A stretch of DNA of 64,000 nt from Acidobacteriota bacterium. Lineage in GTDB: Bacteria; Acidobacteriota; Terriglobia; Terriglobales; Acidobacteriaceae. Below the pieces are notes generated by a model, which worked only from the letters and a program-made list of their open reading frames with translations, had not been told where the DNA came from and searched no databases. Below, in pieces: positions 1 to 64,000 of this stretch; position 1 is the stretch's first letter, and each line of letters begins with the position of its first letter. The position numbers and the translations under genes are program-made. The stretch spans positions 62,001 through 126,000 of the forward strand of contig JAJYVF010000014.1 in NCBI GenBank assembly GCA_021792135.1, given 5' to 3'.

Positions 1-513
1 ACCGAGCTCGTCGAAGTCACAAAGCGCTACTTCACCTCGAAGAACATCCCCGTCAAGGTCGAATTCAGCTGGGGCGCCACCGAAGTCAAGCCGCCGACGC
101 TCGCCGATGCCATCGTCGAAGTCACCGAGACCGGCAGCTCGCTCCGCGCCAATCGCCTGCGCATCATCGACACCGTCATGGAAAGCGAGACGCACTTCAT
201 CGCCAACAAGGGGGCCTGCGCCGATCCCTGGAAGAAGCAGAAGATCGACAACATCGCCCTCATGCTGCGCGGCGCTATTGACGCCCAGGGACAGGTGGGC
301 CTCATGCTCAATGTCGAAAAGGAGAATCTCCCGACCGTCCTCGCAGTTCTCCCCGCGCTCCATTCCCCCACCGTCTCCGAGCTGAGCGATTCGAACTGGG
401 TCGCCGTCAATACTATCCTCGAAGAGAGCACCGTGCGCGAGGTCATTCCCAAACTCAAAGCGGCCAGGGCAACGGGCATCGTCGAGTACCCTCTCAACAA
501 GGTGGTGCTGTGA
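1..513 (+). CDS. hisG: ATP phosphoribosyltransferase, long form (5'-truncated by window)
   Basis: This enzyme condenses ATP with PRPP, the first committed step of histidine synthesis, in the cytoplasm. Only the last 170 codons are present. The frame is open from base 1, so the true start lies upstream of the window. The visible part ends in [12 protein letters not shown], the usual end of the C-terminal ACT-like regulatory domain of long-form HisG. That domain binds histidine for feedback inhibition, and the long form does not need HisZ. The stop TGA overlaps the GTG start of hisD (GTGA, 510-513), so translation is probably coupled. Family assignment rests on this C-terminal domain and the operon context. 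Confidence 0.93.
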
Positions 514-1775
514 GGATACTCCGCACATCTGGCCGGGGAACGCCGGTGGCTCTGGAAGCCATTGCCGGGCTCACCGACCGCCGCAACGCGAGCTACGAAT
601 GCGTGCTGCCTCAGGCCCGGCGCATCGTCGACGCGGTGCGCCGCGGCGGCAATGCCGCGCTCCTGCGTCTCCGCGGCAAACTGGATGGGATTCCATCGCA
701 GTCTCCATTACGAATTTCCGAAGAGGAGCTGCGGACCGCGTGGGATCGGACTCCCGAGCCTCTGCGTCAGGCTCTGAAAACCGCCGCGAAGAACATCCGC
801 GGCTTCGCTACCCGCCAGTTGCCCCGCGACTTCGACCTCAAACCGGCGCGCGGCGCCGTCACCGGCCAGCGCGTGATCCCTGTCGCATCCGCAGGATGCT
901 ACGTCCCCAGCGGCCGCTATCCGCTGCCTTCCACGCTGCTCATGACCGTGATTCCCGCTCAGGTCGCCGGGGTCGAACGCATCGTGGTGGTTTCGCCCAG
1001 GCCCGCAAAGGAAACCCTCGCCGCCGCGGCCCTGCTGGGCGTGAAGGAGTTCTACCGCATCGGCGGAGCCCACGCCGTCGCCGCTCTTGCGTATGGCACG
1101 GAGAGCATTCCGCGCGTCGACAAAATTGTTGGCCCCGGCAATGCCTGGGTGACGGCGGCCAAGAAACTCGTCGCCTTCGACTGCGCCATCGACATGCTCG
1201 CCGGCCCGACGGAGATCGTCGTCACCAGCGAAGACGGCGATCCGGCCGCCATCGCCGCTGACCTGGTCGCGCAGGCGGAGCACGACCCCGATGCCGTTGC
1301 CATTTTCATCACCAGCCAGGCGGCCCTCGCAAAGGCCGTTACCGCGGAAGTGAAGCAGCGCATGCGCGGGAACAAAGTTGCCAGACAGTCGATCACCCAT
1401 CGCGGCGCGGCCATCGTCACCCGCTCGGCCGACGAGGCCCGCGACCTGACCAACCGCATCGCGCCTGAACACCTGACCGTCGACAGTGCCGCCGATCTTG
1501 CCTGGGTCCGCAATGCCGGCTCGGTCTTCATCGGCCGCTGGTCGGCGCAGCCCCTCGGCGACTACGTCTCCGGCCCCAACCACACGCTGCCCACCAGCGG
1601 CCTGGCCCGCACCCGCGGCGGCCTCAGCGTTCTGGATTTTGTGAAACTCGTGACCATTCAGGAATACACCGAAGAAGGCATCCGGCGGCTTGGGCCCGCG
1701 GCCATTCGCCTCGCGAATGCCGAAGGCCTCGTCGGCCATGCGGAAGCGATCGGCGCACGAGGGACCCATGAATAA
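510..1775 (+). CDS. hisD: Histidinol dehydrogenase
   Basis: A zinc enzyme that oxidises L-histidinol to histidine in two NAD-dependent steps, the last two of the pathway. At 421 aa it is of normal length. Recognisable family blocks are [13 protein letters not shown], the LAGPTEIVV segment, the QAEHDPDA block with Zn-ligand Gln/His, and the C-terminal [10 protein letters not shown] with the last Zn-ligand His. It starts with GTG at 510, inside the hisG stop, and its end overlaps the hisC ATG at 1768 by 8 nt. It is the second gene of the his operon. Confidence 0.97.
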
Positions 1776-2982
1776 GCCAACCTTGCAGGATCGCGCTGTT
1801 TTGAAGGGGCACGGCTTCACCCGTGCCGAGGAACAGCCCGAAAGTTACCGGGCTTCAGCTCCTGAGGCTAACGCCGGCCCGGAGCCTTCCTCCACCAGCC
1901 CTCAACCGTCCGCTGCCGTCCGCCGCATGAAAGAGTACCACCCGCCGCTGGGCGACCGCAGCGGGTTGCGTCTCGATTTCAACGAGAACACCTTCGCCTG
2001 CTCGCCTCGCGTGCTCGATGCTCTGGGCCGCATCTCCGGCGGTGACCTCACCCGCTATCCGGAACGCGAGCCGGTCGAGCGCAGCGTTGCCAGGCATCTC
2101 GGGCTCGATCCCGCTCAGGTGCTCCTCACCAACGGGGTCGACGAAGCGATCCACGTGCTCTGCCAGACGTATCTGGATGCCGGCACGGAACTGCTCCTCC
2201 CTGTCCCCACCTACACGATGTACGAGGTCTACGCCTCGGGCACGCCCGCGCGCGTCGTGCGCGTCCCGGCGGAGAACGGCTTCCGCTTCCCGCTCGGTGC
2301 TCTCCTCAATGCCATCGCGCCCGCCACGCGACTGATCGCGATCGCCAATCCCAACAGCCCCACCGGCCAGACGCTTGCGCGGGAAGATCTGCTGCGCGTC
2401 ATCGATGCCGCGCCCCATGCCGCCGTCCTCGTCGACGAGGCCTACTTCCATTTCTTCGGCGAAACGATGGTCGATCTTATCGGCCGCCTGCCCAATGTAA
2501 TCGTCGCCCGCACATTTTCCAAGGCGTACGGACTCGCCGGCCTGCGCCTCGGTGTTTTGTGCGCTCCGGAAGAACAAATGCACTGGATGCGCCGCGCCAT
2601 CTCGCCTTACAGCGTCAACTCCGTTGCCCTGGCCTGCCTCACCGCCGCGCTGGAGGACGAAGAATACCTGCTCTGGTACACCGGCGAAGTCCTCGCCGCC
2701 CGCGGGGATTTCGAATCCGCGCTCGACCGCCTGCGCCTGCCCTACTGGCCTTCCCAGGCCAATTTCGTCCTCGTCAATATCGGTTCGAGGCACCGCGAAT
2801 TTGTGCACTCCATGCGGACCCGAAACGTTCTGGTGCGCGACCGCTCCGCCGATCCGGGCTGCGACGGCTGTGTTCGCATCACCATCGGCACCCGCGAGCA
2901 GACGCAGCAGGGCATCGCCGCGCTCGCCGAATCCCTCGCGGAAATCGGCTGGTCCGCAGCCCAGTCCGGAGTCGAAGCATGA
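1768..2982 (+). CDS. hisC: Histidinol-phosphate aminotransferase with repeat-encoded N-terminal extension
   Basis: A PLP enzyme that transaminates imidazole-acetol phosphate to histidinol phosphate. It is 404 aa, about 50 longer than usual. Conserved sequence begins only at [20 protein letters not shown] (residues 54 onward), and the PLP lysine is K252 in [16 protein letters not shown]. Residues of about 10-40 are encoded by a copy of a dispersed hairpin repeat (see 1798-1860). The start at 1768 is preferred because GAGGG lies 4 nt upstream. The in-frame ATG at 1927 would remove the extension but has no visible ribosome binding site. The stop overlaps hisB (ATGA). Confidence 0.94.
1798..1860 (+). 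repeat. Dispersed hairpin repeat, copy A, inside hisC
   Basis: The 16 bases GTTTTGAAGGGGCACG (1798-1813) are identical to 43503-43518. They open a perfect hairpin, GGCACGG/CCGTGCC (1808-1814 and 1821-1827), followed by a second, AGCCCG/CGGGCT (1835-1840 and 1849-1854). The repeat lies in frame near the 5' end of hisC and is translated as [12 protein letters not shown]. The corresponding frame in copy B reads KGHDFSRAV. The intergenic copies show that this is a mobile or amplified DNA repeat and not a conserved protein domain. Confidence 0.8.
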
Positions 2983-3575
2983 ACGGAAAACGCACAGCCT
3001 CCATCGACCGCAAGACCGCCGAAACCGACATTCACCTGAAGCTCACCATCGAAGGCCAGGGCCGCTACAGCGTTTCCACCGGCATCCGCTTCTTCGATCA
3101 CATGCTCGAGCTTTTCACGCGCCATGGCGCCTTCGACCTCGAACTTGCCTGCAAAGGCGACCTCGACGTCGATCAGCACCACACGGTCGAGGACGTGGGC
3201 ATCGCGCTCGGCGAAGCCTTCAACCAGGCGCTGGGCGATAAGCGAGGCATTCTGCGCGCCGGCTATTTCCTCATGACGATGGACGAGACCCTCGGCCTCG
3301 CCGCTGTCGATCTCAGCGGCCGCGCCGCGCACCACGTCGAGACCAGAGTCCGTACCCGCCTCGTTGGCGACCTGCAGTCGGAGCTGGTCGAGGATTTCTT
3401 CGAAGGCTTCGCCCGCGGCGCCCGCGCCAATGTCCACGTGAAGACGATGTACGGCCGCTCCAGTCACCACAAAATCGAGGCGCTCTTCAAAGCCTTCGCC
3501 CGCGCCCTGCGCTTTGCCTGCTCACGCGATCCGCAGCTCGGAGAAATGCTGCCCAGCACGAAAGGACTGCTGTGA
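2979..3575 (+). CDS. hisB: Imidazoleglycerol-phosphate dehydratase
   Basis: This enzyme removes water from imidazole glycerol phosphate to give imidazole acetol phosphate, the substrate of the preceding HisC. It is 198 aa, the monofunctional size without a phosphatase domain. The Mn-binding histidine motifs are visible: [29 protein letters not shown], the central RAAHHVE and the C-terminal [19 protein letters not shown]. The ATG at 2979 overlaps the hisC stop by 4 nt. The TGA overlaps the GTG of hisH in the same way. Confidence 0.97.
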
Positions 3576-4183
3576 TCGCCGTCGTCGACTATAAAGCCGG
3601 CAATCTCACCTCGGTGATGAAGGCCGTCCGCACCGCAGGTGCCGATCTCGGAGTCGAGCCTGTCCTCACCGACGATCCTGCCGTCGTCCTGCTGTCCGGG
3701 AAGATCATCCTGCCCGGTGTGGGCCACTTCGCGGCAACGCAGTTTCTCGAAAAGCACGGCCTGAAGGCGGCCATTCGGGAGAAGATCGCCGCCGGAGTTC
3801 CGTTCCTTGGCATCTGCGTGGGCCTGCAGTGGCTCTTCGCCGGCAGCACGGAAGCCCCGGAATGCGCCGGCCTCTGCGCCTTGCCGGAACTTTGCGACCG
3901 TTTCGCACCCGGCAGGAAAGTTCCCCACGTCGGCTGGAACTCCCTCTCCCTGCGGCCCGGCTCGCGCCTCTTCGCCGGTATTCCCGACGGCAGCTTCGTC
4001 TATTTCACCCACTCGTATCGCGCACCCCTGACAAACGCCACCGTAGCCGTTACAGAATATGGCGAGCCCTTCAGCGCCGCTGTCGAATGCGGCAACATCA
4101 TGGGCGTCCAGTTCCACCCGGAAAAGTCCGCCGAAACCGGTCTGCGCCTGCTCCGCAATTTCCTGGAGCTGCCGCCGTGCTGA
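3572..4183 (+). CDS. hisH: Imidazole glycerol phosphate synthase, glutaminase subunit
   Basis: A class I glutamine amidotransferase subunit that supplies ammonia to HisF. It is 203 aa, the normal length. It begins [15 protein letters not shown]. The nucleophile is C82 in GICVGLQW (the usual form is GICLGMQ), and the catalytic His is in [13 protein letters not shown] near the C-terminus. It starts with GTG at 3572 overlapping the hisB stop. HisF follows with a 7-nt overlap, fitting an obligate HisH-HisF heterodimer. Confidence 0.97.
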
Positions 4184-4953
4184 CCAAACGCATCATCGCC
4201 TGCCTCGACGTCAACGCCGGCCGCGTGGTCAAGGGGGTGCAGTTCGTCGATCTGGTCGATGCCGGCGATCCCGCTGAGCTGGCCGCTCGTCACGCTGCTT
4301 CCGGAGCCGACGAGATCGTTCTCCTCGACATCACCGCTACGCACGAGGGGCGCGGCACCTTGCTCGAGACCGTGCAGCGGACCGCACGGCGCCTTTTCGT
4401 TCCCTTCACCGTCGGCGGAGGCATTCGCACCGCCGATGATGCCGCCGCGGTCTTCGACGCCGGCGCCGACAAGGTCAGCATCAACTCCGCGGCTCTCGCC
4501 CGCCCCGAGCTCATCGGCGAGATCGGATCGAAATTCGGCGCCCAGGCCGTCATTGTCGCCATCGATGTGCGCCGCGGCGCGAGCGGCGATCCCATCCGCA
4601 ACGCGGAAGTCTATGTCGCCGGAGGCCGCAAGCCCACGGGCCGCCGCGCCGTCGAATGGGCCCGCGAAGCCGAAGAGCGCGGCGCCGGGGAAATTCTCCT
4701 CACCTCCATGGACGCGGATGGTACCCGCGCCGGCTTCGACTGCAAACTGACCGCCGCGGTCAGCGATGCCGTGCAGATCCCCGTCATAGCCTCCGGAGGA
4801 GCCGGCAACGCCCGGCACTTCACCCAGGTCTTCCGGGAAGGCAAAGCCGACGCCGCCCTCGCCGCCAGCATCTTCCACTTCGGCATCCACGACGTCCGCG
4901 CGCTCAAGGAAGAACTCCTCCGCGACGGCATCCCTGTGAGGCTCCCGTGCTGA
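4177..4953 (+). CDS. hisF: Imidazole glycerol phosphate synthase, cyclase subunit
   Basis: A (beta/alpha)8-barrel enzyme that uses HisH-derived ammonia to form imidazole glycerol phosphate and AICAR. It is 258 aa. The two catalytic aspartates are recognisable in [16 protein letters not shown] near the N-terminus and in [15 protein letters not shown] in the second half. The phosphate loops VGGGIRT and ASGGAGN are intact. The GTG start at 4177 lies inside hisH, and the TGA overlaps the GTG of hisA by 7 nt. All his junctions here are overlaps, so the operon is probably one transcript with coupled translation. Confidence 0.97.
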
Positions 4954-5621
4954 TTCCCTCCATCGACCTGATGGGCGGCCGCATCGTTCAGCTCGAGCGC
5001 GGCGAAGAACTCCGTCTCGCCTTCGACGACTTCGATTACTGGATCGCCCGCTTTTCCTCATACCCTCTCGTCCAGCTCATCGATCTGGACGCCGCGAAGC
5101 GCCTCGGCGACAACCGCGCTCTCCTCTCGCAGATCGCCCGCCGTTTGCCCGTCCAGGTGGGCGGCGGCATCCGTAACGCCGAGGAGGCGCAGCGCCTTCT
5201 CGGCCTGGGCGCGCGCCGCGTCATTTTCGGTTCGGCGCTGTTTCACGACACCGGCGTCAACACGGAATGCGCCGCCGCGGTTTCCGCCGCCATCGGTCCC
5301 GAACAATTCGTCGCAGGCATCGATACAAAGGCCGGCCGCATCGCCGTCCGTGGCTGGCAGGATCAGGTCAGCGTCACGCCCGCCCAGGCCATCGCCGCTC
5401 TCGAGCCATATTGCGGCGCCTTCCTGTACACCCACGTGGATACCGAAGGAACCATGCGCGGATTTCCCATGGACGTTGCCCGGGAACTCCGCTCGGCCAC
5501 GACGCGCCAGCTCATCGTCGCCGGAGGCATCCGCGAGCAGGCCGAAATCGATGCCCTGCATGCGATGGGTGTTGATGCCGTCGCCGGCATGGCCGTATAC
5601 TCCGGACTGCTCGCCACCTGA
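4947..5621 (+). CDS. hisA: Phosphoribosylformimino-5-aminoimidazole carboxamide ribotide isomerase
   Basis: A barrel isomerase (ProFAR to PRFAR) that feeds HisF. It is 224 aa, slightly short of the usual 240. [14 protein letters not shown] carries the N-terminal catalytic Asp, and [13 protein letters not shown] and [12 protein letters not shown] are the phosphate loops. The second catalytic region reads [12 protein letters not shown], where many HisA proteins have a D-G-T, so a Glu sits at the usual Asp position. This is last in the operon; hisI and hisE are not in the window. GTG start at 4947. Confidence 0.93.
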
Positions 5622-5702
5622 AATCACGCGAACCCGCGCAATGTCCCCCCCCACGCGGAATATGTTCTAAGCTGATACGTCCGGTTCGGTGGGAGGACCG
5701 CC

Positions 5703-6875
5703 ATGACTCCAAAATCGAACTCTCTGCGGATCGCAAGACGGCTGGAAGAGGCGGGGTTCTCCGACATTGTCCAGATCCGCAACAAGGTCCTTGAACTGCG
5801 GGCGGCCGGTCAGCCCGTTCACGCTTTTCATGGCGGCGAGCCGTTCTTTGAGACGCCGGAGACGATCAAATACGCGGGCATCCGTGCCCTGGTCGAGAAT
5901 CGCACCCACTATGCGCCCTCCTCCGGCATTGAGCCGCTGCGCGAGGCCATCGCCCGCAAGCTCCAGTCCAAAAACCGCATTCCAGCGAACGCCAGCGAGG
6001 TGCTCGTCACCGCCGGCGGAGCCCATGCGCTCTACTCCGCGTTTCAGACCGTCCTCGATCCCGGCGACGATGTCCTGCTCTTCTCGCCTTACTGGACCCC
6101 GATCCGCGACATGATCACCATGGCCCAGGCGCGCCCCGTCATGGTGCCCACGGCCACCGCGCGGCGCAACGGCCTCACCTCCGCCCTCGAGCACTTCTCC
6201 ACGCCGCCCACCCGCGCCCTCTACTACAACACGCCGCAGAACCCTACGGGATTCGTTTTTTCGCGGCAGGAAGCCGAGGAGGTCGCGGCCTTCGCTAAGC
6301 GCCGCAACCTGGTGGTCTTTGCCGACGAGGCCTACGAAGACCTCGTCTACGAGGGCGAACACATCTCCATCGCTTCGCTGCCTGGCATGGCCGAGCGAAC
6401 CATCACCGCCTACACCTTCTCCAAGACCTATGCCATGACCGGCTGGCGTGCCGGTTACGTCACCGCCCAGGAGCCCTTCATGACCGGGCTCCGCAAGACG
6501 GTTCTTTACTCGACGAACGGGGTTTCCACGCCCACGCAGTTTGCCGCCCTGGAAGCTCTGGCCACGCCGCAGAGCACCATCGCCGCCCGCCTGGAGGAAT
6601 ACCGCCAGCGCCGCGATCTTCTCGTCCAGGGACTGAACGAGCTTGGCCTCGAGTGCGAACTGCCCGCCGGGACCTTCTACGCTCTGCCGTGCGTTACCAG
6701 CCTTCATAAGGACAGCCGCCGCGTCGCCAACCTTTTCCTCGAAAAGGCGCACGTCGCCACCATTCCCGGGGTGGTCTTTGGCGCGCAGGGTGAGGGCAGT
6801 GTACGCTTCAGTTATGCCGTCGCGCTCAATGAGATTGAGTCCGGTCTGCAGGCCCTCCGCAAATTCCTCCGCTGA
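5703..6875 (+). CDS. PLP-dependent aminotransferase, aspartate aminotransferase family
   Basis: A cytoplasmic fold-type I aminotransferase of 390 aa. Substrate specificity cannot be read from sequence; aspartate or aromatic amino acids are likeliest. Motifs seen are NTPQNPTGFVFSRQEAEEV, the DEAYEDLVYEGE block with the PLP-ring Asp, K241 in the Schiff-base motif TFSKTYAMTGWRAGY, and the C-terminal GSVRFSYAVA with the carboxylate-binding Arg. The start is supported by GGGAGG about 6 nt upstream. It lies 81 bp after hisA on the same strand. Read-through from the his operon is possible, but it need not belong to histidine synthesis. Confidence 0.85.
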   Translation: MTPKSNSLRIARRLEEAGFSDIVQIRNKVLELRAAGQPVHAFHGGEPFFETPETIKYAGIRALVENRTHYAPSSGIEPLREAIARKLQSKNRIPANASEVLVTAGGAHALYSAFQTVLDPGDDVLLFSPYWTPIRDMITMAQARPVMVPTATARRNGLTSALEHFSTPPTRALYYNTPQNPTGFVFSRQEAEEVAAFAKRRNLVVFADEAYEDLVYEGEHISIASLPGMAERTITAYTFSKTYAMTGWRAGYVTAQEPFMTGLRKTVLYSTNGVSTPTQFAALEALATPQSTIAARLEEYRQRRDLLVQGLNELGLECELPAGTFYALPCVTSLHKDSRRVANLFLEKAHVATIPGVVFGAQGEGSVRFSYAVALNEIESGLQALRKFLR

Positions 6876-7004
6876 TTCCCGTGCTTTTTTGGTTGCCAGG
6901 CGATGAAATTGCCGTAATTTCGGCATCGAAATACCGGGTACCAGAGTCCCATACAACAGTGGCATTTGCCGTTAAATCATTCACCGGCCGGAGTTTCTAT
7001 TCGC

Positions 7005-7703
7005 GTGTTTTCATCTCGTCTGATGTGGCTGCCGATCCTCTGTGTGTTCGCCTTTGTCTTTCCGGCAGCCTTCGCGCAGGCTCCCATCGAACCCTCGCTG
7101 CCCGAAGCGCCTCTCCCGCATAGCCGTGTATTGTTTCTGTTTCCAGGCTTCGAAACCGTTCAGGACCCCAACATTCCCGTTGCCACGCTGCGCGTCCCGC
7201 AGAAGTTCGAAATGGCCTGGCGCAAAGTCCTCGATCCCTCTTTCCTCGTGGAATCGGCGATGTTCGCCGGCTTCGACCAGCTCGCCGGCTATGGACCGCG
7301 CTACGGCTCGGGACCGGGTTCGTTTGCCCAGCGCTTCGGCTACAACGCCGGGAATCTGGCGTCAACGTTCTTCTTCACCGATGGAGTATTGCCGACCCTC
7401 TTCCATCAGGATCCGCGCTATTTCCGCAAAGGCGAGGGCCCTTTTGCATCTCGCGTCTGGTGGGCGCTGCGCAGCGAGTTCGTGGCCTTCAGCGACCAGG
7501 GAACGCAGATGCCGAACTACGCCAACATGATCGGCTTTGGTATGTCGACTGCTCTCAGCAACGCCTATTCACCCGCGAGCAGCAACAACTTCGACAGCAC
7601 CATGGAGCGTTACGGCATCAAGATCGGATTCAGTTTCGCGCTCAACGTCATGCGTGAGTTCGGCGGCATCAGCAAGCCGGAAAAGCATCAGCGCGAACGC
7701 TGA
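7005..7703 (+). CDS. Secreted protein of unknown function
   Basis: A 232-aa product from GTG 7005, with an N-terminal hydrophobic signal segment ending FPAAFAQA. GGAG lies 11 nt upstream of 7005; an in-frame TTG at 6966 lacks a binding site, and ATG 7023 is also possible. The mature part contains AMFAGFDQLAGYGPRYGSG, FAQRFGYNAGN and LFHQDPRYFRKG. I associate this pattern with exported hypothetical proteins common in acidobacterial genomes, but no function is known to me. Repeated Gly-aromatic stretches and a hydrophobic C-terminal half suggest outer-membrane association, which is inference. Confidence 0.7.
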   Translation: MFSSRLMWLPILCVFAFVFPAAFAQAPIEPSLPEAPLPHSRVLFLFPGFETVQDPNIPVATLRVPQKFEMAWRKVLDPSFLVESAMFAGFDQLAGYGPRYGSGPGSFAQRFGYNAGNLASTFFFTDGVLPTLFHQDPRYFRKGEGPFASRVWWALRSEFVAFSDQGTQMPNYANMIGFGMSTALSNAYSPASSNNFDSTMERYGIKIGFSFALNVMREFGGISKPEKHQRER

Positions 7704-7800
7704 AGCGCCCCCCGAGTTCTCGCCGGACTTCCACGAGTACCTGCGGACCCCTCGCACGGTACCATGGAAGCACTCCGGACAGAGAGGTCCCTGCTCTCCC

Positions 7801-8766
7801 GTGCTGAAGGTTGGCGTCCCCGAAGCTGTCGATCCCGAACTGCGCCGCCTGCTCCCGGCCGGCATCGCGCTCGAAGTGATTCCGGCCTGGCCGCAGCGTG
7901 AATTCGAAGTTGAGTTCTGGATTGTCCCGCCGCTGCAGAAGCAGGCCGAGCAGGCCTGGCCCTGGCTGCGCGGGGTACGCGTGGCTCAGGCTGTACTTGC
8001 CGGCGTCGATGGTCTGCTCCGGTTCCTGCCGCGCGACCTGATCCTCTGTGATGCGCGCGGCGCCCACAGCATTTCCACAGCGGAATGGGTCCTTACCGCC
8101 ATCCTCGCCTCGCTCAAGTTCCTGCCTTTCTACAGCGACCTGCAGCGCACGGGCCTCTGGTCGCGCCGCAGGGAGGCGGAAACGCACTATCGTGCCCTCC
8201 ATGGCGTCTCCGGCCCTCTCTATCCCCATGTTCTTGTCGAGGAACTCAGCGGCAAGCGCGTTCTTATCATTGGCTACGGCGCCATCGGGCGTGCCGTCGA
8301 AGACCGCCTCCTGCCCTTCGGAGTCGAGATCGTCCGCGTCGCCCGCAGCGCGCGCGACGGAGTCTTCGGTGTCGAGAGCCTCTCCGAGCTGCTGCCGGAC
8401 GCTGACATCCTCGTCCTCATCGTCCCCTCCACCAGTGAGACCACGGGCATGATCGGGGCGAAAGAACTGGCGTCGATGAAGCAGGGTGCGCTGCTCGTCA
8501 ATGCCGCCCGCGGTACCGTAGTAGATGCGGACGCGCTGCTCGGCGCACTGCAAGGCGGCCGCATCCGCGCAGCTCTCGACGTGACGGATCCCGAGCCCCT
8601 TCCCGAGGGCCATGCCCTCTGGAGAGCGCCCAACCTGCTCCTCACGCCACACGTCGCCGGCTCCACGCCCATGTTCATGAGCCGCGCCATGCGGATTGCG
8701 TCGGCTCAGATCGTCCGCTGGATGCGCGGCGAGCCGCTCGAGAATGTCGTCACAGGAGAATACTGA
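7801..8766 (+). CDS. D-isomer-specific 2-hydroxyacid dehydrogenase family protein
   Basis: An NAD(P)-dependent oxidoreductase of about 321 aa acting on a 2-hydroxy or 2-keto acid; the substrate is unknown. The Rossmann fingerprint GYGAIGRAV, the NAARGTVVDADAL segment with the catalytic Arg, the DVTDPEPLPEGHALW block and TPHVAGSTP with the catalytic His are all present. The GTG at 7801 is chosen because homology-like sequence starts at VLKVGVPEAVD. The frame is open further upstream, so the exact start is uncertain. It follows the secreted protein by about 100 bp. Confidence 0.85.
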   Translation: MLKVGVPEAVDPELRRLLPAGIALEVIPAWPQREFEVEFWIVPPLQKQAEQAWPWLRGVRVAQAVLAGVDGLLRFLPRDLILCDARGAHSISTAEWVLTAILASLKFLPFYSDLQRTGLWSRRREAETHYRALHGVSGPLYPHVLVEELSGKRVLIIGYGAIGRAVEDRLLPFGVEIVRVARSARDGVFGVESLSELLPDADILVLIVPSTSETTGMIGAKELASMKQGALLVNAARGTVVDADALLGALQGGRIRAALDVTDPEPLPEGHALWRAPNLLLTPHVAGSTPMFMSRAMRIASAQIVRWMRGEPLENVVTGEY

Positions 8767-8782
8767 CGGAACGGGCAGCCCT

Positions 8783-9346
8783 TCAGCGCAACCCGTTCCC
8801 CGGCCACTCGTACGCCACCACGCCCAGGTCATTGAGCACCTGCATCGTGGCTTCCACGTTGCGGCGCACCTGGGTGCGGTCCTGCCGCGGAACCGTGGGA
8901 TCTTCTTCGACCGCGATCACTCGCCCGTAGGGCCAGGTGTCTTCCGGCAAGGCTGCCAGCGCTTCGGGCAGGTCGGAAAGCCGCAGGTCCAGCACCCGCC
9001 TCCTCGCCGCCACCGGCCGCAGCAGATCGCTGCCCGGGCTGTTCACCGGCCCATTGTCCGGATACAGCATGCTCAGGCTCACCGTCGACTTGCTGACGAT
9101 CAGAAACGGATTCGTCCAGCTCTGGCGCGTGTGGATCGCCATGTAGGTGTTCTTCGACGGCAGCGGAATATTCTCCAGCTGCTGGCGATCCTGGTCCTCA
9201 GCCGCGGCTGCAGCGCGAGCCTTCGCCTCGGCCTTTTCCCGCGCGGCTACGGCGGCCTTGACGGATTCATGGGGTGAACGTGAACAGCCGCTCAGAGCAA
9301 AAACCAGCAGGAGCGCGCTGGTGGGTACAGCGAGCAGTTTCATCAT
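8783..9346 (-). CDS. Putative lipoprotein of unknown function
   Basis: A 187-aa product starting MMKLLAVPTSALLLVFALSG and followed by Cys, a clear lipobox, so it is probably lipidated and anchored in the envelope. An Ala/Glu/Lys-rich segment follows at about residues 25-55 and looks helical or coiled. The rest (RVLDLRLSDLPEALAALPED, VRRNVEATMQVLNDLGVVAY) is soluble and unfamiliar. No family is recognised. It is convergent with the upstream dehydrogenase and divergent from sdaA. Confidence 0.72.
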   Translation of the reverse strand: MMKLLAVPTSALLLVFALSGCSRSPHESVKAAVAAREKAEAKARAAAAAEDQDRQQLENIPLPSKNTYMAIHTRQSWTNPFLIVSKSTVSLSMLYPDNGPVNSPGSDLLRPVAARRRVLDLRLSDLPEALAALPEDTWPYGRVIAVEEDPTVPRQDRTQVRRNVEATMQVLNDLGVVAYEWPGNGLR

Positions 9347-9499
9347 TCGGGGGTGGTAATGCAACCAGAACTCCGGCTTCAGAATATCAAAGCCTCGCCG
9401 CAAACCCGCATCCTGGCTGCCTGTTTACGCCCTCTGCACAACTCCCAGGTCACGCTGGCCCCATTTCAATGCGTCGCATCCAGAGGCTAGAATCGTCCG

Positions 9500-10882
9500 G
9501 TGAAGACCAGCCTCTTCGACCTCTACAAGGTCGGTATCGGCCCCTCCAGTTCCCACACCATGGGTCCCATGCGTGCCGCGCGCCGCTTCGCCCTCGAACT
9601 CAGCGAGGCCGGTCTGATGCCTCAGGTTGCGTCGCTGCGCGTGGAACTCTACGGCTCGCTGGCTCTCACCGGCCAGGGACACGGTACCGACCGCGCCATC
9701 CTCCTCGGCCTCAGCGGCGAAGAGGCCGCGACCATCGATCCTGCCACCATCGCCCCGAAACTCGCCGGAATCCGCCGCTCCGGCTGTCTTGTTCTCCTCG
9801 GCTTCCACCCCATCCCGTTCCGCGAGCCGGATCACCTGCTCTTCCTGCGCGACCAGATGTTTCCTCCCGCTGCCCGGACCCGGCACCCCAACGGCGTCCG
9901 CTTCGGCGCTTTCGACGCCTCCGGCAATCTGCTCCTCGCCTGCACCTTCTTCTCCATTGGCGGCGGATTCATCATTGCCGACGGCGAGCAGGCTGCCCCC
10001 ACGCAAACCTCCGCCGACGCTCTGCCTTTCCCTTTTGCCAGTGCCGCCGACATGCTCCGCATGGCCGCCGGCTCGAGCCTCGCCATCTGGCAGCTCATGC
10101 TCGCCAATGAATGCGCCCTGCGCAGCGAGCAGGAGGTCCGCGCCGGCATCCTGCATATCTGGTCTGCCATGCAGGCCTGCATCGAGCGCGGCCTGGTCAC
10201 CGAAGGCATTCTCCCCGGCGGCCTCAGCGTACGCCGCCGCGCGCCGCACCTTGCTGCGCGCCTGCGGGCAAAGGGCTCCGTCGATCCCCTCGCACCGCTC
10301 GACTGGATCTCCGTCTACGCCATGGCGGTCAATGAAGAGAACGCCGCCGGCGGCCGCGTCGTCACCGCGCCCACCAACGGAGCCGCCGGAGTGATTCCCG
10401 CCGTCGCCCGGTATTACCGGGATTTCACCCCCGCCACAGACCAGGAAGGCATCTTCCGCTACTTCCTCACCTCCGCCGCCATCGGCGTGCTTTATAAGGA
10501 GAACGCCTCCATCAGCGGAGCCGAAGTCGGCTGCCAGGGTGAAGTCGGCGTCGCCTGCTCCATGGCTGCCGGCGGACTTGCCGCCGCCCTCGGCGGCTCC
10601 AACGGCCAGGTCGAACACGCCGCGGAAATCGCCATGGAGCACAACCTCGGCATGACCTGCGATCCCATCGGCGGCCTCGTCCAGATCCCCTGCATCGAGC
10701 GCAATGCCATGGGCGCGGTCAAGGCCGTTCAGGCCTGCCGCATCGCCATGAATGAAAGCGAAGGCCACAAAGTCTCCCTCGATCAGGTCATCCGCACCAT
10801 GTACCTCACCGGCCTCGACATGCAATCGAGATACAAGGAGACTTCCCTCGCCGGCCTGGCGCTGAACGTCATCGAATGCTGA
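9500..10882 (+). CDS. sdaA: L-serine ammonia-lyase (L-serine dehydratase), iron-sulfur type
   Basis: Deaminates L-serine to pyruvate with an oxygen-sensitive [4Fe-4S] cluster. The single-chain form is 460 aa. The N-terminal beta domain opens with [20 protein letters not shown]. The C-terminal alpha domain holds the cluster cysteines in [19 protein letters not shown] and [18 protein letters not shown]. The GTG start at 9500 gives the normal N-terminus. It stands alone, flanked by a divergent lipoprotein gene and a convergent methyltransferase gene. Confidence 0.96.
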
Positions 10883-10945
10883 AGGGATTATCCTCGCCAC
10901 CAACTCCCGCTACGCAATTGCCGAAAATCCAGGAAGGGCATGAGG

Positions 10946-11785
10946 CTACGGCTCCTGAACGATCCTTCCCCAGCACACCACGCAGTCGTATCGCATCGTC
11001 ACCACGCCCTGGCGCGCGTTCTCCTCGAAGAGCCGCGCCAGCGCCGCCCTCATCTCCTCGAAGCGAGGATGCCCCGGCTGCGGTATATAGGAAGCCGAGA
11101 GCGTTCGTCCCTCCAGAGCCTCGCGCGTCAGCATCTGGCGATTCGCGAAAACGGCGCACTGCATCTGCGCCGGAGCGAAGAACTGCGCGAGACGCCTTCT
11201 CCCCACATGCTGTTCCTTCACGTGCAGGTAATCGATCCCGAATTCCCTCAGCAATTGCTCGTACCCGTCGTGAAACGCGTCTCCGCCGAGGTGCCTGTTG
11301 TTGTAGATCGCCGCGCACCATCCGCCCGGCTGCAGTTCCTGGGATCCCCCGGGGCGAAGAATCCGCGCAAACTCCATCCGCGCCCGCTTCAGATCGAACC
11401 AGTGCATCGCCTGCGCCACGGTAATCAGGTCGACGGATCCGTCAGGCAGCCCTGGCGCCTCGGCGGTGCCCTCAACGCACCGCAGCTTCGGATACTCCCG
11501 CGCGAGCTCCGCGCACGCCGCGCGCATCTCCGCATTCGGCTCCACGGCAATCACCGGAAAGCCGGCCTGAAGAAAGATCGCCGACAGCAATCCAGTCCCC
11601 GCGGCAATATCCGCAACGACGGCGTCGCTGCTCAGCCCGCACTCGCTTCGCAGCCGATCGACAATCTCCACCGGATATCCCGGCCGAAACTGCCGGTAAC
11701 TTTCCACCCGTCCACTGAACCGTTCCGCTGGATTCTTCAGCACTTCCGGCACCTGCAATGGAAAGTCCGCCCGGCGATGGCGCAC
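10946..11785 (-). CDS. Class I SAM-dependent methyltransferase
   Basis: About 279 aa, with the SAM-binding motif I VVADIAAGTGLLSAIFLQAG, then VIAVEPNAEMRAACAELA (motif II acidic residue) and VDLITVAQAMHWFD. The conserved part begins NPAERFSGRVESYRQFRPGY. I placed the start at GTG 11785 because AAGGA lies just upstream, 12 nt after the stop of the MarC gene; GTG 11752 is an alternative. The methylated substrate is unknown. It is the second gene of a two-gene unit with marC. Confidence 0.82.
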   Translation of the reverse strand: MRHRRADFPLQVPEVLKNPAERFSGRVESYRQFRPGYPVEIVDRLRSECGLSSDAVVADIAAGTGLLSAIFLQAGFPVIAVEPNAEMRAACAELAREYPKLRCVEGTAEAPGLPDGSVDLITVAQAMHWFDLKRARMEFARILRPGGSQELQPGGWCAAIYNNRHLGGDAFHDGYEQLLREFGIDYLHVKEQHVGRRRLAQFFAPAQMQCAVFANRQMLTREALEGRTLSASYIPQPGHPRFEEMRAALARLFEENARQGVVTMRYDCVVCWGRIVQEP

Positions 11786-11796
11786 TCTTCCTTGCT

Positions 11797-12456
11797 CTAT
11801 CTCTTCAGCACTGTCAGCAGCATCGCCTGCACGCCATTCCAGGTGATCTGCACGCCAATACACAGCAGTACGAATGCCATCACCCTCAGAATCCCGTGCG
11901 CGGTCTGCGGAGAAACCTTCGCTGCGATGGCAGGGGCGTAGCGATAACAGAAGTACACGCAGACGCTCAGCAGCACCACCGCCAGCACGATCCCCGCGTG
12001 CGCGGCAATGTCCGGCAGTAACTTCCCCCGTGAAGCGTGCGCGCTCAGCGTCACCATCACCACGACGCAGCCCGGCCCTGCTGTCAGTGGAAATGTGAAG
12101 GGATAGAAAACCTTCTGCTCCAGCGATCCCAGCGGAGCTTTCACTTCCGACTGCCCCCTGGCCTCCTCGTCTCTTTCGTTCAGCAGCGTCCAGCCCATCG
12201 CCGCGAGCACCAGCCCTCCGGAGACCTGCATCACCGGCAGCGAGATGCCGAAAAAGCGGAGCATCGCCGCCCCCGCCAGTTCAACCGCCACCAGGAACAA
12301 TGTGGTGCTGATGGCAATCCTGCGCGCCAGCGTGCGATAAACGGCGGGTGGCGCCGGGCCAACCAGTCCGAGAAAAACCAGCGAGGAGCCCAGCGGATTG
12401 ACCAGCGGCAGCAGCGCCGTAAAAGAAAGGCCGAAGAAATTTGCCAGTTCGCCCAC
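11797..12456 (-). CDS. MarC family integral membrane protein (UPF0056)
   Basis: A 219-aa inner-membrane protein with about six hydrophobic segments. The opening FFGLSFTALLPLVNPLGSSL and the YPFTFPLTAGPG loop are hallmarks of the MarC/UPF0056 family. The family's biochemical role is not established, and an early link to antibiotic resistance was withdrawn. It is co-oriented with and 11 nt from the methyltransferase gene. The thiolase gene lies upstream on the same strand, so the three may share transcription. Confidence 0.88.
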   Translation of the reverse strand: MGELANFFGLSFTALLPLVNPLGSSLVFLGLVGPAPPAVYRTLARRIAISTTLFLVAVELAGAAMLRFFGISLPVMQVSGGLVLAAMGWTLLNERDEEARGQSEVKAPLGSLEQKVFYPFTFPLTAGPGCVVVMVTLSAHASRGKLLPDIAAHAGIVLAVVLLSVCVYFCYRYAPAIAAKVSPQTAHGILRVMAFVLLCIGVQITWNGVQAMLLTVLKR

Positions 12457-12522
12457 GGCGATCAGAATAGCAGTCCGCCGATTCGCTGATTCCCGGACTA
12501 TTCCCAGCCCGGCGGCCGCCTG

Positions 12523-13713
12523 TCACCCCACAGCTTCCACTGCCATCGCCACCGAATTCCCTCCGCCCAGGCACAGCGCCACGATACCCCGCCGCGCCTG
12601 GCGCTGCATCATTGCATGCAGCAGCGTCACCAGCACCCGCGCGCCGCTCGCTCCAATCGGATGGCCAATCGCCACCGAGCCCCCGTTCACGTTCACCTTC
12701 TCCAGAGGGATGCCCAGCTCGCGCGTCACCGCGATCGCCTGTACCGCAAAAGCCTCGTTCAGCTCGAAGAGATCGACTTCGCCCACCGACCATCCGGCTC
12801 GCGCCATCACCTTGCGCACCCCCTTCACCGGCGCCATCATCACCCACTTCGGATCGATCCCGCTCGTTGCCTGCGCCACGATGCGCGCCATCGGCTTCAG
12901 GCCGAGTTCCTTCGCCTTCGCTGCCGCCATCACCACCACCGCGGCCGCCGCGTCGTTCACTCCCGGAGCATTTCCCGCCGTCACGGTCCCGTCTTTTTTG
13001 AATGCCGGCTTCAGCGCGCGCAGCGCTTCGAGGCTCGCATCCCCGCGCACCGACTCATCGCGTTCGAACAGAGTCGCTGCCTGGCCCTTCTTCTTTGCCG
13101 GAATCTCCACCGGCACCATCTCCTCCGCGAAGCGCCCCTCGCGCCACGCCGCGGCAGCTCTGCGGTGCGACTCCAGCGCGAAAGCATCCTGCTCCTCCCG
13201 CGTGATCCCGTATTTCTCCGCCACCAGCTCCGCCGTCTGTCCCATGTGGAAGTCGTTGTACATATCCCACAGCCCGTCGTGCACCATCGAATCGACGATC
13301 TGCCCGTTCCCCATGCGGTAGCCGCTGCGCGCCTGCGGCAGCAGATAGGGCGCGTTGGTCATCGACTCCATGCCGCCGGCCACCACGATCTCCGCGTCGC
13401 CGGTCCGGATCGACTGCGCCGCCAGCGCCACGGCCCGCAGTCCCGATCCGCACACCATGTTCACCGTCACCGCGCTCACCTCCGGCGGCAATCCGCCGTA
13501 GAGCGCCGCCTGCCGTGCGGGGTTCTGCCCCAGTCCCGCCGACACCACATTGCCCAGGATGCATTCATCCACCTGCTCCGGCTGTAACTGCGCGCGCTTC
13601 ACCACCTCGCGCACGGCCACCGCGCCCAGCTTCGTGGCGGAAAGATCGGAGAGCGCCCCCTGGAATTTCCCTACCGGCGTCCGCGCGCCGGAAACAACCA
13701 CCGTCTCATTCAT
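12523..13713 (-). CDS. atoB: Acetyl-CoA C-acetyltransferase (thiolase)
   Basis: Condenses two acetyl-CoA to acetoacetyl-CoA, or cleaves 3-ketoacyl-CoA; thiolase of 396 aa. The acylated nucleophile is C88 in [12 protein letters not shown]. The other catalytic residues are in [24 protein letters not shown] and the C-terminal [19 protein letters not shown] sits 7 nt before the ATG. Which direction it works in vivo is not shown by the sequence. The CoA-transferase subunit at 41.1 kb and the acyl-CoA dehydrogenase at 60.6 kb could belong to the same acyl-CoA chemistry but are not linked. Confidence 0.94.
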
Positions 13714-13868
13714 ATGTATTTCCTCTTTCGATGCGCCCCTGCCCGCTCGTGCTCTGTCGCTGCCCGCATCCGAAGTTGAAGAACGGATTCCCGAACTCGA
13801 TCCCGGAGATGGCACACTGGTCAGAACACGCAGCAACCGACAGGAAGATACCAGAGAGCAAGGTCCCG

Positions 13869-14609
13869 ATGCACGATCCATCGCCTCCATCCATCGCGGC
13901 GCCGCGCAGCCGTTTCGCATCCACCGTCGCTCCGTGGTGGCATGCGGGGCTGCTGATCCTGCTGCTCGTCGGCGTCTCTGCGCTCAGTACTCGCCAGGCG
14001 CATCGCCAGGGAATGAGCGCCCACCACGCCGAGCGCTACCTCGTCGGCATGGCCTTTGAGTGGGTCATGCTGCTGCTCGTCTGGTGGGGTCTGCGCATGC
14101 GCCGCGTCTCGCTCGCGGAGATCATCGGCTTTCGCCGCGGCCCGCGCGCCTTCGCTGAAGATCTCGCCGCCGCGGCGATCTTCTGGATCATGGCCATGAT
14201 CGTCCTTGCAGCCATCGGCATTCTGCTGAAGCTTCTGCATTTCTCTGCACCCCAGAGAACGCTGGCCGCGCTCGCCCCCGGCACGCCGCTCGAGATGCTG
14301 CTCTGGATCGCGCTCAGCCTCTCCGCGGGCTTCTGCGAGGAGACTCTCTTCCGCGGCTACTTCTTCCGTCAGTTCGCATCCGCCGGTCATCGCATCTGGA
14401 TCGGCGTCGTCATCTCTTCGCTGCTCTTCGGCATCGGTCACGGATACGAAGGCGCCGCCGGTATGATCGCCATCGCCGCATTCGGCGCGCTCTTCTGCGC
14501 GCTGGCCCTGGCCCGCAACAGCCTTCGCCCCGGCATGATCGCGCATGCCTGGCACGACATCTTCACCGGAGTCGCGCTCGCTCTCCTCCATCGGACTCAC
14601 CATTTGTGA
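13869..14609 (+). CDS. CPBP family intramembrane metalloprotease
   Basis: A 246-aa membrane protein with several transmembrane segments. The diagnostic glutamyl motif is [11 protein letters not shown] (EExxxR), followed by the [11 protein letters not shown] helix and IAHAWHDIF, which supply the His ligands of CAAX/ABI-type intramembrane proteases. The ATG at 13869 has AAGG 6 nt upstream. It is divergent from the thiolase gene. Substrates are unknown; some bacterial homologues process bacteriocin-like or prenylated peptides, and nothing here points to one. Confidence 0.86.
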
Positions 14610-14682
14610 GTCCACGCGTCCGCTGATGTGACACGCGCGATTCCGAACGAGAAAAGTTGTAGCCAAAATTTCAATTTTTCTC

Positions 14683-14711
14683 TTGACACTCATTCGGCGG
14701 AACTCTATACA
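14683..14711 (+). promoter_or_regulatory. Consensus sigma-70 promoter of the Lys/Ala peptide gene
   Basis: TTGACA (14683-14688) is separated by exactly 17 bp from TATACA (14706-14711). The surroundings are unusually AT-rich for this genome. This is the best match to a housekeeping promoter in the window and points to strong expression starting near 14718. Confidence 0.85.
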
Positions 14712-14719
14712 TTCGTTAA

Positions 14720-14759
14720 CTGCAACATTTATGTTGCAGACTTCGATGTGAACATCGAA
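14720..14759 (+). promoter_or_regulatory. Tandem leader hairpins ahead of the Lys/Ala peptide gene
   Basis: Two perfect inverted repeats lie between promoter and ribosome binding site: CTGCAACAT/ATGTTGCAG with a 2-nt centre (14720-14739), and TTCGATGT/ACATCGAA with a 2-nt centre (14742-14759). In RNA they form two adjacent hairpins at the 5' end, which could stabilise the message or gate access to the AGGGAG at 14761. As DNA the first could also be an operator just downstream of the start site. Confidence 0.7.
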
Positions 14760-14776
14760 AAGGGAGAATAGAAAAA

Positions 14777-14845
14777 ATGGCAACCAAAAAGGCAGCTAAG
14801 AAACCGGCGAAGAAGGCAGCAAAGAAGACCGCGAAGAAAAAGTAA
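14777..14845 (+). CDS. 22-residue lysine/alanine-rich histone-tail-like peptide
   Basis: A tiny gene with every expected signal: consensus promoter, AGGGAG ending 10 nt before ATG, and a strong terminator 20 nt after TAA. The peptide has 11 Lys, 7 Ala, 2 Thr, 1 Pro and the initiator Met, arranged as repeated AAKK/PAKK units like the tails of eukaryotic histone H1 and bacterial H1-like proteins. At roughly +11 charge it would bind DNA, RNA or polyphosphate without needing a fold. Bacterial H1-like proteins are normally much longer, so this is a tail without a body. Function is inference; expression is strongly suggested by the flanking signals. Confidence 0.75.
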   Translation: MATKKAAKKPAKKAAKKTAKKK

Positions 14846-14865
14846 GCCATCCACGGCAACACCAC

Positions 14866-14898
14866 GGGGGGACGCGACGAGCGTCCCCCCGCTGCTTT
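14866..14898 (+). terminator. Rho-independent terminator of the Lys/Ala peptide gene
   Basis: A perfect 10-bp stem, GGGGGGACGC/GCGTCCCCCC, with a 5-nt loop (14866-14890) is followed by GCTGCTTTT. It lies 20 nt after the stop codon of the 22-aa gene, so the transcript would be about 180 nt long. Confidence 0.85.
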
Positions 14899-15010
14899 TG
14901 GCCGCTGTTTTCGCGCCTTCGAACCTATGTTGCCGCCATTCCCCTGCTCGGTTCCTTCCTGGCCGGATCTTTCCTGACCGCTTCTCCCCGATCGCTGTAC
15001 CCTGTTAGCT

Positions 15011-15742
15011 GTGACACGCCGCCGCTGGATCGCCGATACCTGGGATGAAGCCACGGCCTCGATTGCCGGCAATCAGGCGGCACATCTCATCCGCGTGCTG
15101 CGCGCGCAGCCGGGAATGGAGTTCGATATCGTCGCCGGTGGGCGCGTCTGGCACAGCGTCCTCGCCGGCATCTCGGGCGACGAGGTCCGCTTCAATCTCA
15201 TCGCTGAAGTCGAAGCCGAACCCGCGCTGCCCGTCACGCTGCTTCTCTCCGTCTTCAAATTTGATCGTATGGAATGGGCGATCGAGAAAGTTACCGAGCT
15301 GGGAGCCGACTGCGTCGTGCCCATCCTCGCCCGCCGCAGCGACAAGCATCTGGTTCAGGCCGCGGCCGCGCGCACGGAGCGCTGGCGTCGCCTCGCACGC
15401 GAAGCCTCAAAGCAGTCCCGCCGCTCCGATGTTCTGCGCGTCGAGGATCCGGAGCAGCTCAGGACTGCGATCCGGCGCAGCGAAAATGCTCTTCGCCTCG
15501 TCCTTGCCGAGCAGGAGCGTTCCACGACTCTGCACCGCGCCCTCACCGAGGCGCTGGCTGCGGCCGGCGACGAGGTGCCGCCCATCCTGCTCGCGGTGGG
15601 ACCCGAAGGCGGCTGGACGGCCGAAGAAGAAGGTCTGTTCGACGCGGAGAACTGGAAGCCGGTCAGCCTTGGCCCGCGCATCCTGCGCGCGGAAACCGCC
15701 GCCATCACCGCGCTGGCTGTAGCCGCGGCTCTGCTCGAATAA
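15011..15742 (+). CDS. rsmE: 16S rRNA (uracil(1498)-N(3))-methyltransferase
   Basis: A SPOUT-class methyltransferase that methylates U1498 of 16S rRNA in the 30S subunit. It is 243 aa. An N-terminal PUA-like domain (HLIRVLRAQPGMEFDI) is followed by the knotted domain with KFDRMEWAIEKVTELG, LAVGPEGGWTAEEEGLF and the C-terminal LGPRILRAETAAI, all characteristic of RsmE. GTG start at 15011. It converges with dnaJ, 81 bp away. Confidence 0.95.
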   Translation: MTRRRWIADTWDEATASIAGNQAAHLIRVLRAQPGMEFDIVAGGRVWHSVLAGISGDEVRFNLIAEVEAEPALPVTLLLSVFKFDRMEWAIEKVTELGADCVVPILARRSDKHLVQAAAARTERWRRLAREASKQSRRSDVLRVEDPEQLRTAIRRSENALRLVLAEQERSTTLHRALTEALAAAGDEVPPILLAVGPEGGWTAEEEGLFDAENWKPVSLGPRILRAETAAITALAVAAALLE

Positions 15743-15823
15743 CTCTGCAGCGCAAGCCGGCTTCTTCTGACTGCCGGTACTTTGGTTACCCGATGCTCAC
15801 CCTGACCAGGTTCTCCGCCGGTT

Positions 15824-16954
15824 TCAGGAGAACATCTCCTTGACCTTATCGAGCAGGCCCCGCGAAGTCGGCGTATTCTCCACCGTCACCGTCTCGCCCA
15901 GCTCGCGCAGCAGTTCCTTCTGCGCTTTGGTCAGCTTCGTCGGTGTCCGCACCACGACCTGCGCAATCAGATCGCCGCGCCCGTACTCGTTCAGGTGCGG
16001 CACGCCCCTGCCGCGGATGCGGAACTCCTGCCCGCTCTGCGTGCCCTCGGGAATCTTCAGCTTCACTTCGCCGTCGAGTGTTGCCACAGCGATCTCCGTG
16101 CCCAGCGCCGCCTGCGGAAACGAAATCGGAATCATGCAGTGCAGATCGTTTCCCTCGCGCTCAAAGAACTTGTGGTGCTTCACGCGCAGCACGATGTACA
16201 GATCGCCCGCCGGCCCGCCGAACCGTCCCGCGTCGCCCTCGCCCTGGTAGCGAATGCGCGTGCCGTCTTCCACGCCCGCCGGAATGTTCACCAGAAGCTC
16301 GTGCTCGTGCTCCACGCGCCCTTCGCCCCGGCAGTGCAGGCACGGATCGCTGATGACGGTCCCCGTCCCGCCGCACGCATTGCAGGTCCGCGCAATCGAG
16401 AAGAATCCCTGCTGGTACCGCACCTGCCCGCGGCCCGCGCAGTGCGGGCACGTCGAAGGCCCGCGCCCGGTCGCCGTTCCTGTCCCCCGGCAGTCCTTAC
16501 AGGCCTCCATCCGCTGCACGGTCACCTTCGTCTCTTTCCCGAAGACCGCTTCTTCAAACTCGATGGTCAGATCGTGGCGAACATCGCGGCCCTTCTGCAC
16601 GCGCGAAGCGCGCCGGTTCCCGCCCATGTTGAACATCTCGCCGAACAGATCGCCGAAGATGTCTCCGATGTCCTGCGCGCCGGCAAAGGGGCCGCCGTCA
16701 GACCCCGCTCCGCTGACACCCGCGTGTCCGTAGCGGTCGTAGGCCGCCCTCTTCTGCGGATCGCTCAGCACCTGATACGCCTCGCTGCACGCCTTGAAGC
16801 GCTCTTCCGCCTCCGCATTGCCGGGGTTGCGGTCCGGATGATGCTGTAACGCCATCTTGCGGTACGCCGCCTTCAGCTCCTGATCGGTGGCGCTGCGCGA
16901 TACACCCAGCACTTCGTAATAATCGGCTTTGGTCACGTTTCCCGTTCTGCTCAT
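15824..16954 (-). CDS. dnaJ: Chaperone protein DnaJ
   Basis: The Hsp40 co-chaperone that delivers substrates to DnaK and stimulates its ATPase. It is 376 aa. The J domain carries HPD at residues 39-41, a Gly/Phe-rich linker follows, and then four CxxCxGxG zinc repeats (CKDCRGTG, CPHCAGRG, CNACGGTG, CLHCRGEG). The C-terminal substrate domain is complete. The ATG overlaps the grpE stop (ATGA). Transcription order is hrcA-grpE-dnaJ; dnaK is not in the window. Confidence 0.98.
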   Translation of the reverse strand: MSRTGNVTKADYYEVLGVSRSATDQELKAAYRKMALQHHPDRNPGNAEAEERFKACSEAYQVLSDPQKRAAYDRYGHAGVSGAGSDGGPFAGAQDIGDIFGDLFGEMFNMGGNRRASRVQKGRDVRHDLTIEFEEAVFGKETKVTVQRMEACKDCRGTGTATGRGPSTCPHCAGRGQVRYQQGFFSIARTCNACGGTGTVISDPCLHCRGEGRVEHEHELLVNIPAGVEDGTRIRYQGEGDAGRFGGPAGDLYIVLRVKHHKFFEREGNDLHCMIPISFPQAALGTEIAVATLDGEVKLKIPEGTQSGQEFRIRGRGVPHLNEYGRGDLIAQVVVRTPTKLTKAQKELLRELGETVTVENTPTSRGLLDKVKEMFS

Positions 16955-17544
16955 GCTTCCTTTTGCTGTCCGTTCGAGGCGACGCGCACCAGAGCCGGCC
17001 GCAGCAGGCGCTCCCGAATCCTGTACCCGCGGCGCACTTCCTCGAATACCTGATGATCCGGCACGTCGCTGCGTTCCACCATCTCCAGCGCCTCGTGCAC
17101 CCGCGGATCGAAGATCGCGCCCACCGCTTCCACCGGCTGTACGTTCAGCGAGCGCAGCGCCTCTTCCATCTGCTTCACAATCAGCTCCACGCCCTGCCGC
17201 AGCTGCTCCGCGGAGCCCGTCGACTTCAGCGCCAGCTGAAAGTTATCCAGCACCGGCAGGAACTGCTCCACCGCATTCGCCACCGCGTAGTCGCGAAACT
17301 CCCCTCGCTCCTTTGCCTCGCGCTTGCGCGCGTTGTCGAACTCCGCCTGCAGCCGCGCCAGCCGTTCGAACAGCAGATCCCGCTCCGCTTTCAGACGATC
17401 GTATTCCTCCTGCGGAACCATCGCCGTCTCCACCGGAACCAGTGGCTCCTGGCTTTCCTCGTTTCCGTCCTTCGCCCCGCCATCGGGGCCGCTCTCCTGG
17501 GCCGCCTGGAGCTTCTCCTGGACGGAGTTGTTGTCCTTTGCCAT
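16951..17544 (-). CDS. grpE: Nucleotide exchange factor GrpE
   Basis: Releases ADP from DnaK to reset the chaperone cycle. It is 197 aa from ATG 17544; an in-frame ATG 12 nt upstream is also possible. An acidic N-terminus is followed by the long dimerisation helix (EEYDRLKAERDLLFERLARL) and the family block AVEQFLPVLDNFQLAL. The C-terminal beta-wing includes DPRVHEALEMVERSD and VRRGYRIRERLLRPALVRV. It overlaps dnaJ by 4 nt. It lies 186 bp downstream of hrcA; no CIRCE repeat (TTAGCACTC-N9-GAGTGCTAA) was seen there. Confidence 0.96.
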   Translation of the reverse strand: MAKDNNSVQEKLQAAQESGPDGGAKDGNEESQEPLVPVETAMVPQEEYDRLKAERDLLFERLARLQAEFDNARKREAKERGEFRDYAVANAVEQFLPVLDNFQLALKSTGSAEQLRQGVELIVKQMEEALRSLNVQPVEAVGAIFDPRVHEALEMVERSDVPDHQVFEEVRRGYRIRERLLRPALVRVASNGQQKEA

Positions 17545-17730
17545 GCTTCGCCTCATAACCTCAGCTCATTTCCCGCGCAATTTTGCGCAGCCTCGGGGAA
17601 TCACTTCTCTATGTTACGGTGTGCAGCCCCGCGCTTTCTCTTTTGGTCTCGCCTTTTGTGGATGCATCCGGCGCCGCCGCGGATCGAAGCCTTCCCTGCC
17701 GATCGGCGCACCCGCGTCAGGACGCCGCCT

Positions 17731-18792
17731 CTACTGCGGCGGTGAGAAAATCCGGCCGGAAAGCTGTGCGATATACGACACCGCGTTGATCGTCTCCTGG
17801 TACTGGATGCGCGTCCGCCCGATCACCGCGACCGTCCCCAGATTCTCCGCGCCCGCCCGCGCCGTCGTCCCGATCAGCACGAAATCCCGCAGGCCCGGAA
17901 TCGCGTCTTCGAGTCCCACCACAACACGCACCGTCCGCTGCCGCGCATCCACATAGGCATTCAGCAGTTCGATCAGCCGTTCCCTGGCTTCCAGCGCCTG
18001 CAGCATCGTGCGCAGCCGCTCGCGGTCGGTTTCGCCGGCCAGCAGATTCGCAACGCCTTCCATGAAAACCGCCGGTCCCGCATCGCTGTCTGCGTCCAGA
18101 GCGCCCTTCCGGTACAGTTCATCGAGCGAACGCATCAGCCGGTCGTATTCGCTGCGCTCCGCCTCCAGCCGCCGCGCCACCTCCGCACGAATCCGCTCGA
18201 TCGACCAGCCGTGAAAATGCTCGTTCAGGAAGCGTGCCGAAGTCTCCAGCTCCGCCAGGCTCAGATCGCGATCGAGCGCCAGCACCCGGTCCAGCACCGT
18301 CCCCGCTTTGGTAATCACCACCGCCAGCACCCGCCCCGCGCCCAGCCGCGAAAAGTGAATGTGCTCCAGCGCGTGGAACTCCTGCGCCGCAGCCACCGCC
18401 ACGCCCAGCCCGCTCGATATCAGCGCCAGCACATGCGAGGTCCGCTCCAGAAACTGCTGGCTCGACCCGGTCCCCGCAAAGGTCTCCTCGATCTGCTCCA
18501 GCCGCTTCGGAGCCAGGATGGCCACCCGCGGCCCATTCAGATGTTCGACATAAAACCGGAATGCCCGCGCCGTGGGAATCCGTCCCGCCGAAGTATGCGG
18601 CTGATCCAGCAGCCCAGCCTCGCCGAGCGCCGCCATCACGTTGCGAATGGTCGCCGGGCTCATCCCCTCTTTGTTGCCGAAGTGGCGCGCAAGCGCCTGG
18701 GACGCAACAGCTTCCCCGGTCGCGATATATGCTTCCACTATCGCCGTCAGCACCGCCCGCTCGCGGGGGCTGATCCGCAGGTCCGAACCCAT
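17731..18792 (-). CDS. hrcA: Heat-inducible transcription repressor HrcA
   Basis: Represses class I heat-shock genes by binding CIRCE operators and depends on chaperonin folding for activity. It is 353 aa from ATG 18792, with GGGA 4 nt upstream. The N-terminal winged helix shows SPRERAVLTAIVEAYIATGE and MSPATIRNVMAALGEAGLLD, followed by QPHTSAGRIPTARAFRFYV. The remainder has the GAF-like dimerisation core. A canonical CIRCE was not found near this gene; a 5-bp inverted repeat, CACCC/GGGTG, lies at 18809-18824 in the leader. Confidence 0.95.
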   Translation of the reverse strand: MGSDLRISPRERAVLTAIVEAYIATGEAVASQALARHFGNKEGMSPATIRNVMAALGEAGLLDQPHTSAGRIPTARAFRFYVEHLNGPRVAILAPKRLEQIEETFAGTGSSQQFLERTSHVLALISSGLGVAVAAAQEFHALEHIHFSRLGAGRVLAVVITKAGTVLDRVLALDRDLSLAELETSARFLNEHFHGWSIERIRAEVARRLEAERSEYDRLMRSLDELYRKGALDADSDAGPAVFMEGVANLLAGETDRERLRTMLQALEARERLIELLNAYVDARQRTVRVVVGLEDAIPGLRDFVLIGTTARAGAENLGTVAVIGRTRIQYQETINAVSYIAQLSGRIFSPPQ

Positions 18793-18842
18793 CAATCCCA
18801 CTCCCACCCACCCGGAAATGGGTGAAAACCCTTCCTCTATCG

Positions 18843-18871
18843 ATTGTAGGTTTGTAAAAATGGTGGGTCAA
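18843..18871 (-). promoter_or_regulatory. Probable sigma-70 promoter of hrcA
   Basis: On the minus strand TTGACC (18866-18871) is followed after exactly 17 bp by TACAAT (18843-18848). Transcription would start about 45 nt before the hrcA ATG. The -35 box overlaps the stop codon of the degraded DUF4357 gene. Confidence 0.72.
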
Positions 18872-19057
18872 GGAACGAAACCACCGGCGGGAAGTCGATC
18901 AAAAACAGGCTGAATCTGTTCGTCGAGTTGTTTCAGCGTCCTGCCATCCTCCGATTTCCAGGCGATGAGCCCGTTCGCACTCCCTCCATATCTCAGCAGT
19001 GCGCAAACTCTTCGCGTCTCCGCGCGGAAGAAAGAGCTTAATGGTCGCAGACGTCAT
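18868..19057 (-). pseudogene. Remnant of a GIY-YIG/DUF4357-type protein, internally deleted and frameshifted
   Basis: From ATG 19057 the frame encodes MTSATIKLFLPRGDAKSLRT, which I recognise as the start of GIY-YIG/DUF4357 family proteins. It then loses similarity. A different minus-strand frame immediately beyond encodes YGGSANGLIAWKSEDGRTLK and ends in FVP followed by a stop at 18868-18870, matching the C-terminal end of DUF4357 (SANG...W...G.TL). The two ends are thus joined with most of the gene missing and out of frame. The first frame alone would give a protein of about 50 aa that is unlikely to fold. Confidence 0.66.
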
Positions 19058-19155
19058 AGGGACTCCCTGGCACAGGAACAATATTCAGGAGAACGATATC
19101 CGGTAAGCTACAGAGCGCGGTTCGACGCACCACATAGCTCGCGCGTACCTGTCAA

Positions 19156-20520
19156 TCAGCCATCAACACCTACCACCTCCACCGCAAAGGGCACCTCCAC
19201 CTCCACGTCCACCCCCTGCATCCACACAATCCGCCCCTGCCATTCCAGCACCGGCCACGTCCTCCTCGCCTCGCCGCCCACCCGCATCCGCTCGAAGATC
19301 TCCTTGAGCGGCCTGGCTCCCCGCGAATACCGCAGCTTCGCGCAATCCCCGGGCCGCGGCGTCCGCAGAGTCGCCGCCGGAATTCCTGCGTGGGTTTCGC
19401 CTCCAGTCAGACGCGCCCGCAACCGCACCCCCAGGCCCTCCACTCCCCCTGGAATCGCCAGCTCATAGCGCTGCGGCTCCGCCTTACCCTCCAGCGCGCT
19501 CGCACCCAGTGCCACGGTCGCCAGCCGCAGCTCCCGCGCCGTCCGTTCCGCCCGCAGCTCTGCGGAAAGCTGCTCGCGCCGCGGCCCTTCCGGGCTGCAC
19601 ATCGCCATCAGCCGTTCCGTCTGCTCGAAGTTCAGCCCGCACCCCAGCTGTTTCGCCGCCGCCCGCAGCACGCGCCGCCGCACCGCCGGAGCCAGCGCCC
19701 GCAGCCGCTCCAGTTCCATGCCGACGCTGCCTTCGTCCGGGTGCGTCGAAACCGCGCGCCCGCCGCCGCGCACCGGCCGCCCCGGCAGCACCAGTCCAGG
19801 CAGCATGCGCTGCAGCTCCGCATCCCACCAGCTCTCCTCATCGCGCGCAATCGCCGCCAGATGCGCCAGATGCTCGGCAATCCGCGGATTGTATTCGGCC
19901 AGCTGCGGCAGTAATTTATGCCGGATACGGTTCCGCGTGAACGCCGTGTCGGCATTCGAAGCATCCTCGCGCCACGGCTGCCCCAGCGCCTGCAGCCACG
20001 CGACAATCTCCGCCCGCCGCGTTGCCCGGAACGGCCGCAGAATCACGCCCCCGGTACACGCAATCACCGGATGAATCCCGCCCAGGCCCTCCGTCCACGC
20101 GCCGCGCAGCAGCCGATGCAGCACCGTTTCTGCCTGGTCATCGAGCGTGTGCGCCGTCGCTACCGCGTCCACCGCGCCCTGCGCCAGCATCTCCCGAAAC
20201 CACCCGTACCGCAGCTCCCGCGCCGCCTCTTCCAGGGTTTTCTTCTCCTCGCGAGCCGCCGCTGGCGTATCCACAGAATGGAAATGGAACACCAGCCCCA
20301 GCTGCCCAGCCAGTTCCTTCACGAACTGCGCATCTTCATCCGCAGCCGCGCCGCGAATCCCGTGATGCACATGCGCCACGGAAAGCACCAGCCCAATCTC
20401 CGGCGCAGTGTCCGCCAGGGCTCGCAGCAGGGCCACAGAATCCGCCCCGCCCGAAACCGCCGCAGCCACGCGCATCCCCGCGCGCAGCAAAGTGCGATCG
20501 AGATGGAGCACTGCCGTCAC
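19156..20520 (-). CDS. tilS: tRNA(Ile)-lysidine synthase
   Basis: Attaches lysine to C34 of the CAU-anticodon tRNA(Ile) so that it reads AUA; essential in most bacteria. It is 454 aa. The N-type ATP pyrophosphatase P-loop SGGADS is at residues 23-28, followed by HVHHGIRG, the family signature AHTLDDQAETVLHRLLRG and DASNADTAFTRNRIRH. The C-terminal substrate domain is visible in LRTPRPGDCAKLRYSRGARP. It is divergent from the GNAT gene with only 32 bp between starts, so both promoters must be packed or overlap coding sequence. Confidence 0.95.
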   Translation of the reverse strand: MTAVLHLDRTLLRAGMRVAAAVSGGADSVALLRALADTAPEIGLVLSVAHVHHGIRGAAADEDAQFVKELAGQLGLVFHFHSVDTPAAAREEKKTLEEAARELRYGWFREMLAQGAVDAVATAHTLDDQAETVLHRLLRGAWTEGLGGIHPVIACTGGVILRPFRATRRAEIVAWLQALGQPWREDASNADTAFTRNRIRHKLLPQLAEYNPRIAEHLAHLAAIARDEESWWDAELQRMLPGLVLPGRPVRGGGRAVSTHPDEGSVGMELERLRALAPAVRRRVLRAAAKQLGCGLNFEQTERLMAMCSPEGPRREQLSAELRAERTARELRLATVALGASALEGKAEPQRYELAIPGGVEGLGVRLRARLTGGETHAGIPAATLRTPRPGDCAKLRYSRGARPLKEIFERMRVGGEARRTWPVLEWQGRIVWMQGVDVEVEVPFAVEVVGVDG

Positions 20521-20552
20521 CCCTCCATCCTAAAGGTCTTATACTGCTGAGC

Positions 20553-21023
20553 ATGCTGAATACCAGGCTGGCGGCTGCTGCCGATGCGGCCCTGATCACC
20601 AGCCATCGGCGCCGTATGTTCGTGGACGCGGGACGCCGCGACGATCAGATCCTCCAAATCACGGCCCAGTCTCATGAGCCCTGGGTCGCCCAGGCCATCA
20701 CCGACGGCAAATACATTGGCTGGCTCACGGAAGACGACGGGAAGGTCGTCGCCGGTGCGGGCCTTCTCCTGCTCGACTGGCCGCCGCATCCCCTCGATCC
20801 GCGCTCCACCCACCGCGGTTATCTGCTCAACGTCTACGTGGAGCCCGGCTATCGCCGCCGTCACCTGGCCAGCAACCTCATCGAGCTCGCCCTCGCCGAA
20901 GCACGCCGCCGCGGCATTCGCGTCGTCGCCCTGCACTCCACCGATGAGGCGCGCCGCCTCTATGAAGCCACCGGCTTCCGCACCACCAACGAAATGTTCT
21001 ACGTCGAGCCGGTCGAGCCCTGA
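20553..21023 (+). CDS. GNAT family N-acetyltransferase
   Basis: 156 aa, with the acetyl-CoA-binding region GYLLNVYVEPGYRRRHLASN followed by LIELALAEARRRGI and the C-terminal LHSTDEARRLYEATGF, the standard GNAT motifs A and B. Substrate is unknown. The ATG at 20553 is the first start giving normal domain layout. It is divergent from tilS and convergent with the S9 peptidase gene. Confidence 0.88.
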   Translation: MLNTRLAAAADAALITSHRRRMFVDAGRRDDQILQITAQSHEPWVAQAITDGKYIGWLTEDDGKVVAGAGLLLLDWPPHPLDPRSTHRGYLLNVYVEPGYRRRHLASNLIELALAEARRRGIRVVALHSTDEARRLYEATGFRTTNEMFYVEPVEP

Positions 21024-21047
21024 TTTAGGCCGGCTGCCGCTTCGCAG

Positions 21048-23201
21048 TTAATGCGCGGCCGAGTTCCCGCTCGTTTCATTCCACAGAAACGCCGCTTCGT
21101 CCGCCTCATCGTCCACCAGCTGCGTCAGCGAGACGCCCGAGCTGTGCCCGCCCTTGACGGAATAATGCAGCAGAATCGGCCGGTCGCTCCCACTCGCTGC
21201 CTGCATCAGCGCTGTCATCTTGCGCGCGTTCATCGGATCCACCCGCGTATCGTTGTCCCCGGTAAAGAACATAATCGCCGGATAATCCGCGCCCTTCCTG
21301 ACATTCTGGTACGGCGAATACTTCCTCAGATACGCAAAGTCCTTCGGGTTATCCGAGCTGCCGTACTCCGTCGTCCACAGCCGCCCGAACTCGAACTTCT
21401 GATACCGCAGCATATCCAGCAGCGGATACCCGCACCAGATCGCGCCAAACAGATCCGGCCGCTGCGTCATCGCCGCGCCCATCAGCAGTCCGCCGTTCGA
21501 GCGGCCTCGAATCGCGAAATGCTCCCGCGAAGTGTAGTGGTTCCGGATCAGATATTCGGCCGCCGCAAAGAAATCGTCGAAGACGTTCTGCTTGTTTCCG
21601 AACATCGCCGCCTTGTGCCATGCCTCGCCATATTCGTTGCCGCCACGCAGATTCGGCAATGCGAAGAAGCCGCCCCGCTCCATCCACCACGCATATTCCG
21701 GATTCCATGCGGGCAGCATCGGCAAATCGAATCCGCCGTAGCCGGTCATCAGCAGCTGCGCCTGTCCGTTGCGCGCCTGTCCCTTCCTCCCGGCAATGAA
21801 CATCGGCACGCGCATGCCGTCCTTCGAGGTGTAGAAGACCTGCGTTACCTCATACTGCTCCGAATCGAACGGCACCTTCGGCTTCGCGAAGACCTCCGAC
21901 CGTCCGGTCTTCGTGTCATAGCGAAAGATCGTCATGGGCGTCGTGAACGACTCAAAGGTGTAGAAGCCCTCGGTCTGTCCCGGCCGCCCGTAGACCACCG
22001 AACCCGATCCGATGCCCGGGTAGGTCAGCGTCCCCGTCTGCTTCCCATCCGGCGTGTAGATCGTTGTCTCCGTCTTCACATCGTGCAGCCGCGAGACGAA
22101 GAGCTTCCCGCCCACAATGCTGAAATCGTCGATCACATCCTTGCCTTCCGGAACAATCGTCTTCCAGTCCGCGGGCTTGCTGTTCGGAAACACCTCCGCG
22201 ATGCGGCTGTTCGGTGCCCGATAATCCGTCATCACAAAGAAGCGGTCGCCCGCGTCCGCCAGCCGCACATGCGCTTCCACCCCGTACACCAGCGGCACAA
22301 ACGGGCTGTCCGGTTTGCGCAGGTCCCGGACCAGGTAATCCTCGCGCGTCGCCGGCACCCCATGTGCAATATCGACGATGAGCCAGTGGTGGTTGTCGCT
22401 CACCCACGCGCTCACCAGGTCCAGCTCGCCCAGCTCCTCCCCGCGGTATTCGCCGCCAAAGACCTTCGCGTCATCGGCAACGGGTGTCCCGAACTTGTGC
22501 AGCCAGACATCCGTTCCCTGGTGCGTGAACCGCGCGTAGTAGAGGCCCGCATCGCCGGGGCTCAGGCTCACGCCCATATATCGCGCCGAGGGCAGTACGT
22601 CCGGCAGCTCCTTTCCCGTCTTCACATCGAGCACGTGAATCGAGCCCTCATCCGCGCCGCCGACGCGCACCTCGTACACCAGCAGATTGCCGTTGTCCGA
22701 CACATCCACGATCCCCGCCGAGGTATTCTGATCCGCGCTCAGCTTATCCGCATCGATCAGCCGCCGATCCTGTCCCTCCCAGCCCGCGCGCATGTAGAGC
22801 GATCCCTGGTTCTCCTCCGCCAGCCGCTTCCTGAAGAAATACTTCCCGCCGCGCAGCATCGGGATGGAGTACACATCCACGCGCTGCAGCGCCGCCAGCT
22901 CGCTCCTGATCTGCGGCAGGTCCTTCACCTGCGACAGATACTTCTGCGTGTAAGCATTCTCCTCATCGATCCACGCACGCGTCTGCGGACTCTTCGCGTC
23001 TTCGAGCCACTGGTACGCGTCTTCCACTTTGATCCCGTCATAATCGTCCGTGACCACGTGCACTGCGGCCTGCGGCGGCGGTGGCAGCGTGATCCCGTTT
23101 TCGCCATGAATCGTCTTCGCCGAATGATTCATGGAACAGGCTGAGAGGGAAAGGGCGAGAACCGTGGCCAGCGAAGCATATATACGACGGTGAGCTGCCA
23201 T
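21048..23201 (-). CDS. Prolyl oligopeptidase family (S9A) serine peptidase, lipoprotein
   Basis: Cleaves short peptides after proline, probably in the periplasm. It is 717 aa from ATG 23201, which has a strong GAGGAAGG site 4 nt upstream. The N-terminus LATVLALSLSAC is a lipobox. The beta-propeller domain spans roughly residues 50-430, and the C-terminal alpha/beta hydrolase contains the nucleophile in GRSNGGLL (usual form GGSNGG), Asp in GDNDTRVDP and His in GGHSSGVS. DAYQWLED near the N-terminus is also family-typical. Confidence 0.93.
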   Translation of the reverse strand: MAAHRRIYASLATVLALSLSACSMNHSAKTIHGENGITLPPPPQAAVHVVTDDYDGIKVEDAYQWLEDAKSPQTRAWIDEENAYTQKYLSQVKDLPQIRSELAALQRVDVYSIPMLRGGKYFFRKRLAEENQGSLYMRAGWEGQDRRLIDADKLSADQNTSAGIVDVSDNGNLLVYEVRVGGADEGSIHVLDVKTGKELPDVLPSARYMGVSLSPGDAGLYYARFTHQGTDVWLHKFGTPVADDAKVFGGEYRGEELGELDLVSAWVSDNHHWLIVDIAHGVPATREDYLVRDLRKPDSPFVPLVYGVEAHVRLADAGDRFFVMTDYRAPNSRIAEVFPNSKPADWKTIVPEGKDVIDDFSIVGGKLFVSRLHDVKTETTIYTPDGKQTGTLTYPGIGSGSVVYGRPGQTEGFYTFESFTTPMTIFRYDTKTGRSEVFAKPKVPFDSEQYEVTQVFYTSKDGMRVPMFIAGRKGQARNGQAQLLMTGYGGFDLPMLPAWNPEYAWWMERGGFFALPNLRGGNEYGEAWHKAAMFGNKQNVFDDFFAAAEYLIRNHYTSREHFAIRGRSNGGLLMGAAMTQRPDLFGAIWCGYPLLDMLRYQKFEFGRLWTTEYGSSDNPKDFAYLRKYSPYQNVRKGADYPAIMFFTGDNDTRVDPMNARKMTALMQAASGSDRPILLHYSVKGGHSSGVSLTQLVDDEADEAAFLWNETSGNSAAH

Positions 23202-23317
23202 GCAACCTTCCTCGTCGGGAACAAAGATCGGGAGCAAGTGCACAGTTTATCGGTTTTCCCCTGCTCCGGCCCGGAAACGACGACTCCCTTCCGGCGCGGC
23301 GATCTCCCGTGGCCGGA

Positions 23318-23839
23318 TTACGGCCTCTCCTGCGTGTCGCGCCAGAACTCCTGCGTCCTCTCCGTAATGCGCCCCGGAAATTCCCGATCAATCCCCTCCA
23401 GCGCCCGAAACAACGCCGCTGATTCCGCCTCCAGCCCCAGCAAACGCAGCGAACGCAGCATCCGCGTCAGCCGCAGATGATTATGGTTCATCGGGTGCAG
23501 CCAGTTCCCCGCCCGCTCCCGGAAGTTCTCCGCCCGTTCCACCTCGTACCCGTTCCGCCGCAATCCATAGAAGCGCAGCATCCGCTCAAACGCCTGCCGC
23601 AGCCGCCCGCGCATCTCCGCCGTCGCATGAAACGCCTCAATCGTCTCCCGATCCAGCACTGGCGCCGCCGGATTCGCCCCGCTCCGCTCCGGCAACGGAA
23701 ACATCCACTGGATGAAATCGTGTACCGCCTCCAGCCGCTCATCCGGCCATGCCAGAATCTCCGCCAGCGTGCGGCCCTCATCGTCTTCAGCGCCGTCGCG
23801 ATAAAACCCGATCAGTGGATTGTCCGCCGCCTTCGCCAC
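23318..23839 (-). CDS. Opioid growth factor receptor-related (OGFr_N-like) protein
   Basis: 173 aa. The region FYRDGAEDDEGRTLAEILAW followed by DERLEAVHDFIQWMFPLPE and, further on, NWLHPMNHNHLRLTRMLRSL matches the conserved domain named after eukaryotic opioid growth factor receptor. In bacteria the domain is sporadic and its function is unknown. No signal peptide is present, so it should be cytoplasmic. It stands alone, divergent from murJ. Confidence 0.82.
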   Translation of the reverse strand: MAKAADNPLIGFYRDGAEDDEGRTLAEILAWPDERLEAVHDFIQWMFPLPERSGANPAAPVLDRETIEAFHATAEMRGRLRQAFERMLRFYGLRRNGYEVERAENFRERAGNWLHPMNHNHLRLTRMLRSLRLLGLEAESAALFRALEGIDREFPGRITERTQEFWRDTQERP

Positions 23840-23909
23840 GATTCACCTCCTGCTGAAAATGGCCCCGTCCGACTTCCTCACACCCGCCTTATAGAATCGA
23901 CGCAGCACA

Positions 23910-25502
23910 ATGGCATCTCCCACCATACCGCGCTGGCGGCGCGCGCTGGCGGTCCTCCGGCCCTCGCATCGACACTCCGCCTTTACCGCGACCGTGTTGC
24001 TGATGGCCTCTGTCACTGCCTCCCGCCTCATCGGCCTGGTGAGGGTGAAGTACATTGCGTGGCTGCTCGGCCGCAGCGCGGCCGCCGACGCCTTTACCGC
24101 CGCCTTTCAGCTCCCGGACATGGTCTCGTATTTCCTGGTCGGCGGAGCGGCTTCCATCACCTTCGTCACCATCCTCACCCGTTATCGCGAACAGGGACGC
24201 GAGGCCGAAGGCGAACGCGCCATGTCCGCCATCCTCTCCGTGATGGCGCTGGTGCTCGGCGGAGCCATCCTCGTCGCGGAGTTCGCCGCGCCGGTCTACG
24301 TACGTCTGCTGTTGCACGGTTTCGAAAGCGACCCCGCCAAGGCCGCGCTCTGCGTGCGCCTCACCCGCATCCTGCTGCCCGCGCAACTCTGCTTCTTTTC
24401 GGGCGGCGTCTTCGGAGCGGTCCTGCTGGTCCGCCGCGTCTTTTCCGCGCAGGCTGTCGCGCCGCTCCTCTATAACCTCGGCACCATCCTCGGCGGCGTC
24501 TTTCTGGTGCACACCCTGGGCGTTTCCTCGCTCGCCATCGGCACCGTCGCCGGTGCCTTCTGCGGTCCGTTTCTGCTGAATGCCATCGGCGCGTATCGCG
24601 CCGGCATGCGCTATCGTCCGGTGCTCGACTGGTCCAACCCCGGCCTGCACGAGTGGATCCGCATGTCGATCCCCCTGATGCTCGGCGTCTCTCTCGTCAC
24701 CGCCGACAACTGGATCATCAACTACTTCGCCTCGCACGTCGGCGGCGCCATCGCACTGCTCACGTATGCCAAACAGGTCTTCACCGCGCCGGTCGCTCTG
24801 GGACAGGCCGCCGGCGCCGCGTCGCTGCCCTTTCTGGCCTCGCTCTTCGGCAAACCCGACCGCGCGCCTTTTGCCCGGGCCGTCAATTCTTCTGTCTCGC
24901 GCATCCTGGCTTTCTCGCTGCTTCTCTCCGCCTACATGATCGCCATGGCCCTGCCCCTCGTGGACGTGCTCGTCCGCGGCGGCGCCTTCCACCGCGCCGA
25001 CTCCGGAACCATGGCGCTCTATTTCGCCATCTTCTCGCTCTCGCTCTGCCTCTGGTCAGCGCAGGCCATTTACGCTCGCGCCTTCTACGCTGCCGGAAAC
25101 ACCGTCACGCCCATGGTCGCGGGAACCGTCATCACCGCCGCCTCCATCCCCGTGTACTGGCTGCTTTATCGCGCCCTGGGTCCCAGGGGACTGGCAGTCG
25201 CCTCCGACGTCGGCATTCTTCTGCAGACCGCCGCGCTCGCCATCCTGCTTCATCGCCGCCGCATGGTCTCGCTCGCCGGCCTCGAATACCCCGAGATATT
25301 CCGCGCCCTGATTGCCGGCCTGATCTCCTTCGCCGCCCTCACGGGACTGCGCCACTTCGTCCACACCACCAGCCGTCTGCACGAGCTGGCCGTGCTGATG
25401 GCTGCCCTGCTTGTCTGGCTTGCGGCCTCCCTCGCCACCCTGCGCCTCACAGGATCGTCTTTGCCCCGCCAGCTCGCGTCGCGCTTCGCCGGCCGCGCAT
25501 GA
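23910..25502 (+). CDS. murJ: Lipid II flippase MurJ (MviN family)
   Basis: Translocates lipid II across the inner membrane for peptidoglycan synthesis. It is 530 aa with about 14 hydrophobic segments. Family features are the N-terminal SRLIGLVRVKYIAWLLGRS and AADAFTAAFQLPDMVSYFLV, and the central FASHVGGAIALLTYAKQVF. Starting ATG 23910 follows an AT-richer leader. It converges with the bactofilin gene, another envelope-shape factor. Confidence 0.92.
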   Translation: MASPTIPRWRRALAVLRPSHRHSAFTATVLLMASVTASRLIGLVRVKYIAWLLGRSAAADAFTAAFQLPDMVSYFLVGGAASITFVTILTRYREQGREAEGERAMSAILSVMALVLGGAILVAEFAAPVYVRLLLHGFESDPAKAALCVRLTRILLPAQLCFFSGGVFGAVLLVRRVFSAQAVAPLLYNLGTILGGVFLVHTLGVSSLAIGTVAGAFCGPFLLNAIGAYRAGMRYRPVLDWSNPGLHEWIRMSIPLMLGVSLVTADNWIINYFASHVGGAIALLTYAKQVFTAPVALGQAAGAASLPFLASLFGKPDRAPFARAVNSSVSRILAFSLLLSAYMIAMALPLVDVLVRGGAFHRADSGTMALYFAIFSLSLCLWSAQAIYARAFYAAGNTVTPMVAGTVITAASIPVYWLLYRALGPRGLAVASDVGILLQTAALAILLHRRRMVSLAGLEYPEIFRALIAGLISFAALTGLRHFVHTTSRLHELAVLMAALLVWLAASLATLRLTGSSLPRQLASRFAGRA

Positions 25503-25626
25503 GTCGCTGCCAGACCGCTGGGAAACCAGCCGCCGCCCCAAACACAAACAGGCTCCTGCTGCGCAATCCTGGCTGGCTTGCTCGCCGGGACCGCGCTGCC
25601 GGAGCCTGCTTGCTGCCTGCTGAGAT

Positions 25627-26178
25627 TTAGACCTGAACCGGGGTCGGACGCTCGGCGGTGGATGCCGCTGCGGCCTTGCTGTCGCTCGCCTTCTCCGCCG
25701 CCTTCTCGTTCGAGCCCGGCTTGCGGATATCGATGCCGCCCTTGAAGAACGCGCCATCCTCGATCGAGATGCGCTGCGCGGTCACGTCGCCCGTCAGCGA
25801 TCCCTCGCTGCGGATATCCACGCGGTCGCTCGCCGTCACATTGCCGCGTACCTTGCCCAGCACCACGATCTCGCGCGCGGAAATGTTCGCCGCTACCTGG
25901 CCGTTGCGCCCCACCGTCAGCCGGTTCCCCGGCAGGCTGATCGCGCCTTCCACCTTGCCGTCGATGTACAGCGATTCGGAGCCGCTCACTTCCCCCTTGA
26001 TCACCAGGCTCTTGCCGATGGTCGCCTGTTCGCCGGTCGAGGCGCTGTTCTGCGGCGGGGGGGGAGCCGCCGAACGCGCGCTGCTGGACTCAAAATTCGG
26101 GGTTGCCGCCGTCGTCGGACGCACGGGCTCGGGGCTCTGCGATCCTGGACCGCTGCCGGGCTGATTGGGTTTCCACAT
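25627..26178 (-). CDS. Bactofilin (polymer-forming cytoskeletal protein)
   Basis: 183 aa. A Pro/Ser-rich N-terminus (1-50) is followed by the right-handed beta-helix core, about residues 52-150, with its repeated short strands: IGKSLVIKGEVSGSESLYID, GKVEGAISLPGNRLTVG and GKVRGNVTASDRVDIRS. An Ala/Lys-rich tail ends the protein. Bactofilins self-assemble into filaments that localise cell-wall enzymes. AAGGA precedes the ATG. Its 3' end faces murJ. Confidence 0.9.
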   Translation of the reverse strand: MWKPNQPGSGPGSQSPEPVRPTTAATPNFESSSARSAAPPPPQNSASTGEQATIGKSLVIKGEVSGSESLYIDGKVEGAISLPGNRLTVGRNGQVAANISAREIVVLGKVRGNVTASDRVDIRSEGSLTGDVTAQRISIEDGAFFKGGIDIRKPGSNEKAAEKASDSKAAAASTAERPTPVQV

Positions 26179-26491
26179 GATTGCAAAATCCTTCCTTCTT
26201 CAAATTAATAAACTGGGCTGCCCTGCCCCTGGCCTGCCGGAATCGTTCGCCGGGTCTCCCGGGCAGAACTGCGCAGCGCCGACTCTCTTCCTCGGGAGCA
26301 ATCGTCCCCGTCCGTGCCAAATCGGGCTGTTACCTGCATCTTAAACACCTTCGTGGAGATTTGGCACCCTATTCTTTGCCCCGTGCCCTGTGGAACACGC
26401 GTCCCTGATTACCTTGCCGCGAAGTGATCGGAGCCGCTCCTTTCCTGCCGGGGCCGCTGCTCGTCCTCCTTCCGGTACCATCGAGTCAGCC
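26179..26491. other. Divergent intergenic region between bactofilin gene and rnr
   Basis: 313 bp without a gene. It contains an AT-rich patch next to the bactofilin start (26195-26215) and a well-separated perfect inverted repeat, listed separately. An upstream in-frame extension of rnr is open through part of it but looks non-coding, because conserved RNase R sequence starts at 26492. Confidence 0.6.
26314..26367. repeat. Perfect 10-bp inverted repeat upstream of rnr
   Basis: GTGCCAAATC (26314-26323) and GATTTGGCAC (26358-26367) are perfect complements 34 nt apart. As RNA this would form a stem with a large loop in a transcript running toward rnr; as DNA it could be a pair of half-sites. 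There is no T-run, so it is not a classical terminator. Confidence 0.55.
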
Positions 26492-29164
26492 ATGACGGAC
26501 CGCGATCTGCTGCGCCATATCGAGCGGCTGCCCGGCGGCCGCGCCGGATACAAGCAGCTCGTCCGGGAACTGGGCCTGGGCGGCGGCCAGGACCGCCGTC
26601 TGCTCCGCCAGCAGCTGGAACACCTCACCACCTCCGGCCAGCTCGTTCACATCGACCGGGATCACTGGACCCTCCCCAAAGCCGTGCCCACCGCGGCACC
26701 GGCGCCGCCCCCTGCAAAATCCTCACGGCGCGCCGATCTCCGCACTGAGAACCTCATCGCCGGCCGCCTCGATCTCCATCGCGACGGCTACGGTTTCGTG
26801 CGTCCCCATCCCGCGCACGCCGAAGCCCGCGCGCTTCAGGAAGACATCTTCATTCCTCCCGGCGAAATGGGCGGAGCCATGCAGGGCGATCAGGTCCTCG
26901 TCGAACTCGCCCCGCCGCGCTTCGGCCAGCGCGATCGTCGCCGCTCCGGCCGTGTGCTGCGCATCCTTACGCGCCGCAATCCCACCGTCGTCGGCATCTT
27001 CCACTACGCGCGTGGCGACCGCACCGGCCACATCGTCGTTCCCTTCGACGAGCGCATGACCCAGCCCGTCGTCATCCCCTTCGGCGCCGAGCTTCCTGCC
27101 CCCTCCGAAGCCGCCACGCCTCACCGCGTCCTCGGCAAAGAAGCCCAGGCCGCGCATCGCCACACCGACCTCGAAGGCCTGGTCGTCGACGTGGAAATCA
27201 CCGGCTGGCCCACGCCCACGCGTCCTGCGCGCGGCCGCGTTCTCGAAGTCCTCGGCAGCGAAGACGACTTCGGCGTCGACGTCGAGATGGTCATCCGCAA
27301 GCATCATCTGCCCCGCATCTTTCCTGAAGCCGTACTGGCCGAGGCCCGCGCAGTCGCGCATCTCGACCCTGCCCTCGTCGCGCGCCGCCGCGACTTCCGC
27401 CATCTCCCCATCGTCACCATCGACGGCGAAACGGCCCGCGACTTCGATGACGCCGTCCTCGTCCGCCATCATCATGACGCGACCTGGGAGCTGCAGGTCC
27501 ACATCGCCGACGTCGCCAACTATGTCCGCCCCTCCTCCGCTCTCGATCTCGAGGCGCGCCTGCGCGGCACTTCGGTCTATTTCCCCGACCGCGCCATTCC
27601 CATGCTGCCGCAGGAGCTCTCGACCGACATCTGCAGCCTGCGTCCCGACGAAGACCGCCTCGTCCTCTCCTGCCTCATGCGCATCGATCCGCAGGGCGAC
27701 ATCCTCGGCTACGAAGTCACTGAAGGCGTCATCCGCTCCGCGCGCCGCATGACCTACACGCAGGTGCACGCCATCCTCGAAGGCGACACCGAAACCCGCG
27801 CCCAGTTTGCTCCCCTCGTCCCTGAATTCGAACGTATGCTCGAGCTGGCCCGCATCCTGAATCGCAAGCGCGACCGCCGCGGCTCCATCGACTTCGATCT
27901 CCCCGAGCCCCTCATCGAATTCGACGAATTCGGCGCCATGCAATCCGTCACCCGCGCCGAGCGCAACTGGGCGCATCGCCTCATCGAGGAGTTCATGCTC
28001 TCGGCCAACGAATGCGTCGCCTCCTGGCTCGAGAACCTCGGCGTCCCCTCGCTCTACCGCATCCACGAGAAGCCCGAGCCCCGCCGCGTCGTTGAATTCG
28101 AAGAGATCGCCGCCGCGTTCGGCTACTCCCTCGGCATCGGCAGCCTGCCCGTCCGCACCTTCCGCATGCGCAGCGAACGCCGTGAGCAGAAGCACGGAGG
28201 CACGCGCCAGCCCCGTGGCTACGAAGTCCCCGGGGATATCCCCATCACGCCGCGCATGTACCAGAAGCTGACCGAGAAAATCGCCGGCAAGCCGGAAGAG
28301 CGCATCCTCTCGTATCTCATGCTGCGCTCCCTGCGCCAGGCCCGCTACAGCGAGAAGAACGAAGGCCACTTCGCCCTCGCCGCACCCTGCTACACGCACT
28401 TCACTTCGCCCATCCGCCGCTATCCCGACCTCATCGTGCATCGCATCGCGAAGGCTCTGCTCCACGCCGGCGTCAGCGGCCATGGCGTTCTGGCCAAAGG
28501 CGAGCCGCACGCGAAAAGCTCGCCGTGGCAGGGGGATCAGCACCGCGCCGGACCAAAACCGCCGCACAAGAACCAGGCCGCGCACCGAACTGCCGAATTC
28601 GAGCCTCTGGACGAGCCGTTCCTGGCCGCGATCGCTCAGGAAACCAGCGAAAGCGAGCGCCGCGCCGCCGACGCCGAGCGCGAGCTGGTGGACTGGAAGA
28701 AGATCAAGTTCATGCGCGACCGCGTCGGCGAGTCTTTCAGCGGCATGATTCTCAATGCCACCAAGTATGGGCTCTTCGTAGAGCTGGACGAACTCTTCGT
28801 GGAAGGGCTCGTTCCCATCCACACGCTCGGCCTGCTCGACAACGACCGCTACACCTACCGCGAAAACACCCGCCAGATCATCGGCGACCGCTGGAGCCGC
28901 AAATTCTCCGTGGGCGAGCGCGTCCGCGTCGTCCTCGACCGTGTGGATGCCGTGGAGAAGCGGCTGCAGTTCTCGATTCTCGAAGAGGAACCGCCGCTCA
29001 GCGGCCGAAAAACCATCCCGCCGGCATCAGCCAGGAAGAAAAAGTCCCGGCGCGCTGAGGCCATCCTGCCGGAGCAGCCCGCCGCGCCCGCTCGCTCCGG
29101 CAAACACCGGGGCTATCGCCCGCCCAACCCTCGCCGCCTTCCCAAAAAGAAGAAGCGCCGCTGA
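26492..29164 (+). CDS. rnr: Ribonuclease R
   Basis: A processive 3'-5' exoribonuclease that degrades structured RNA and takes part in rRNA quality control and trans-translation. It is 890 aa from ATG 26492. Order: N-terminal helix-turn-helix-like region (DLLRHIERLPGGRAGYKQLV), cold-shock domains, the RNB catalytic domain with TARDFDDAV near residue 317 and LHIADVANYV-like sequence after it, and an S1 domain (GESFSGMILNATKYGLFVEL). A Lys/Arg-rich tail ends the protein. A charged low-complexity insert of about 35-45 residues interrupts the RNB-S1 junction near residue 670-710. Confidence 0.95.
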   Translation: MTDRDLLRHIERLPGGRAGYKQLVRELGLGGGQDRRLLRQQLEHLTTSGQLVHIDRDHWTLPKAVPTAAPAPPPAKSSRRADLRTENLIAGRLDLHRDGYGFVRPHPAHAEARALQEDIFIPPGEMGGAMQGDQVLVELAPPRFGQRDRRRSGRVLRILTRRNPTVVGIFHYARGDRTGHIVVPFDERMTQPVVIPFGAELPAPSEAATPHRVLGKEAQAAHRHTDLEGLVVDVEITGWPTPTRPARGRVLEVLGSEDDFGVDVEMVIRKHHLPRIFPEAVLAEARAVAHLDPALVARRRDFRHLPIVTIDGETARDFDDAVLVRHHHDATWELQVHIADVANYVRPSSALDLEARLRGTSVYFPDRAIPMLPQELSTDICSLRPDEDRLVLSCLMRIDPQGDILGYEVTEGVIRSARRMTYTQVHAILEGDTETRAQFAPLVPEFERMLELARILNRKRDRRGSIDFDLPEPLIEFDEFGAMQSVTRAERNWAHRLIEEFMLSANECVASWLENLGVPSLYRIHEKPEPRRVVEFEEIAAAFGYSLGIGSLPVRTFRMRSERREQKHGGTRQPRGYEVPGDIPITPRMYQKLTEKIAGKPEERILSYLMLRSLRQARYSEKNEGHFALAAPCYTHFTSPIRRYPDLIVHRIAKALLHAGVSGHGVLAKGEPHAKSSPWQGDQHRAGPKPPHKNQAAHRTAEFEPLDEPFLAAIAQETSESERRAADAERELVDWKKIKFMRDRVGESFSGMILNATKYGLFVELDELFVEGLVPIHTLGLLDNDRYTYRENTRQIIGDRWSRKFSVGERVRVVLDRVDAVEKRLQFSILEEEPPLSGRKTIPPASARKKKSRRAEAILPEQPAAPARSGKHRGYRPPNPRRLPKKKKRR

Positions 29165-29194
29165 TTTCGCGTCCCGCCTCTCGCCAGGATCTAA

Positions 29195-29214
29195 CTTATA
29201 ATGAATGTTATAAG
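29195..29214 (+). promoter_or_regulatory. Palindrome overlapping the -10 box of the toxin-antitoxin promoter
   Basis: CTTATAA (29195-29201), a 6-nt spacer and TTATAAG (29208-29214) form a perfect palindrome that contains TATAAT (29197-29202), a consensus -10. It ends just before AAGGAG at 29217-29222. This is where an antitoxin would be expected to bind to repress its own operon. Confidence 0.75.
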
Positions 29215-29228
29215 CGAAGGAGCGCGCC

Positions 29229-29456
29229 ATGCCGGTTTCGGTGAAGGTGACAACCATCGGCAGTTCGACAGGGATTGTTCTGCCCAAAGACGTGCTCGAA
29301 CGCCTGCATCTCCAGAGAGGCGACACCGTCTACCTCACGGAGACTCCCGGCGGCGTGCAGGTCACGCCCTACCGGCCTGATTTTGCCGAGGCCATCGAAG
29401 CCGGTCGCCGCATTATGCGCAGGTACAGGAATACGTTGCGCAAGCTCGCTGAGTGA
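29229..29456 (+). CDS. AbrB/MazE-type antitoxin
   Basis: 75 aa with a SpoVT/AbrB swapped-hairpin DNA-binding domain: VKVTTIGSSTGIVLPKDVLE then LHLQRGDTVYLTETPGG. The C-terminal tail, about residues 50-75, is basic and helical and probably binds the toxin. AAGGAG lies 6 nt before ATG. The Doc-type toxin gene begins 10 nt after its stop. The operator-like palindrome at 29195-29214 fits autoregulation. Confidence 0.9.
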   Translation: MPVSVKVTTIGSSTGIVLPKDVLERLHLQRGDTVYLTETPGGVQVTPYRPDFAEAIEAGRRIMRRYRNTLRKLAE

Positions 29457-29465
29457 ACTGGCTCA

Positions 29466-29867
29466 ATGAAGGAGCCACGCTGGCTGCCCACAGACGTAGT
29501 GCTGGCCCTGCACAACATGCAGCTCGCAGCGTTCGGCGGGCCGCCCGGCATCCGCGACGAGGGTCTTCTCGAATCAGCTCTGGCGCGTCCCCGACATCGT
29601 TTCTCCTATGCCGAACCTGCGCTCTCCCTCGCGCGACTGGCGGCCTCGTACGCATTTGGGATCGTGAGAAATCACCCGTTTGTGGATGGAAATAAGCGCA
29701 CCGGCCTGGTGGCTGCTTTCGTCTTTCTCGAACTCAATGGACTCGACGTGCACGCCAGTGAAGAAGACGCCTGTCGCGTCTTCATGAGTCTCGCCTCGGG
29801 CGACCTCAGCGAAAGAGCGCTCTCCGAATGGCTGGCGACGAACTGCGGACCGCGGTCGAGATCATAA
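29466..29867 (+). CDS. doc: Doc-type toxin (Fic fold, death-on-curing family)
   Basis: 133 aa with the Fic/Doc active-site motif HPFVDGNKRTG at residues 70-80. Doc proteins phosphorylate EF-Tu and stop translation; related Fic proteins add AMP. The N-terminal block LPTDVVLALHNMQLAAFGGP and GLLESALARPRHRF fit the Doc subfamily. All motif residues are intact, so the toxin is probably active and held by the upstream AbrB-type antitoxin. It converges with pyrC. Confidence 0.9.
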   Translation: MKEPRWLPTDVVLALHNMQLAAFGGPPGIRDEGLLESALARPRHRFSYAEPALSLARLAASYAFGIVRNHPFVDGNKRTGLVAAFVFLELNGLDVHASEEDACRVFMSLASGDLSERALSEWLATNCGPRSRS

Positions 29868-29990
29868 TCGCGCCACCCGCGGCCGTCGTTGTCCGGAGCG
29901 CCCAGTAACCCGGGTTCACAGAATTTTTCGAGCCGTTGTGCATTCCGATCATCCGGCTCCCACACCAGAATCGGGGCGGCCATCCACCAC

Positions 29991-31277
29991 TCAGCGCCGG
30001 TAGACGATCCGTCCTTCGCTCACCGTCAGCCGCACGCTCCCCTGTAGTTCCCAGCCGTCGAAGGGCGTGTTCTTCGACTTCGATCTCGATTCCGCCGCGC
30101 GAAAGACCCAGCGCGCCTCCGGATCGAAGACCACCACATCCCCCGCCGACCCTGGCGCCAGCGTTCCGCGGCCCTTCAACTCCAGCGTATGCGCCGGACG
30201 GCTCGTCAGCAGTGCCAGCACGTCGCTGAGCTTCATCCCATGCTGCCGGTACAGCACATCGAGCGCCAGCCCCAGCGCCGTCTCCAGCCCGGTAATGCCG
30301 TTGGGAGCGCGGTCGAACTCCTGCTCCTTCTCATGCGCCGCATGCGGGGCGTGATCCGTGGCGATGGCATCCACCGTCCCATCCAGAATCCCTTCCACCA
30401 TCGCCGCTTGATCGCTCTGGGCGCGCAGCGGCGGATTCATCTTCGCATTCGTGTCGTACAGCCCGATGCGCTCCTCGGTCAGCGCAAAATGATGCGGCGT
30501 CACCTCGCACGTCGCCCGCAGTCCCGCCTTCCGCGCCGCCCGCACCGCCTCCAGCGCCTTCGCCGTCGACAGATGCGCCACGTGCAGATGCCCGCCCTTC
30601 ACCTTCTTCAGCAGCAAAAGATCCCGCTCCACCAGCCCGGACTCCGCCTCCACCGGCATGCCCCGCAGCCCCAGCCGAAACGCCAGCGTCCCGCCATTCA
30701 TCGAGCAGCCGCCCGTGCGCCGCGTATCTTCCGCGTGCTGAATCACCGGCAGCCCTGCTTTCGCCGCGGCCTTCAGCGCCTCCAGCATGATGGCATCGCC
30801 CAGGATCGGCTTGCCGTCATCGGTCACAGCCACCGCGCCTGCATCCCGCAGCGCGCGGTAATCTGTTAGCACCTCGCCCCCCGAGCCGCGCGTCGCAGCC
30901 GCAATCGGGAAGACCCGCACCGCCGCACCACGCTCCGGAGCCTGCATCCACCGCACGATCTCCGGCGAATCATTCACCGGAGTGGTATTCGGCATCGCGC
31001 AGACGCTGGTAAAGCCACCCGCGGCAGCCGCAGCCGTTCCCGTCGCAATCGTCTCCTTATACCCCTGTCCCGGCTCGCGCAGGTGCACATGGATATCCAC
31101 CAGCCCTGGTGCCACCACCAGTCCCGCTGCCTCGAAGACCTCGGCCTCTGCTGCGGGAATCTTCCCCGGCGGCTCTGCCGCGGCAACCTTCCCATCGCGC
31201 AGCAGCACGTCGCGAACCGCATCGAGTCCGCTCGCCGGATCCACCACGCGCCCGCCCCGAATCAGCAGATCCCTCAT
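29991..31277 (-). CDS. pyrC: Dihydroorotase
   Basis: A zinc enzyme that cyclises carbamoyl aspartate to dihydroorotate, the third step of pyrimidine synthesis. It is 428 aa, class I type. Zn-ligand motif DIHVHLREPGQ lies near residue 60, followed by TSVCAMPNTTPVND, VIQHAEDTRRTGG and the catalytic DAIATDHAPHAAHEK. Its ATG overlaps the pyrB stop by 4 nt. The order pyrR-pyrB-pyrC on the minus strand is a standard pyrimidine operon. Confidence 0.97.
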   Translation of the reverse strand: MRDLLIRGGRVVDPASGLDAVRDVLLRDGKVAAAEPPGKIPAAEAEVFEAAGLVVAPGLVDIHVHLREPGQGYKETIATGTAAAAAGGFTSVCAMPNTTPVNDSPEIVRWMQAPERGAAVRVFPIAAATRGSGGEVLTDYRALRDAGAVAVTDDGKPILGDAIMLEALKAAAKAGLPVIQHAEDTRRTGGCSMNGGTLAFRLGLRGMPVEAESGLVERDLLLLKKVKGGHLHVAHLSTAKALEAVRAARKAGLRATCEVTPHHFALTEERIGLYDTNAKMNPPLRAQSDQAAMVEGILDGTVDAIATDHAPHAAHEKEQEFDRAPNGITGLETALGLALDVLYRQHGMKLSDVLALLTSRPAHTLELKGRGTLAPGSAGDVVVFDPEARWVFRAAESRSKSKNTPFDGWELQGSVRLTVSEGRIVYRR

Positions 31278-32314
31278 CGGCCGCCGCCTTTCAGCGCCCG
31301 CGCCACCAGAGCCATGCGCACCGGCACTCCGTTGTGCACCTGCGCCGCTATTGCCGACTGCGGCCCGTCCGCCACTTCGCTGGTAATTTCCATTCCTCGG
31401 ATAATCGGCCCCGGATGCAGAATCGCCGCCCGCGGCGCATGCGCCGCAATCCGCTCCCCGTTCGCCTGATAGCGCCTGCGATACTCGTCCAGATCCAGCT
31501 GCAAACCGGCCAGCCGCTCCGCCTGGATGCGCAGCATCATGACGATCTGCGACTCCCGCAGCGCCGTCTCAAAATCGCGCTCGATGACCGTCCCCGGCCC
31601 CAGTCCCACCGCAGACTCCGGCAGCAGTTCCACCGGTCCGCAGAAAACTACCTTTGCGCCCAGCCGCGGCAGCAGCAGCGCATTCGAGCGCGCCACGCGG
31701 CTGTGCAGAATATCCCCGCAGATGGTCACCGTCACACCGCGCAGCGTCTTCTCGCTCAGCTTGCCCGCGCGCATCTCCAGGAACTGCAGAATCGTCCGCA
31801 GATCGAGCAGCGCCTGCGAAGGATGTTCCGCCATGCCGTCGCCCGCATTCAGCACCGGCAGCCCCGTCGCCCGCGCCAGCAGATACGGCGCCCCCGAATA
31901 AGGGCTGCGCAGGATGACGCACTCCGCCCCCAGCGCCTTCAGCGTGATGCCCGTATCCTTGAGCGACTCGCCCTTTTCGATGCTCGACGACAGCGAGCTG
32001 ACCAGCGTCGTGTCCGCGCCCAGAGCCTTCGCCGCCAGTTCAAACGAGGTGCGTGTCCGCGTGCTCGACTCATAGAAAAGCAGCGCCACGCGCCGCTTCG
32101 CCAGCCTCTTCATTCGCCGCAGCGGATCTTCCTTCTCCAGCACATCGGCCGACTCGAGGATCCGCCGCACCTCGGCAACAGAAAAGTCCGCCGCCGAAAT
32201 CGCCGACCCAGGATGAATGGGCTGTTGAAAAAAGGATGGGGTGAAGGATTCTTGCGTCTCGCGCGATGAGTTCCTGGTCTTGGCCATCTCCTCGGATCGT
32301 TCCTGGTCAGCCAT
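31274..32314 (-). CDS. pyrB: Aspartate carbamoyltransferase, catalytic subunit
   Basis: Joins carbamoyl phosphate to aspartate, the committed pyrimidine step. It is 346 aa including a non-conserved N-terminus of about 30 residues. The carbamoyl-phosphate motif STRTRTSFELAAK, the HPSQALLDLRTI block and ILHPGPIIRGMEI are intact. No pyrI regulatory subunit is adjacent, as expected where pyrR and pyrC are clustered. ATG 32314 is used; ATG 32287 is an in-frame alternative. Confidence 0.97.
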   Translation of the reverse strand: MADQERSEEMAKTRNSSRETQESFTPSFFQQPIHPGSAISAADFSVAEVRRILESADVLEKEDPLRRMKRLAKRRVALLFYESSTRTRTSFELAAKALGADTTLVSSLSSSIEKGESLKDTGITLKALGAECVILRSPYSGAPYLLARATGLPVLNAGDGMAEHPSQALLDLRTILQFLEMRAGKLSEKTLRGVTVTICGDILHSRVARSNALLLPRLGAKVVFCGPVELLPESAVGLGPGTVIERDFETALRESQIVMMLRIQAERLAGLQLDLDEYRRRYQANGERIAAHAPRAAILHPGPIIRGMEITSEVADGPQSAIAAQVHNGVPVRMALVARALKGGGR

Positions 32315-32345
32315 GGCGGCTCGGCTTCCGCCTGCCCTGCGCCGT

Positions 32346-32915
32346 CTATACCCGTTCCACCAGCAGGACCTGCTCGTCGTTGTCCACCTCGCGCAGCTTC
32401 ACTTCCACAATCTCCCGCTGCGAAGTCGGCACCGACCGTCCCACAAAGGTCGCTTCAATCGGCAGTTCGCGATGCCCGCGGTCGATCAGCACCAGCAGCT
32501 GCACCCTCCGCGGCCGTCCAAAATCGAAGAGCGCATCCAGCGCCGCCCGGATCGTGCGCCCCGTATACAGCACGTCATCCACCAGGATCACGTCCCGCCC
32601 CGTCACATCGAAGCCCAGGGAGCCAGGATTCACCACCGGCCGGATATCCCGCGTCGACAGGTCGTCGCGATAAAAGCTGATGTCCAGCACGCCCGTGTCG
32701 ACCGGCTGCTTCTCAATGGCGCCTATCAGCGCCGCCAGACGCTCCGCCAGCGGGACGCCGCGCCGCTTGATCCCGACCAGCCCCAGATTGTCCGCTCCGT
32801 TGTTCTTTTCAATGATCTGGTGCGCCAGGCGGACCAGCGTCCGCTCGATCTCCGAGGCGGACATGATCCGCCCCTTCTCGCGCAATCTGGGCATGATGGC
32901 CTGCAGTTCTGACAT
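32346..32915 (-). CDS. pyrR: Bifunctional pyr operon regulator / uracil phosphoribosyltransferase
   Basis: 189 aa. A type I PRTase fold with the PRPP-binding motif [13 protein letters not shown]. In Bacillus the protein binds pyr mRNA in response to UMP and also makes UMP from uracil. [15 protein letters not shown] and [15 protein letters not shown] are PyrR-typical. Start ATG 32915 ([20 protein letters not shown]) was chosen; the later Mets at 32894 and 32864 are possible. I found no clear attenuator stem-loop in the short leader, so the mode of regulation here is open. Confidence 0.92.
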
Positions 32916-32973
32916 AAGGGCTTCAACGGGATCATACGAGGCTCGGCTTCGCGCCGCAACCGTAACTGGAACC

Positions 32974-33648
32974 CTACAGCGAGCGCTGCGCCCTCGGCCG
33001 CGCCGCCAGCACCCGCCCCGCAATCGCGCCGCCCGCCGCCGCGAACAGAATCATCCCCACCGATACCAGCGCCGCCGTCAGCAGCTGAATCGCCGCATGC
33101 CCTTCTGCGGAAAGCCAGAAGTTGGCCCACGCATGCACCAGCTGCGGCGCCTGCTGCATCGCCTCACTGTTGCTCTTCAGCGCCTGATCGGCCATCTGCT
33201 GCGCCACCATCCGGAACTGCTCATCGATGGCGTGCGCCTCATGCATCCCGTAGCGCAGCACCAGCATGCGCGCCGCGTCTGCCGCGCTGGCAATCACCGC
33301 CGAGGCCAGTCCCAGAATCGCGCCCACGCGCCACCCGATGCGCCCGTCGGTGAACGCCGAGCTCTTCCGCCGGTACAGCGCGATGGTCGCAAACCCGCCG
33401 GCGATCACGAAGATCGAACTCATCCCCGCCAGCGCCGACAGCAACCCCACCGGAATCGCCAGCAGCAGCGCCGATGAAATCGCCGCCGGCCACTGCACCC
33501 CGCGCAGCTCGCCCTGCGGCCGCTGGGTCGGCGCCTGCTGCATTCCCGGCTCCGCCGCCTCCACCACCAGCTGCGGCGCACCGCAATGCGGGCAGAAGCT
33601 CTCCCCTTCCCGCAGAGTGTTCCCGCAACGGAGGCAAACCGGATCCAT
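32974..33648 (-). CDS. Zinc-ribbon membrane protein of unknown function
   Basis: 224 aa. The N-terminus [19 protein letters not shown] is a four-Cys zinc ribbon. It is followed by a short linker and about four transmembrane segments ([53 protein letters not shown], and the C-terminal [20 protein letters not shown]). The region between segments 3 and 4 is a helical soluble loop. No family function is known to me. It ends 58 nt before pyrR on the same strand and may be cotranscribed with the pyr genes. Confidence 0.8.
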
Positions 33649-33713
33649 ACCCTGACCCTAACCTGGGGGCGCTCTGAAAGCAATGCGCGACCGAGAACCC
33701 CTGACTCATTCGT

Positions 33714-34322
33714 TTAATCGCTGGTTTTCGATGACTCCTCCGCCAGCCCCTGTGGCAGTTCCAGCTCCAACAAAGAAAACCTGGTTCCCCCGTCCCCGTT
33801 CCTGATCACCAGCAGGTGCTGATGGTGTCTCGATCCGGCCCGCAGCGACAGCCCCTCCTGGTCGGAAGATCCTGAGCCGTCCACCCTCACGTGCCCGTGC
33901 TCGCTGCACGTCAGCCCTTTGCTCGTCGTCGTCGGCGTGCCCACCGCCCGGTCTCCCCGGCACTCCAGCACGTCCCCGAACCGCCCCATCGCATTGCGGT
34001 AGAAGGCCAGCACCTTGTCCTGGGATTCCGGCGTCCTGTACGTCACCACCTTCACCCGCAGTTGCCACTCCCCGAAGCCCAGATGCACGTCCGCCGACTT
34101 GTCTCCTTCATGGTCAGGAGCCACCTCCGCCCCCGGATACACCGGCAGTCCCAGGTCCGCCGCCGTCGTCTGATCCGAGCGCACATGCAGCCCGCCCAGC
34201 GGGGTGTCGATCCGCACGTTCTTGTCCTCGCCGTTGCTCCCTTTATCCACCTGGACATGACACCCGGCCGCCGCCAGCACCATCCCAGAAAGAATCGCCC
34301 CCGCGACTGCGCGAATTCTCAT
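33714..34322 (-). CDS. Putative lipoprotein of unknown function
   Basis: 202 aa. Signal peptide and lipobox SGMVLAAAGC at about residues 12-21. The mature part contains LGLPVYPGAEVAP and a segment about residues 80-110 (VVTYRTPESQDKVLAFYRNA), a pattern seen in acidobacterial lipoproteins that measure or bind something unknown. The end is Ser/Glu-rich. No catalytic motif is visible. It lies upstream of the zinc-ribbon/pyr unit on the same strand. Confidence 0.74.
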   Translation of the reverse strand: MRIRAVAGAILSGMVLAAAGCHVQVDKGSNGEDKNVRIDTPLGGLHVRSDQTTAADLGLPVYPGAEVAPDHEGDKSADVHLGFGEWQLRVKVVTYRTPESQDKVLAFYRNAMGRFGDVLECRGDRAVGTPTTTSKGLTCSEHGHVRVDGSGSSDQEGLSLRAGSRHHQHLLVIRNGDGGTRFSLLELELPQGLAEESSKTSD

Positions 34323-34740
34323 ACCCGGCTCCTCTGTCAGGAAGACGATACGCCAGTCGCCCGTCTTCGGTTCCGGACTTTATGCTCCAGGGGGTCAGCT
34401 GAGCGAGCGCGCCCGCTCAGACGGCCCCTGCCTCCTGCCGCGCTCCATCCCTTAACAGCCTGTGGAAAAGCCGTGTCCTGCAAGTGCACGACTTTAGCCG
34501 TGCCGTACACACCGCAACATCAATGGGCTGTAGCTCCGGAGGGACGCATTTTACGAGCTTTCGACTTCTGCCACAGGCTCTTAAGTGGAAGAAAAGAGGA
34601 GCGGTCCGCCGTCACCGGCGCGCCCAGGATGCCCGGCTGGCCAGATATAAGATCCCGGGGTCCGCTGGTCTCCCGAAAGCCTCGCGCTTGCACGCGGCCT
34701 CCGTTCAGGTTCAGCATTGTGTCTGAGGAGGCGTAATCCC
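34323..34740. other. Intergenic region containing repeat copy C
   Basis: 418 bp between divergent genes. The central third is the repeat at 34452-34584. The rest shows no open frame with coding character. AGGAGG at about 34729 is the ribosome binding site of the gene at 34741. Confidence 0.6.
34452..34584 (+). repeat. Dispersed hairpin repeat, copy C, with terminal inverted repeats
   Basis: A 133-bp element bounded by TTAACAGCCTGTGG (34452-34465) and CCACAGGCTCTTAA (34571-34584), inverted repeats matching at 13 of 14 positions. The core GCACGACTTTAGCCGTGCC (from 34485) is shared with copy B except for its first base, and CTTCTGCCACAG near the right end also recurs in copy B. The size, ends and intergenic site resemble a small non-autonomous mobile element or an amplified REP-like unit. 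Confidence 0.75.
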
Positions 34741-35322
34741 ATGCCGTGTCGGATCGCCTGCTTCGTTGCCGCGCTGCTGTTGGCCGCATCTGTACCGAAC
34801 CTGCGCGCCTCCGCCACTCCGCCCCGCCTCATTCTCGCTGCCTGGGGAGCCCCCCAGGACGACGGCAACGATCTCACCCCGGACGAAGTCCAGCAGATCC
34901 GCGATAACGCCATCTACCCCAACGAGCGCATCAAGCTCTACATTAAGTTCATTGGCCAGCGCCTCGATGAGATCAAACAGCTCGCCCCCAATGCCACAAC
35001 CGGCAACAACCGCGCCCAGATCCGCGACAAGTTCGAGGAGTTCACCCACCTCTGCGATGAACTGCAGGACAACCTCGAAACCTACGACTCCGCCCACGCC
35101 GATATCCGCAAAGCCCTCAAGGAGCTGGTGACGGCCAGTGGTAAATGGGATGGTGCTCTGAAGATCGCGCCCGACGACCCCGCCTACAATTTCTCCCGCA
35201 CCACCGCCCTCGAAGCCGCGCAGAGCGCCAGCGACGAAGCCAGACAGATGGCCGGCGAACAGGACGTCTTTTTCCAGGCCCACAAGAACTGGCGTCACAA
35301 GAACGGAACGGCACCCAACTGA
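34741..35322 (+). CDS. Secreted helical protein of unknown function
   Basis: 193 aa from ATG 34741, with AGGAGG about 8 nt upstream. A signal peptide (IACFVAALLLAASVPNLRAS) is followed by a mainly helical soluble protein rich in Asp, Lys and Gln (DEVQQIRDNAIYPNERIKLY, CDELQDNLETYDSAHADIRK). No family is recognised. The stop abuts, without a gap, the stop of the convergent DUF2784 gene. Confidence 0.72.
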   Translation: MPCRIACFVAALLLAASVPNLRASATPPRLILAAWGAPQDDGNDLTPDEVQQIRDNAIYPNERIKLYIKFIGQRLDEIKQLAPNATTGNNRAQIRDKFEEFTHLCDELQDNLETYDSAHADIRKALKELVTASGKWDGALKIAPDDPAYNFSRTTALEAAQSASDEARQMAGEQDVFFQAHKNWRHKNGTAPN

Positions 35323-35694
35323 TTACTCCGCGGTTCGCCGATCCCGCAGTAACCGCGCCAGCCGCCCTGCATAGATCAGCAGGTTGATACAACAAACTGC
35401 CACCCCGCAGCCGATAATGAGGTCCACCGGCAGGTTTGGATAGATGATCGCGTCCAGATAGTGCACCAGGAAGCTGCCGGCGTAGGAATGCATACCGGCC
35501 TGCCGTTCCAGCCACTGCTCCAGCAGCGTCACCGGGCACGGCCAGGGTCCGGTCTCGACTGCGATGCCCCACACCAGCGATGCCAGGTGGAACCCGGTCA
35601 GCCAGGGCCGTCCGCGGGTCCGGAATGCCCCGAAGATGACGAACAGGATCCACGCGGCATGACAGGCCAGCGCCAGGGCCGCCAGCAACATCAT
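35323..35694 (-). CDS. DUF2784 family membrane protein
   Basis: 123 aa with about four transmembrane helices. The N-terminal LALACHAAWILFVIFGAF, the WGIAVETGPWPCPVTLLEQW block and the loop GMHSYAGSFLVHYLDAIIYP are the conserved features of DUF2784. Function is unknown. It converges directly on the upstream secreted protein gene, sharing a TGA/TAA boundary at 35322/35323. Confidence 0.88.
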   Translation of the reverse strand: MMLLAALALACHAAWILFVIFGAFRTRGRPWLTGFHLASLVWGIAVETGPWPCPVTLLEQWLERQAGMHSYAGSFLVHYLDAIIYPNLPVDLIIGCGVAVCCINLLIYAGRLARLLRDRRTAE

Positions 35695-35758
35695 CCTCCG
35701 ATCATAGAGGTCCGGCAGACCGCCGTTTCGCCTCCGTCGCTTACACTAAAAACAACCA

Positions 35759-36859
35759 ATGTTCTACCGCACTGACGACCTTCGCATCCGGTCCACCAAA
35801 GTCGTTCTGCCTCCGGTCTTCCTGGAAGAGGAGCTTCCCGTGACCGAGGCAGCCTCCAGCACCGTCTTTCACGCCCGCCGCGAGATCGTGGAGATCCTCG
35901 AGGGGCGCGACCATCGCCTGCTGGTGATCGCCGGCCCCTGCTCTATCCACGATGCCGACGCCGCGCGCGATTATGCCCGGCTCCTGAAGGCCGCAGCCGA
36001 GGAGCATGCCGCCGATCTGCGGATCGTCATGCGCGTCTACTTTGAGAAGCCCCGCACCACTCTGGGCTGGAAAGGCCTCATCAACGACCCCTTCCTCGAT
36101 GAGTCCTTCCGCATCAACGACGGCCTGCGCCTCGCCCGCCGCCTGCTGCTCGACCTCGCCGAAATGGGCGTTCCCGCCGGCACCGAATTCCTCGACATGA
36201 TCTCCCCGCAGTACGTCGCCGAGCTCGTCAGCTGGGGAGCCATCGGCGCGCGCACCACCGAGAGCCAGGGACACCGGCAGCTTGCCTCCGGGCTCTCCTG
36301 CCCGGTCGGCTTCAAAAATGGCACCTCCGGCAACGTGCAGATCGCCATCGAGGCCATCCTCTCCGCCGGCCACCCGCACACCTTCCTCGGCCATTCGAAG
36401 TACGGCCAGTCCGCCATCCTCTTCACCGCCGGCAACGCCGACTGCCACATCATCCTGCGCGGCGGCCGCCAGACCGTGAACTACGATGCCGCTTCCGTTG
36501 AGGAGACCTGCCGGCTGCTGGAGAAAGCCGGCCAGCGGCCCCGCGTCATGATCGACTGCAGCCACGCCAACAGCGGCAAGGACCATACCCGCCAGCCCGC
36601 CGTCTGCCGCAACGTCGCCGGGCAGATTGCCGGCGGAGACCGGCGCATCATCGGCGTGATGCTGGAGAGCAACCTCGTGGCCGGCGCGCAGAAGCTCGTC
36701 CCCGGCGAGCAGCTGGTCTATGGCCAGAGCATCACCGATGCCTGTATCGGCTGGGAGGAAACCCGCGAGTTGTTCGCCGAGCTGGCGGAGGCGGTGCGTG
36801 TCCGCCGTGCCGCCGCCGACCCCCGGACGCCCGCGATGGCCATGGCCCGCGGGCGGTAG
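35759..36859 (+). CDS. 3-deoxy-7-phosphoheptulonate synthase, class I-alpha (AroF/G/H type)
   Basis: Condenses PEP and erythrose 4-phosphate, the first step of the shikimate pathway. It is 366 aa. Metal-site and PEP motifs are intact: [56 protein letters not shown] and [13 protein letters not shown]. This subclass is normally feedback-regulated by an N-terminal extension. A second synthase of the I-beta subclass lies 5.6 kb downstream at 42418. It is followed by recR 11 nt later. Confidence 0.95.
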
Positions 36860-36870
36860 GAACCGGAACC

Positions 36871-37470
36871 GTGTCGCGATTCGCCGAACCCATGGCGCGC
36901 CTCATCGAGGAGCTGCGCAAGCTGCCAGGCATCGGGAACAAGTCCGCGCAGCGCCTGGCCTTCCACATCCTCCGCTCCACCGACGAGGACGCCGAAGCCC
37001 TCTCCGCCGCTATCGTTCAGGTGAAGCAGCGCCTGCGCCTCTGCTCCGTCTGCAACAACATTACCGACGTCGATCCCTGCGTCTACTGCTCCAGCCCCAC
37101 GCGCAACCAGCGCCTGGTGTGCGTGGTCGAGGAGCCCACCAGCATCGCCACCATCGACAAGACCCGCTCCTGGAACGGCGTCTTCCACGTCCTGCACGGC
37201 ACCTTATCGCCCCTGCACGGCGTCGGCCCCGAGCATCTCCGCGTTGCGAACCTCGTTGCCCGCGCCGAAGGCGGCGAGCTGGACGAAGCCATCCTCGCCA
37301 CCTCGCCCACCGTCGAAGGCGAAGCCACCGCCAGCTGGCTCGCCGACCTGCTCCGCCCCTCGGGCATCCGCATCACCCGCATCGCCACCGGCGTTCCCGC
37401 CGGCAGCGACATCGAATACGCCGACGAAGTCACCATGACCCGCGCCCTCGAGGGCCGCCGCGAAATCTAG
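36871..37470 (+). CDS. recR: Recombination mediator RecR
   Basis: Works with RecO (and RecF) to load RecA at single-strand gaps. It is 199 aa, the normal length. The helix-hairpin-helix [20 protein letters not shown] opens the protein. The zinc motif [16 protein letters not shown] is followed by a Toprim domain with [10 protein letters not shown] and [17 protein letters not shown] at the end. GTG start at 36871. Usually recR follows dnaX-ybaB; here it follows a DAHP synthase gene instead. Confidence 0.97.
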
Positions 37471-37505
37471 AAGCAACCCGCGAGTCGCTCCCGCCCGGAC
37501 GGCCT

Positions 37506-37525
37506 GCCCTGAGCCTGCCCAGGGC
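37506..37525. terminator. Possible bidirectional terminator between recR and ino1
   Basis: GCCCTG and CAGGGC form a 6-bp stem with an 8-nt loop between two convergent genes. There is no T-run, so it is a weak candidate. Confidence 0.3.
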
Positions 37526-37533
37526 TCCAGCCC

Positions 37534-38856
37534 TCAGTCGTAGTACTCCAGCCCCAGGTGCGTGATCAGCTCCTCGCCCATGATGTGGCGCAGCGTGTTC
37601 TTGAGCTTCATCGACTGGATGAACAGGTCGTGCTCCGGATAGAGTCCCGGCGCCGACTGCGGCGACTTGAAGTAGAAGCTCAGCCACTCCTGGATACCGA
37701 TGTGCCGCAGCTCCGGCGTCCTCTGCGCCAGATCCAGGAACAGCACCAGGTCCAGCGCGATCGGCGCCGCCAGTATCGAGTCCCGGCACAGGAAATCCAC
37801 CTTGATCTGCATCGGATAGCCCAGCCATCCGAAGATGTCGATGTTGTCCCAGCCTTCCTTGTTATCGCCGCGGGGCGGATAGTAGTTGATCCGTACCTTG
37901 TGGTAGATATTGCCGTACAGATCCGGGTACTTCTCCGGCTGGAGAATGTAATCGAGCACCCCCAGCTTGGACTCTTCCTTGGTCTTGAACGACTCGGGAT
38001 CGTCCAGCACCTCGCCGTCGCGGTTGCCCAGAATATTCGTCGAATACCAGCCGCTCACCCCCAGCATGCGCGCCTTGAAGGCCGGGGACAGCACCGTCTT
38101 GATCAGCGTCTGCCCCGTCTTGAAATCCTTCCCGCAGATGGGCGCCCCGTTCTGGCGCGAAAGCTCGATCATGCAGGGCAAATCCACCGTCAGGTTTGGC
38201 GCGCCGTTGGCAAAAGGCACCCCCTCCTTCAGCGCGGCATAGGCGTAAATCTGCGAGGGCGCAATCGCCGGATCGTTCTCCGTCAGCCCCTTCTCGAAAG
38301 ACTTCACCGATTGATGGACGGCCGTCGGCTCCAGGAAGATCTCCGTCGAGCCGCACCAGATCACCACCACCCGGTCCACCTGCGCTTTGAACCGCTGGAT
38401 ATCCGACCGCACCTGCTGCGCCAGATCGCACTTGTTCTTGCCCTCTTTCACATGCGTGCCGCTGAGCCGCTTCACGTAGTACTGATCGAAGACCGCCGGC
38501 ATCGGCTGGATGCTCTCGAGAAACGGCTTGATGCTGCCGAGGTGATCGCGGTCCAGCACCTGCGCATGACTCGCCGCCTCATACATGTTGTCCGGGAAAA
38601 TATCCCAGCCCGTGAACACCACGTCGTTCAGATCCGCCAGCGGCACAAATTCCTTCACCAGCGGCGTGCGATTGTCGGTGCGCTTGCCCAGCCGGATCGT
38701 TCCCATCTGCGTGACCGAGCCGATCGGCTTGGCCAGCCCCTTGCGTACCGCCTCCACTCCGGCAATCAGCGTGGTGGCCACGGCGCCCATACCCACCACC
38801 ATCACTCCCAGTTTCCCCGTGGCCGGCTGGATCGCCTGCCCTTTTTCCACTGCCAT
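37534..38856 (-). CDS. ino1: Inositol-3-phosphate synthase
   Basis: Converts glucose 6-phosphate to myo-inositol 3-phosphate with NAD. It is 440 aa. The Rossmann motif GVMVVGMGAVATTLIAG is near residue 17, and the catalytic region includes CGKDFKTGQTLIKTVL and the following SGWYSTNILGNRDGEVLDD. The C-terminal region with KVDFLCRDSILAAPIALD fits the prokaryotic type. The product could feed inositol lipids or compatible solutes; no neighbouring gene tells which. Confidence 0.95.
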   Translation of the reverse strand: MAVEKGQAIQPATGKLGVMVVGMGAVATTLIAGVEAVRKGLAKPIGSVTQMGTIRLGKRTDNRTPLVKEFVPLADLNDVVFTGWDIFPDNMYEAASHAQVLDRDHLGSIKPFLESIQPMPAVFDQYYVKRLSGTHVKEGKNKCDLAQQVRSDIQRFKAQVDRVVVIWCGSTEIFLEPTAVHQSVKSFEKGLTENDPAIAPSQIYAYAALKEGVPFANGAPNLTVDLPCMIELSRQNGAPICGKDFKTGQTLIKTVLSPAFKARMLGVSGWYSTNILGNRDGEVLDDPESFKTKEESKLGVLDYILQPEKYPDLYGNIYHKVRINYYPPRGDNKEGWDNIDIFGWLGYPMQIKVDFLCRDSILAAPIALDLVLFLDLAQRTPELRHIGIQEWLSFYFKSPQSAPGLYPEHDLFIQSMKLKNTLRHIMGEELITHLGLEYYD

Positions 38857-39200
38857 TCGCCTTCACTGCCTTTCTTTGCTCAAATATGGGTCCAGAGCGA
38901 AACCCGCGATCGTGTGTCCCGATTCGGATCCGTGATGTGCGGCTTTCTTCGGCGGAAAGCTGCGCCAGGAACCGCGGCTTCCGGATGCACCTTCGCGGGT
39001 TTCCCCTGAGTCCAAATTGTCAGTCTCTCGCGTGAGCCGCGTCTTGGCAAATTATGACAGGCTGAACGGCGCAGATAAGCCCCTGAGCGGCGCTTTCGCC
39101 GCCTTCGCCGTTGTCTCAACCGCTGCAGAATCTGTACGTAACGTTCCGCTATTGCTGAAAGGGCCGCGCTTGCCTATGCTGGGGTGCACACGAGAGAGCC
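38857..39200. other. Divergent intergenic region between ino1 and the TIR gene
   Basis: 344 bp without a gene. It holds a GGCG-CTTT-CGCC hairpin near 39090 and, at its right end, the promoter listed at 39152-39180. I see no repeat copy and no small coding frame. Confidence 0.6.
39152..39180 (+). promoter_or_regulatory. Probable promoter of the TIR-domain gene
   Basis: TTGCTG (39152-39157) and TATGCT (39175-39180) are separated by exactly 17 bp and end 20 bp before the ATG at 39201, giving a very short leader. This is a reasonable but not strong sigma-70 match. Confidence 0.5.
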
Positions 39201-40403
39201 ATGACGCGCAGCATTTTTATCAGCTACCGCCGCGACGATTCCGAAGGCGAAGCCGGTCGCCTCTTCGACGACCTCACCCACGCCTTCGGAGAGAATTCGA
39301 TCTTCATGGATGTCTCCGGCATCGACCCCGGCGTCGACTTCCGCAAGGCCATCGACGAAAACGTCTCCGGCTGCGGCGTCCTGCTCGCCATCATCGGCCC
39401 CATGTGGGCCACCATCCAGAACAGCTCCGGCCGGCGGCGCCTCGAAGACGAAAATGACTTTGTCCGCCTCGAAATTGCCTCTGCCCTGCGCCGCAACATC
39501 GCTGTCATCCCGGTGCTGGTCCACGAGGCGAAGATGCCGCGCCCCGATCAACTCCCCGACGACCTGAAGGAACTCGCCTTCCGCAACAGCGTTGAAATCA
39601 CCCATGCCCGCTGGAACAGCGACGTTGCCCTGCTCATCAAGGCGCTGGAACCCTACGTCGCCGCCACCCGCAGCGGCGGCACGAAGCCCGTGCACGCCAC
39701 TGTGCCCGTGCAGCTTCCCGCGCCCTACCCCGCACGCAGTCAGGAGGCTCCGGCCTCCCGTTCCCGCCTGCCACTGATCGCGGGCATCGCCATCGCCGTC
39801 GTGCTGGCCGGCTTTGCAGGCTTCGCCGTCCGGCGTCACCTGCGTGGCCAGGCTTCCACTCCGCCGGCATCTCCCTCGACCGGATCATCCTCTGCTCCTG
39901 CGGCGACGACGGCCACCGGGGCGGCGGCACCACCGGCTACAGCCCTCCCTGCCTCCTCCGGAACCGTCCCCGCCGCCGACACGCAACCTGTGGCTCAGCC
40001 CTCCACTCCCTCTGCTTCCGGGAATTCCTCCACTCCCTGGGTCGGCACCTGGCTGCGTGAAGGATTTGAGACCGAGGTCCAGAGAGCCCGCCGCGACCAG
40101 GGTGTCCTGGTGCGGCTCGCTGTCACCCGGAATGCAGACGCCTCCCTCTCCATGGAGGCCTGGGTCACCTGCGGATCCAGCGAATGCAGCTGGGGGAAAA
40201 GGCCTGCCCATGAGGCGAATGGCGGCCTGAAGGCAAGGTTTCATTTGTCTGAGGTCGACAACGGGCAGCCAGTCGAGCGAACTTCCACCATCACCCTGGA
40301 ACCCAAAGGCCAGTCGCTCCTGATGCATGCAAGGAACCGGCTCTCCAACGGCACAGAGGGAATGGGGGTGGGGACTTTCGTTCGCCTGACTCCGGCCGGC
40401 TGA
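39201..40403 (+). CDS. Membrane-anchored TIR-domain protein
   Basis: 400 aa. An N-terminal TIR domain (about 4-150) begins SIFISYRRDDSEGEAGRLFD and continues with FMDVSGIDPGVDF. E91 in FVRLEIASALRR lies where TIR NADases carry their catalytic Glu. One transmembrane helix follows (about 190-210, LPLIAGIAIAVVLAGFAGFA), then a Pro/Ser/Ala-rich linker (217-285) and a C-terminal beta-rich domain starting PWVGTWLREGF. TIR would face the cytoplasm and the C-terminal domain the periplasm. Roles could be NAD-depleting defence or signalling; no partner gene is adjacent. Confidence 0.88.
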   Translation: MTRSIFISYRRDDSEGEAGRLFDDLTHAFGENSIFMDVSGIDPGVDFRKAIDENVSGCGVLLAIIGPMWATIQNSSGRRRLEDENDFVRLEIASALRRNIAVIPVLVHEAKMPRPDQLPDDLKELAFRNSVEITHARWNSDVALLIKALEPYVAATRSGGTKPVHATVPVQLPAPYPARSQEAPASRSRLPLIAGIAIAVVLAGFAGFAVRRHLRGQASTPPASPSTGSSSAPAATTATGAAAPPATALPASSGTVPAADTQPVAQPSTPSASGNSSTPWVGTWLREGFETEVQRARRDQGVLVRLAVTRNADASLSMEAWVTCGSSECSWGKRPAHEANGGLKARFHLSEVDNGQPVERTSTITLEPKGQSLLMHARNRLSNGTEGMGVGTFVRLTPAG

Positions 40404-40411
40404 CTGTTCCG

Positions 40412-41050
40412 CTACGCTGCCTCCGGCCGCACCCGGTTCCGCCAGTGCGTCCACATGAACCACAGGATTGCCGCCACCAGCAGCAATTCCACCCCCAGGT
40501 GGAACCGGTGGAAGAGGGCCTTGAAGCGCGGATCGGTATCCCACGCCTGGCCCAGCCTCATCCCCACATAGGCCAGCGCAAAGCACCACGGCCAGGATCC
40601 CAGGAAGGTGTAGAGATGAAAGCGAAGCTGCGGCATCTTCGCGATCCCTGCGGGCAGCGCGATGAAGGTCCGGATCACCGGCATCAGCCTCGCCAGGAAA
40701 ACCGTAATGCCCCCGAAGCGCTCAAAGAAGTGCTCCGCTCTGTTCAAATCCTGGTGATCCAGCAGCACGAACCGCCCGTATCGCGCGATAAACGGCCGCC
40801 CGCCCCGCGCCCCGACCCAGTACGCTACCGCCGAGCCCACATTGCACCCAATAGCCCCGGCCGTCGCCACCCAGAACAGCTTCAGTTCGCCCGCGTGCAC
40901 CAGATACCCGGCAAACGGCATGATGATTTCCGATGGCAGCGGCACACACGCCGACTCAATCGCCATCAGCAGCAGTACCCCTCCGTATCCGGATCCGGAA
41001 ATGACGGTGATGATGGCATGCGCCAGCGCGGCAACGATTTTTTCGCTCAT
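40412..41050 (-). CDS. DedA family membrane protein
   Basis: 212 aa, with about five hydrophobic segments. Conserved DedA/SNARE-associated motifs: MAIESACVPLPSEIIMPFAG, GARGGRPFIARYGRFVLL, FFERFGGITVFLARLMPVIR and FIALPAGIAKMP, with the essential Glu and Arg residues. DedA proteins are implicated in phospholipid (undecaprenyl phosphate and PE) translocation and proton-dependent homeostasis. It converges with the TIR gene 8 bp away. Confidence 0.93.
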   Translation of the reverse strand: MSEKIVAALAHAIITVISGSGYGGVLLLMAIESACVPLPSEIIMPFAGYLVHAGELKLFWVATAGAIGCNVGSAVAYWVGARGGRPFIARYGRFVLLDHQDLNRAEHFFERFGGITVFLARLMPVIRTFIALPAGIAKMPQLRFHLYTFLGSWPWCFALAYVGMRLGQAWDTDPRFKALFHRFHLGVELLLVAAILWFMWTHWRNRVRPEAA

Positions 41051-41133
41051 TCGTCTCCGAGTCTACCTGAGTGCGTCTTCAGGTTCCCCCGGGCCTTTCC
41101 GCCCGTCGTTGGCGGAAGACTGGGAATCCCCCT

Positions 41134-41832
41134 TCAGGAGCCTGCCCGCACCGTTCGCTTCTCGATCCGCTTTTCGTAGTGCTCGCCGCGCACGACCCTC
41201 TTCACGTAGATCCCCGGCGTCACCACCTGGTCCGGATCGATCTCCCCCGTCCCGACCAGCTCTTCCACCTCGGCGATCGTCACCCGCGCCGCCGCCGCCA
41301 TGATGGGATTGAAGTTGCGCGCTGTTCTGCGGTAAACCAGATTCCCCGCCCGGTCGCCCTTCCATGCCCGGATCAGCGCGAAATCCGCCCGCAGCCAGTG
41401 CTCCAGCAGATAGCTCCGCCCCTCGAACTCCCGCGTCTCCTTGCCTTCCCCCACCAGCGTCCCCGCGCCCGTCGGCGTATAAAAGGCCGGAATCCCCGCC
41501 CCCCCGGCGCGGATCCGCTCCGCCAGCGTCCCCTGCGGAACCAGCCGCAGGTCCAGCTCCCCCTTCAGCACCTTTCCTTCGAGCAGCCGATTCTCTCCCA
41601 CGTAGCTCCCGGTATGCGAGGCGATCATTCCCGCCTCCAGCATCAGGCCCATGCCGAAGCCGTCCACGCCCATGTTGTTGCTGATGGTGTGCAATCCCGA
41701 AACGCGCCGCCGGACCAGGGCGGCGATCAGGTTCTCCGGAATCCCGCACAGCCCGAAGCCGCCCAGCATGATGGCCGCGCCCGAGGGAATATCGGCTACC
41801 GCCGCATCGGCGCTCTCCCACACCTTGTTCAC
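41134..41832 (-). CDS. scoA: 3-oxoacid CoA-transferase subunit A (orphan)
   Basis: 232 aa. Family I CoA-transferase alpha subunit: MLGGFGLCGIPENLIAALV, ISNNMGVDGFGMGLMLEAGM, the GAGTLVGEGKE segment and FNPIMAAAARVTIAEVEELV. The catalytic Glu is in subunit B, which is not adjacent: the next minus-strand gene is dedA. The protein therefore needs a B subunit encoded elsewhere. A terminator-like hairpin lies in its upstream region (41901-41954). Confidence 0.93.
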   Translation of the reverse strand: MNKVWESADAAVADIPSGAAIMLGGFGLCGIPENLIAALVRRRVSGLHTISNNMGVDGFGMGLMLEAGMIASHTGSYVGENRLLEGKVLKGELDLRLVPQGTLAERIRAGGAGIPAFYTPTGAGTLVGEGKETREFEGRSYLLEHWLRADFALIRAWKGDRAGNLVYRRTARNFNPIMAAAARVTIAEVEELVGTGEIDPDQVVTPGIYVKRVVRGEHYEKRIEKRTVRAGS

Positions 41833-41900
41833 GGGAACCTCCTGCGCAAATCAGCAGGATAGTCAAAGGCTCCGCGCTCGCGCCAGCGGCTGGGGGGGCG

Positions 41901-41954
41901 AAAAAAGCAACGAGACCGTCGCCGCATGGTTCTGCACAATCGGCGGTCTCGTTG
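41901..41954 (-). terminator. Terminator-like hairpin upstream of scoA
   Basis: CAACGAGACCG (41908-41918) and CGGTCTCGTTG (41944-41954) are perfect 11-bp complements with a 25-nt loop. Read on the minus strand the stem is followed by C and six T (41906-41901). It would end a minus-strand transcript about 70 nt before the scoA ATG. No minus-strand gene lies just upstream, so it is either an attenuator or the end of an unannotated RNA. Confidence 0.6.
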
Positions 41955-42188
41955 TCCGAGGAGGCTTGCTGTGAGAAGCCCGCCGGGACCCCTCACGCTC
42001 ATTAGTGACCCTCCCGGTGAAGCAAAGTTGCGCTCCGGTTTCCGGTCTTCTCTTTCGTCAATACCACTTCCGTGCAGGCCGCCGCCCGCCCGGCCCCGAC
42101 CGAAGTGCTATTCCCGCAGGCGCCCTGTTCCCGCAGAATCATTGCCGTACGGGCCTAAGCAGAAACGTCTGAATCAGAAAGTTCGCCC

Positions 42189-42281
42189 ATGCACCACCTT
42201 CTTCTTGTCGTCTTTTTCATCGCCATGGTTCTCACTCCGGCCATCGTCGCTGCCCGCAGCGGCGATGAGCCCCGGGAATAA
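42189..42281 (+). CDS. Candidate 30-residue hydrophobic small protein
   Basis: ATG to TAA encodes MHHLLLVVFFIAMVLTPAIV, then a short polar tail ending in Asp, Glu, Pro, Arg and Glu: one transmembrane or signal-like segment. AGAAAG lies about 7 nt upstream, a weak binding site. The following GCCCCGGG-containing DNA can form a small stem. It is in the gene-poor stretch and on the same strand as the DAHP synthase gene 136 nt later, so it could also be a leader peptide. Coding status is uncertain. Confidence 0.35.
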   Translation: MHHLLLVVFFIAMVLTPAIVAARSGDEPRE

Positions 42282-42417
42282 AGCCCGGACTCCTGAAGTC
42301 CCCTTCCGCGCCCGGCCTCGACTCACCCTCGACCGCGACGCCACCCCACCCTTGTCTTTCTTCATTTCGTCTGGCCCATGCTCTACACTGGGTTCAGCTT
42401 GAAGTGAGGACTCCACG

Positions 42418-43482
42418 ATGCTCGTCGTGATGAAGGCGCTGGCTACCCAGGAAGAAATTCAGGCCGTCTGCGATCGGATTGAATCCCTCGGCTTTCGCGC
42501 CCACCCTCTGCCCGGCGCCCAGCGCACCGCCATCGGCATTACCGGCAACCAGGGCGAAGTCGACCGCGGCAACCTCGAAGAGATGTCCGGCGTCGCCGAA
42601 GTCATCCGCGTCTCCAAGCCTTATAAGCTGGTCAGCCGCGACGTCAAGGAAGACGACACCGTCATCCGCTTTCCCGGCACCAGCGCCTCCATCGGCGGCG
42701 CCAGCCTCGCCATCATCGCCGGCCCCTGTTCCATCGAATCGCGCGAGCAGGCTTTCGCCATCGCCGAGCAGGTCGCTCTCGCCGGCGCGCAGTTCTTCCG
42801 CGGCGGCGCCTACAAACCGCGCACCTCACCCTACGCCTTCCAGGGCCTGGGCGAAGAAGCCCTCAAAATCATGGCCGAGGTACGCGACCGCTTCGGACTG
42901 CGCATCGTCACCGAAGCCATCGACCACGAAGCCCTCGAACTGGTCGCCGAATACGCCGACGTCATTCAGATCGGCGCCCGCAACATGCAGAACTTCTCGC
43001 TCCTCAAGGCCGCCGGCCGCAAGCGCAAACCCGTGCTGCTCAAGCGCGGCCTGGCCGCCACCCTCGACGAGTTCCTCATGGCCGCCGAGTACATCATGAG
43101 CGAGGGCAACTACGAGGTCATCCTCTGCGAACGCGGCGTCCGTACCTTCGCCGACCACACCCGCAACACGCTGGACCTCAGCATCGTGCCCGCCGTCCAG
43201 CGCCTCAGCCATCTGCCCATTCTCGTCGATCCCAGCCACGGTACCGGCAAGCGCAACAAGGTGCTGCCCCTGGCCCGCGCTGCCGTCGCCGTCGGCGCCG
43301 ATGGCCTCATCATCGAAGTCCACCACCAGCCCGACCGGGCGCTCTCCGATGGCGCGCAGTCCATCTATCCCGAGCAGTTCGCGCAGCTCATGGACGAGTG
43401 CTCCCGGATCGCAGCCGTGTTGCATCGGAGCGTTCCCCACGGGATCCAGCTTGAGCAAACAGCGGGCCTGGCCGCGCACTAG
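42418..43482 (+). CDS. 3-deoxy-7-phosphoheptulonate synthase, class I-beta
   Basis: Same reaction as the enzyme at 35759 but the other subclass, 354 aa. An N-terminal ferredoxin-like regulatory domain (1-75, [20 protein letters not shown]) precedes the barrel. The barrel carries metal-site motifs [55 protein letters not shown]. The ferredoxin-like domain binds aromatic amino acids in Thermotoga. It therefore probably has different feedback control from the other synthase. GTGAGGAC precedes the ATG. Confidence 0.95.
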
Positions 43483-43489
43483 CAGCCCG

Positions 43490-43612
43490 GGTCGGAAGTC
43501 CGGTTTTGAAGGGGCACGACTTTAGCCGTGCCGTAAACGCTCAGATATCAATGCGGCTTGAGCCGCTGGGGAACGCTTTTCCCGAAATCGCGGCTTCTGC
43601 CACAGACTGCCA
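43490..43612 (+). repeat. Dispersed hairpin repeat, copy B
   Basis: Shares GTTTTGAAGGGGCACG (43503-43518) exactly with the hisC copy. Hairpins: GGCACG/CGTGCC (43513-43532) and GCGGC/GCCGC (43553-43566). Toward its right end it shares CTTCTGCCACAG with copy C. The ends are less well defined than in copy C; boundaries are approximate. It lies between the DAHP synthase gene and the YVTN protein gene. Confidence 0.72.
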
Positions 43613-43642
43613 GGGGGCTTTTCCATCGATCCGGAAAGCACG

Positions 43643-44899
43643 ATGCACTCGGCATCTTCTCCGCAAGCTTCAGGCTCCGCCGGGGCGCGGATGCGCCCGC
43701 CTCTGCACCCGCCCCTTCCCTCCGCGCGCCTCGCCCGGGCCCTTTTTATCGCCGCCTTCTTCCTCCCTCTGCTCCTCGCCGGCTGCCGCCGCAAGCGATT
43801 CCCCCACTACCCCGCCGACTTCCGTGAATACGCCTGGGTCACCAACGCTGGCAGCAACTCGGTCACCGTCCTCGACCTCGTGAACATGCAGCCCGCCGGA
43901 ACCATCGCCGTCGGCCCCGTTCCGGTTGCGATTGCCGTCAACCCCGCGCGCAACGAAGTCTACGTCGTCAACTCCGGCGGCAGTTCCGTCAGCGTGATTG
44001 ACGCCGAGAAGAATCGCGCCGTCGCTTCCATCCCCGTCCACCGCGGCCCCGTTTCCATCGACGTTGATCGCGGCGGCGAACGCGCCTGGGTCGCCAACTC
44101 CGCCTCCAACAACGTCTCTGTTCTCGATCTCGTCCGGCGCCGCGAAATCGCTGCCGTGGGCGTGGGCGAATCCCCCGCCATGGCCCGCATCTCGCCCGAT
44201 GGCGATACCCTCGTCGTCGCCAATCGCGGCAGCGGCAGCGTCAGCATCCTCGACGCGCACAGCCTCGCCCTGCGCGCCGTCTTCACCGGATGCCCCCAGG
44301 CCTCCGACACCGTCATCCTGCCCGATTCGTCGCAGGCCTTCGTCGCCTGCACCGGAGGCCATCAGGTCATGGCCATCGGCCTCGCCCGGCGGCAGACCCA
44401 GATACCCGAACTGCGTGCCGATCATCTGCGCGCACTCCTCGACGTCGGCCCCACGCCGGTGCACCTGGCTCTCAAGCCCGATGGCGGCGAAATCTTCGTC
44501 TCCAACTTCGGCAGCGACACCATCTCGGAAATCGCCACCGGCAGCGACGAAGTCGGCGGCGCCTACGTCGTCGGCGAACATCCCTCGGGCGGCATCGTCA
44601 GCGCCGATAACTCCGAGTTCTGGGTCAGCAACTACGCCGCGAACACCGTCGCCGCTTATTCCATCGACGATGGCCAGCTCGACCACACCGTACAGGTCGG
44701 CAGCGGCCCCGGCCCGCTGGCGTTTTCCAGCGACGGATTTCTTCTCCTCGCCGTCGACGCCCTCTCCGGCGACGTCTCCGTGGTGCGCACCATCAGCTAC
44801 ACGCCCCAGGGCCAGACCATCACCGGCTCTCTCTTCACCGTGCTCGCCGCCGGAAAACAGCCCGGCGCCATCGCCGTGAAAAGCTTCCGCGTGCACTGA
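43643..44899 (+). CDS. YVTN-type beta-propeller lipoprotein
   Basis: 418 aa (ATG 43643; ATG 43691 is an alternative that shortens the unusual N-terminus). A hydrophobic segment and lipobox FFLPLLLAGC precede repeated units of about 42 residues such as YAWVTNAGSNSVTVLDLVNM and RAWVANSASNNVSVLDLVRR. Units of this kind form a seven-bladed propeller. Such proteins bind ligands or partners on the cell surface; several are S-layer or cytochrome-associated. No enzymatic motif is visible. It stands alone after repeat copy B. Confidence 0.87.
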   Translation: MHSASSPQASGSAGARMRPPLHPPLPSARLARALFIAAFFLPLLLAGCRRKRFPHYPADFREYAWVTNAGSNSVTVLDLVNMQPAGTIAVGPVPVAIAVNPARNEVYVVNSGGSSVSVIDAEKNRAVASIPVHRGPVSIDVDRGGERAWVANSASNNVSVLDLVRRREIAAVGVGESPAMARISPDGDTLVVANRGSGSVSILDAHSLALRAVFTGCPQASDTVILPDSSQAFVACTGGHQVMAIGLARRQTQIPELRADHLRALLDVGPTPVHLALKPDGGEIFVSNFGSDTISEIATGSDEVGGAYVVGEHPSGGIVSADNSEFWVSNYAANTVAAYSIDDGQLDHTVQVGSGPGPLAFSSDGFLLLAVDALSGDVSVVRTISYTPQGQTITGSLFTVLAAGKQPGAIAVKSFRVH

Positions 44900-44990
44900 A
44901 CCGCGATGCTGAGAAACGAGACCGCCTGTCCTGCCCGCTCGGGTTCCGCCTGACGCCCAAAGCCGGGGATTTCAGCCCCTGAAAGGATCG

Positions 44991-45896
44991 TCAGCGCGCC
45001 ATCCGCGCAAGCCCTGTCCTGGTCCCGCGCCACACAATCTTCAGCTGTTCGCGCTCCAGGATCTTCCGCGCCTGCATGCGCGCATGGTTCGACCACGGCC
45101 CCACCGGATCCAGCCGCGCATACGCCGTCCAGTGGCGCAGCGCCCGCCGCCGCTCGTTGCTGCGTTCGTATGACAGCGCCAGGTTGTAATGCGCGTCCGC
45201 GCACCCCGGTGAAAGCCGAATCGCCGTCCTGTAGGCCTCCACCGCTTCCGAAAGCCGCTGCAGCTCATCCAGAGCGTTGCCCAGATCGAAGAACGCCAGC
45301 GCGTAGCCCGGATTCGCCAGCGTCGCCCGCCGGTACAGCTGCTCGGCCCGCTCGAACTGCCGCTGGTTGTAAAGAATCGTTCCCAGATTGATAGCCGCTG
45401 GCGCGTGTTCTCCCATCGTCAGCGTCTCTTCGTACAGCGCCATCGCCTCCGCGATCTTTCCCTGCTCCTCGCAGCGCACCGCCTCGAAGAACAAGCCGCC
45501 GGTCTCGCTCTGCCGCTGGATCACCGCCGCGGCCCCGTCGTCCACCGCCGCCAGCCGCGCCCCACCTGCCTCGAAGTCGAACTCGAACTGCCGCGCGATC
45601 GGATCCATCGCCGAACCCGAGTGCCGGAAGACCAGCCGCGGCCCCCGCCGCGCCACGCCCGCCTCCAGCAGCGGATTCGCCATCCCCGACACCGCGCGCA
45701 TCGCGCGCACGCTGGCGCTGATGTGCGCCGCCGAAACCCGCATGGCCCGCAGGTCCCGAAGCTTTCTCAGCTGAACCAGGTCCTCGAAGCCGTAGTCCGA
45801 GGCCGCGCCGATCAGTCCCACCTTCTCCCATGCGCTCAGTTGCCGGGAGGAGATGTGCAGTATGCGGAGTACATCCTGGCGGCTGTAACGATTCAC
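44991..45896 (-). CDS. MerR-like HTH plus TPR-repeat protein
   Basis: 301 aa from GTG 45896. The N-terminus NRYSRQDVLRILHISSRQLS followed by AWEKVGLIG and DLVQLRKLRDLRAMRVS is a MerR-family winged helix. The effector half is replaced by about four TPR units (AAINLGTILYNQRQFERAEQ, LAFFDLGNALDELQRLSEAV, DAHYNLALSYERSNERRRAL). A DNA-binding head with a protein-binding TPR body suggests a regulator that senses a protein partner. The frame is open further upstream through a TTG at 45956. Confidence 0.8.
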   Translation of the reverse strand: MNRYSRQDVLRILHISSRQLSAWEKVGLIGAASDYGFEDLVQLRKLRDLRAMRVSAAHISASVRAMRAVSGMANPLLEAGVARRGPRLVFRHSGSAMDPIARQFEFDFEAGGARLAAVDDGAAAVIQRQSETGGLFFEAVRCEEQGKIAEAMALYEETLTMGEHAPAAINLGTILYNQRQFERAEQLYRRATLANPGYALAFFDLGNALDELQRLSEAVEAYRTAIRLSPGCADAHYNLALSYERSNERRRALRHWTAYARLDPVGPWSNHARMQARKILEREQLKIVWRGTRTGLARMAR

Positions 45897-45982
45897 TTGT
45901 GGAGCATCGCCCCTCTTAATACCCCCGATTATCCAGGCCCATTGCTGCGGGAGCAAGGGCAGCGCAGGAGAATTCAGTGGAT

Positions 45983-46016
45983 AAGCCGGTACAAAACCGG
46001 ATTCCGTACCCGGCTT
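45983..46016. terminator. Hairpin between the VWFA gene and the MerR/TPR gene
   Basis: AAGCCGGTAC (45983-45992) pairs with GTACCCGGCTT (46006-46016) with a single bulged C and a 13-nt loop. It lies 60 nt after the stop of the VWFA gene on the minus strand and may end that operon, though no T-run follows. Confidence 0.45.
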
Positions 46017-46075
46017 GTCATCATCGCCCTGCGAGCCTCCGCCCGCGCAGCATAAGCGGCAGCAGGACTCCGCGC

Positions 46076-48241
46076 TCAGTTTCCCTGTCCGCCCGTTCGC
46101 GTTGCCAGCGTTGCCGGAGCCGCCGGCGCCGGCCGGATCAGCACCGCCGTCCGCGGAAACGTAAACGTCCCGCCCGCGTCGTCGATCACGTTCACCTGGC
46201 AGATATAAGTTCCCGGCTGCAGCTTGTCCAGCGGCACATCGAACTCAAACGCCACGGCGTCCCGGTCCGGTACATTGATATGCCTCGCTTCCACCAGCGG
46301 TGTCTCGAAGGCCTTCGCCGAGCCCTTCAGAAACTCGATGCTCGTCATCACCCGCACCGCCTGGCCCTCCGGCCTGGCGCCCTTCTGCGCCTTTTCCGCC
46401 GCCGCTTTCTCAACAGCCGCGCGTGCCGGCTCGTAGACCTCGTACAGCAGATACAAATGCTGATCCTGCCGGAAGACGTGCGGCAGGTTCGGCACCAGCT
46501 GCTCTCCCTCCCGCACCAGCGGGTTGTCCTCTTTCTTCGGAGCTGGTGCGCGCTGGCTCCCCAGCACCACCGAGCTCATCTTCAGCGGGAACTTGTGCAG
46601 ATCCGGCACCGTCAGGTCTGTCTCGAACGAGCCCATCCGTCCCCTCTCGTTCTCCCGCACCACGAACTTCACGTGATATTTCCCCACCGGCAGGTTGAAT
46701 CCCGTCGTGTACTGCACATTCTTCTGCCGCACCTGCTGCGACTCATCGACCGCCAGCTTTACCGTGTCGCGCACATCGCCGATGTCGTGCCCCGCCATGT
46801 CCCGCACCTGCCCGATGACATCCAGCGTCGCTTTGTCGCGGTCGCCGCCCTGCACAAACGGAATCTGCGAGCCCGGCACCACCAGCGACACCGGTACATA
46901 GAAGCGGTTCGGCCCCGTCCGGAAATACCACGCCTCCAGATACACCGCCATATCGGTCGCCGGCAGTTCGCTGGCCAGCTCATCTTCCAGCTCCTGTTCC
47001 TTCTCCTCCCGATTCGAGTGCTTGAAGTCCGCCGGCGCATAGTACCCCTGCCGGTACTCCAGCTTCACATCGCCGCGGTCCACCCTGACCGAGATCCTCC
47101 GGTAGCGCCCGTCCCGCCGCAGGTCCGTCGAGTGATACCCGATCACGTAATACGCCGACGTGTCCCGCTGGATGCGCTCGAACGCCGAGGAAAAATCGTT
47201 CGAATCGAAGAACGCCTTGCCGCCCGTATCCGACGACAGCGACGCCATCACTTCCTGCGTATCGAAGTTCGAGTCCAGATTGTTCTGGAGCGCCGCGCCG
47301 TTAAAGGCATTCGCCCCCCGCAGGCTGCCCGTCGTCGCGTCGCCCAGCGGCGAAATCGCCTGCAGCCCCCGCGCATCCACGCTGTAAATCGACACATTGG
47401 CTCGCACCGCCGCATTCACAGCCGCGTGCAGCGACGCCTGGTTCTCGATCCCGTCCCGCTGGATACCCCCCGAAAAATACAGCAGCGATTTCTTCTCGTT
47501 CAGATAGGCCAGCGACTTCGAAATATCCTCGATCGCAAACAGCTCGCGGTCGGTGTTGATGTCGTTGTACTCCTGCTCATCCGGCGTGAACGAGGTTGCA
47601 TCCTCCACCTGATTCGTCGTGCTCGTCGCCCCCGGCTCGTAGCCCTGCTCCTGGGTTCCCGAATAGCTGTTCACCGCCTTCAGCAGCAGATCGCGGTTCG
47701 CCGTAAAGTCCTGGTCGAGCGACAGCGTCGCATCCAGCGAGATCACCGCCACCAGGTCCGCCGGATGCATCCTCCTGTTGATGTATTCCCGCGCCGCCTC
47801 CTGTGCCCGTTCCACATCTTCCGGCTGCATCGAGGTCAGATCGAAGAACATCACGATCAGCCGGTGATTCCGCAGCTCCTGCCGCGTCGCCGTGCCCGTC
47901 TTTGCGCCGAACACCCCGTTGGGCGCCATGGCATTGATCGTCGCCTCGTTCAGCCGCACCGCCTGGTCCACACTCTCGAAATCGAAGCTCACGATATGCT
48001 GCGCTTTGCCGTCCTCGCTCACCCTGAAATCCTTCTCCGTGAGCCCCCGCACCATCTGCCCCGTCTTCTTGTCGCGCACCACCACGTTCGTCAGCACCAG
48101 CTCGCTGTTCACTTTGAAAGTGACCACCGAACCGTTCTGACCGGGAGCTGGCGCCTGCTGCTCCTGCGCGCGCATGCCGGCCGCCGCCAGCATCGCCGCC
48201 GCCAGCATCGGAACCCACGCGCTCTGCCCCGACCGTCTCAT
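46076..48241 (-). CDS. VWFA-related acidobacterial domain protein, secreted
   Basis: 721 aa from ATG 48241. The signal peptide is about residues 10-27 (AWVPMLAAAMLAAAGMRAQE). The VWFA-like domain opens with NVVVRDKKTGQMVRGLTEKD and FRVSEDGKAQHIVSFDFESV, then LIVMFFDLTSMQPEDVERAQ with a MIDAS-like DLTS. Next come ELFAIEDISKSLAYLNEKKS and LLYFSGGIQRDGIENQASLH, a layout described for the acidobacterial family TIGR03436. The C-terminal half is beta-rich, with an RMGSFETDLTVPDLH segment. It is the last gene of a three-gene unit with the TonB-receptor homologue. Confidence 0.9.
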   Translation of the reverse strand: MRRSGQSAWVPMLAAAMLAAAGMRAQEQQAPAPGQNGSVVTFKVNSELVLTNVVVRDKKTGQMVRGLTEKDFRVSEDGKAQHIVSFDFESVDQAVRLNEATINAMAPNGVFGAKTGTATRQELRNHRLIVMFFDLTSMQPEDVERAQEAAREYINRRMHPADLVAVISLDATLSLDQDFTANRDLLLKAVNSYSGTQEQGYEPGATSTTNQVEDATSFTPDEQEYNDINTDRELFAIEDISKSLAYLNEKKSLLYFSGGIQRDGIENQASLHAAVNAAVRANVSIYSVDARGLQAISPLGDATTGSLRGANAFNGAALQNNLDSNFDTQEVMASLSSDTGGKAFFDSNDFSSAFERIQRDTSAYYVIGYHSTDLRRDGRYRRISVRVDRGDVKLEYRQGYYAPADFKHSNREEKEQELEDELASELPATDMAVYLEAWYFRTGPNRFYVPVSLVVPGSQIPFVQGGDRDKATLDVIGQVRDMAGHDIGDVRDTVKLAVDESQQVRQKNVQYTTGFNLPVGKYHVKFVVRENERGRMGSFETDLTVPDLHKFPLKMSSVVLGSQRAPAPKKEDNPLVREGEQLVPNLPHVFRQDQHLYLLYEVYEPARAAVEKAAAEKAQKGARPEGQAVRVMTSIEFLKGSAKAFETPLVEARHINVPDRDAVAFEFDVPLDKLQPGTYICQVNVIDDAGGTFTFPRTAVLIRPAPAAPATLATRTGGQGN

Positions 48242-48310
48242 TCCCAACCGCTCTTCTCCTGACTGTTTCCCCGCTGACCAATTCCTGCCTGGCTGCCTGA
48301 TCCCTGCTCC

Positions 48311-51300
48311 CTAAAACCGGTACCGCCCCATGAACGTGAACTGCCGCATCGCCGCCGTCGACGTCACCTGCCCGTACGTGCCCGAGCCCAGCGTCGAATC
48401 CACCCCCGCATACTGCACCGTGTTGAACACGTTGTTCGCCGTCCCCCGCATCTCGAACGTCTGCGTATCCCCGAAGCGGATGCTCTTCGACAGCGACATG
48501 TCCACCGAAACCGTTCCCGGCCCCGGAATGCTCAGCCGCGAGGCCGTCCCGTACACGCCCGAGGGCGGCGCAAAGGCGTCCTTGTTGAACCAGTTCCCGA
48601 GCTTGCCTCCGCCCGCCATCAGGCGCTCTCCCGCTGACCGGTCCGGGCGCAGCGACTCCGTCGTGCCGCGCGACACATCCCCCACCGTCGCCAGATAATG
48701 CGGCGTCAGCGGATTCCCCGTCGCGAACTGATACGTGCCCGACACCGATACATTCGCCAGCGCGTGTCCCATCCAGCCCGTCGTCAGCAGATGCCTATCC
48801 AGCCCGAAGGGCAGCTCGTACACCCAGCTCCCCACAACGTTATGCCGCACATCGAAGCTCGAGTTCGACTCCTCGGCGCGAAGATCCTGCCAGTTCTGCG
48901 CAATGCAGTTCGCCCCGCAGGTCGTGCCCCCATTGCCCCCAACGCTGCTCGCATCGTCAATCGCGTGGGAATACGTGTAGGTCGCCTGCAGCGCGATCCC
49001 GCCGCTCATCCGCTTGCGTGCGCTGAAGGTCATTGCGTTGTAATTCGAAAAAGCCACTGAATCTTCGTAGTTGTAAACCGCATTCGGCAGCGTCGTCACC
49101 GGCACACCATCGGGCCCGATCGTCGTGAAGCGCCCGGGCGCGTCGATTACATCCAGACGGCTCCCCTTCGACCCGTTGTAGCCAAGGTTCATCACCACGT
49201 TCCACGGAACCGTCCGCTGCACGTTGACATTCCACACCTGCACATACGGCAGCCGGTAGTTCTTATTCACTGCATAATTGCCCAGGCTCTGAGGAGCGGG
49301 AAACCCCCTGGCCAGGCAGAACGCCCCGCAGCTCAGCACCGTCGTCCCGTACCCCGGCATGCTCACCAGGTTTGTCTGCACATCGGCGTAGGGCGGCTCG
49401 AATGCGAAGTTCTGCACGAACTCCACATACTGCCCCACGGTGTAGTTGATCCCGTACCCGCCGCGAATCACCGTATCCCTCCACGGATGCAGCGCAACCC
49501 CTATGCGCGGCGAGAAGTTGTTCCTCTCCGGGTAAATCAGATCGCGCGGGTACTTGCCCGTGAACGGCCCCACGCCGTTGGGCGTCACCGTCGCCACCGT
49601 CGTGAAGTTGTTCCCCGGATCCAGCGTCGCCAGCCGGTCGTGCTCCTCTGAATAGGGCGAGAAATACTCATAACGCAGCCCGAGGAGCACCGTCGCGTTC
49701 TTCCCCGCGCGCCAGTCGTCCTGAAAGAAACCGTCCGTCGCGATCTGCCGCAGATGAGCCTCCTGGTAAGCCGCCTGCAGCGTCGTCTCCTGCGGCAGCC
49801 CCAGCAGCAGATCCGCCAGCGACGACCCGCTCCTCGCCAGACCATAGGCTCCCGTATTCCCCGTCCCGCTGCTCCCGCTCGATCCCGGCTGCTGCGTAAA
49901 CAGCCCGGAGAACACATACGTGCCGGTCGAATCCGTGTTCCCGATCATGTCCAGATACACGCGCCGCACATCCGCCCCGAAGCGCACGTTGTGCTTGCCG
50001 CGGGTCCACGAGCTCATCGCGCTCAGCGCCACGGTCTGCTGCAGCTCGAACCTCGGTTGCTGTTCGTTCAGCCCGGAAAACTGATTCAGCGTCACGTTCG
50101 GAAGCCCCCACAGCTGCGGCGAATTCGGCAGCCCGCTGAGCCCCAGCTGTGGCGCAATGTCCGTCACATTACTGAAGAAATTGCTGACCTGTGTATTGGT
50201 GCGGTTCCAGCTGGCCGTAAGATTATTCGTCAGCCGTCCCTTCCCGATCGAGTAGCCCACCTGCAGCGAATACTGGTGCGTCTGGCTCTTCCCCCCCAGG
50301 TCCGGAAAAATGTTGAGATTGTCCGCAGCCGAGTGGTTGTAGTTGAAGTTGGCGTTCAGGTTCTGTGTGATCCCTGGATTCCCCTGCCCCAGAAACTGAC
50401 GTGCGATCCGCAGCAGCGGGCTCCCCTCCCCGGCGCTGCCGAAGCTGTGCACAAACCGGAATCCCACCACCGTCGTGTTCGTCTGCGCCGATGCGAGCCG
50501 CTGATAGTTCTCGTTCTGCCCGGGCAGGTTCGGCAGCGGCATATAACTCAGCAGCTTTGTCGCCTGCGGCTGGATCTCGCTCGCCGGCATGCACTGCGAA
50601 GCGGGACTGCCCGCATCCGGCCCGCTCGTGCATGGCCCGTACGGCAGCCCCGTCGTCGGATCGTAGACCGTGATCCGGCTTCCCCCCGGCGTTGTCAGGC
50701 CCGTGAAGTCGCCGCCGCGCTCCGCCGCCGTCGGCACTGTCCCGTACTGGTCGAAGGGGCTGGACGACCGGGTACCCGAAAGCGTCATGAACAGGATGTC
50801 GTTCCGGTCGCGCGTCAGCACCCCGGGGATATACGGCGCCGTCATCAGCGTCGCGCCAAAGCGATTCGTCGCGTACGCCGGTTCCACGATCGGCTGCCCG
50901 CGCAGCGCGAAATCTACGGCGTTCAGCGCGCCATTGCCGCCGTTCCAGAACAGCGCCCCGTGCGGCTGGTTGGGCTTGAAATTCCGGAAGTTCCCCCGGA
51001 ACCGCATTCCGCCTCCACCGCCGCCGCGAAAACCGCCGCCCCCCGGACCTCCCATCATCCCTGCGCCACCAGCCCCGCCGTTCAGCGACCGGTTCAGCTC
51101 CATCGTGTCACGCAGGCGGCTGAAATCCAGCCCCGCAAACGGATTCGTTGTTCCCATCTGGCCGGTCACCGCCACCGACTCGCCCGAGGAAAACTCCGCA
51201 TTGCCCGCCAGCGATGGCAGCTGCGCGCCTGCCTCTTCGGCGCCGCCGCCCGCCTGGATCAGGTCCCCCGCCGCGCCCAGCAGATTGAGCGCCTGCGTGC

Positions 51301-51727
51301 CGGCGCCACCGTAGCCCTGCGCCATCTGCCGCTGCTGCTGCTGCTCGGCCCGCGATGCCAGCTGCAGCGAAAAGTCCGCCCTCTGCTCGTGCGTCGCAGC
51401 ATTCAGCACCACCTCTTTCGTCACCACGGCAAAGGCGGCCAGTTCCGTCCTCAGCACATACCGCCCGTTCTGCGGAATCGCCAGCGTGTAGCTTCCCCTG
51501 ATGTCCGTCGTGGTGCTGTACTTTTTCCCGGTGAGCGAATTCGCCGCCGTCACGCTCACCCCGGGCAACGGCACATTCCCCGCCTTCACCGTCCCGTGAA
51601 TCGTCCCGCCCGCCTGCACCGCGGCCGCCGGCGCTGAGGGCAGCGCCGGCGCATTCTGCGCGCCTGCCGGCCAGCCCGCAAGGGCTCCGCAGACAAAAAG
51701 AGCAGCGCAGTGGAGACTAAGCTTCAT
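48311..51727 (-). CDS. TonB-dependent receptor-like outer-membrane protein with carboxypeptidase-regulatory-like domain
   Basis: 1138 aa. Signal peptide (SLHCAALFVCGALAGWPAGA), then a CarboxypepD_reg-like domain (about 40-110, GTIHGTVKAGNVPLPGVSVT), a Gly-rich stretch around residues 225-245 and a long barrel region ending in RYRF. The final Phe is the outer-membrane insertion signal. Oar-like proteins of this type are expanded in Acidobacteriota and presumably import large substrates. It lies 6 nt after the DUF5666 gene and 69 nt before the VWFA gene. No TonB box is obvious by eye. Confidence 0.9.
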   Translation of the reverse strand: MKLSLHCAALFVCGALAGWPAGAQNAPALPSAPAAAVQAGGTIHGTVKAGNVPLPGVSVTAANSLTGKKYSTTTDIRGSYTLAIPQNGRYVLRTELAAFAVVTKEVVLNAATHEQRADFSLQLASRAEQQQQRQMAQGYGGAGTQALNLLGAAGDLIQAGGGAEEAGAQLPSLAGNAEFSSGESVAVTGQMGTTNPFAGLDFSRLRDTMELNRSLNGGAGGAGMMGGPGGGGFRGGGGGGMRFRGNFRNFKPNQPHGALFWNGGNGALNAVDFALRGQPIVEPAYATNRFGATLMTAPYIPGVLTRDRNDILFMTLSGTRSSSPFDQYGTVPTAAERGGDFTGLTTPGGSRITVYDPTTGLPYGPCTSGPDAGSPASQCMPASEIQPQATKLLSYMPLPNLPGQNENYQRLASAQTNTTVVGFRFVHSFGSAGEGSPLLRIARQFLGQGNPGITQNLNANFNYNHSAADNLNIFPDLGGKSQTHQYSLQVGYSIGKGRLTNNLTASWNRTNTQVSNFFSNVTDIAPQLGLSGLPNSPQLWGLPNVTLNQFSGLNEQQPRFELQQTVALSAMSSWTRGKHNVRFGADVRRVYLDMIGNTDSTGTYVFSGLFTQQPGSSGSSGTGNTGAYGLARSGSSLADLLLGLPQETTLQAAYQEAHLRQIATDGFFQDDWRAGKNATVLLGLRYEYFSPYSEEHDRLATLDPGNNFTTVATVTPNGVGPFTGKYPRDLIYPERNNFSPRIGVALHPWRDTVIRGGYGINYTVGQYVEFVQNFAFEPPYADVQTNLVSMPGYGTTVLSCGAFCLARGFPAPQSLGNYAVNKNYRLPYVQVWNVNVQRTVPWNVVMNLGYNGSKGSRLDVIDAPGRFTTIGPDGVPVTTLPNAVYNYEDSVAFSNYNAMTFSARKRMSGGIALQATYTYSHAIDDASSVGGNGGTTCGANCIAQNWQDLRAEESNSSFDVRHNVVGSWVYELPFGLDRHLLTTGWMGHALANVSVSGTYQFATGNPLTPHYLATVGDVSRGTTESLRPDRSAGERLMAGGGKLGNWFNKDAFAPPSGVYGTASRLSIPGPGTVSVDMSLSKSIRFGDTQTFEMRGTANNVFNTVQYAGVDSTLGSGTYGQVTSTAAMRQFTFMGRYRF

Positions 51728-51733
51728 GGGCGC

Positions 51734-52495
51734 TCAGTTCTGTTGTCCGTTGGGGGCCTGCGCAGGGGCCGAGTCCGAAGGCGTTCCCTCCGGCTGCGCA
51801 GCTGGCCTCGCAGCACTGCCCGGTCCCCCCGCACCGAATCGGCGCGGTCCCCGCTCCATCACGGCTACCGTCTTCGCCAGAAAGCTTCCATTCGCCAGCG
51901 CGCCGCCGGCCCGCACCATGTCGCCCACCTTGATGTCGGGAAACGTTATGTCCTCCGACGTTCCGCGCCCGCGCTTCTCAAAAATCGTGTTCTCATCCAC
52001 GGCAATCGTCTGGCTGACGTGGTCCGGCCGATCGATCGTCACCGTCAGATCCTTAATCGCCGTCACCCGTCCCACCGTCCAGGTCTTGCCGAAATCCGCC
52101 CGCATCTTTTCCATCCGGGCCGCCTGCTGCGCGTCCAGCACAATCACGAAGACCGCTCCCACCGTCTTCGCCTGGCTGTCCAGGTTCCCCGCCGCCACAA
52201 TCACATCGCCCGCATGGACGTCCGAGATCTTCGCCTCTTCGCGGTTCTTGCGGAAATGCGTGTTCGGGCCCGTTTCGACCTTGAACACCTCGCCCTGCTC
52301 GTCTTTGATCGTGATCTCGTTGCCCGAGATCGCCGTCACCGTCCCGTGCGCACCGTTGGCAAACATCCCCCCCATGCCCATGCGCGGACCAGCCTGACCG
52401 CCGCCCTCCGGCGGACCCTCCTGCGCGCCAGAAGCCGCGGCAACGCTCAGTACGAGAAGCACAACCCCCGCAACCCGGAAGAAGGAAAATTTCAT
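51734..52495 (-). CDS. Secreted DUF5666-type protein
   Basis: 253 aa from ATG 52495 with GAGGGG upstream. Signal peptide SFFRVAGVVLLVLSVAAASG. Two OB-like repeats are typical of DUF5666: HGTVTAISGNEITIKDEQGE and, later, VGRVTAIKDLTVTIDRPDHV. Each is followed by a KISDVHAGDVIVAAG or IKVGDMVRAGG-type segment. The C-terminus is Pro/Ala/Gln-rich. It is the first gene of a probable operon with the TonB-receptor homologue and the VWFA protein. Confidence 0.84.
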   Translation of the reverse strand: MKFSFFRVAGVVLLVLSVAAASGAQEGPPEGGGQAGPRMGMGGMFANGAHGTVTAISGNEITIKDEQGEVFKVETGPNTHFRKNREEAKISDVHAGDVIVAAGNLDSQAKTVGAVFVIVLDAQQAARMEKMRADFGKTWTVGRVTAIKDLTVTIDRPDHVSQTIAVDENTIFEKRGRGTSEDITFPDIKVGDMVRAGGALANGSFLAKTVAVMERGPRRFGAGGPGSAARPAAQPEGTPSDSAPAQAPNGQQN

Positions 52496-52650
52496 CGTCA
52501 AACCCCTCGGCACCGTCCCGTACCATCCCCGCGGGCGGTCTGAACCTGCCCGAATAGACGGGCACCTCGCCGGAAAGACGCGCCCCCGTCCCGGCTCCGG
52601 GTTACGCTCGCAGCGTACCTACTCGATTCCCCTGATCCCGGAGGCACCTT

Positions 52651-52965
52651 ATGCTCGCCAGCTTCTCCGTCGTCCCCATGGACGGCCCCGGAGGCGTCAG
52701 CAAACTCATCGCCGAAGCCCTCAAAATCGTCGACGCATCCGGCCTGCCTTACGAGCTCGGCCCCATGCACACCACCATCGAAGGCGGCCTCGATGAAGTC
52801 ATGGACGTCATCCTCCGCTGCCATCGCCGTGTCCTGGAGCTCGCGCCCCGCGTCCTCACCAGCATCACCATCGACGACCGCCGCGGCGCCACCGGCCGTC
52901 TCCAGGGGAAGGTTCATGCCGTCGAGCAGATCCTCGGCAAGCCCCTCCGCCCCATGCAAAAATGA
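52651..52965 (+). CDS. Thiamine-binding protein, MTH1187/YkoF family
   Basis: 104 aa, a complete single-domain member: MLASFSVVPMDGPGGVSKLI, YELGPMHTTIEGGLDEVMDV and LTSITIDDRRGATGRLQGKV. The fold is ferredoxin-like and homologues bind thiamine or its pyrimidine, with an unclear physiological role. It is cytoplasmic. It lies 107 nt upstream of egtB on the same strand. An ATGA overlap with an upstream extension of egtB exists, but I judge that extension non-coding. Confidence 0.9.
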   Translation: MLASFSVVPMDGPGGVSKLIAEALKIVDASGLPYELGPMHTTIEGGLDEVMDVILRCHRRVLELAPRVLTSITIDDRRGATGRLQGKVHAVEQILGKPLRPMQK

Positions 52966-53072
52966 AGCTCCGGCGGAATCTGGCGCATCCTCTCCCTGTT
53001 CGTTCCGCCCGCCGGGCAACCCCATCTCCGCCGCTGCTCTCTTCTGAGGGGAAGGAATCTGAGGACAGGCTC

Positions 53073-54326
<1,254 letters not shown>

Positions 54327-54350
54327 CCCCGCGGAGGCGTCCCCCTCATC

Positions 54351-55328
54351 ATGCTGGCTCTCTCGTCCCTTCCCTGCCTGCCCCCGGCCGCTTCCACGCC
54401 CATCGGTGCCGAGGTCCGCCGCGGACTCACTTCCCGGCCCAAGACCCTCTCGCCATGGCTCTTTTACGACCAGCGCGGCTCCGAGCTCTTTGAGGCCATC
54501 ACCGAACTCCCCGAGTACTACCTCACCCGCACCGAACGCGGCCTCTTCGCCCGCTGCGGAGACGATATCCTCGCCGCCGCCGGCTCGCCCCGCCTCGCCA
54601 TCCTCGAACTGGGCGCCGGAACCGCCGCCAAAACCGGCCTGCTCCTCCAGGCCGCCGTTCGCCGCCAGGGCAGCGTCACTTACTACCCCATCGATATCTC
54701 CGCCTCCGCCCTCGAACACGCCCGCCGCAACATCAGCCAGCAGCTGCCCCAGGTCACCGTCAAGCCTCGCGTCGCCGACTACACCACCAGCCTCGACGTA
54801 ATCCCCTCCTCCGGCTGCCGCCGTCTCGTCCTCTACATCGGTTCCAGCATCGGCAACTTTGATCCCTCCCAGGCCGCCGCGCTCCTGCGCGCTCTCCGCC
54901 GCCGGCTCGCCCCCGGCGATCTCCTCCTCCTCGGCGTCGACCACATCAAGGACCGCGGCACCCTCCTGCGCGCCTACAACGACGCCGCCGGCGTCACCGC
55001 CGAGTTCAACCGCAACGCCCTGCTCCGCATCAACCGCGACCTCGGCGCCGCCTTCCGCCCCCGCCTCTTCCGCCATCGCGCCCTCTGGAACGAGCCCGAA
55101 TCCCGCATCGAAATGCACCTCGAGAGCCTCGTGCCCCAGCAGGTCCCGATTCCCGCCCTCGAGATCGCCATCCAGTTCCGCCGCGGCGAGACGATTCATA
55201 CTGAGAACAGTTACAAATTCACCCCCGGCTCCGTCTGCCGCCTCCTCGCTCGCTGCGGCTTCTCCCCCGTCCAGGACTGGACCGACCCCCGCCGCTGGTT
55301 CGGCCTCTACCTCGTCGCCGCTGCCTGA
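54351..55328 (+). CDS. egtD: L-histidine N-alpha-methyltransferase EgtD
   Basis: Trimethylates histidine with three SAM to give hercynine, the EgtB substrate. It is 325 aa. The N-terminal block [20 protein letters not shown] with [12 protein letters not shown] is diagnostic. SAM motif I reads [15 protein letters not shown], followed by [13 protein letters not shown] and [17 protein letters not shown]. It follows egtB by 24 nt; the two form a minimal ergothioneine pathway. Confidence 0.96.
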
Positions 55329-55489
55329 GATGTTCCGCCGCCGCGTCGTCATTCCGGGCGAGGGCGCTCGCGAAGAATCCCCTGCGGGTTCTCGCCCGCC
55401 ACCCCGGCGTCGGGTTCTTCAAGCCAAACCCCTGCGCTCTCTCCGCCGGCCCAGCCTCAGGTTTTCCCAACCCCGCATACAATCCCGCC

Positions 55490-55945
55490 ATGGACGCCGA
55501 ATCCCTCCGCGCCTGGCTGCTCTCCCTCCCCGATGTCACCGAAACCATGCAGTGGGGCGACAACCTCGTTTACTGGGTCGCCGACAAGGCCGTCGGAGGC
55601 AAAATGTTCGCCCTCGTCAGCCTTTCACCCGGCCACGGCGCCGTCCTCTCCTTCGCAGCCGGCCCCGAGCGCTTCGCTGAGCTGGTGGAGATCGAAGGCA
55701 TCTTCCCCGCGCCCTACCTCGCCCGCGCCCACTGGGTCGCCGTCGAGCGCTGGGACACCCTCTCGGCCGCCGAGCTGAAAATCCACCTCCGCCACGCCCG
55801 CGATCTGGTACACCAGAAGCTCCCGCCCCGCACCAGGGCCGTCCTTGCCCTGCCGCCGGTGGAAAGGAAAAAGCTTATCGCCGCCCGCAAAAAGACCAGC
55901 GCCACCCGGCAGGCCGCGCCGGCCCCGCGAGGAAAGACCCGCTGA
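55490..55945 (+). CDS. MmcQ/YjbR family DNA-binding-like protein
   Basis: 151 aa. The CyaY-like fold of this family is indicated by [20 protein letters not shown], the [20 protein letters not shown] segment and [20 protein letters not shown]. The tail is rich in Lys, Ala and Arg. Family function is unknown despite the name. The TGA abuts without a gap the stop of the convergent membrane protein gene (TGATCA at 55943-55948). Confidence 0.85.
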
Positions 55946-56293
55946 TCACGGCAGCGCGCCCAGGCCGCCGAAGTACCGCATCGCCTCGGGCCGAAAGAGC
56001 AGCCACGCGATGGCCGCCAGAAACAGCGAGTGCACCGCCAGCGCCCAGGGCACAGGAAAGCTGATCGCCACGTGGAAGGCCATCCACGCAATCGCCAGCC
56101 AGCGCGCCCAGTTCTGCCCGCGCAGCATGAAAACTCCGCAGACGACCGCCAGAAACTCCGTCAGTTCCACCCATCCAGCATCCGGCTGCCGCGTCAGCAG
56201 CTCATGAAAGTGATAGGCGAATCCGGCCACGCCCACCACAAGGTAGAGACAGGCCGGCGCCAGCACCGATACCGGCGGCTTTTTCCATCGCAC
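55946..56293 (-). CDS. Small membrane protein of unknown function
   Basis: 115 aa from GTG 56293, preceded by GGAGGT 6 nt upstream. About four transmembrane segments: LAPACLYLVVGVAGFAYHFH, WVELTEFLAVVCGVFML, WLAIAWMAFHVAISFPV, LAVHSLFLAAIAWLLF. It ends FRPEAMRYFGGLGALP. It resembles small DoxX-like or uncharacterised acidobacterial membrane proteins, but I cannot assign a family. Confidence 0.7.
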   Translation of the reverse strand: MRWKKPPVSVLAPACLYLVVGVAGFAYHFHELLTRQPDAGWVELTEFLAVVCGVFMLRGQNWARWLAIAWMAFHVAISFPVPWALAVHSLFLAAIAWLLFRPEAMRYFGGLGALP

Positions 56294-56560
56294 AGCAGCA
56301 CCTCCGGCAGCAAGCCGACCGCGACGCCATTCTATCCCCACCCCCCTATTCGTCATTCGGTCCCTGAGCGAAGCGCGCATCCCGGAGCCGCACCAGGAGG
56401 AACGCCAGCGCTGCCTCCCTCAGCGCAGGAGCATCAGGCTTTCCGCCACCCGCCCCGGTCTCCCAAAACTGTCAAGCTTTTCGCCCCATTACCAAAGTTC
56501 ATCCTCCCTGCTATCAGCAACTTGCAGCCAATCATAGTTGGCAGCCACATCCTCCCCGTT

Positions 56561-56569
56561 TGGTATACT
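56561..56569 (+). promoter_or_regulatory. Extended -10 promoter element
   Basis: TGGTATACT contains a near-consensus -10 (TATACT, 56564-56569) preceded by TG, the extended -10 signature. A TTGGCA upstream (56538-56543) is 20 bp away, too far for a good -35. Transcription would start about 15 nt before the terminator hairpin. Confidence 0.55.
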
Positions 56570-56589
56570 GAACTTAGCAGGAAAATAAG

Positions 56590-56616
56590 AAAAGGACCCG
56601 TTCCTCGGGTCCTTTT
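56590..56616 (+). terminator. Perfect intrinsic terminator between promoter and start codon
   Basis: AAAAGGACCC and GGGTCCTTTT form a perfect 10-bp stem with a 7-nt loop and U-rich 3' side. It sits 20 nt after the -10 element and 18 nt before the ATG of the gene at 56635. Most transcripts should end here unless elongation is modified or the hairpin is remodelled. Confidence 0.75.
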
Positions 56617-56634
56617 GCTTTTGGAGCCACCGCC

Positions 56635-57180
56635 ATGCTGCCTCCCGAATGTGCCTGGATTCTCCCCAACGGCCAGCAATGCGCCCAGTTCGCCCTCCGC
56701 GGCCGCCGCTTCTGCCGTGCCCACGAAAGATGCGCCCGCGTCGAAAAGACCGTCGCCACCAACCGCCACCTCCGGGACACCATCGCCGCCTTCGACCTCG
56801 GCTCCCTCATCGGCTGCCTCATGGACACCGTCGAAGACGCCCTGCACCACCGCATCTCCCCCGGCGTCCAGCGCCTCATCTACCAGTGCGCCTTCGACCG
56901 GCTCCAGGTGCTCCTCACAGATGCCAGAGCCGCCGCGCAGGACATGGCCCGCTTCCCGCCCCACCTTGCTCCCGCCGCAGCCGGCGCCCAGACCATGGAA
57001 GACCTCTTTGGCCCCAGGTTCGCCGGCATCCAGCTGCCCCCGGACCTCGACCTAAATGCCGCCTTATCAGCGATGCAGGTTCTAAACCTCGCCCGCTCAG
57101 CGGATTACAGGCGCACTCCCCCAAAAACGCCCGTAACTCCACCACCATCAGCGGCTTCCACCTTAACTCCAGCGCCATGA
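56635..57180 (+). CDS. Cysteine-motif protein of unknown function
   Basis: 181 aa. The N-terminus shows C6, C16, C27 and H30 within CAWILPNGQQCAQFALRG and RRFCRAH, a spacing that could hold one zinc ion. The middle is helical (DTIAAFDLGSLIGCLMDTVE, ALHHRISPGVQRLIYQCAFD), and the C-terminus, about 150-181, is Pro/Thr-rich. I have the impression of a group of acidobacterial proteins with a similar head, but no function is known to me. GGAG lies 10 nt before the ATG, downstream of the terminator hairpin. Confidence 0.72.
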   Translation: MLPPECAWILPNGQQCAQFALRGRRFCRAHERCARVEKTVATNRHLRDTIAAFDLGSLIGCLMDTVEDALHHRISPGVQRLIYQCAFDRLQVLLTDARAAAQDMARFPPHLAPAAAGAQTMEDLFGPRFAGIQLPPDLDLNAALSAMQVLNLARSADYRRTPPKTPVTPPPSAASTLTPAP

Positions 57181-57275
57181 AGCACTTAGCAACAGGTGCC
57201 TGCGTGCAAATGCAATGAAATGAATGGATTACCCACAACCCGGCTCTTTTTTTTTAAAGGACAGCAAAGCCGCGC

Positions 57276-57809
57276 TTACCGCCCGCCGGCGACCGCCATC
57301 AGACTCACCCGCTTCTCCGGGGTCATCGGTCCCGATTCTCGCCACAGCACCTGTCCCTGCCGATCCACCAGCAGAGCCACCACATGCTTCTGGTCCGGAA
57401 TCTGGAGCGCAACGAGGAATTTGTGCCGGTCCACAAACAGGGGCACGATCCAGTGCCAGGTTTCCGGGTCCGTCTCGTCGCTGCGCATCGACGACGTCTC
57501 CCACCAGCGGAAGACAAAGTTCTGCCGCCCCGAAACCGGAAGCTGGTAATAGCGGAAGCGGAAGCTCGAATGCTGCAGCGCCTGAGCGGCTGGCAGCCAC
57601 GAGTCGATATCCTTCTGCTGCTCGGGTGCAAACGAGATCAGCAGCAGGTCCGTCTCTCCCGCCAGCCCCTTCGGCAGGGTTACCTTCTGCTTGTCCAGGC
57701 TGTAGGAAGTCACATTGGGGAAAACAGCCTTCTTTGCCGGCTGCGCGGCGACGAGGGCCACCGCGCAGCAGAGGAGCAGCGGAGCAAGCCATGATTTTCG
57801 TTGCCGCAA
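57276..57809 (-). CDS. Secreted protein, possibly thioredoxin-like
   Basis: 177 aa. Signal peptide SWLAPLLLCCAVALVAAQPA. The mature part (FPNVTSYSLDKQKVTLPKGL, TDLLLISFAPEQQKDIDSWL) has the spacing of thioredoxin-fold proteins that lack the CxxC, similar in outline to ATP10-type assembly factors; this is a weak resemblance. PLFVDRHKFLVALQIPDQKH and the ending MTPEKRVSLMAVAGGR complete it. A T-rich run lies beyond the stop. Confidence 0.7.
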   Translation of the reverse strand: MRQRKSWLAPLLLCCAVALVAAQPAKKAVFPNVTSYSLDKQKVTLPKGLAGETDLLLISFAPEQQKDIDSWLPAAQALQHSSFRFRYYQLPVSGRQNFVFRWWETSSMRSDETDPETWHWIVPLFVDRHKFLVALQIPDQKHVVALLVDRQGQVLWRESGPMTPEKRVSLMAVAGGR

Positions 57810-57947
57810 TCGGATTCCGGGAGACGCTTCGAGGAATTGAGAGAATCTTGAGGAATGGTATCATCCGCGGGTTCCGTCTTTTCCGGCCTGCGGGGCCATC
57901 CAGTGAATCGTATGCCAACCATCAAGCGCCCCCCTCGCAGAAGAACC

Positions 57948-58103
57948 ATGAGCCGCCAGCAGCTGCTGTATTTTTCCGGCGCTCTCTTCCTGCTCGCTGC
58001 TCTCGCCTTCTGGTTCAGTCCCGACCGCTGGGCCGTCGCCATCGAGGCCCCTCTCGGCATCATCCTGCTCATCGCAGCGGCCAGAGCTGGAAAGAAACCC
58101 TGA
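57948..58103 (+). CDS. Small two-helix membrane protein
   Basis: 51 aa from ATG 57948: two hydrophobic helices, LLYFSGALFLLAALAFWFS and WAVAIEAPLGIILLIAAARA, with a short loop and basic tail. The frame is open upstream (ATG 57912 or 57855), but conserved-looking sequence begins here. It lies just upstream of mqnE on the same strand. Function is unknown. Confidence 0.5.
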   Translation: MSRQQLLYFSGALFLLAALAFWFSPDRWAVAIEAPLGIILLIAAARAGKKP

Positions 58104-58173
58104 TCCCGTCCTCCGCTTCGCCGGCGCTGCGCATCCATTCCTTTGGGGGCAGATTATTTATCATAAGAAAGCG

Positions 58174-59301
58174 ATGACTCCGCACCCTTTTCAGACCGAC
58201 GATCCGCGCCTCGTCCCCATTGCCGAAAAAGTGGCCGCAAACGAGCGTCTGACCGCCGAGGAGGGCCTCGCGCTCTATCGCTCCCCGGACGTTCTCGCTG
58301 TCGGCTGGCTCGCCAATTCCGTCCGCGAGCGCCTCCATGGCGACGTGACCTACTTCAACGTCAACCGCCATATCAATCCGACCAACGTCTGCGTCGCGGC
58401 CTGCCGCCTCTGCGCCTTCGGCCGCAGCAAAGGCGCCGACGGCGCTTACACCATGGCTCTCGAACAGGCCTGGGAGACGGCCGCCTCTGGTTACAGCGAA
58501 GCGGTCACGGAATTCCACATCGTCGGTGGGCTCCATCCTGATCTGCCCTTCGAGTATTTCCTGGATCTGGTGCGCGGCCTCAGGCAGCGCTTCCCCCGGG
58601 TGCACATCAAGGCCTTCACCATGGTGGAAGTCGCCTTCCTGGCGAAGCGCGCTAAGCTGACCATCCCGCAGACGCTGATCCGCCTCAAAGAAGCCGGCGT
58701 TGACTCGATGCCCGGCGGCGGCGCCGAAATCTTCGCCGACCGCGTTCGCCACCTCATCTGCGACCATAAGATCGACGGCTCGGAATGGCTGGAAACCGCC
58801 CGCGCCGCCCATAACCTCGGCCTCCGCTCCAACGCCACCATGCTCTACGGCCACATCGAGAACGACGAGGACCGCGTCGATCATCTGCTCAAGCTGCGCG
58901 CCCTGCAGGACGAAACCGGTGGCTTCCAGACCTTCATCCCCCTCGCCTTCCATCCCGACAACACGCCCCTCGACCACCTGCCCCGCACCACCGGCCTCAC
59001 CGACATCCGCCAGATCGCCGTCAGCCGTCTCCTGCTCGACAACTTCCCGCACATCAAGGCCTACTGGCAGATGATGACGGCGAAGATCGCGCAGATCGCG
59101 CTCCGCTTCGGCGCCGACGATATCGACGGCACTGTGACTGAAGAAAAGATCTACCACGACGCCGGTGCCACCACACCTCAGGGCATGCGGCGCGATGAGC
59201 TGATGCGCCTCATCGCCGCCGCCGGCCGCGTCCCCCTCGAGCGCGATACGCTCTACCACGCCGTCACCCGCACCGACGCGACCTTCATCGTCGCGGTCTG
59301 A
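58174..59301 (+). CDS. mqnE: Aminofutalosine synthase MqnE
   Basis: A radical SAM enzyme that makes 6-amino-6-deoxyfutalosine from 3-(1-carboxyvinyl)oxybenzoate and SAM, early in the futalosine menaquinone route. It is 375 aa. The cluster motif is C73-x3-C77-x2-C80 in NVCVAACRLCAFGR. VTEFHIVGGLHPDLPFEYFL and MPGGGAEIFADRVR are typical of MqnE rather than MqnC. An AT-rich leader precedes the ATG. Confidence 0.95.
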   Translation: MTPHPFQTDDPRLVPIAEKVAANERLTAEEGLALYRSPDVLAVGWLANSVRERLHGDVTYFNVNRHINPTNVCVAACRLCAFGRSKGADGAYTMALEQAWETAASGYSEAVTEFHIVGGLHPDLPFEYFLDLVRGLRQRFPRVHIKAFTMVEVAFLAKRAKLTIPQTLIRLKEAGVDSMPGGGAEIFADRVRHLICDHKIDGSEWLETARAAHNLGLRSNATMLYGHIENDEDRVDHLLKLRALQDETGGFQTFIPLAFHPDNTPLDHLPRTTGLTDIRQIAVSRLLLDNFPHIKAYWQMMTAKIAQIALRFGADDIDGTVTEEKIYHDAGATTPQGMRRDELMRLIAAAGRVPLERDTLYHAVTRTDATFIVAV

Positions 59302-59313
59302 ATCGCTGTTCCT

Positions 59314-60519
59314 TTACTGCGTAAGCTGAGCGGGTTCCCGCAGACGGCCGGGCTCCGCGCTCGATGCGGAGTTCCCCGGCGGCGGTGGGCCTGAACCGCC
59401 GCCACGGGCCGCCCGCCGCGCGCGGTTCCTGCGCACATCGTTCGCCGCCACCAGAAACAGGCAGACGAACGTCACCACCAGCAATCCCGCGGCCGTGGCT
59501 CCGTGCAGTTGCGCCATCTCGCCGTAGAGCAGCGCAAGCCCGGCAAAAACAAAGAAGAGATGCGCACAGAAGACCTGCAGTGACGCCTTGCCCAGCGTGA
59601 GAAACGGCTCGCGCGCCACCACCGGCACCAGGTATTGCCGCAGCCAGTAGACCATGATCGTGAACGAGACCAGATTCGCCACCCGCAGCGGCCCGATCCG
59701 CCACTTGTCGAGCGCCCAGGCCATGGCGTTCTCGTCCAGATGCGGTCCCATCCACCCATAGCGGACCACGATGAAGAAGGCGCAGATCAGCGCGCTCACC
59801 GCAATGCCCCACTTTGGAACCCGGTTCAGCGGCACATCGTGGTGCGCGGAATGCGATCCCAGCCAGAGCCCCACGATCCACACCGCCTGCCAGGCGAAGA
59901 GGTTAAAGGCGCCCGTCTCCTGCAGCGGAATCTGCAGGTGCGTGATGTGAACCACCCCGTTGTGCACCAGGTCGCGCAGTCCGAACTGCGCCAGCAGCCA
60001 GATCAGCCCGCTGGCCGCCAGCACCATCTTCCACCCGGCGCGAATCGCTGCCGACAAAAACAGCGGAGTCAGGAAGAGGAAGAGCACGTACATCGGCAGG
60101 ATGTCGAAGAGGGGCGGGCAATAGATCAGGAACACCGAGCCCAGCACCGCAGGTCCGGGGTGATGCAGATAAAAGTTCAGCAGATTCGTGATCGCTGCCC
60201 GGTGCGCGTGCACCGCCCAGCTGGCTGCCACGGTAAAGGCGAAGGCCAGCAGGAACATGTGATACGCGTAGAGCTTGAGCGAGCGCTTCCACATATGCGC
60301 CCGCACCCCGGCGGGATCCTCCATCGCTTTGCGGATGTACAGCCGCCCGATCAGCAGGGCCGAGAGGAAGACGAATCCCTCGGCCGAGGAGACAAACCCA
60401 ATCGGCTGATTGACAAAGTCGCTGAAGCGGGTGGGAAGATGCGTCAGCGTCATCCACACCAGAAACAAGCCGCGCAGCGCGTCCAGCTCCGGGAGCCGCT
60501 GAAGTTTGGGGAAATGCAT
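59314..60519 (-). CDS. opgC: OpgC family acyltransferase
   Basis: 401 aa, with about ten transmembrane helices. RLPELDALRGLFLVWMTLTH and FVSSAEGFVFLSALLIGRLY are the OpgC opening blocks. OpgC succinylates osmoregulated periplasmic glucans in proteobacteria; in Acidobacteriota the acceptor is unknown, and no opgG or opgH is adjacent. The C-terminal cytoplasmic tail after residue 360 is Arg-, Gly- and Pro-rich. It converges with mqnE 12 bp away. Confidence 0.87.
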   Translation of the reverse strand: MHFPKLQRLPELDALRGLFLVWMTLTHLPTRFSDFVNQPIGFVSSAEGFVFLSALLIGRLYIRKAMEDPAGVRAHMWKRSLKLYAYHMFLLAFAFTVAASWAVHAHRAAITNLLNFYLHHPGPAVLGSVFLIYCPPLFDILPMYVLFLFLTPLFLSAAIRAGWKMVLAASGLIWLLAQFGLRDLVHNGVVHITHLQIPLQETGAFNLFAWQAVWIVGLWLGSHSAHHDVPLNRVPKWGIAVSALICAFFIVVRYGWMGPHLDENAMAWALDKWRIGPLRVANLVSFTIMVYWLRQYLVPVVAREPFLTLGKASLQVFCAHLFFVFAGLALLYGEMAQLHGATAAGLLVVTFVCLFLVAANDVRRNRARRAARGGGSGPPPPGNSASSAEPGRLREPAQLTQ

Positions 60520-60581
60520 GCCGCGCTGCGCCTCAGAGGATTAGACGCACCCTGTCAGAGGGGGTTGCGAGGGCAGCCATT

Positions 60582-61772
60582 TCAATACGCTGGTATTCCC
60601 GTCACGCTCTGCCCCACGATCAGCGTATGGATATCGTGTGTCCCCTCATAGGTTTTCACGGACTCGAGGTTCATCATGTGCCGCATCACCGGGTAGTCGT
60701 CCGTGATGCCGTTGGCCCCCAGAATATCCCGGGCGAGCCGCGCGCATTCCAGCGCCATCCAGATATTGTTGCGCTTGGCCATGGAGATGTGCTCGAACCC
60801 GTCCTTCCCCTGGTCCTTCAGCCGCCCGACCTGCAGCACCAGCAGCTGCCCCTTGGTGATCTCCGTGATCATCCAGGCCAGCTTCTCCTGCACCAGCTGA
60901 TGGCTGGCGATCGGCTGGTCGCGGAACTGCTTCCGCATGAGGGAATACTGGAGCGCGGTGTCGTAGCAGGACATCGCCGCGCCCACGCCGCCCCAGGCGA
61001 TTCCGTAACGCGCCTGGCTCAGGCACATCAGTGCCGACTTCAACCCGTCGGAACCGGGCAACAGATTAGACGCCGGTATCCGCACATCCTGCAGCGCCAG
61101 CCCCGAGGTCACGGAGGCCCGCAGCGACCACTTTCCGTGGACGTCCCACGAACTGAACCCCGGCCGGTCGTTCTCCACCAGGAAACCGCGCACCCGGCCA
61201 TCCTCGACGCCGCGATCGCCATAGGTTTTCGCCCAGATCACGGACACATCGGCGATGCTGCCGGAGGTGATCCACATCTTTTCGCCGTTCAGGACGTACT
61301 CGTCGCCGCTGCGGTCGGCCCGCGTCCGCATGCCTCCGGGATTCGAGCCAAAATCCGCTTCCGTGAGGCCGAAACTACCCAGCTTCTCGCCGGTGGCCAT
61401 CTGCGGCAGCCAGAAGTTCTTCTGCTCCTCGGAGCCGAAGGTGAAGATGGGATACATCACCAGCGCCGACTGGACGCTGACAAAGCTGCGCACGCCCGAG
61501 TCTCCGCGCTCGAACTCCTGCATCACCAGGCCGTACTCCACATTGGACATACCCGCGCAGCCATAGCCGTGCAGGCTGGCCCCGAAGAAACCCATCTGCC
61601 CCATCTGCGGCACCAGTTCCCGCGGAAACCGGCCCTCGCGGTTGCATTCCTCGATGATGGGAATCAGGTTGTCCTCAATGAACTGCCGGGCGGCGTCCCG
61701 CACCAGCCGCTCGTCGTCGTTCAACAGCCCGTCAAAGCCAATAAAATCTGTGCCCCTGAAAGAAAATGCCAT
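60582..61772 (-). CDS. Acyl-CoA dehydrogenase, glutaryl-CoA dehydrogenase-like
   Basis: A flavoprotein of 396 aa from ATG 61772 with a GGAGGGG site. FAD/substrate motifs: GSFGLTEADFGSNPGGM, the EYVLNGEKMWITSGSIADV segment, and the base in SVKTYEGTHDIHTLIVGQSV. The YEGTHDI context and the closing VTGIPAY match glutaryl-CoA dehydrogenases, which oxidise and decarboxylate glutaryl-CoA in lysine/tryptophan catabolism. Medium-chain dehydrogenases remain possible. Confidence 0.88.
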   Translation of the reverse strand: MAFSFRGTDFIGFDGLLNDDERLVRDAARQFIEDNLIPIIEECNREGRFPRELVPQMGQMGFFGASLHGYGCAGMSNVEYGLVMQEFERGDSGVRSFVSVQSALVMYPIFTFGSEEQKNFWLPQMATGEKLGSFGLTEADFGSNPGGMRTRADRSGDEYVLNGEKMWITSGSIADVSVIWAKTYGDRGVEDGRVRGFLVENDRPGFSSWDVHGKWSLRASVTSGLALQDVRIPASNLLPGSDGLKSALMCLSQARYGIAWGGVGAAMSCYDTALQYSLMRKQFRDQPIASHQLVQEKLAWMITEITKGQLLVLQVGRLKDQGKDGFEHISMAKRNNIWMALECARLARDILGANGITDDYPVMRHMMNLESVKTYEGTHDIHTLIVGQSVTGIPAY

Positions 61773-61925
61773 GGATCGGCCCCTCCAAAAGGGCAATCAT
61801 ACGCGCTTCCCCGGCGCCCACAGCAGGGAATCGCCGCCCACTTCGGCAGGAATGCCATGACTGTCTTTCAGGTCATGAAAGCACCGGAATGGAATATGCC
61901 GTAAAGTGGTTGTTGAGGACTCATC

Positions 61926-62273
61926 ATGGCTGGAAACCAGCAACTCATCTGCAGCGATTGCGGGCGGGAATTTACGTTCACAAGCGAAGACCAGGCGTTC
62001 TTCCAGGAGCGCGGGTATTCCGCGCCCAAGCGCTGCAAACCATGCCGTCAGGCGAAAAAGAACGAACAGGGAGGAGGCGGCTACGGCGGAGGCGGCGGAT
62101 ACCAGCGTTCCGAGTCGCGGGGGACAACCGTTACCTGCTCCGGATGCGGCCAGCAGACAACCGTCCCCTTTGAGCCTCGCGGCGACCGGCCGGTCTACTG
62201 CCGAGACTGCTACCAGGCACAAAAGGGCGGCGGTGGCGGTCGCGGCGCTGGCCGCGGCCGCGGGCGATACTAA
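61926..62273 (+). CDS. Double zinc-ribbon protein with Gly-rich linker and RGG-like tail
   Basis: 115 aa. First zinc ribbon: C9-x2-C12 and C37-x2-C40 around SDCGREFTFTSEDQAFFQER, typical of the probable-zinc-ribbon family. A Gly/Tyr linker (about 49-60) follows. The second ribbon is C71-x2-C74 and C92-x2-C95. The C-terminus is a run of Gly-Arg repeats (GRGAGRGRGRY). The layout resembles small RNA-binding proteins. Function is not known. Confidence 0.83.
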   Translation: MAGNQQLICSDCGREFTFTSEDQAFFQERGYSAPKRCKPCRQAKKNEQGGGGYGGGGGYQRSESRGTTVTCSGCGQQTTVPFEPRGDRPVYCRDCYQAQKGGGGGRGAGRGRGRY

Positions 62274-62444
62274 GACTCCTCCCGAGGATTCCGGCGCAGC
62301 GGAGGCCAGAATTGGCCCCGCCAGGGTTAGTGTGTCCTGAATCGGGTTCCCTGCGGCGTCCTCCGGCTTCTTCCGTTCCCGCGGCTTGCGGAAGCCCGTC
62401 CTGGGGTGAAATGCCTCGGCCCGCACCGGCCAGACCAGACAGGA

Positions 62445-64000
62445 TCAGGGCAACTCGAGCAGAGACTTCAGCGCCGCGAACAGGCGCTCGGTGATCAGCT
62501 CCGGCAGCTCGCCTGGCCCGAACTCCATGGGCTCGCCGACGCGGACCTCGAGCGCGCCGGAGCGGAACCAGTGCCTGCGCCGTTTCAGCTCGGTGAGGCC
62601 CCTCAGGGCCACCGGCACGACGACGGTGTCCGAGTCGCGCACCAGCAGCCCGATGCCCGGCCGGAATGGCTCCAGACCATGCTCGGTCCGGCGTCCCTCG
62701 GGGAAGACCAGGACGTTATAGCCCCGGTCGAGAGCTTCTCCCGCGTGCTGGAAGGACCGGCGAAAGCCCGCGCTTCGCGGCAGAGGAAAGGTATTGAACA
62801 GAGCCGTCACCAGCAGGTAAGCCGCCGGTCCCAGGAGATTCAGCCCCGCGGGGCCAACATTGCGCATATGCCGGAAGTCCCGCAGCATATCGCCGGCCAT
62901 AGCCACCGCGGTTCGTCGCCGCATCCGTCCCGGAAGTCCGTACAGAACCAGCGGGACGTCGTAGGTGGTGACGTGATTTGCAATCAGCAGCACGGGCCGC
63001 TCCGGCACCTGCTGCAGCCGCCGTTGGACCTGCGGAGCTGCCAGGAAACGCACCAGCGGCTGAGAGACGAGGTGGAGAAAGGCGACTCGGATCAGCCGGA
63101 CCGGCCAGGACCACGGCCAGTGAGGATAGCTGTCCTGCTCTCTCGCGCCCCTTCTCTCTTCCGCCGTCTCCGCTTCCCCGCGCGCCCGAGCGATGGCAGG
63201 CACTGCCAAAGGAACTGGGGCAACCTCTGTGCTGCCTTCCCCGGTAGCCATCCGGCACAGGCCCAGCTCGCGGCGCAGATCGCCGAGAGTGGCCACCCGC
63301 TCCAGAGTCTCGTCCTCGAGTGCCAGGCCCAGACGCTGCTCCAGTTCCGACTGCAGCTGCACCCGGCCCAGGCTGTCGAGGCCCAGACCTTCGGAAAGCC
63401 GCGCATCCTCGCCTGTCTGGGCGGGATGGGCGTGGCTGATGGAGAGAATCAGGTCCAGCAGCGGATCGGCTTCTGCCGCCGCTGCTCCTTCCGGGTGCTG
63501 GCTGTTGACCCACTCGGTCACCCTGGGCCGCCGGACCTTGCCCGTCGAGGTTCGCGGCAAATCCAGTTCCGGCCACAGCCGCCACTGGCGAATCTGCTGA
63601 TAATCCGCCAGCTGCCGGTTGGCGGCAACCACCGCCTGCTGTGCCTCTTCGCGCGTTCCGCGGAAGAGCAGCACGGCCACAGGCTCCGTCCCCGCGGTCG
63701 TGAACAGCGGCACGACGGCTGAAGCCTGCACACCCGGCTGCGCGTTCAGTGCAGCCTCCACATCCTCCGGGTGGATATTCAGTCCGGACGGCGCTACGAT
63801 CACCTGGCTCCTGCGCCCGACAAAATGCAGCTGGCCCTGCTCGTCGCGCTGCACCAGATCGCCGGTGGCCAGCCATTCCGAGTCGCTGCGGCGCATCCCG
63901 CCCTGCTGCCAGATCGCCTGCGAAACCATCTCGCCGCGCACCAGCATCTCGCCCTCGCCGGTGATACGCACGTCGCGCCCCGGCAGCACTTTGCCAATGG
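62445..64000 (-). CDS. AMP-ligase / acyl carrier / acyltransferase fusion (5'-truncated by window)
   Basis: Only the C-terminal 518 residues are present; the gene begins beyond base 64000. Order: end of an AMP-binding ligase (TGDLVQRDEQGQLHFVGRRS, GLNIHPEDVEAALN and the catalytic Lys region DLPRTSTGKVRRPRV); a carrier domain with the phosphopantetheine serine in GLGLDSLGRVQLQSELEQRL; and a PlsC/LPLAT acyltransferase with NHVTTYD (HX4D) and VFPEGRRTEHGLEPFRPGIG. This would activate, carry and transfer a fatty acid to a lysophospholipid or other alcohol. It is distinct from Aas, which lacks an internal carrier. Confidence 0.88.
   Translation of the reverse strand, partial: IGKVLPGRDVRITGEGEMLVRGEMVSQAIWQQGGMRRSDSEWLATGDLVQRDEQGQLHFVGRRSQVIVAPSGLNIHPEDVEAALNAQPGVQASAVVPLFTTAGTEPVAVLLFRGTREEAQQAVVAANRQLADYQQIRQWRLWPELDLPRTSTGKVRRPRVTEWVNSQHPEGAAAAEADPLLDLILSISHAHPAQTGEDARLSEGLGLDSLGRVQLQSELEQRLGLALEDETLERVATLGDLRRELGLCRMATGEGSTEVAPVPLAVPAIARARGEAETAEERRGAREQDSYPHWPWSWPVRLIRVAFLHLVSQPLVRFLAAPQVQRRLQQVPERPVLLIANHVTTYDVPLVLYGLPGRMRRRTAVAMAGDMLRDFRHMRNVGPAGLNLLGPAAYLLVTALFNTFPLPRSAGFRRSFQHAGEALDRGYNVLVFPEGRRTEHGLEPFRPGIGLLVRDSDTVVVPVALRGLTELKRRRHWFRSGALEVRVGEPMEFGPGELPELITERLFAALKSLLELP

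Follow-up and report, generated by a model that had tools for sequence, protein, structure and literature searches.

A candidate dual-function RNA encoding a histone-H1-tail-like mini-polycation in Acidobacteriota

We analysed 64,000 nucleotides of an Acidobacteriota genome (hereafter the window) and found that a 216-bp unit in it is a real gene, with its own promoter and intrinsic terminator, both predicted from conserved sequence. Comparison of relatives established this, along with selection on the peptide and on the leader hairpin and, in genus g79, conservation of the RNA where the ORF is missing. The reading that explains the data best, to which we give a probability of roughly 55%, is that the gene is monocistronic and nearly always single-copy in the window's class of Acidobacteriota, and that its product is a dual-function RNA, both the mRNA of a mini-polycation resembling a histone H1 tail and a small RNA.

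The unit lies on the + strand, and most of its parts are as an earlier note on this DNA had described them. The -35 box TTGACA (14683..14688) stands 17 bp before the -10 box TATACA (14706..14711), as claimed; the description as a consensus promoter holds for TTGACA only, since TATACA agrees with TATAAT at 4 of 6 positions and has A as its final base, and because of this imperfect box a stricter promoter scan of the window did not list the unit's promoter. Both perfect 5' hairpins were found again, hairpin 1 at 14720..14739 (a perfect stem, by RNA fold and covariation) and hairpin 2 at 14742..14759 (a perfect stem in the fold, missing in L020, L021 and L023). Next comes AGGGAGAATAG (14761..14771), ribosome-binding site and conserved RNA motif, which has one exact match in the window's own genome. 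Reading the sequence confirmed AGGGAG (14761-14766) and the 22-codon ORF (14777..14845), whose product MATKKAAKKPAKKAAKKTAKKK has 11 Lys and 7 Ala; across the six frames of the window, the ORF is the sole place with at least 7 Lys per 20 residues. The GC terminator is likewise present as an intrinsic stem-loop at 14865..14891, with 11 pairs including 10 G-C; the T tract after it, CTGCTTTT, is modest. In relatives the stem-loop keeps its position with compensated stem changes; taken alone it is unremarkable, as the window has 2 terminator-like sites versus 1.2 expected in shuffles. The 183-nt RNA has a predicted fold of -62.7 kcal/mol (z = -5.33; 0 of 200 shuffles as stable) in which the stretch from GGGAG to the ATG is unpaired, and the unit would be transcribed as an RNA of ~180 nt. 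Outside the unit, both on the + strand, are genes for an Rce1-like membrane protease upstream (13869..14609; PF02517) and an rRNA methyltransferase downstream (15011..15742; PF04452), which we take to be of the RsmE type (rsmE) and whose strand and distance vary in relatives.

From a DNA search of 100 relatives, we read 30 loci, the window's own included, and found the full promoter-leader-ORF unit in 29; the remaining locus, L032, has a longer AAKK gene that lacks the leader. Hence, conservation of the whole unit in 29 of 30 loci excludes a chance origin, and with the coding statistics below it agrees with the earlier proposal of a complete unit encoding an H1-tail-like peptide. The same search matched 67 of 100 genomes, which is not a count of units as many of the matches fall in longer genes and cover just their AAKK stretch. 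When the 29 units were aligned, CTTGAC, TATAC and AGGGAGAATAG were invariant, and the promoter spacer and hairpin arms varied.

The pattern AGGGAGAATAG-N0-9-ATGGC was found in 209 of 298 genomes of the order, in 56 of 70 genera, compared with 2 of 298 genomes for the reversed pattern; the 209 are pattern matches, part of which were read, L055 being a chance match among those read. Two matches occurred in 8 of the 209. A second, divergent copy (L207) was seen in a draft genome of the window's genus (G001, contig C75), and it may come from a contaminating contig. Scanning named genomes gave at least 117 loci; among the matches listed, all 80 titles were Acidobacteria or subgroups of them, including Terracidiphilus, Occallatibacter savannae and Paracidobacterium acidisoli.

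A covariance model of the leader was run on 250 genomes sampled from the class and matched 69, of which 12 lie outside family f1. All 12 were read as short polycations, as were the units read in f2. Outside f1, the unit was thus read in families f2, f3, f5, f6 and f8 of the class; the peptides there range from 11 residues (MAAKKKAKKKR) to 25, and in f9 (G095) there is a 19-residue peptide with no recognised leader. Spread beyond the class was not borne out: a pattern search, which is less sensitive than the leader model, gave 4 matches outside, of which the 3 read (L338-L340) fall within unrelated reading frames and are due to chance, and the fourth is that of G656. Across much of an order of soil bacteria, and in further families of the class, the unit turns up roughly once in a genome; such a gene is shorter than most gene callers report.

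In the literature covered, outside which most subscription journals lie, we found nothing on this gene; two papers with similar letters concern, by title, Leishmania epitopes and designed antimicrobial peptides. Scans of Rfam 15 with the window unit and eight related loci (E up to 1) gave nothing at gathering score, and the four weak matches were all below it (best E 0.015, sX6 on L289). The 22-residue peptide had no Pfam or NCBIfam match.

For coding statistics we used 145 full ORFs from 151 distinct pattern units, leaving out three cut by the locus end (L100, L153 and L162), one with an N (L115), the chance match (L055) and one with a stop at codon 4 (L146). These ORFs have 12-30 codons, 53% Lys and 33% Ala, and after the start one residue in all falls outside K/A/T/S/P/G/V/H. 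The K/A frame is kept in 145 of 145, the amino acids staying constant while third positions vary; the other two frames translate to R/Q/P or E/K/G/S and contain 13 and 44 stops. Comparing ORFs of equal length, we found in-frame pN/pS of 0.27 (15 codons), 0.16 (22), 0.20 (23) and 0.06 (27), versus at least 0.83 in shifted frames. By these codon comparisons, translation of the ORF and selection at the protein level are strongly supported.

The share of GCA among Ala codons of the unit ORFs falls from 59% at codons 3-8 to 22% past codon 15, compared with 9% (20 of 212) in six window genes; at codon 2, GCA is biased by the patterns used to fetch the loci. An early GCA preference is expected of an open initiation region, and a reason at the RNA level is possible.

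Over all units read, the peptide has 11-32 residues; it shows the Lys/Ala-rich repeats of H1-like composition and is neither a long protein nor a tail beside a separate domain. The L146 unit has leader, motif and terminator, and its stop at codon 4 is either a recent loss or a sequencing error. Elsewhere in the window's own genome, the protein encoded directly before rpsC (L003, ~1015-1551, contig C47), by its position probably uL22, ends in a peptide-like AAKK-type tail, ...KKPAKKAAAKKTAKK. A frame of ~190 codons (L002, ~1262-1831, contig C64) is acidic towards the N terminus and carries a long AAKK stretch towards the C terminus; it is a conventional H1-like gene alongside the mini-gene.

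The leader shows selection of another kind. For hairpin 1, 92% of cells are paired in the 29 units, and 25 cells changed on both sides, a number that none of 500 shuffles reached (mean 7.1, sd 2.1); sliding the partners by 1-3 columns gave 5-9 double-changed cells. By this covariation, leader hairpin 1 is a selected RNA structure. The earlier suggestion that a structured leader stabilises or regulates the mRNA is upheld as regards a selected structure and is probably too narrow, since leader and motif are kept where the frame is broken.

We found such broken frames by running the leader model on 77 genomes, namely 76 f1 genomes lacking the pattern and G333, whose pattern match was taken for chance. 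The model matched 52 of the 77 and gave no leader match in 25. Reading the 52 matches, we found 12 coding units with a variant motif and 40 units with neither a start codon nor a Lys-rich frame (13 in g32, 19 in g79, 3 in g44 and 5 in g34). The promoter is retained in nearly all 40 (the -10 box is altered in G158 and G171) and hairpin 1 in most, and a perfect stem of at least 10 bp lies within ~170 nt in 37, the exceptions being two g32 units and one g34 unit. The exact AGGGAGAATAG is retained in parts of g32, g44 and g34; the non-coding variants are AGGGAGAGTAG in part of g32, AGGGAGAACCAG in G247, TGGGAGAATAG in G212 and GGGAGCGCAGG in g79. In G265 the motif is CAGGGAGAGTAG by reading, the script having picked wrongly. 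Translation of the non-coding forms from another start was considered and rejected: any frame within 110 nt of the 40 units has at most 4 Lys per 10-codon stretch versus 4-8 in 12 coding units, ranges that touch at 4. The earlier note had set a conserved frame and an ncRNA against each other, to be told apart by comparing hairpins, frame and start; both occur, the frame being kept in most genomes read and broken, with leader and motif kept, in g32, g79, g44 and part of g34.

We placed 30 genomes, 16 coding and 14 non-coding, on an rpoB tree. It requires at least 4 changes of state, each forced by well-supported branches, and grouping the non-coding genomes in one clade was rejected (p-AU 1.2e-45). 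Since regain of a homologous MATKKAAKK frame is unlikely, we read these changes as losses, the peptide having been lost four or five times and the RNA kept, in a sample whose ascertainment favours retention because losses of the whole unit are not visible to a leader search. Recent decay is possible in the non-coding lineages other than g79, and the strong signal of an ORF-free RNA comes from g79 alone.

In g79, a non-coding 22-nt core, GGGAGCGCAGGCAAACGCAACC, is identical in 26 of 28 genomes and in all 19 whose completeness is 90% or more and whose contamination is 5% or less. The fourfold sites of the adjacent rsmE have a mean identity of 41% over 153 pairs of 18 genomes (those of the 19 in which the script found the rsmE start), and the flanking intergenic DNA aligns poorly in the portion compared. 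Hence, judged by this contrast between core and rsmE, the RNA is functional in g79 independently of the peptide. The g79 units share no reading frame, a one-base indel splitting members between frames of differing length. The RNA of G191 folds with z = -7.13. For the consensus fold, 17 of 19 units were aligned (G158 and G171 were excluded for their altered -10 box), and compensated changes occur in 8 of the 34 predicted pairs, most of these in the terminator and hairpin 1; covariation contributes little to the fold energy (-0.72 kcal/mol). Since the g79 core GGGAGCGCAGG differs from AGGGAGAATAG, g79 could have newly gained this RNA function. In 8 genomes of the genus, we counted 68 sites for an 11-base sequence complementary to part of the g79 core, 8 of them being the gene itself, versus 25 for the reversed pattern; the excess possibly represents targets or codon bias. 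Thirty of the 68 complement sites in g79 are L367-L396.

If the RNA has two functions, the ~180-nt transcript would serve as an mRNA translated from the open AGGGAG site into the mini-polycation, a peptide comparable to a histone H1 tail detached from the rest of the protein, which presumably binds DNA, RNA or polyphosphate by its charge rather than by fixed residues. The 5' hairpin, the single-stranded AGGGAGAATAG stretch and the terminator would provide a second, peptide-independent role, most likely that of a trans-acting small RNA, perhaps with Hfq, which would have been kept through at least some four peptide losses. Transcription, abundance, the peptide's ligand and the RNA's partner or target are what we infer. 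The weakest step is to extend RNA function to the window's own genome, beside the peptide. Repeated retention of AGGGAGAATAG supports this extension, and the ascertainment bias and the 25 of 77 genomes with no match weaken it; in coding lineages, AGGGAGAATAG may serve above all as a ribosome-binding site. More tentatively, and with the odds somewhat against it, dual function may be class-wide, combining a stand-alone polycation as short as 11 residues with an ancient core riboregulator that outlives it, the peptide perhaps acting on the RNA's partners, e.g. by condensing RNA or polyphosphate together with Hfq.

Hfq-family matches were found in 10 of 10 genomes searched and CsrA matches in 0 of 10. 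Titration of CsrA through AGGGA is therefore unlikely, and an Hfq-type small RNA would be the likelier role. Two or more stretches match the Hfq family in eight of the 10 genomes, the additional matches being weaker and lying in frames 95-244 codons long; G042 and G044 have one each.

The most serious alternative, which we consider possible while doubting it, is that the RNA is a conventional message for a very small basic protein, in which the hairpin does no more than protect or tune the mRNA, AGGGAGAATAG is simply a strong ribosome-binding site and the non-coding forms are relics or, in some genera, ncRNAs newly recruited once the peptide had gone. The coding signature of the 145 ORFs, the open initiation region with its A-rich early Ala codons and the separate core variant of g79 all fit it well; it accounts poorly for a leader and GGGAG motif that persist in four non-coding lineages, with the exact AGGGAGAATAG in parts of three, and for strong selection on the g79 core where there is no frame. 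At the opposite extreme, the RNA would be purely non-coding and the Lys/Ala frame a by-product of a purine-rich, T-poor linker. Although the ORF is T-poor and ORF-less lineages exist, this is very improbable, and for coding lineages we reject it on the codon statistics and in-frame pN/pS: third positions vary under constant amino acids, the K/A frame never breaks in the 145 and the other two frames collect stops.

Another alternative concerns the ligand, the peptide being an extra basic element associated with the ribosome or rRNA rather than a nucleoid or polyphosphate binder. The putative uL22 of the same genome carries the same type of tail, but a peptide ranging over 11-32 residues is too variable in length and sequence for one buried in the ribosome, and the adjoining rsmE is not constant; we regard this as unlikely, and it can be combined with the dual-function reading. 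Least credible of all is a Lys-rich leader peptide of an attenuator controlling the next gene. Eleven Lys codons before a terminator would suit it, as would rsmE, which in most loci that show it follows in the same orientation after 143-454 nt, many loci being too short to show it. However, rsmE is not a lysine gene; six loci (L022, L028, L029, L030, L084 and L148) have it on the opposite strand at 226-294 nt, and in nine others, whose peptides mostly end in KKH, the rsmE match is likewise on the opposite strand and begins ~3-7 kb off. Since the downstream gene varies between lineages, the attenuator is rejected; the unit stands alone and has no fixed downstream gene.

Related genera in which this locus either has or lacks the peptide provide a natural experiment by which genetics can separate the function of the RNA from that of the peptide, and the gene raises the question of the minimal size of a polycation that selection still keeps.

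Among known systems, SgrS/SgrT of enteric bacteria, as described in the portion of PMC4021124 consulted, is likewise a short RNA with an intrinsic terminator, a small ORF and a nearly invariant stretch (~13 nt in SgrS), and its ORF is missing from some species, in which the 5' end is truncated or the start codon altered; we claim no homology. The present unit resembles it in having a predicted promoter and terminator, a selected small ORF and an RNA conserved apart from the ORF, seen in the non-coding lineages and presumed in the coding ones. Unlike SgrT, a transporter inhibitor, the peptide here is a Lys/Ala polycation, the conserved stretch lies upstream of the ORF, and the likeness rests on sequence rather than on a base-pairing target. 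The dual-function RNA VcdRP of Vibrio cholerae also combines a very short ORF (29 residues) with a conserved single-stranded stretch; according to the sections of PMC8672173 used, its ORF and pairing sequence are conserved in all tested species, whereas the ORF here was lost in several lineages. Acido-1 (RF01686) and Acido-Lenti-1 (RF01687) are, like this unit, candidate structured RNAs reported from Acidobacteria (PMC2864571, in excerpt), and both were absent from our Rfam scans of the window unit and eight related loci at E up to 1. On the peptide side, the H1-tail-like Lys/Ala/Pro repeats recall AlgP and PhaF of Pseudomonas (PMC9239181, in excerpt) and Hc2 of Chlamydia (PMC2848022, in excerpt). 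In these excerpts, AlgP is reported to bind DNA and to associate with polyphosphate granules; it has 352 residues with an N-terminal domain, and Hc2 has 165-237 residues, whereas the product here is complete in 11-32.
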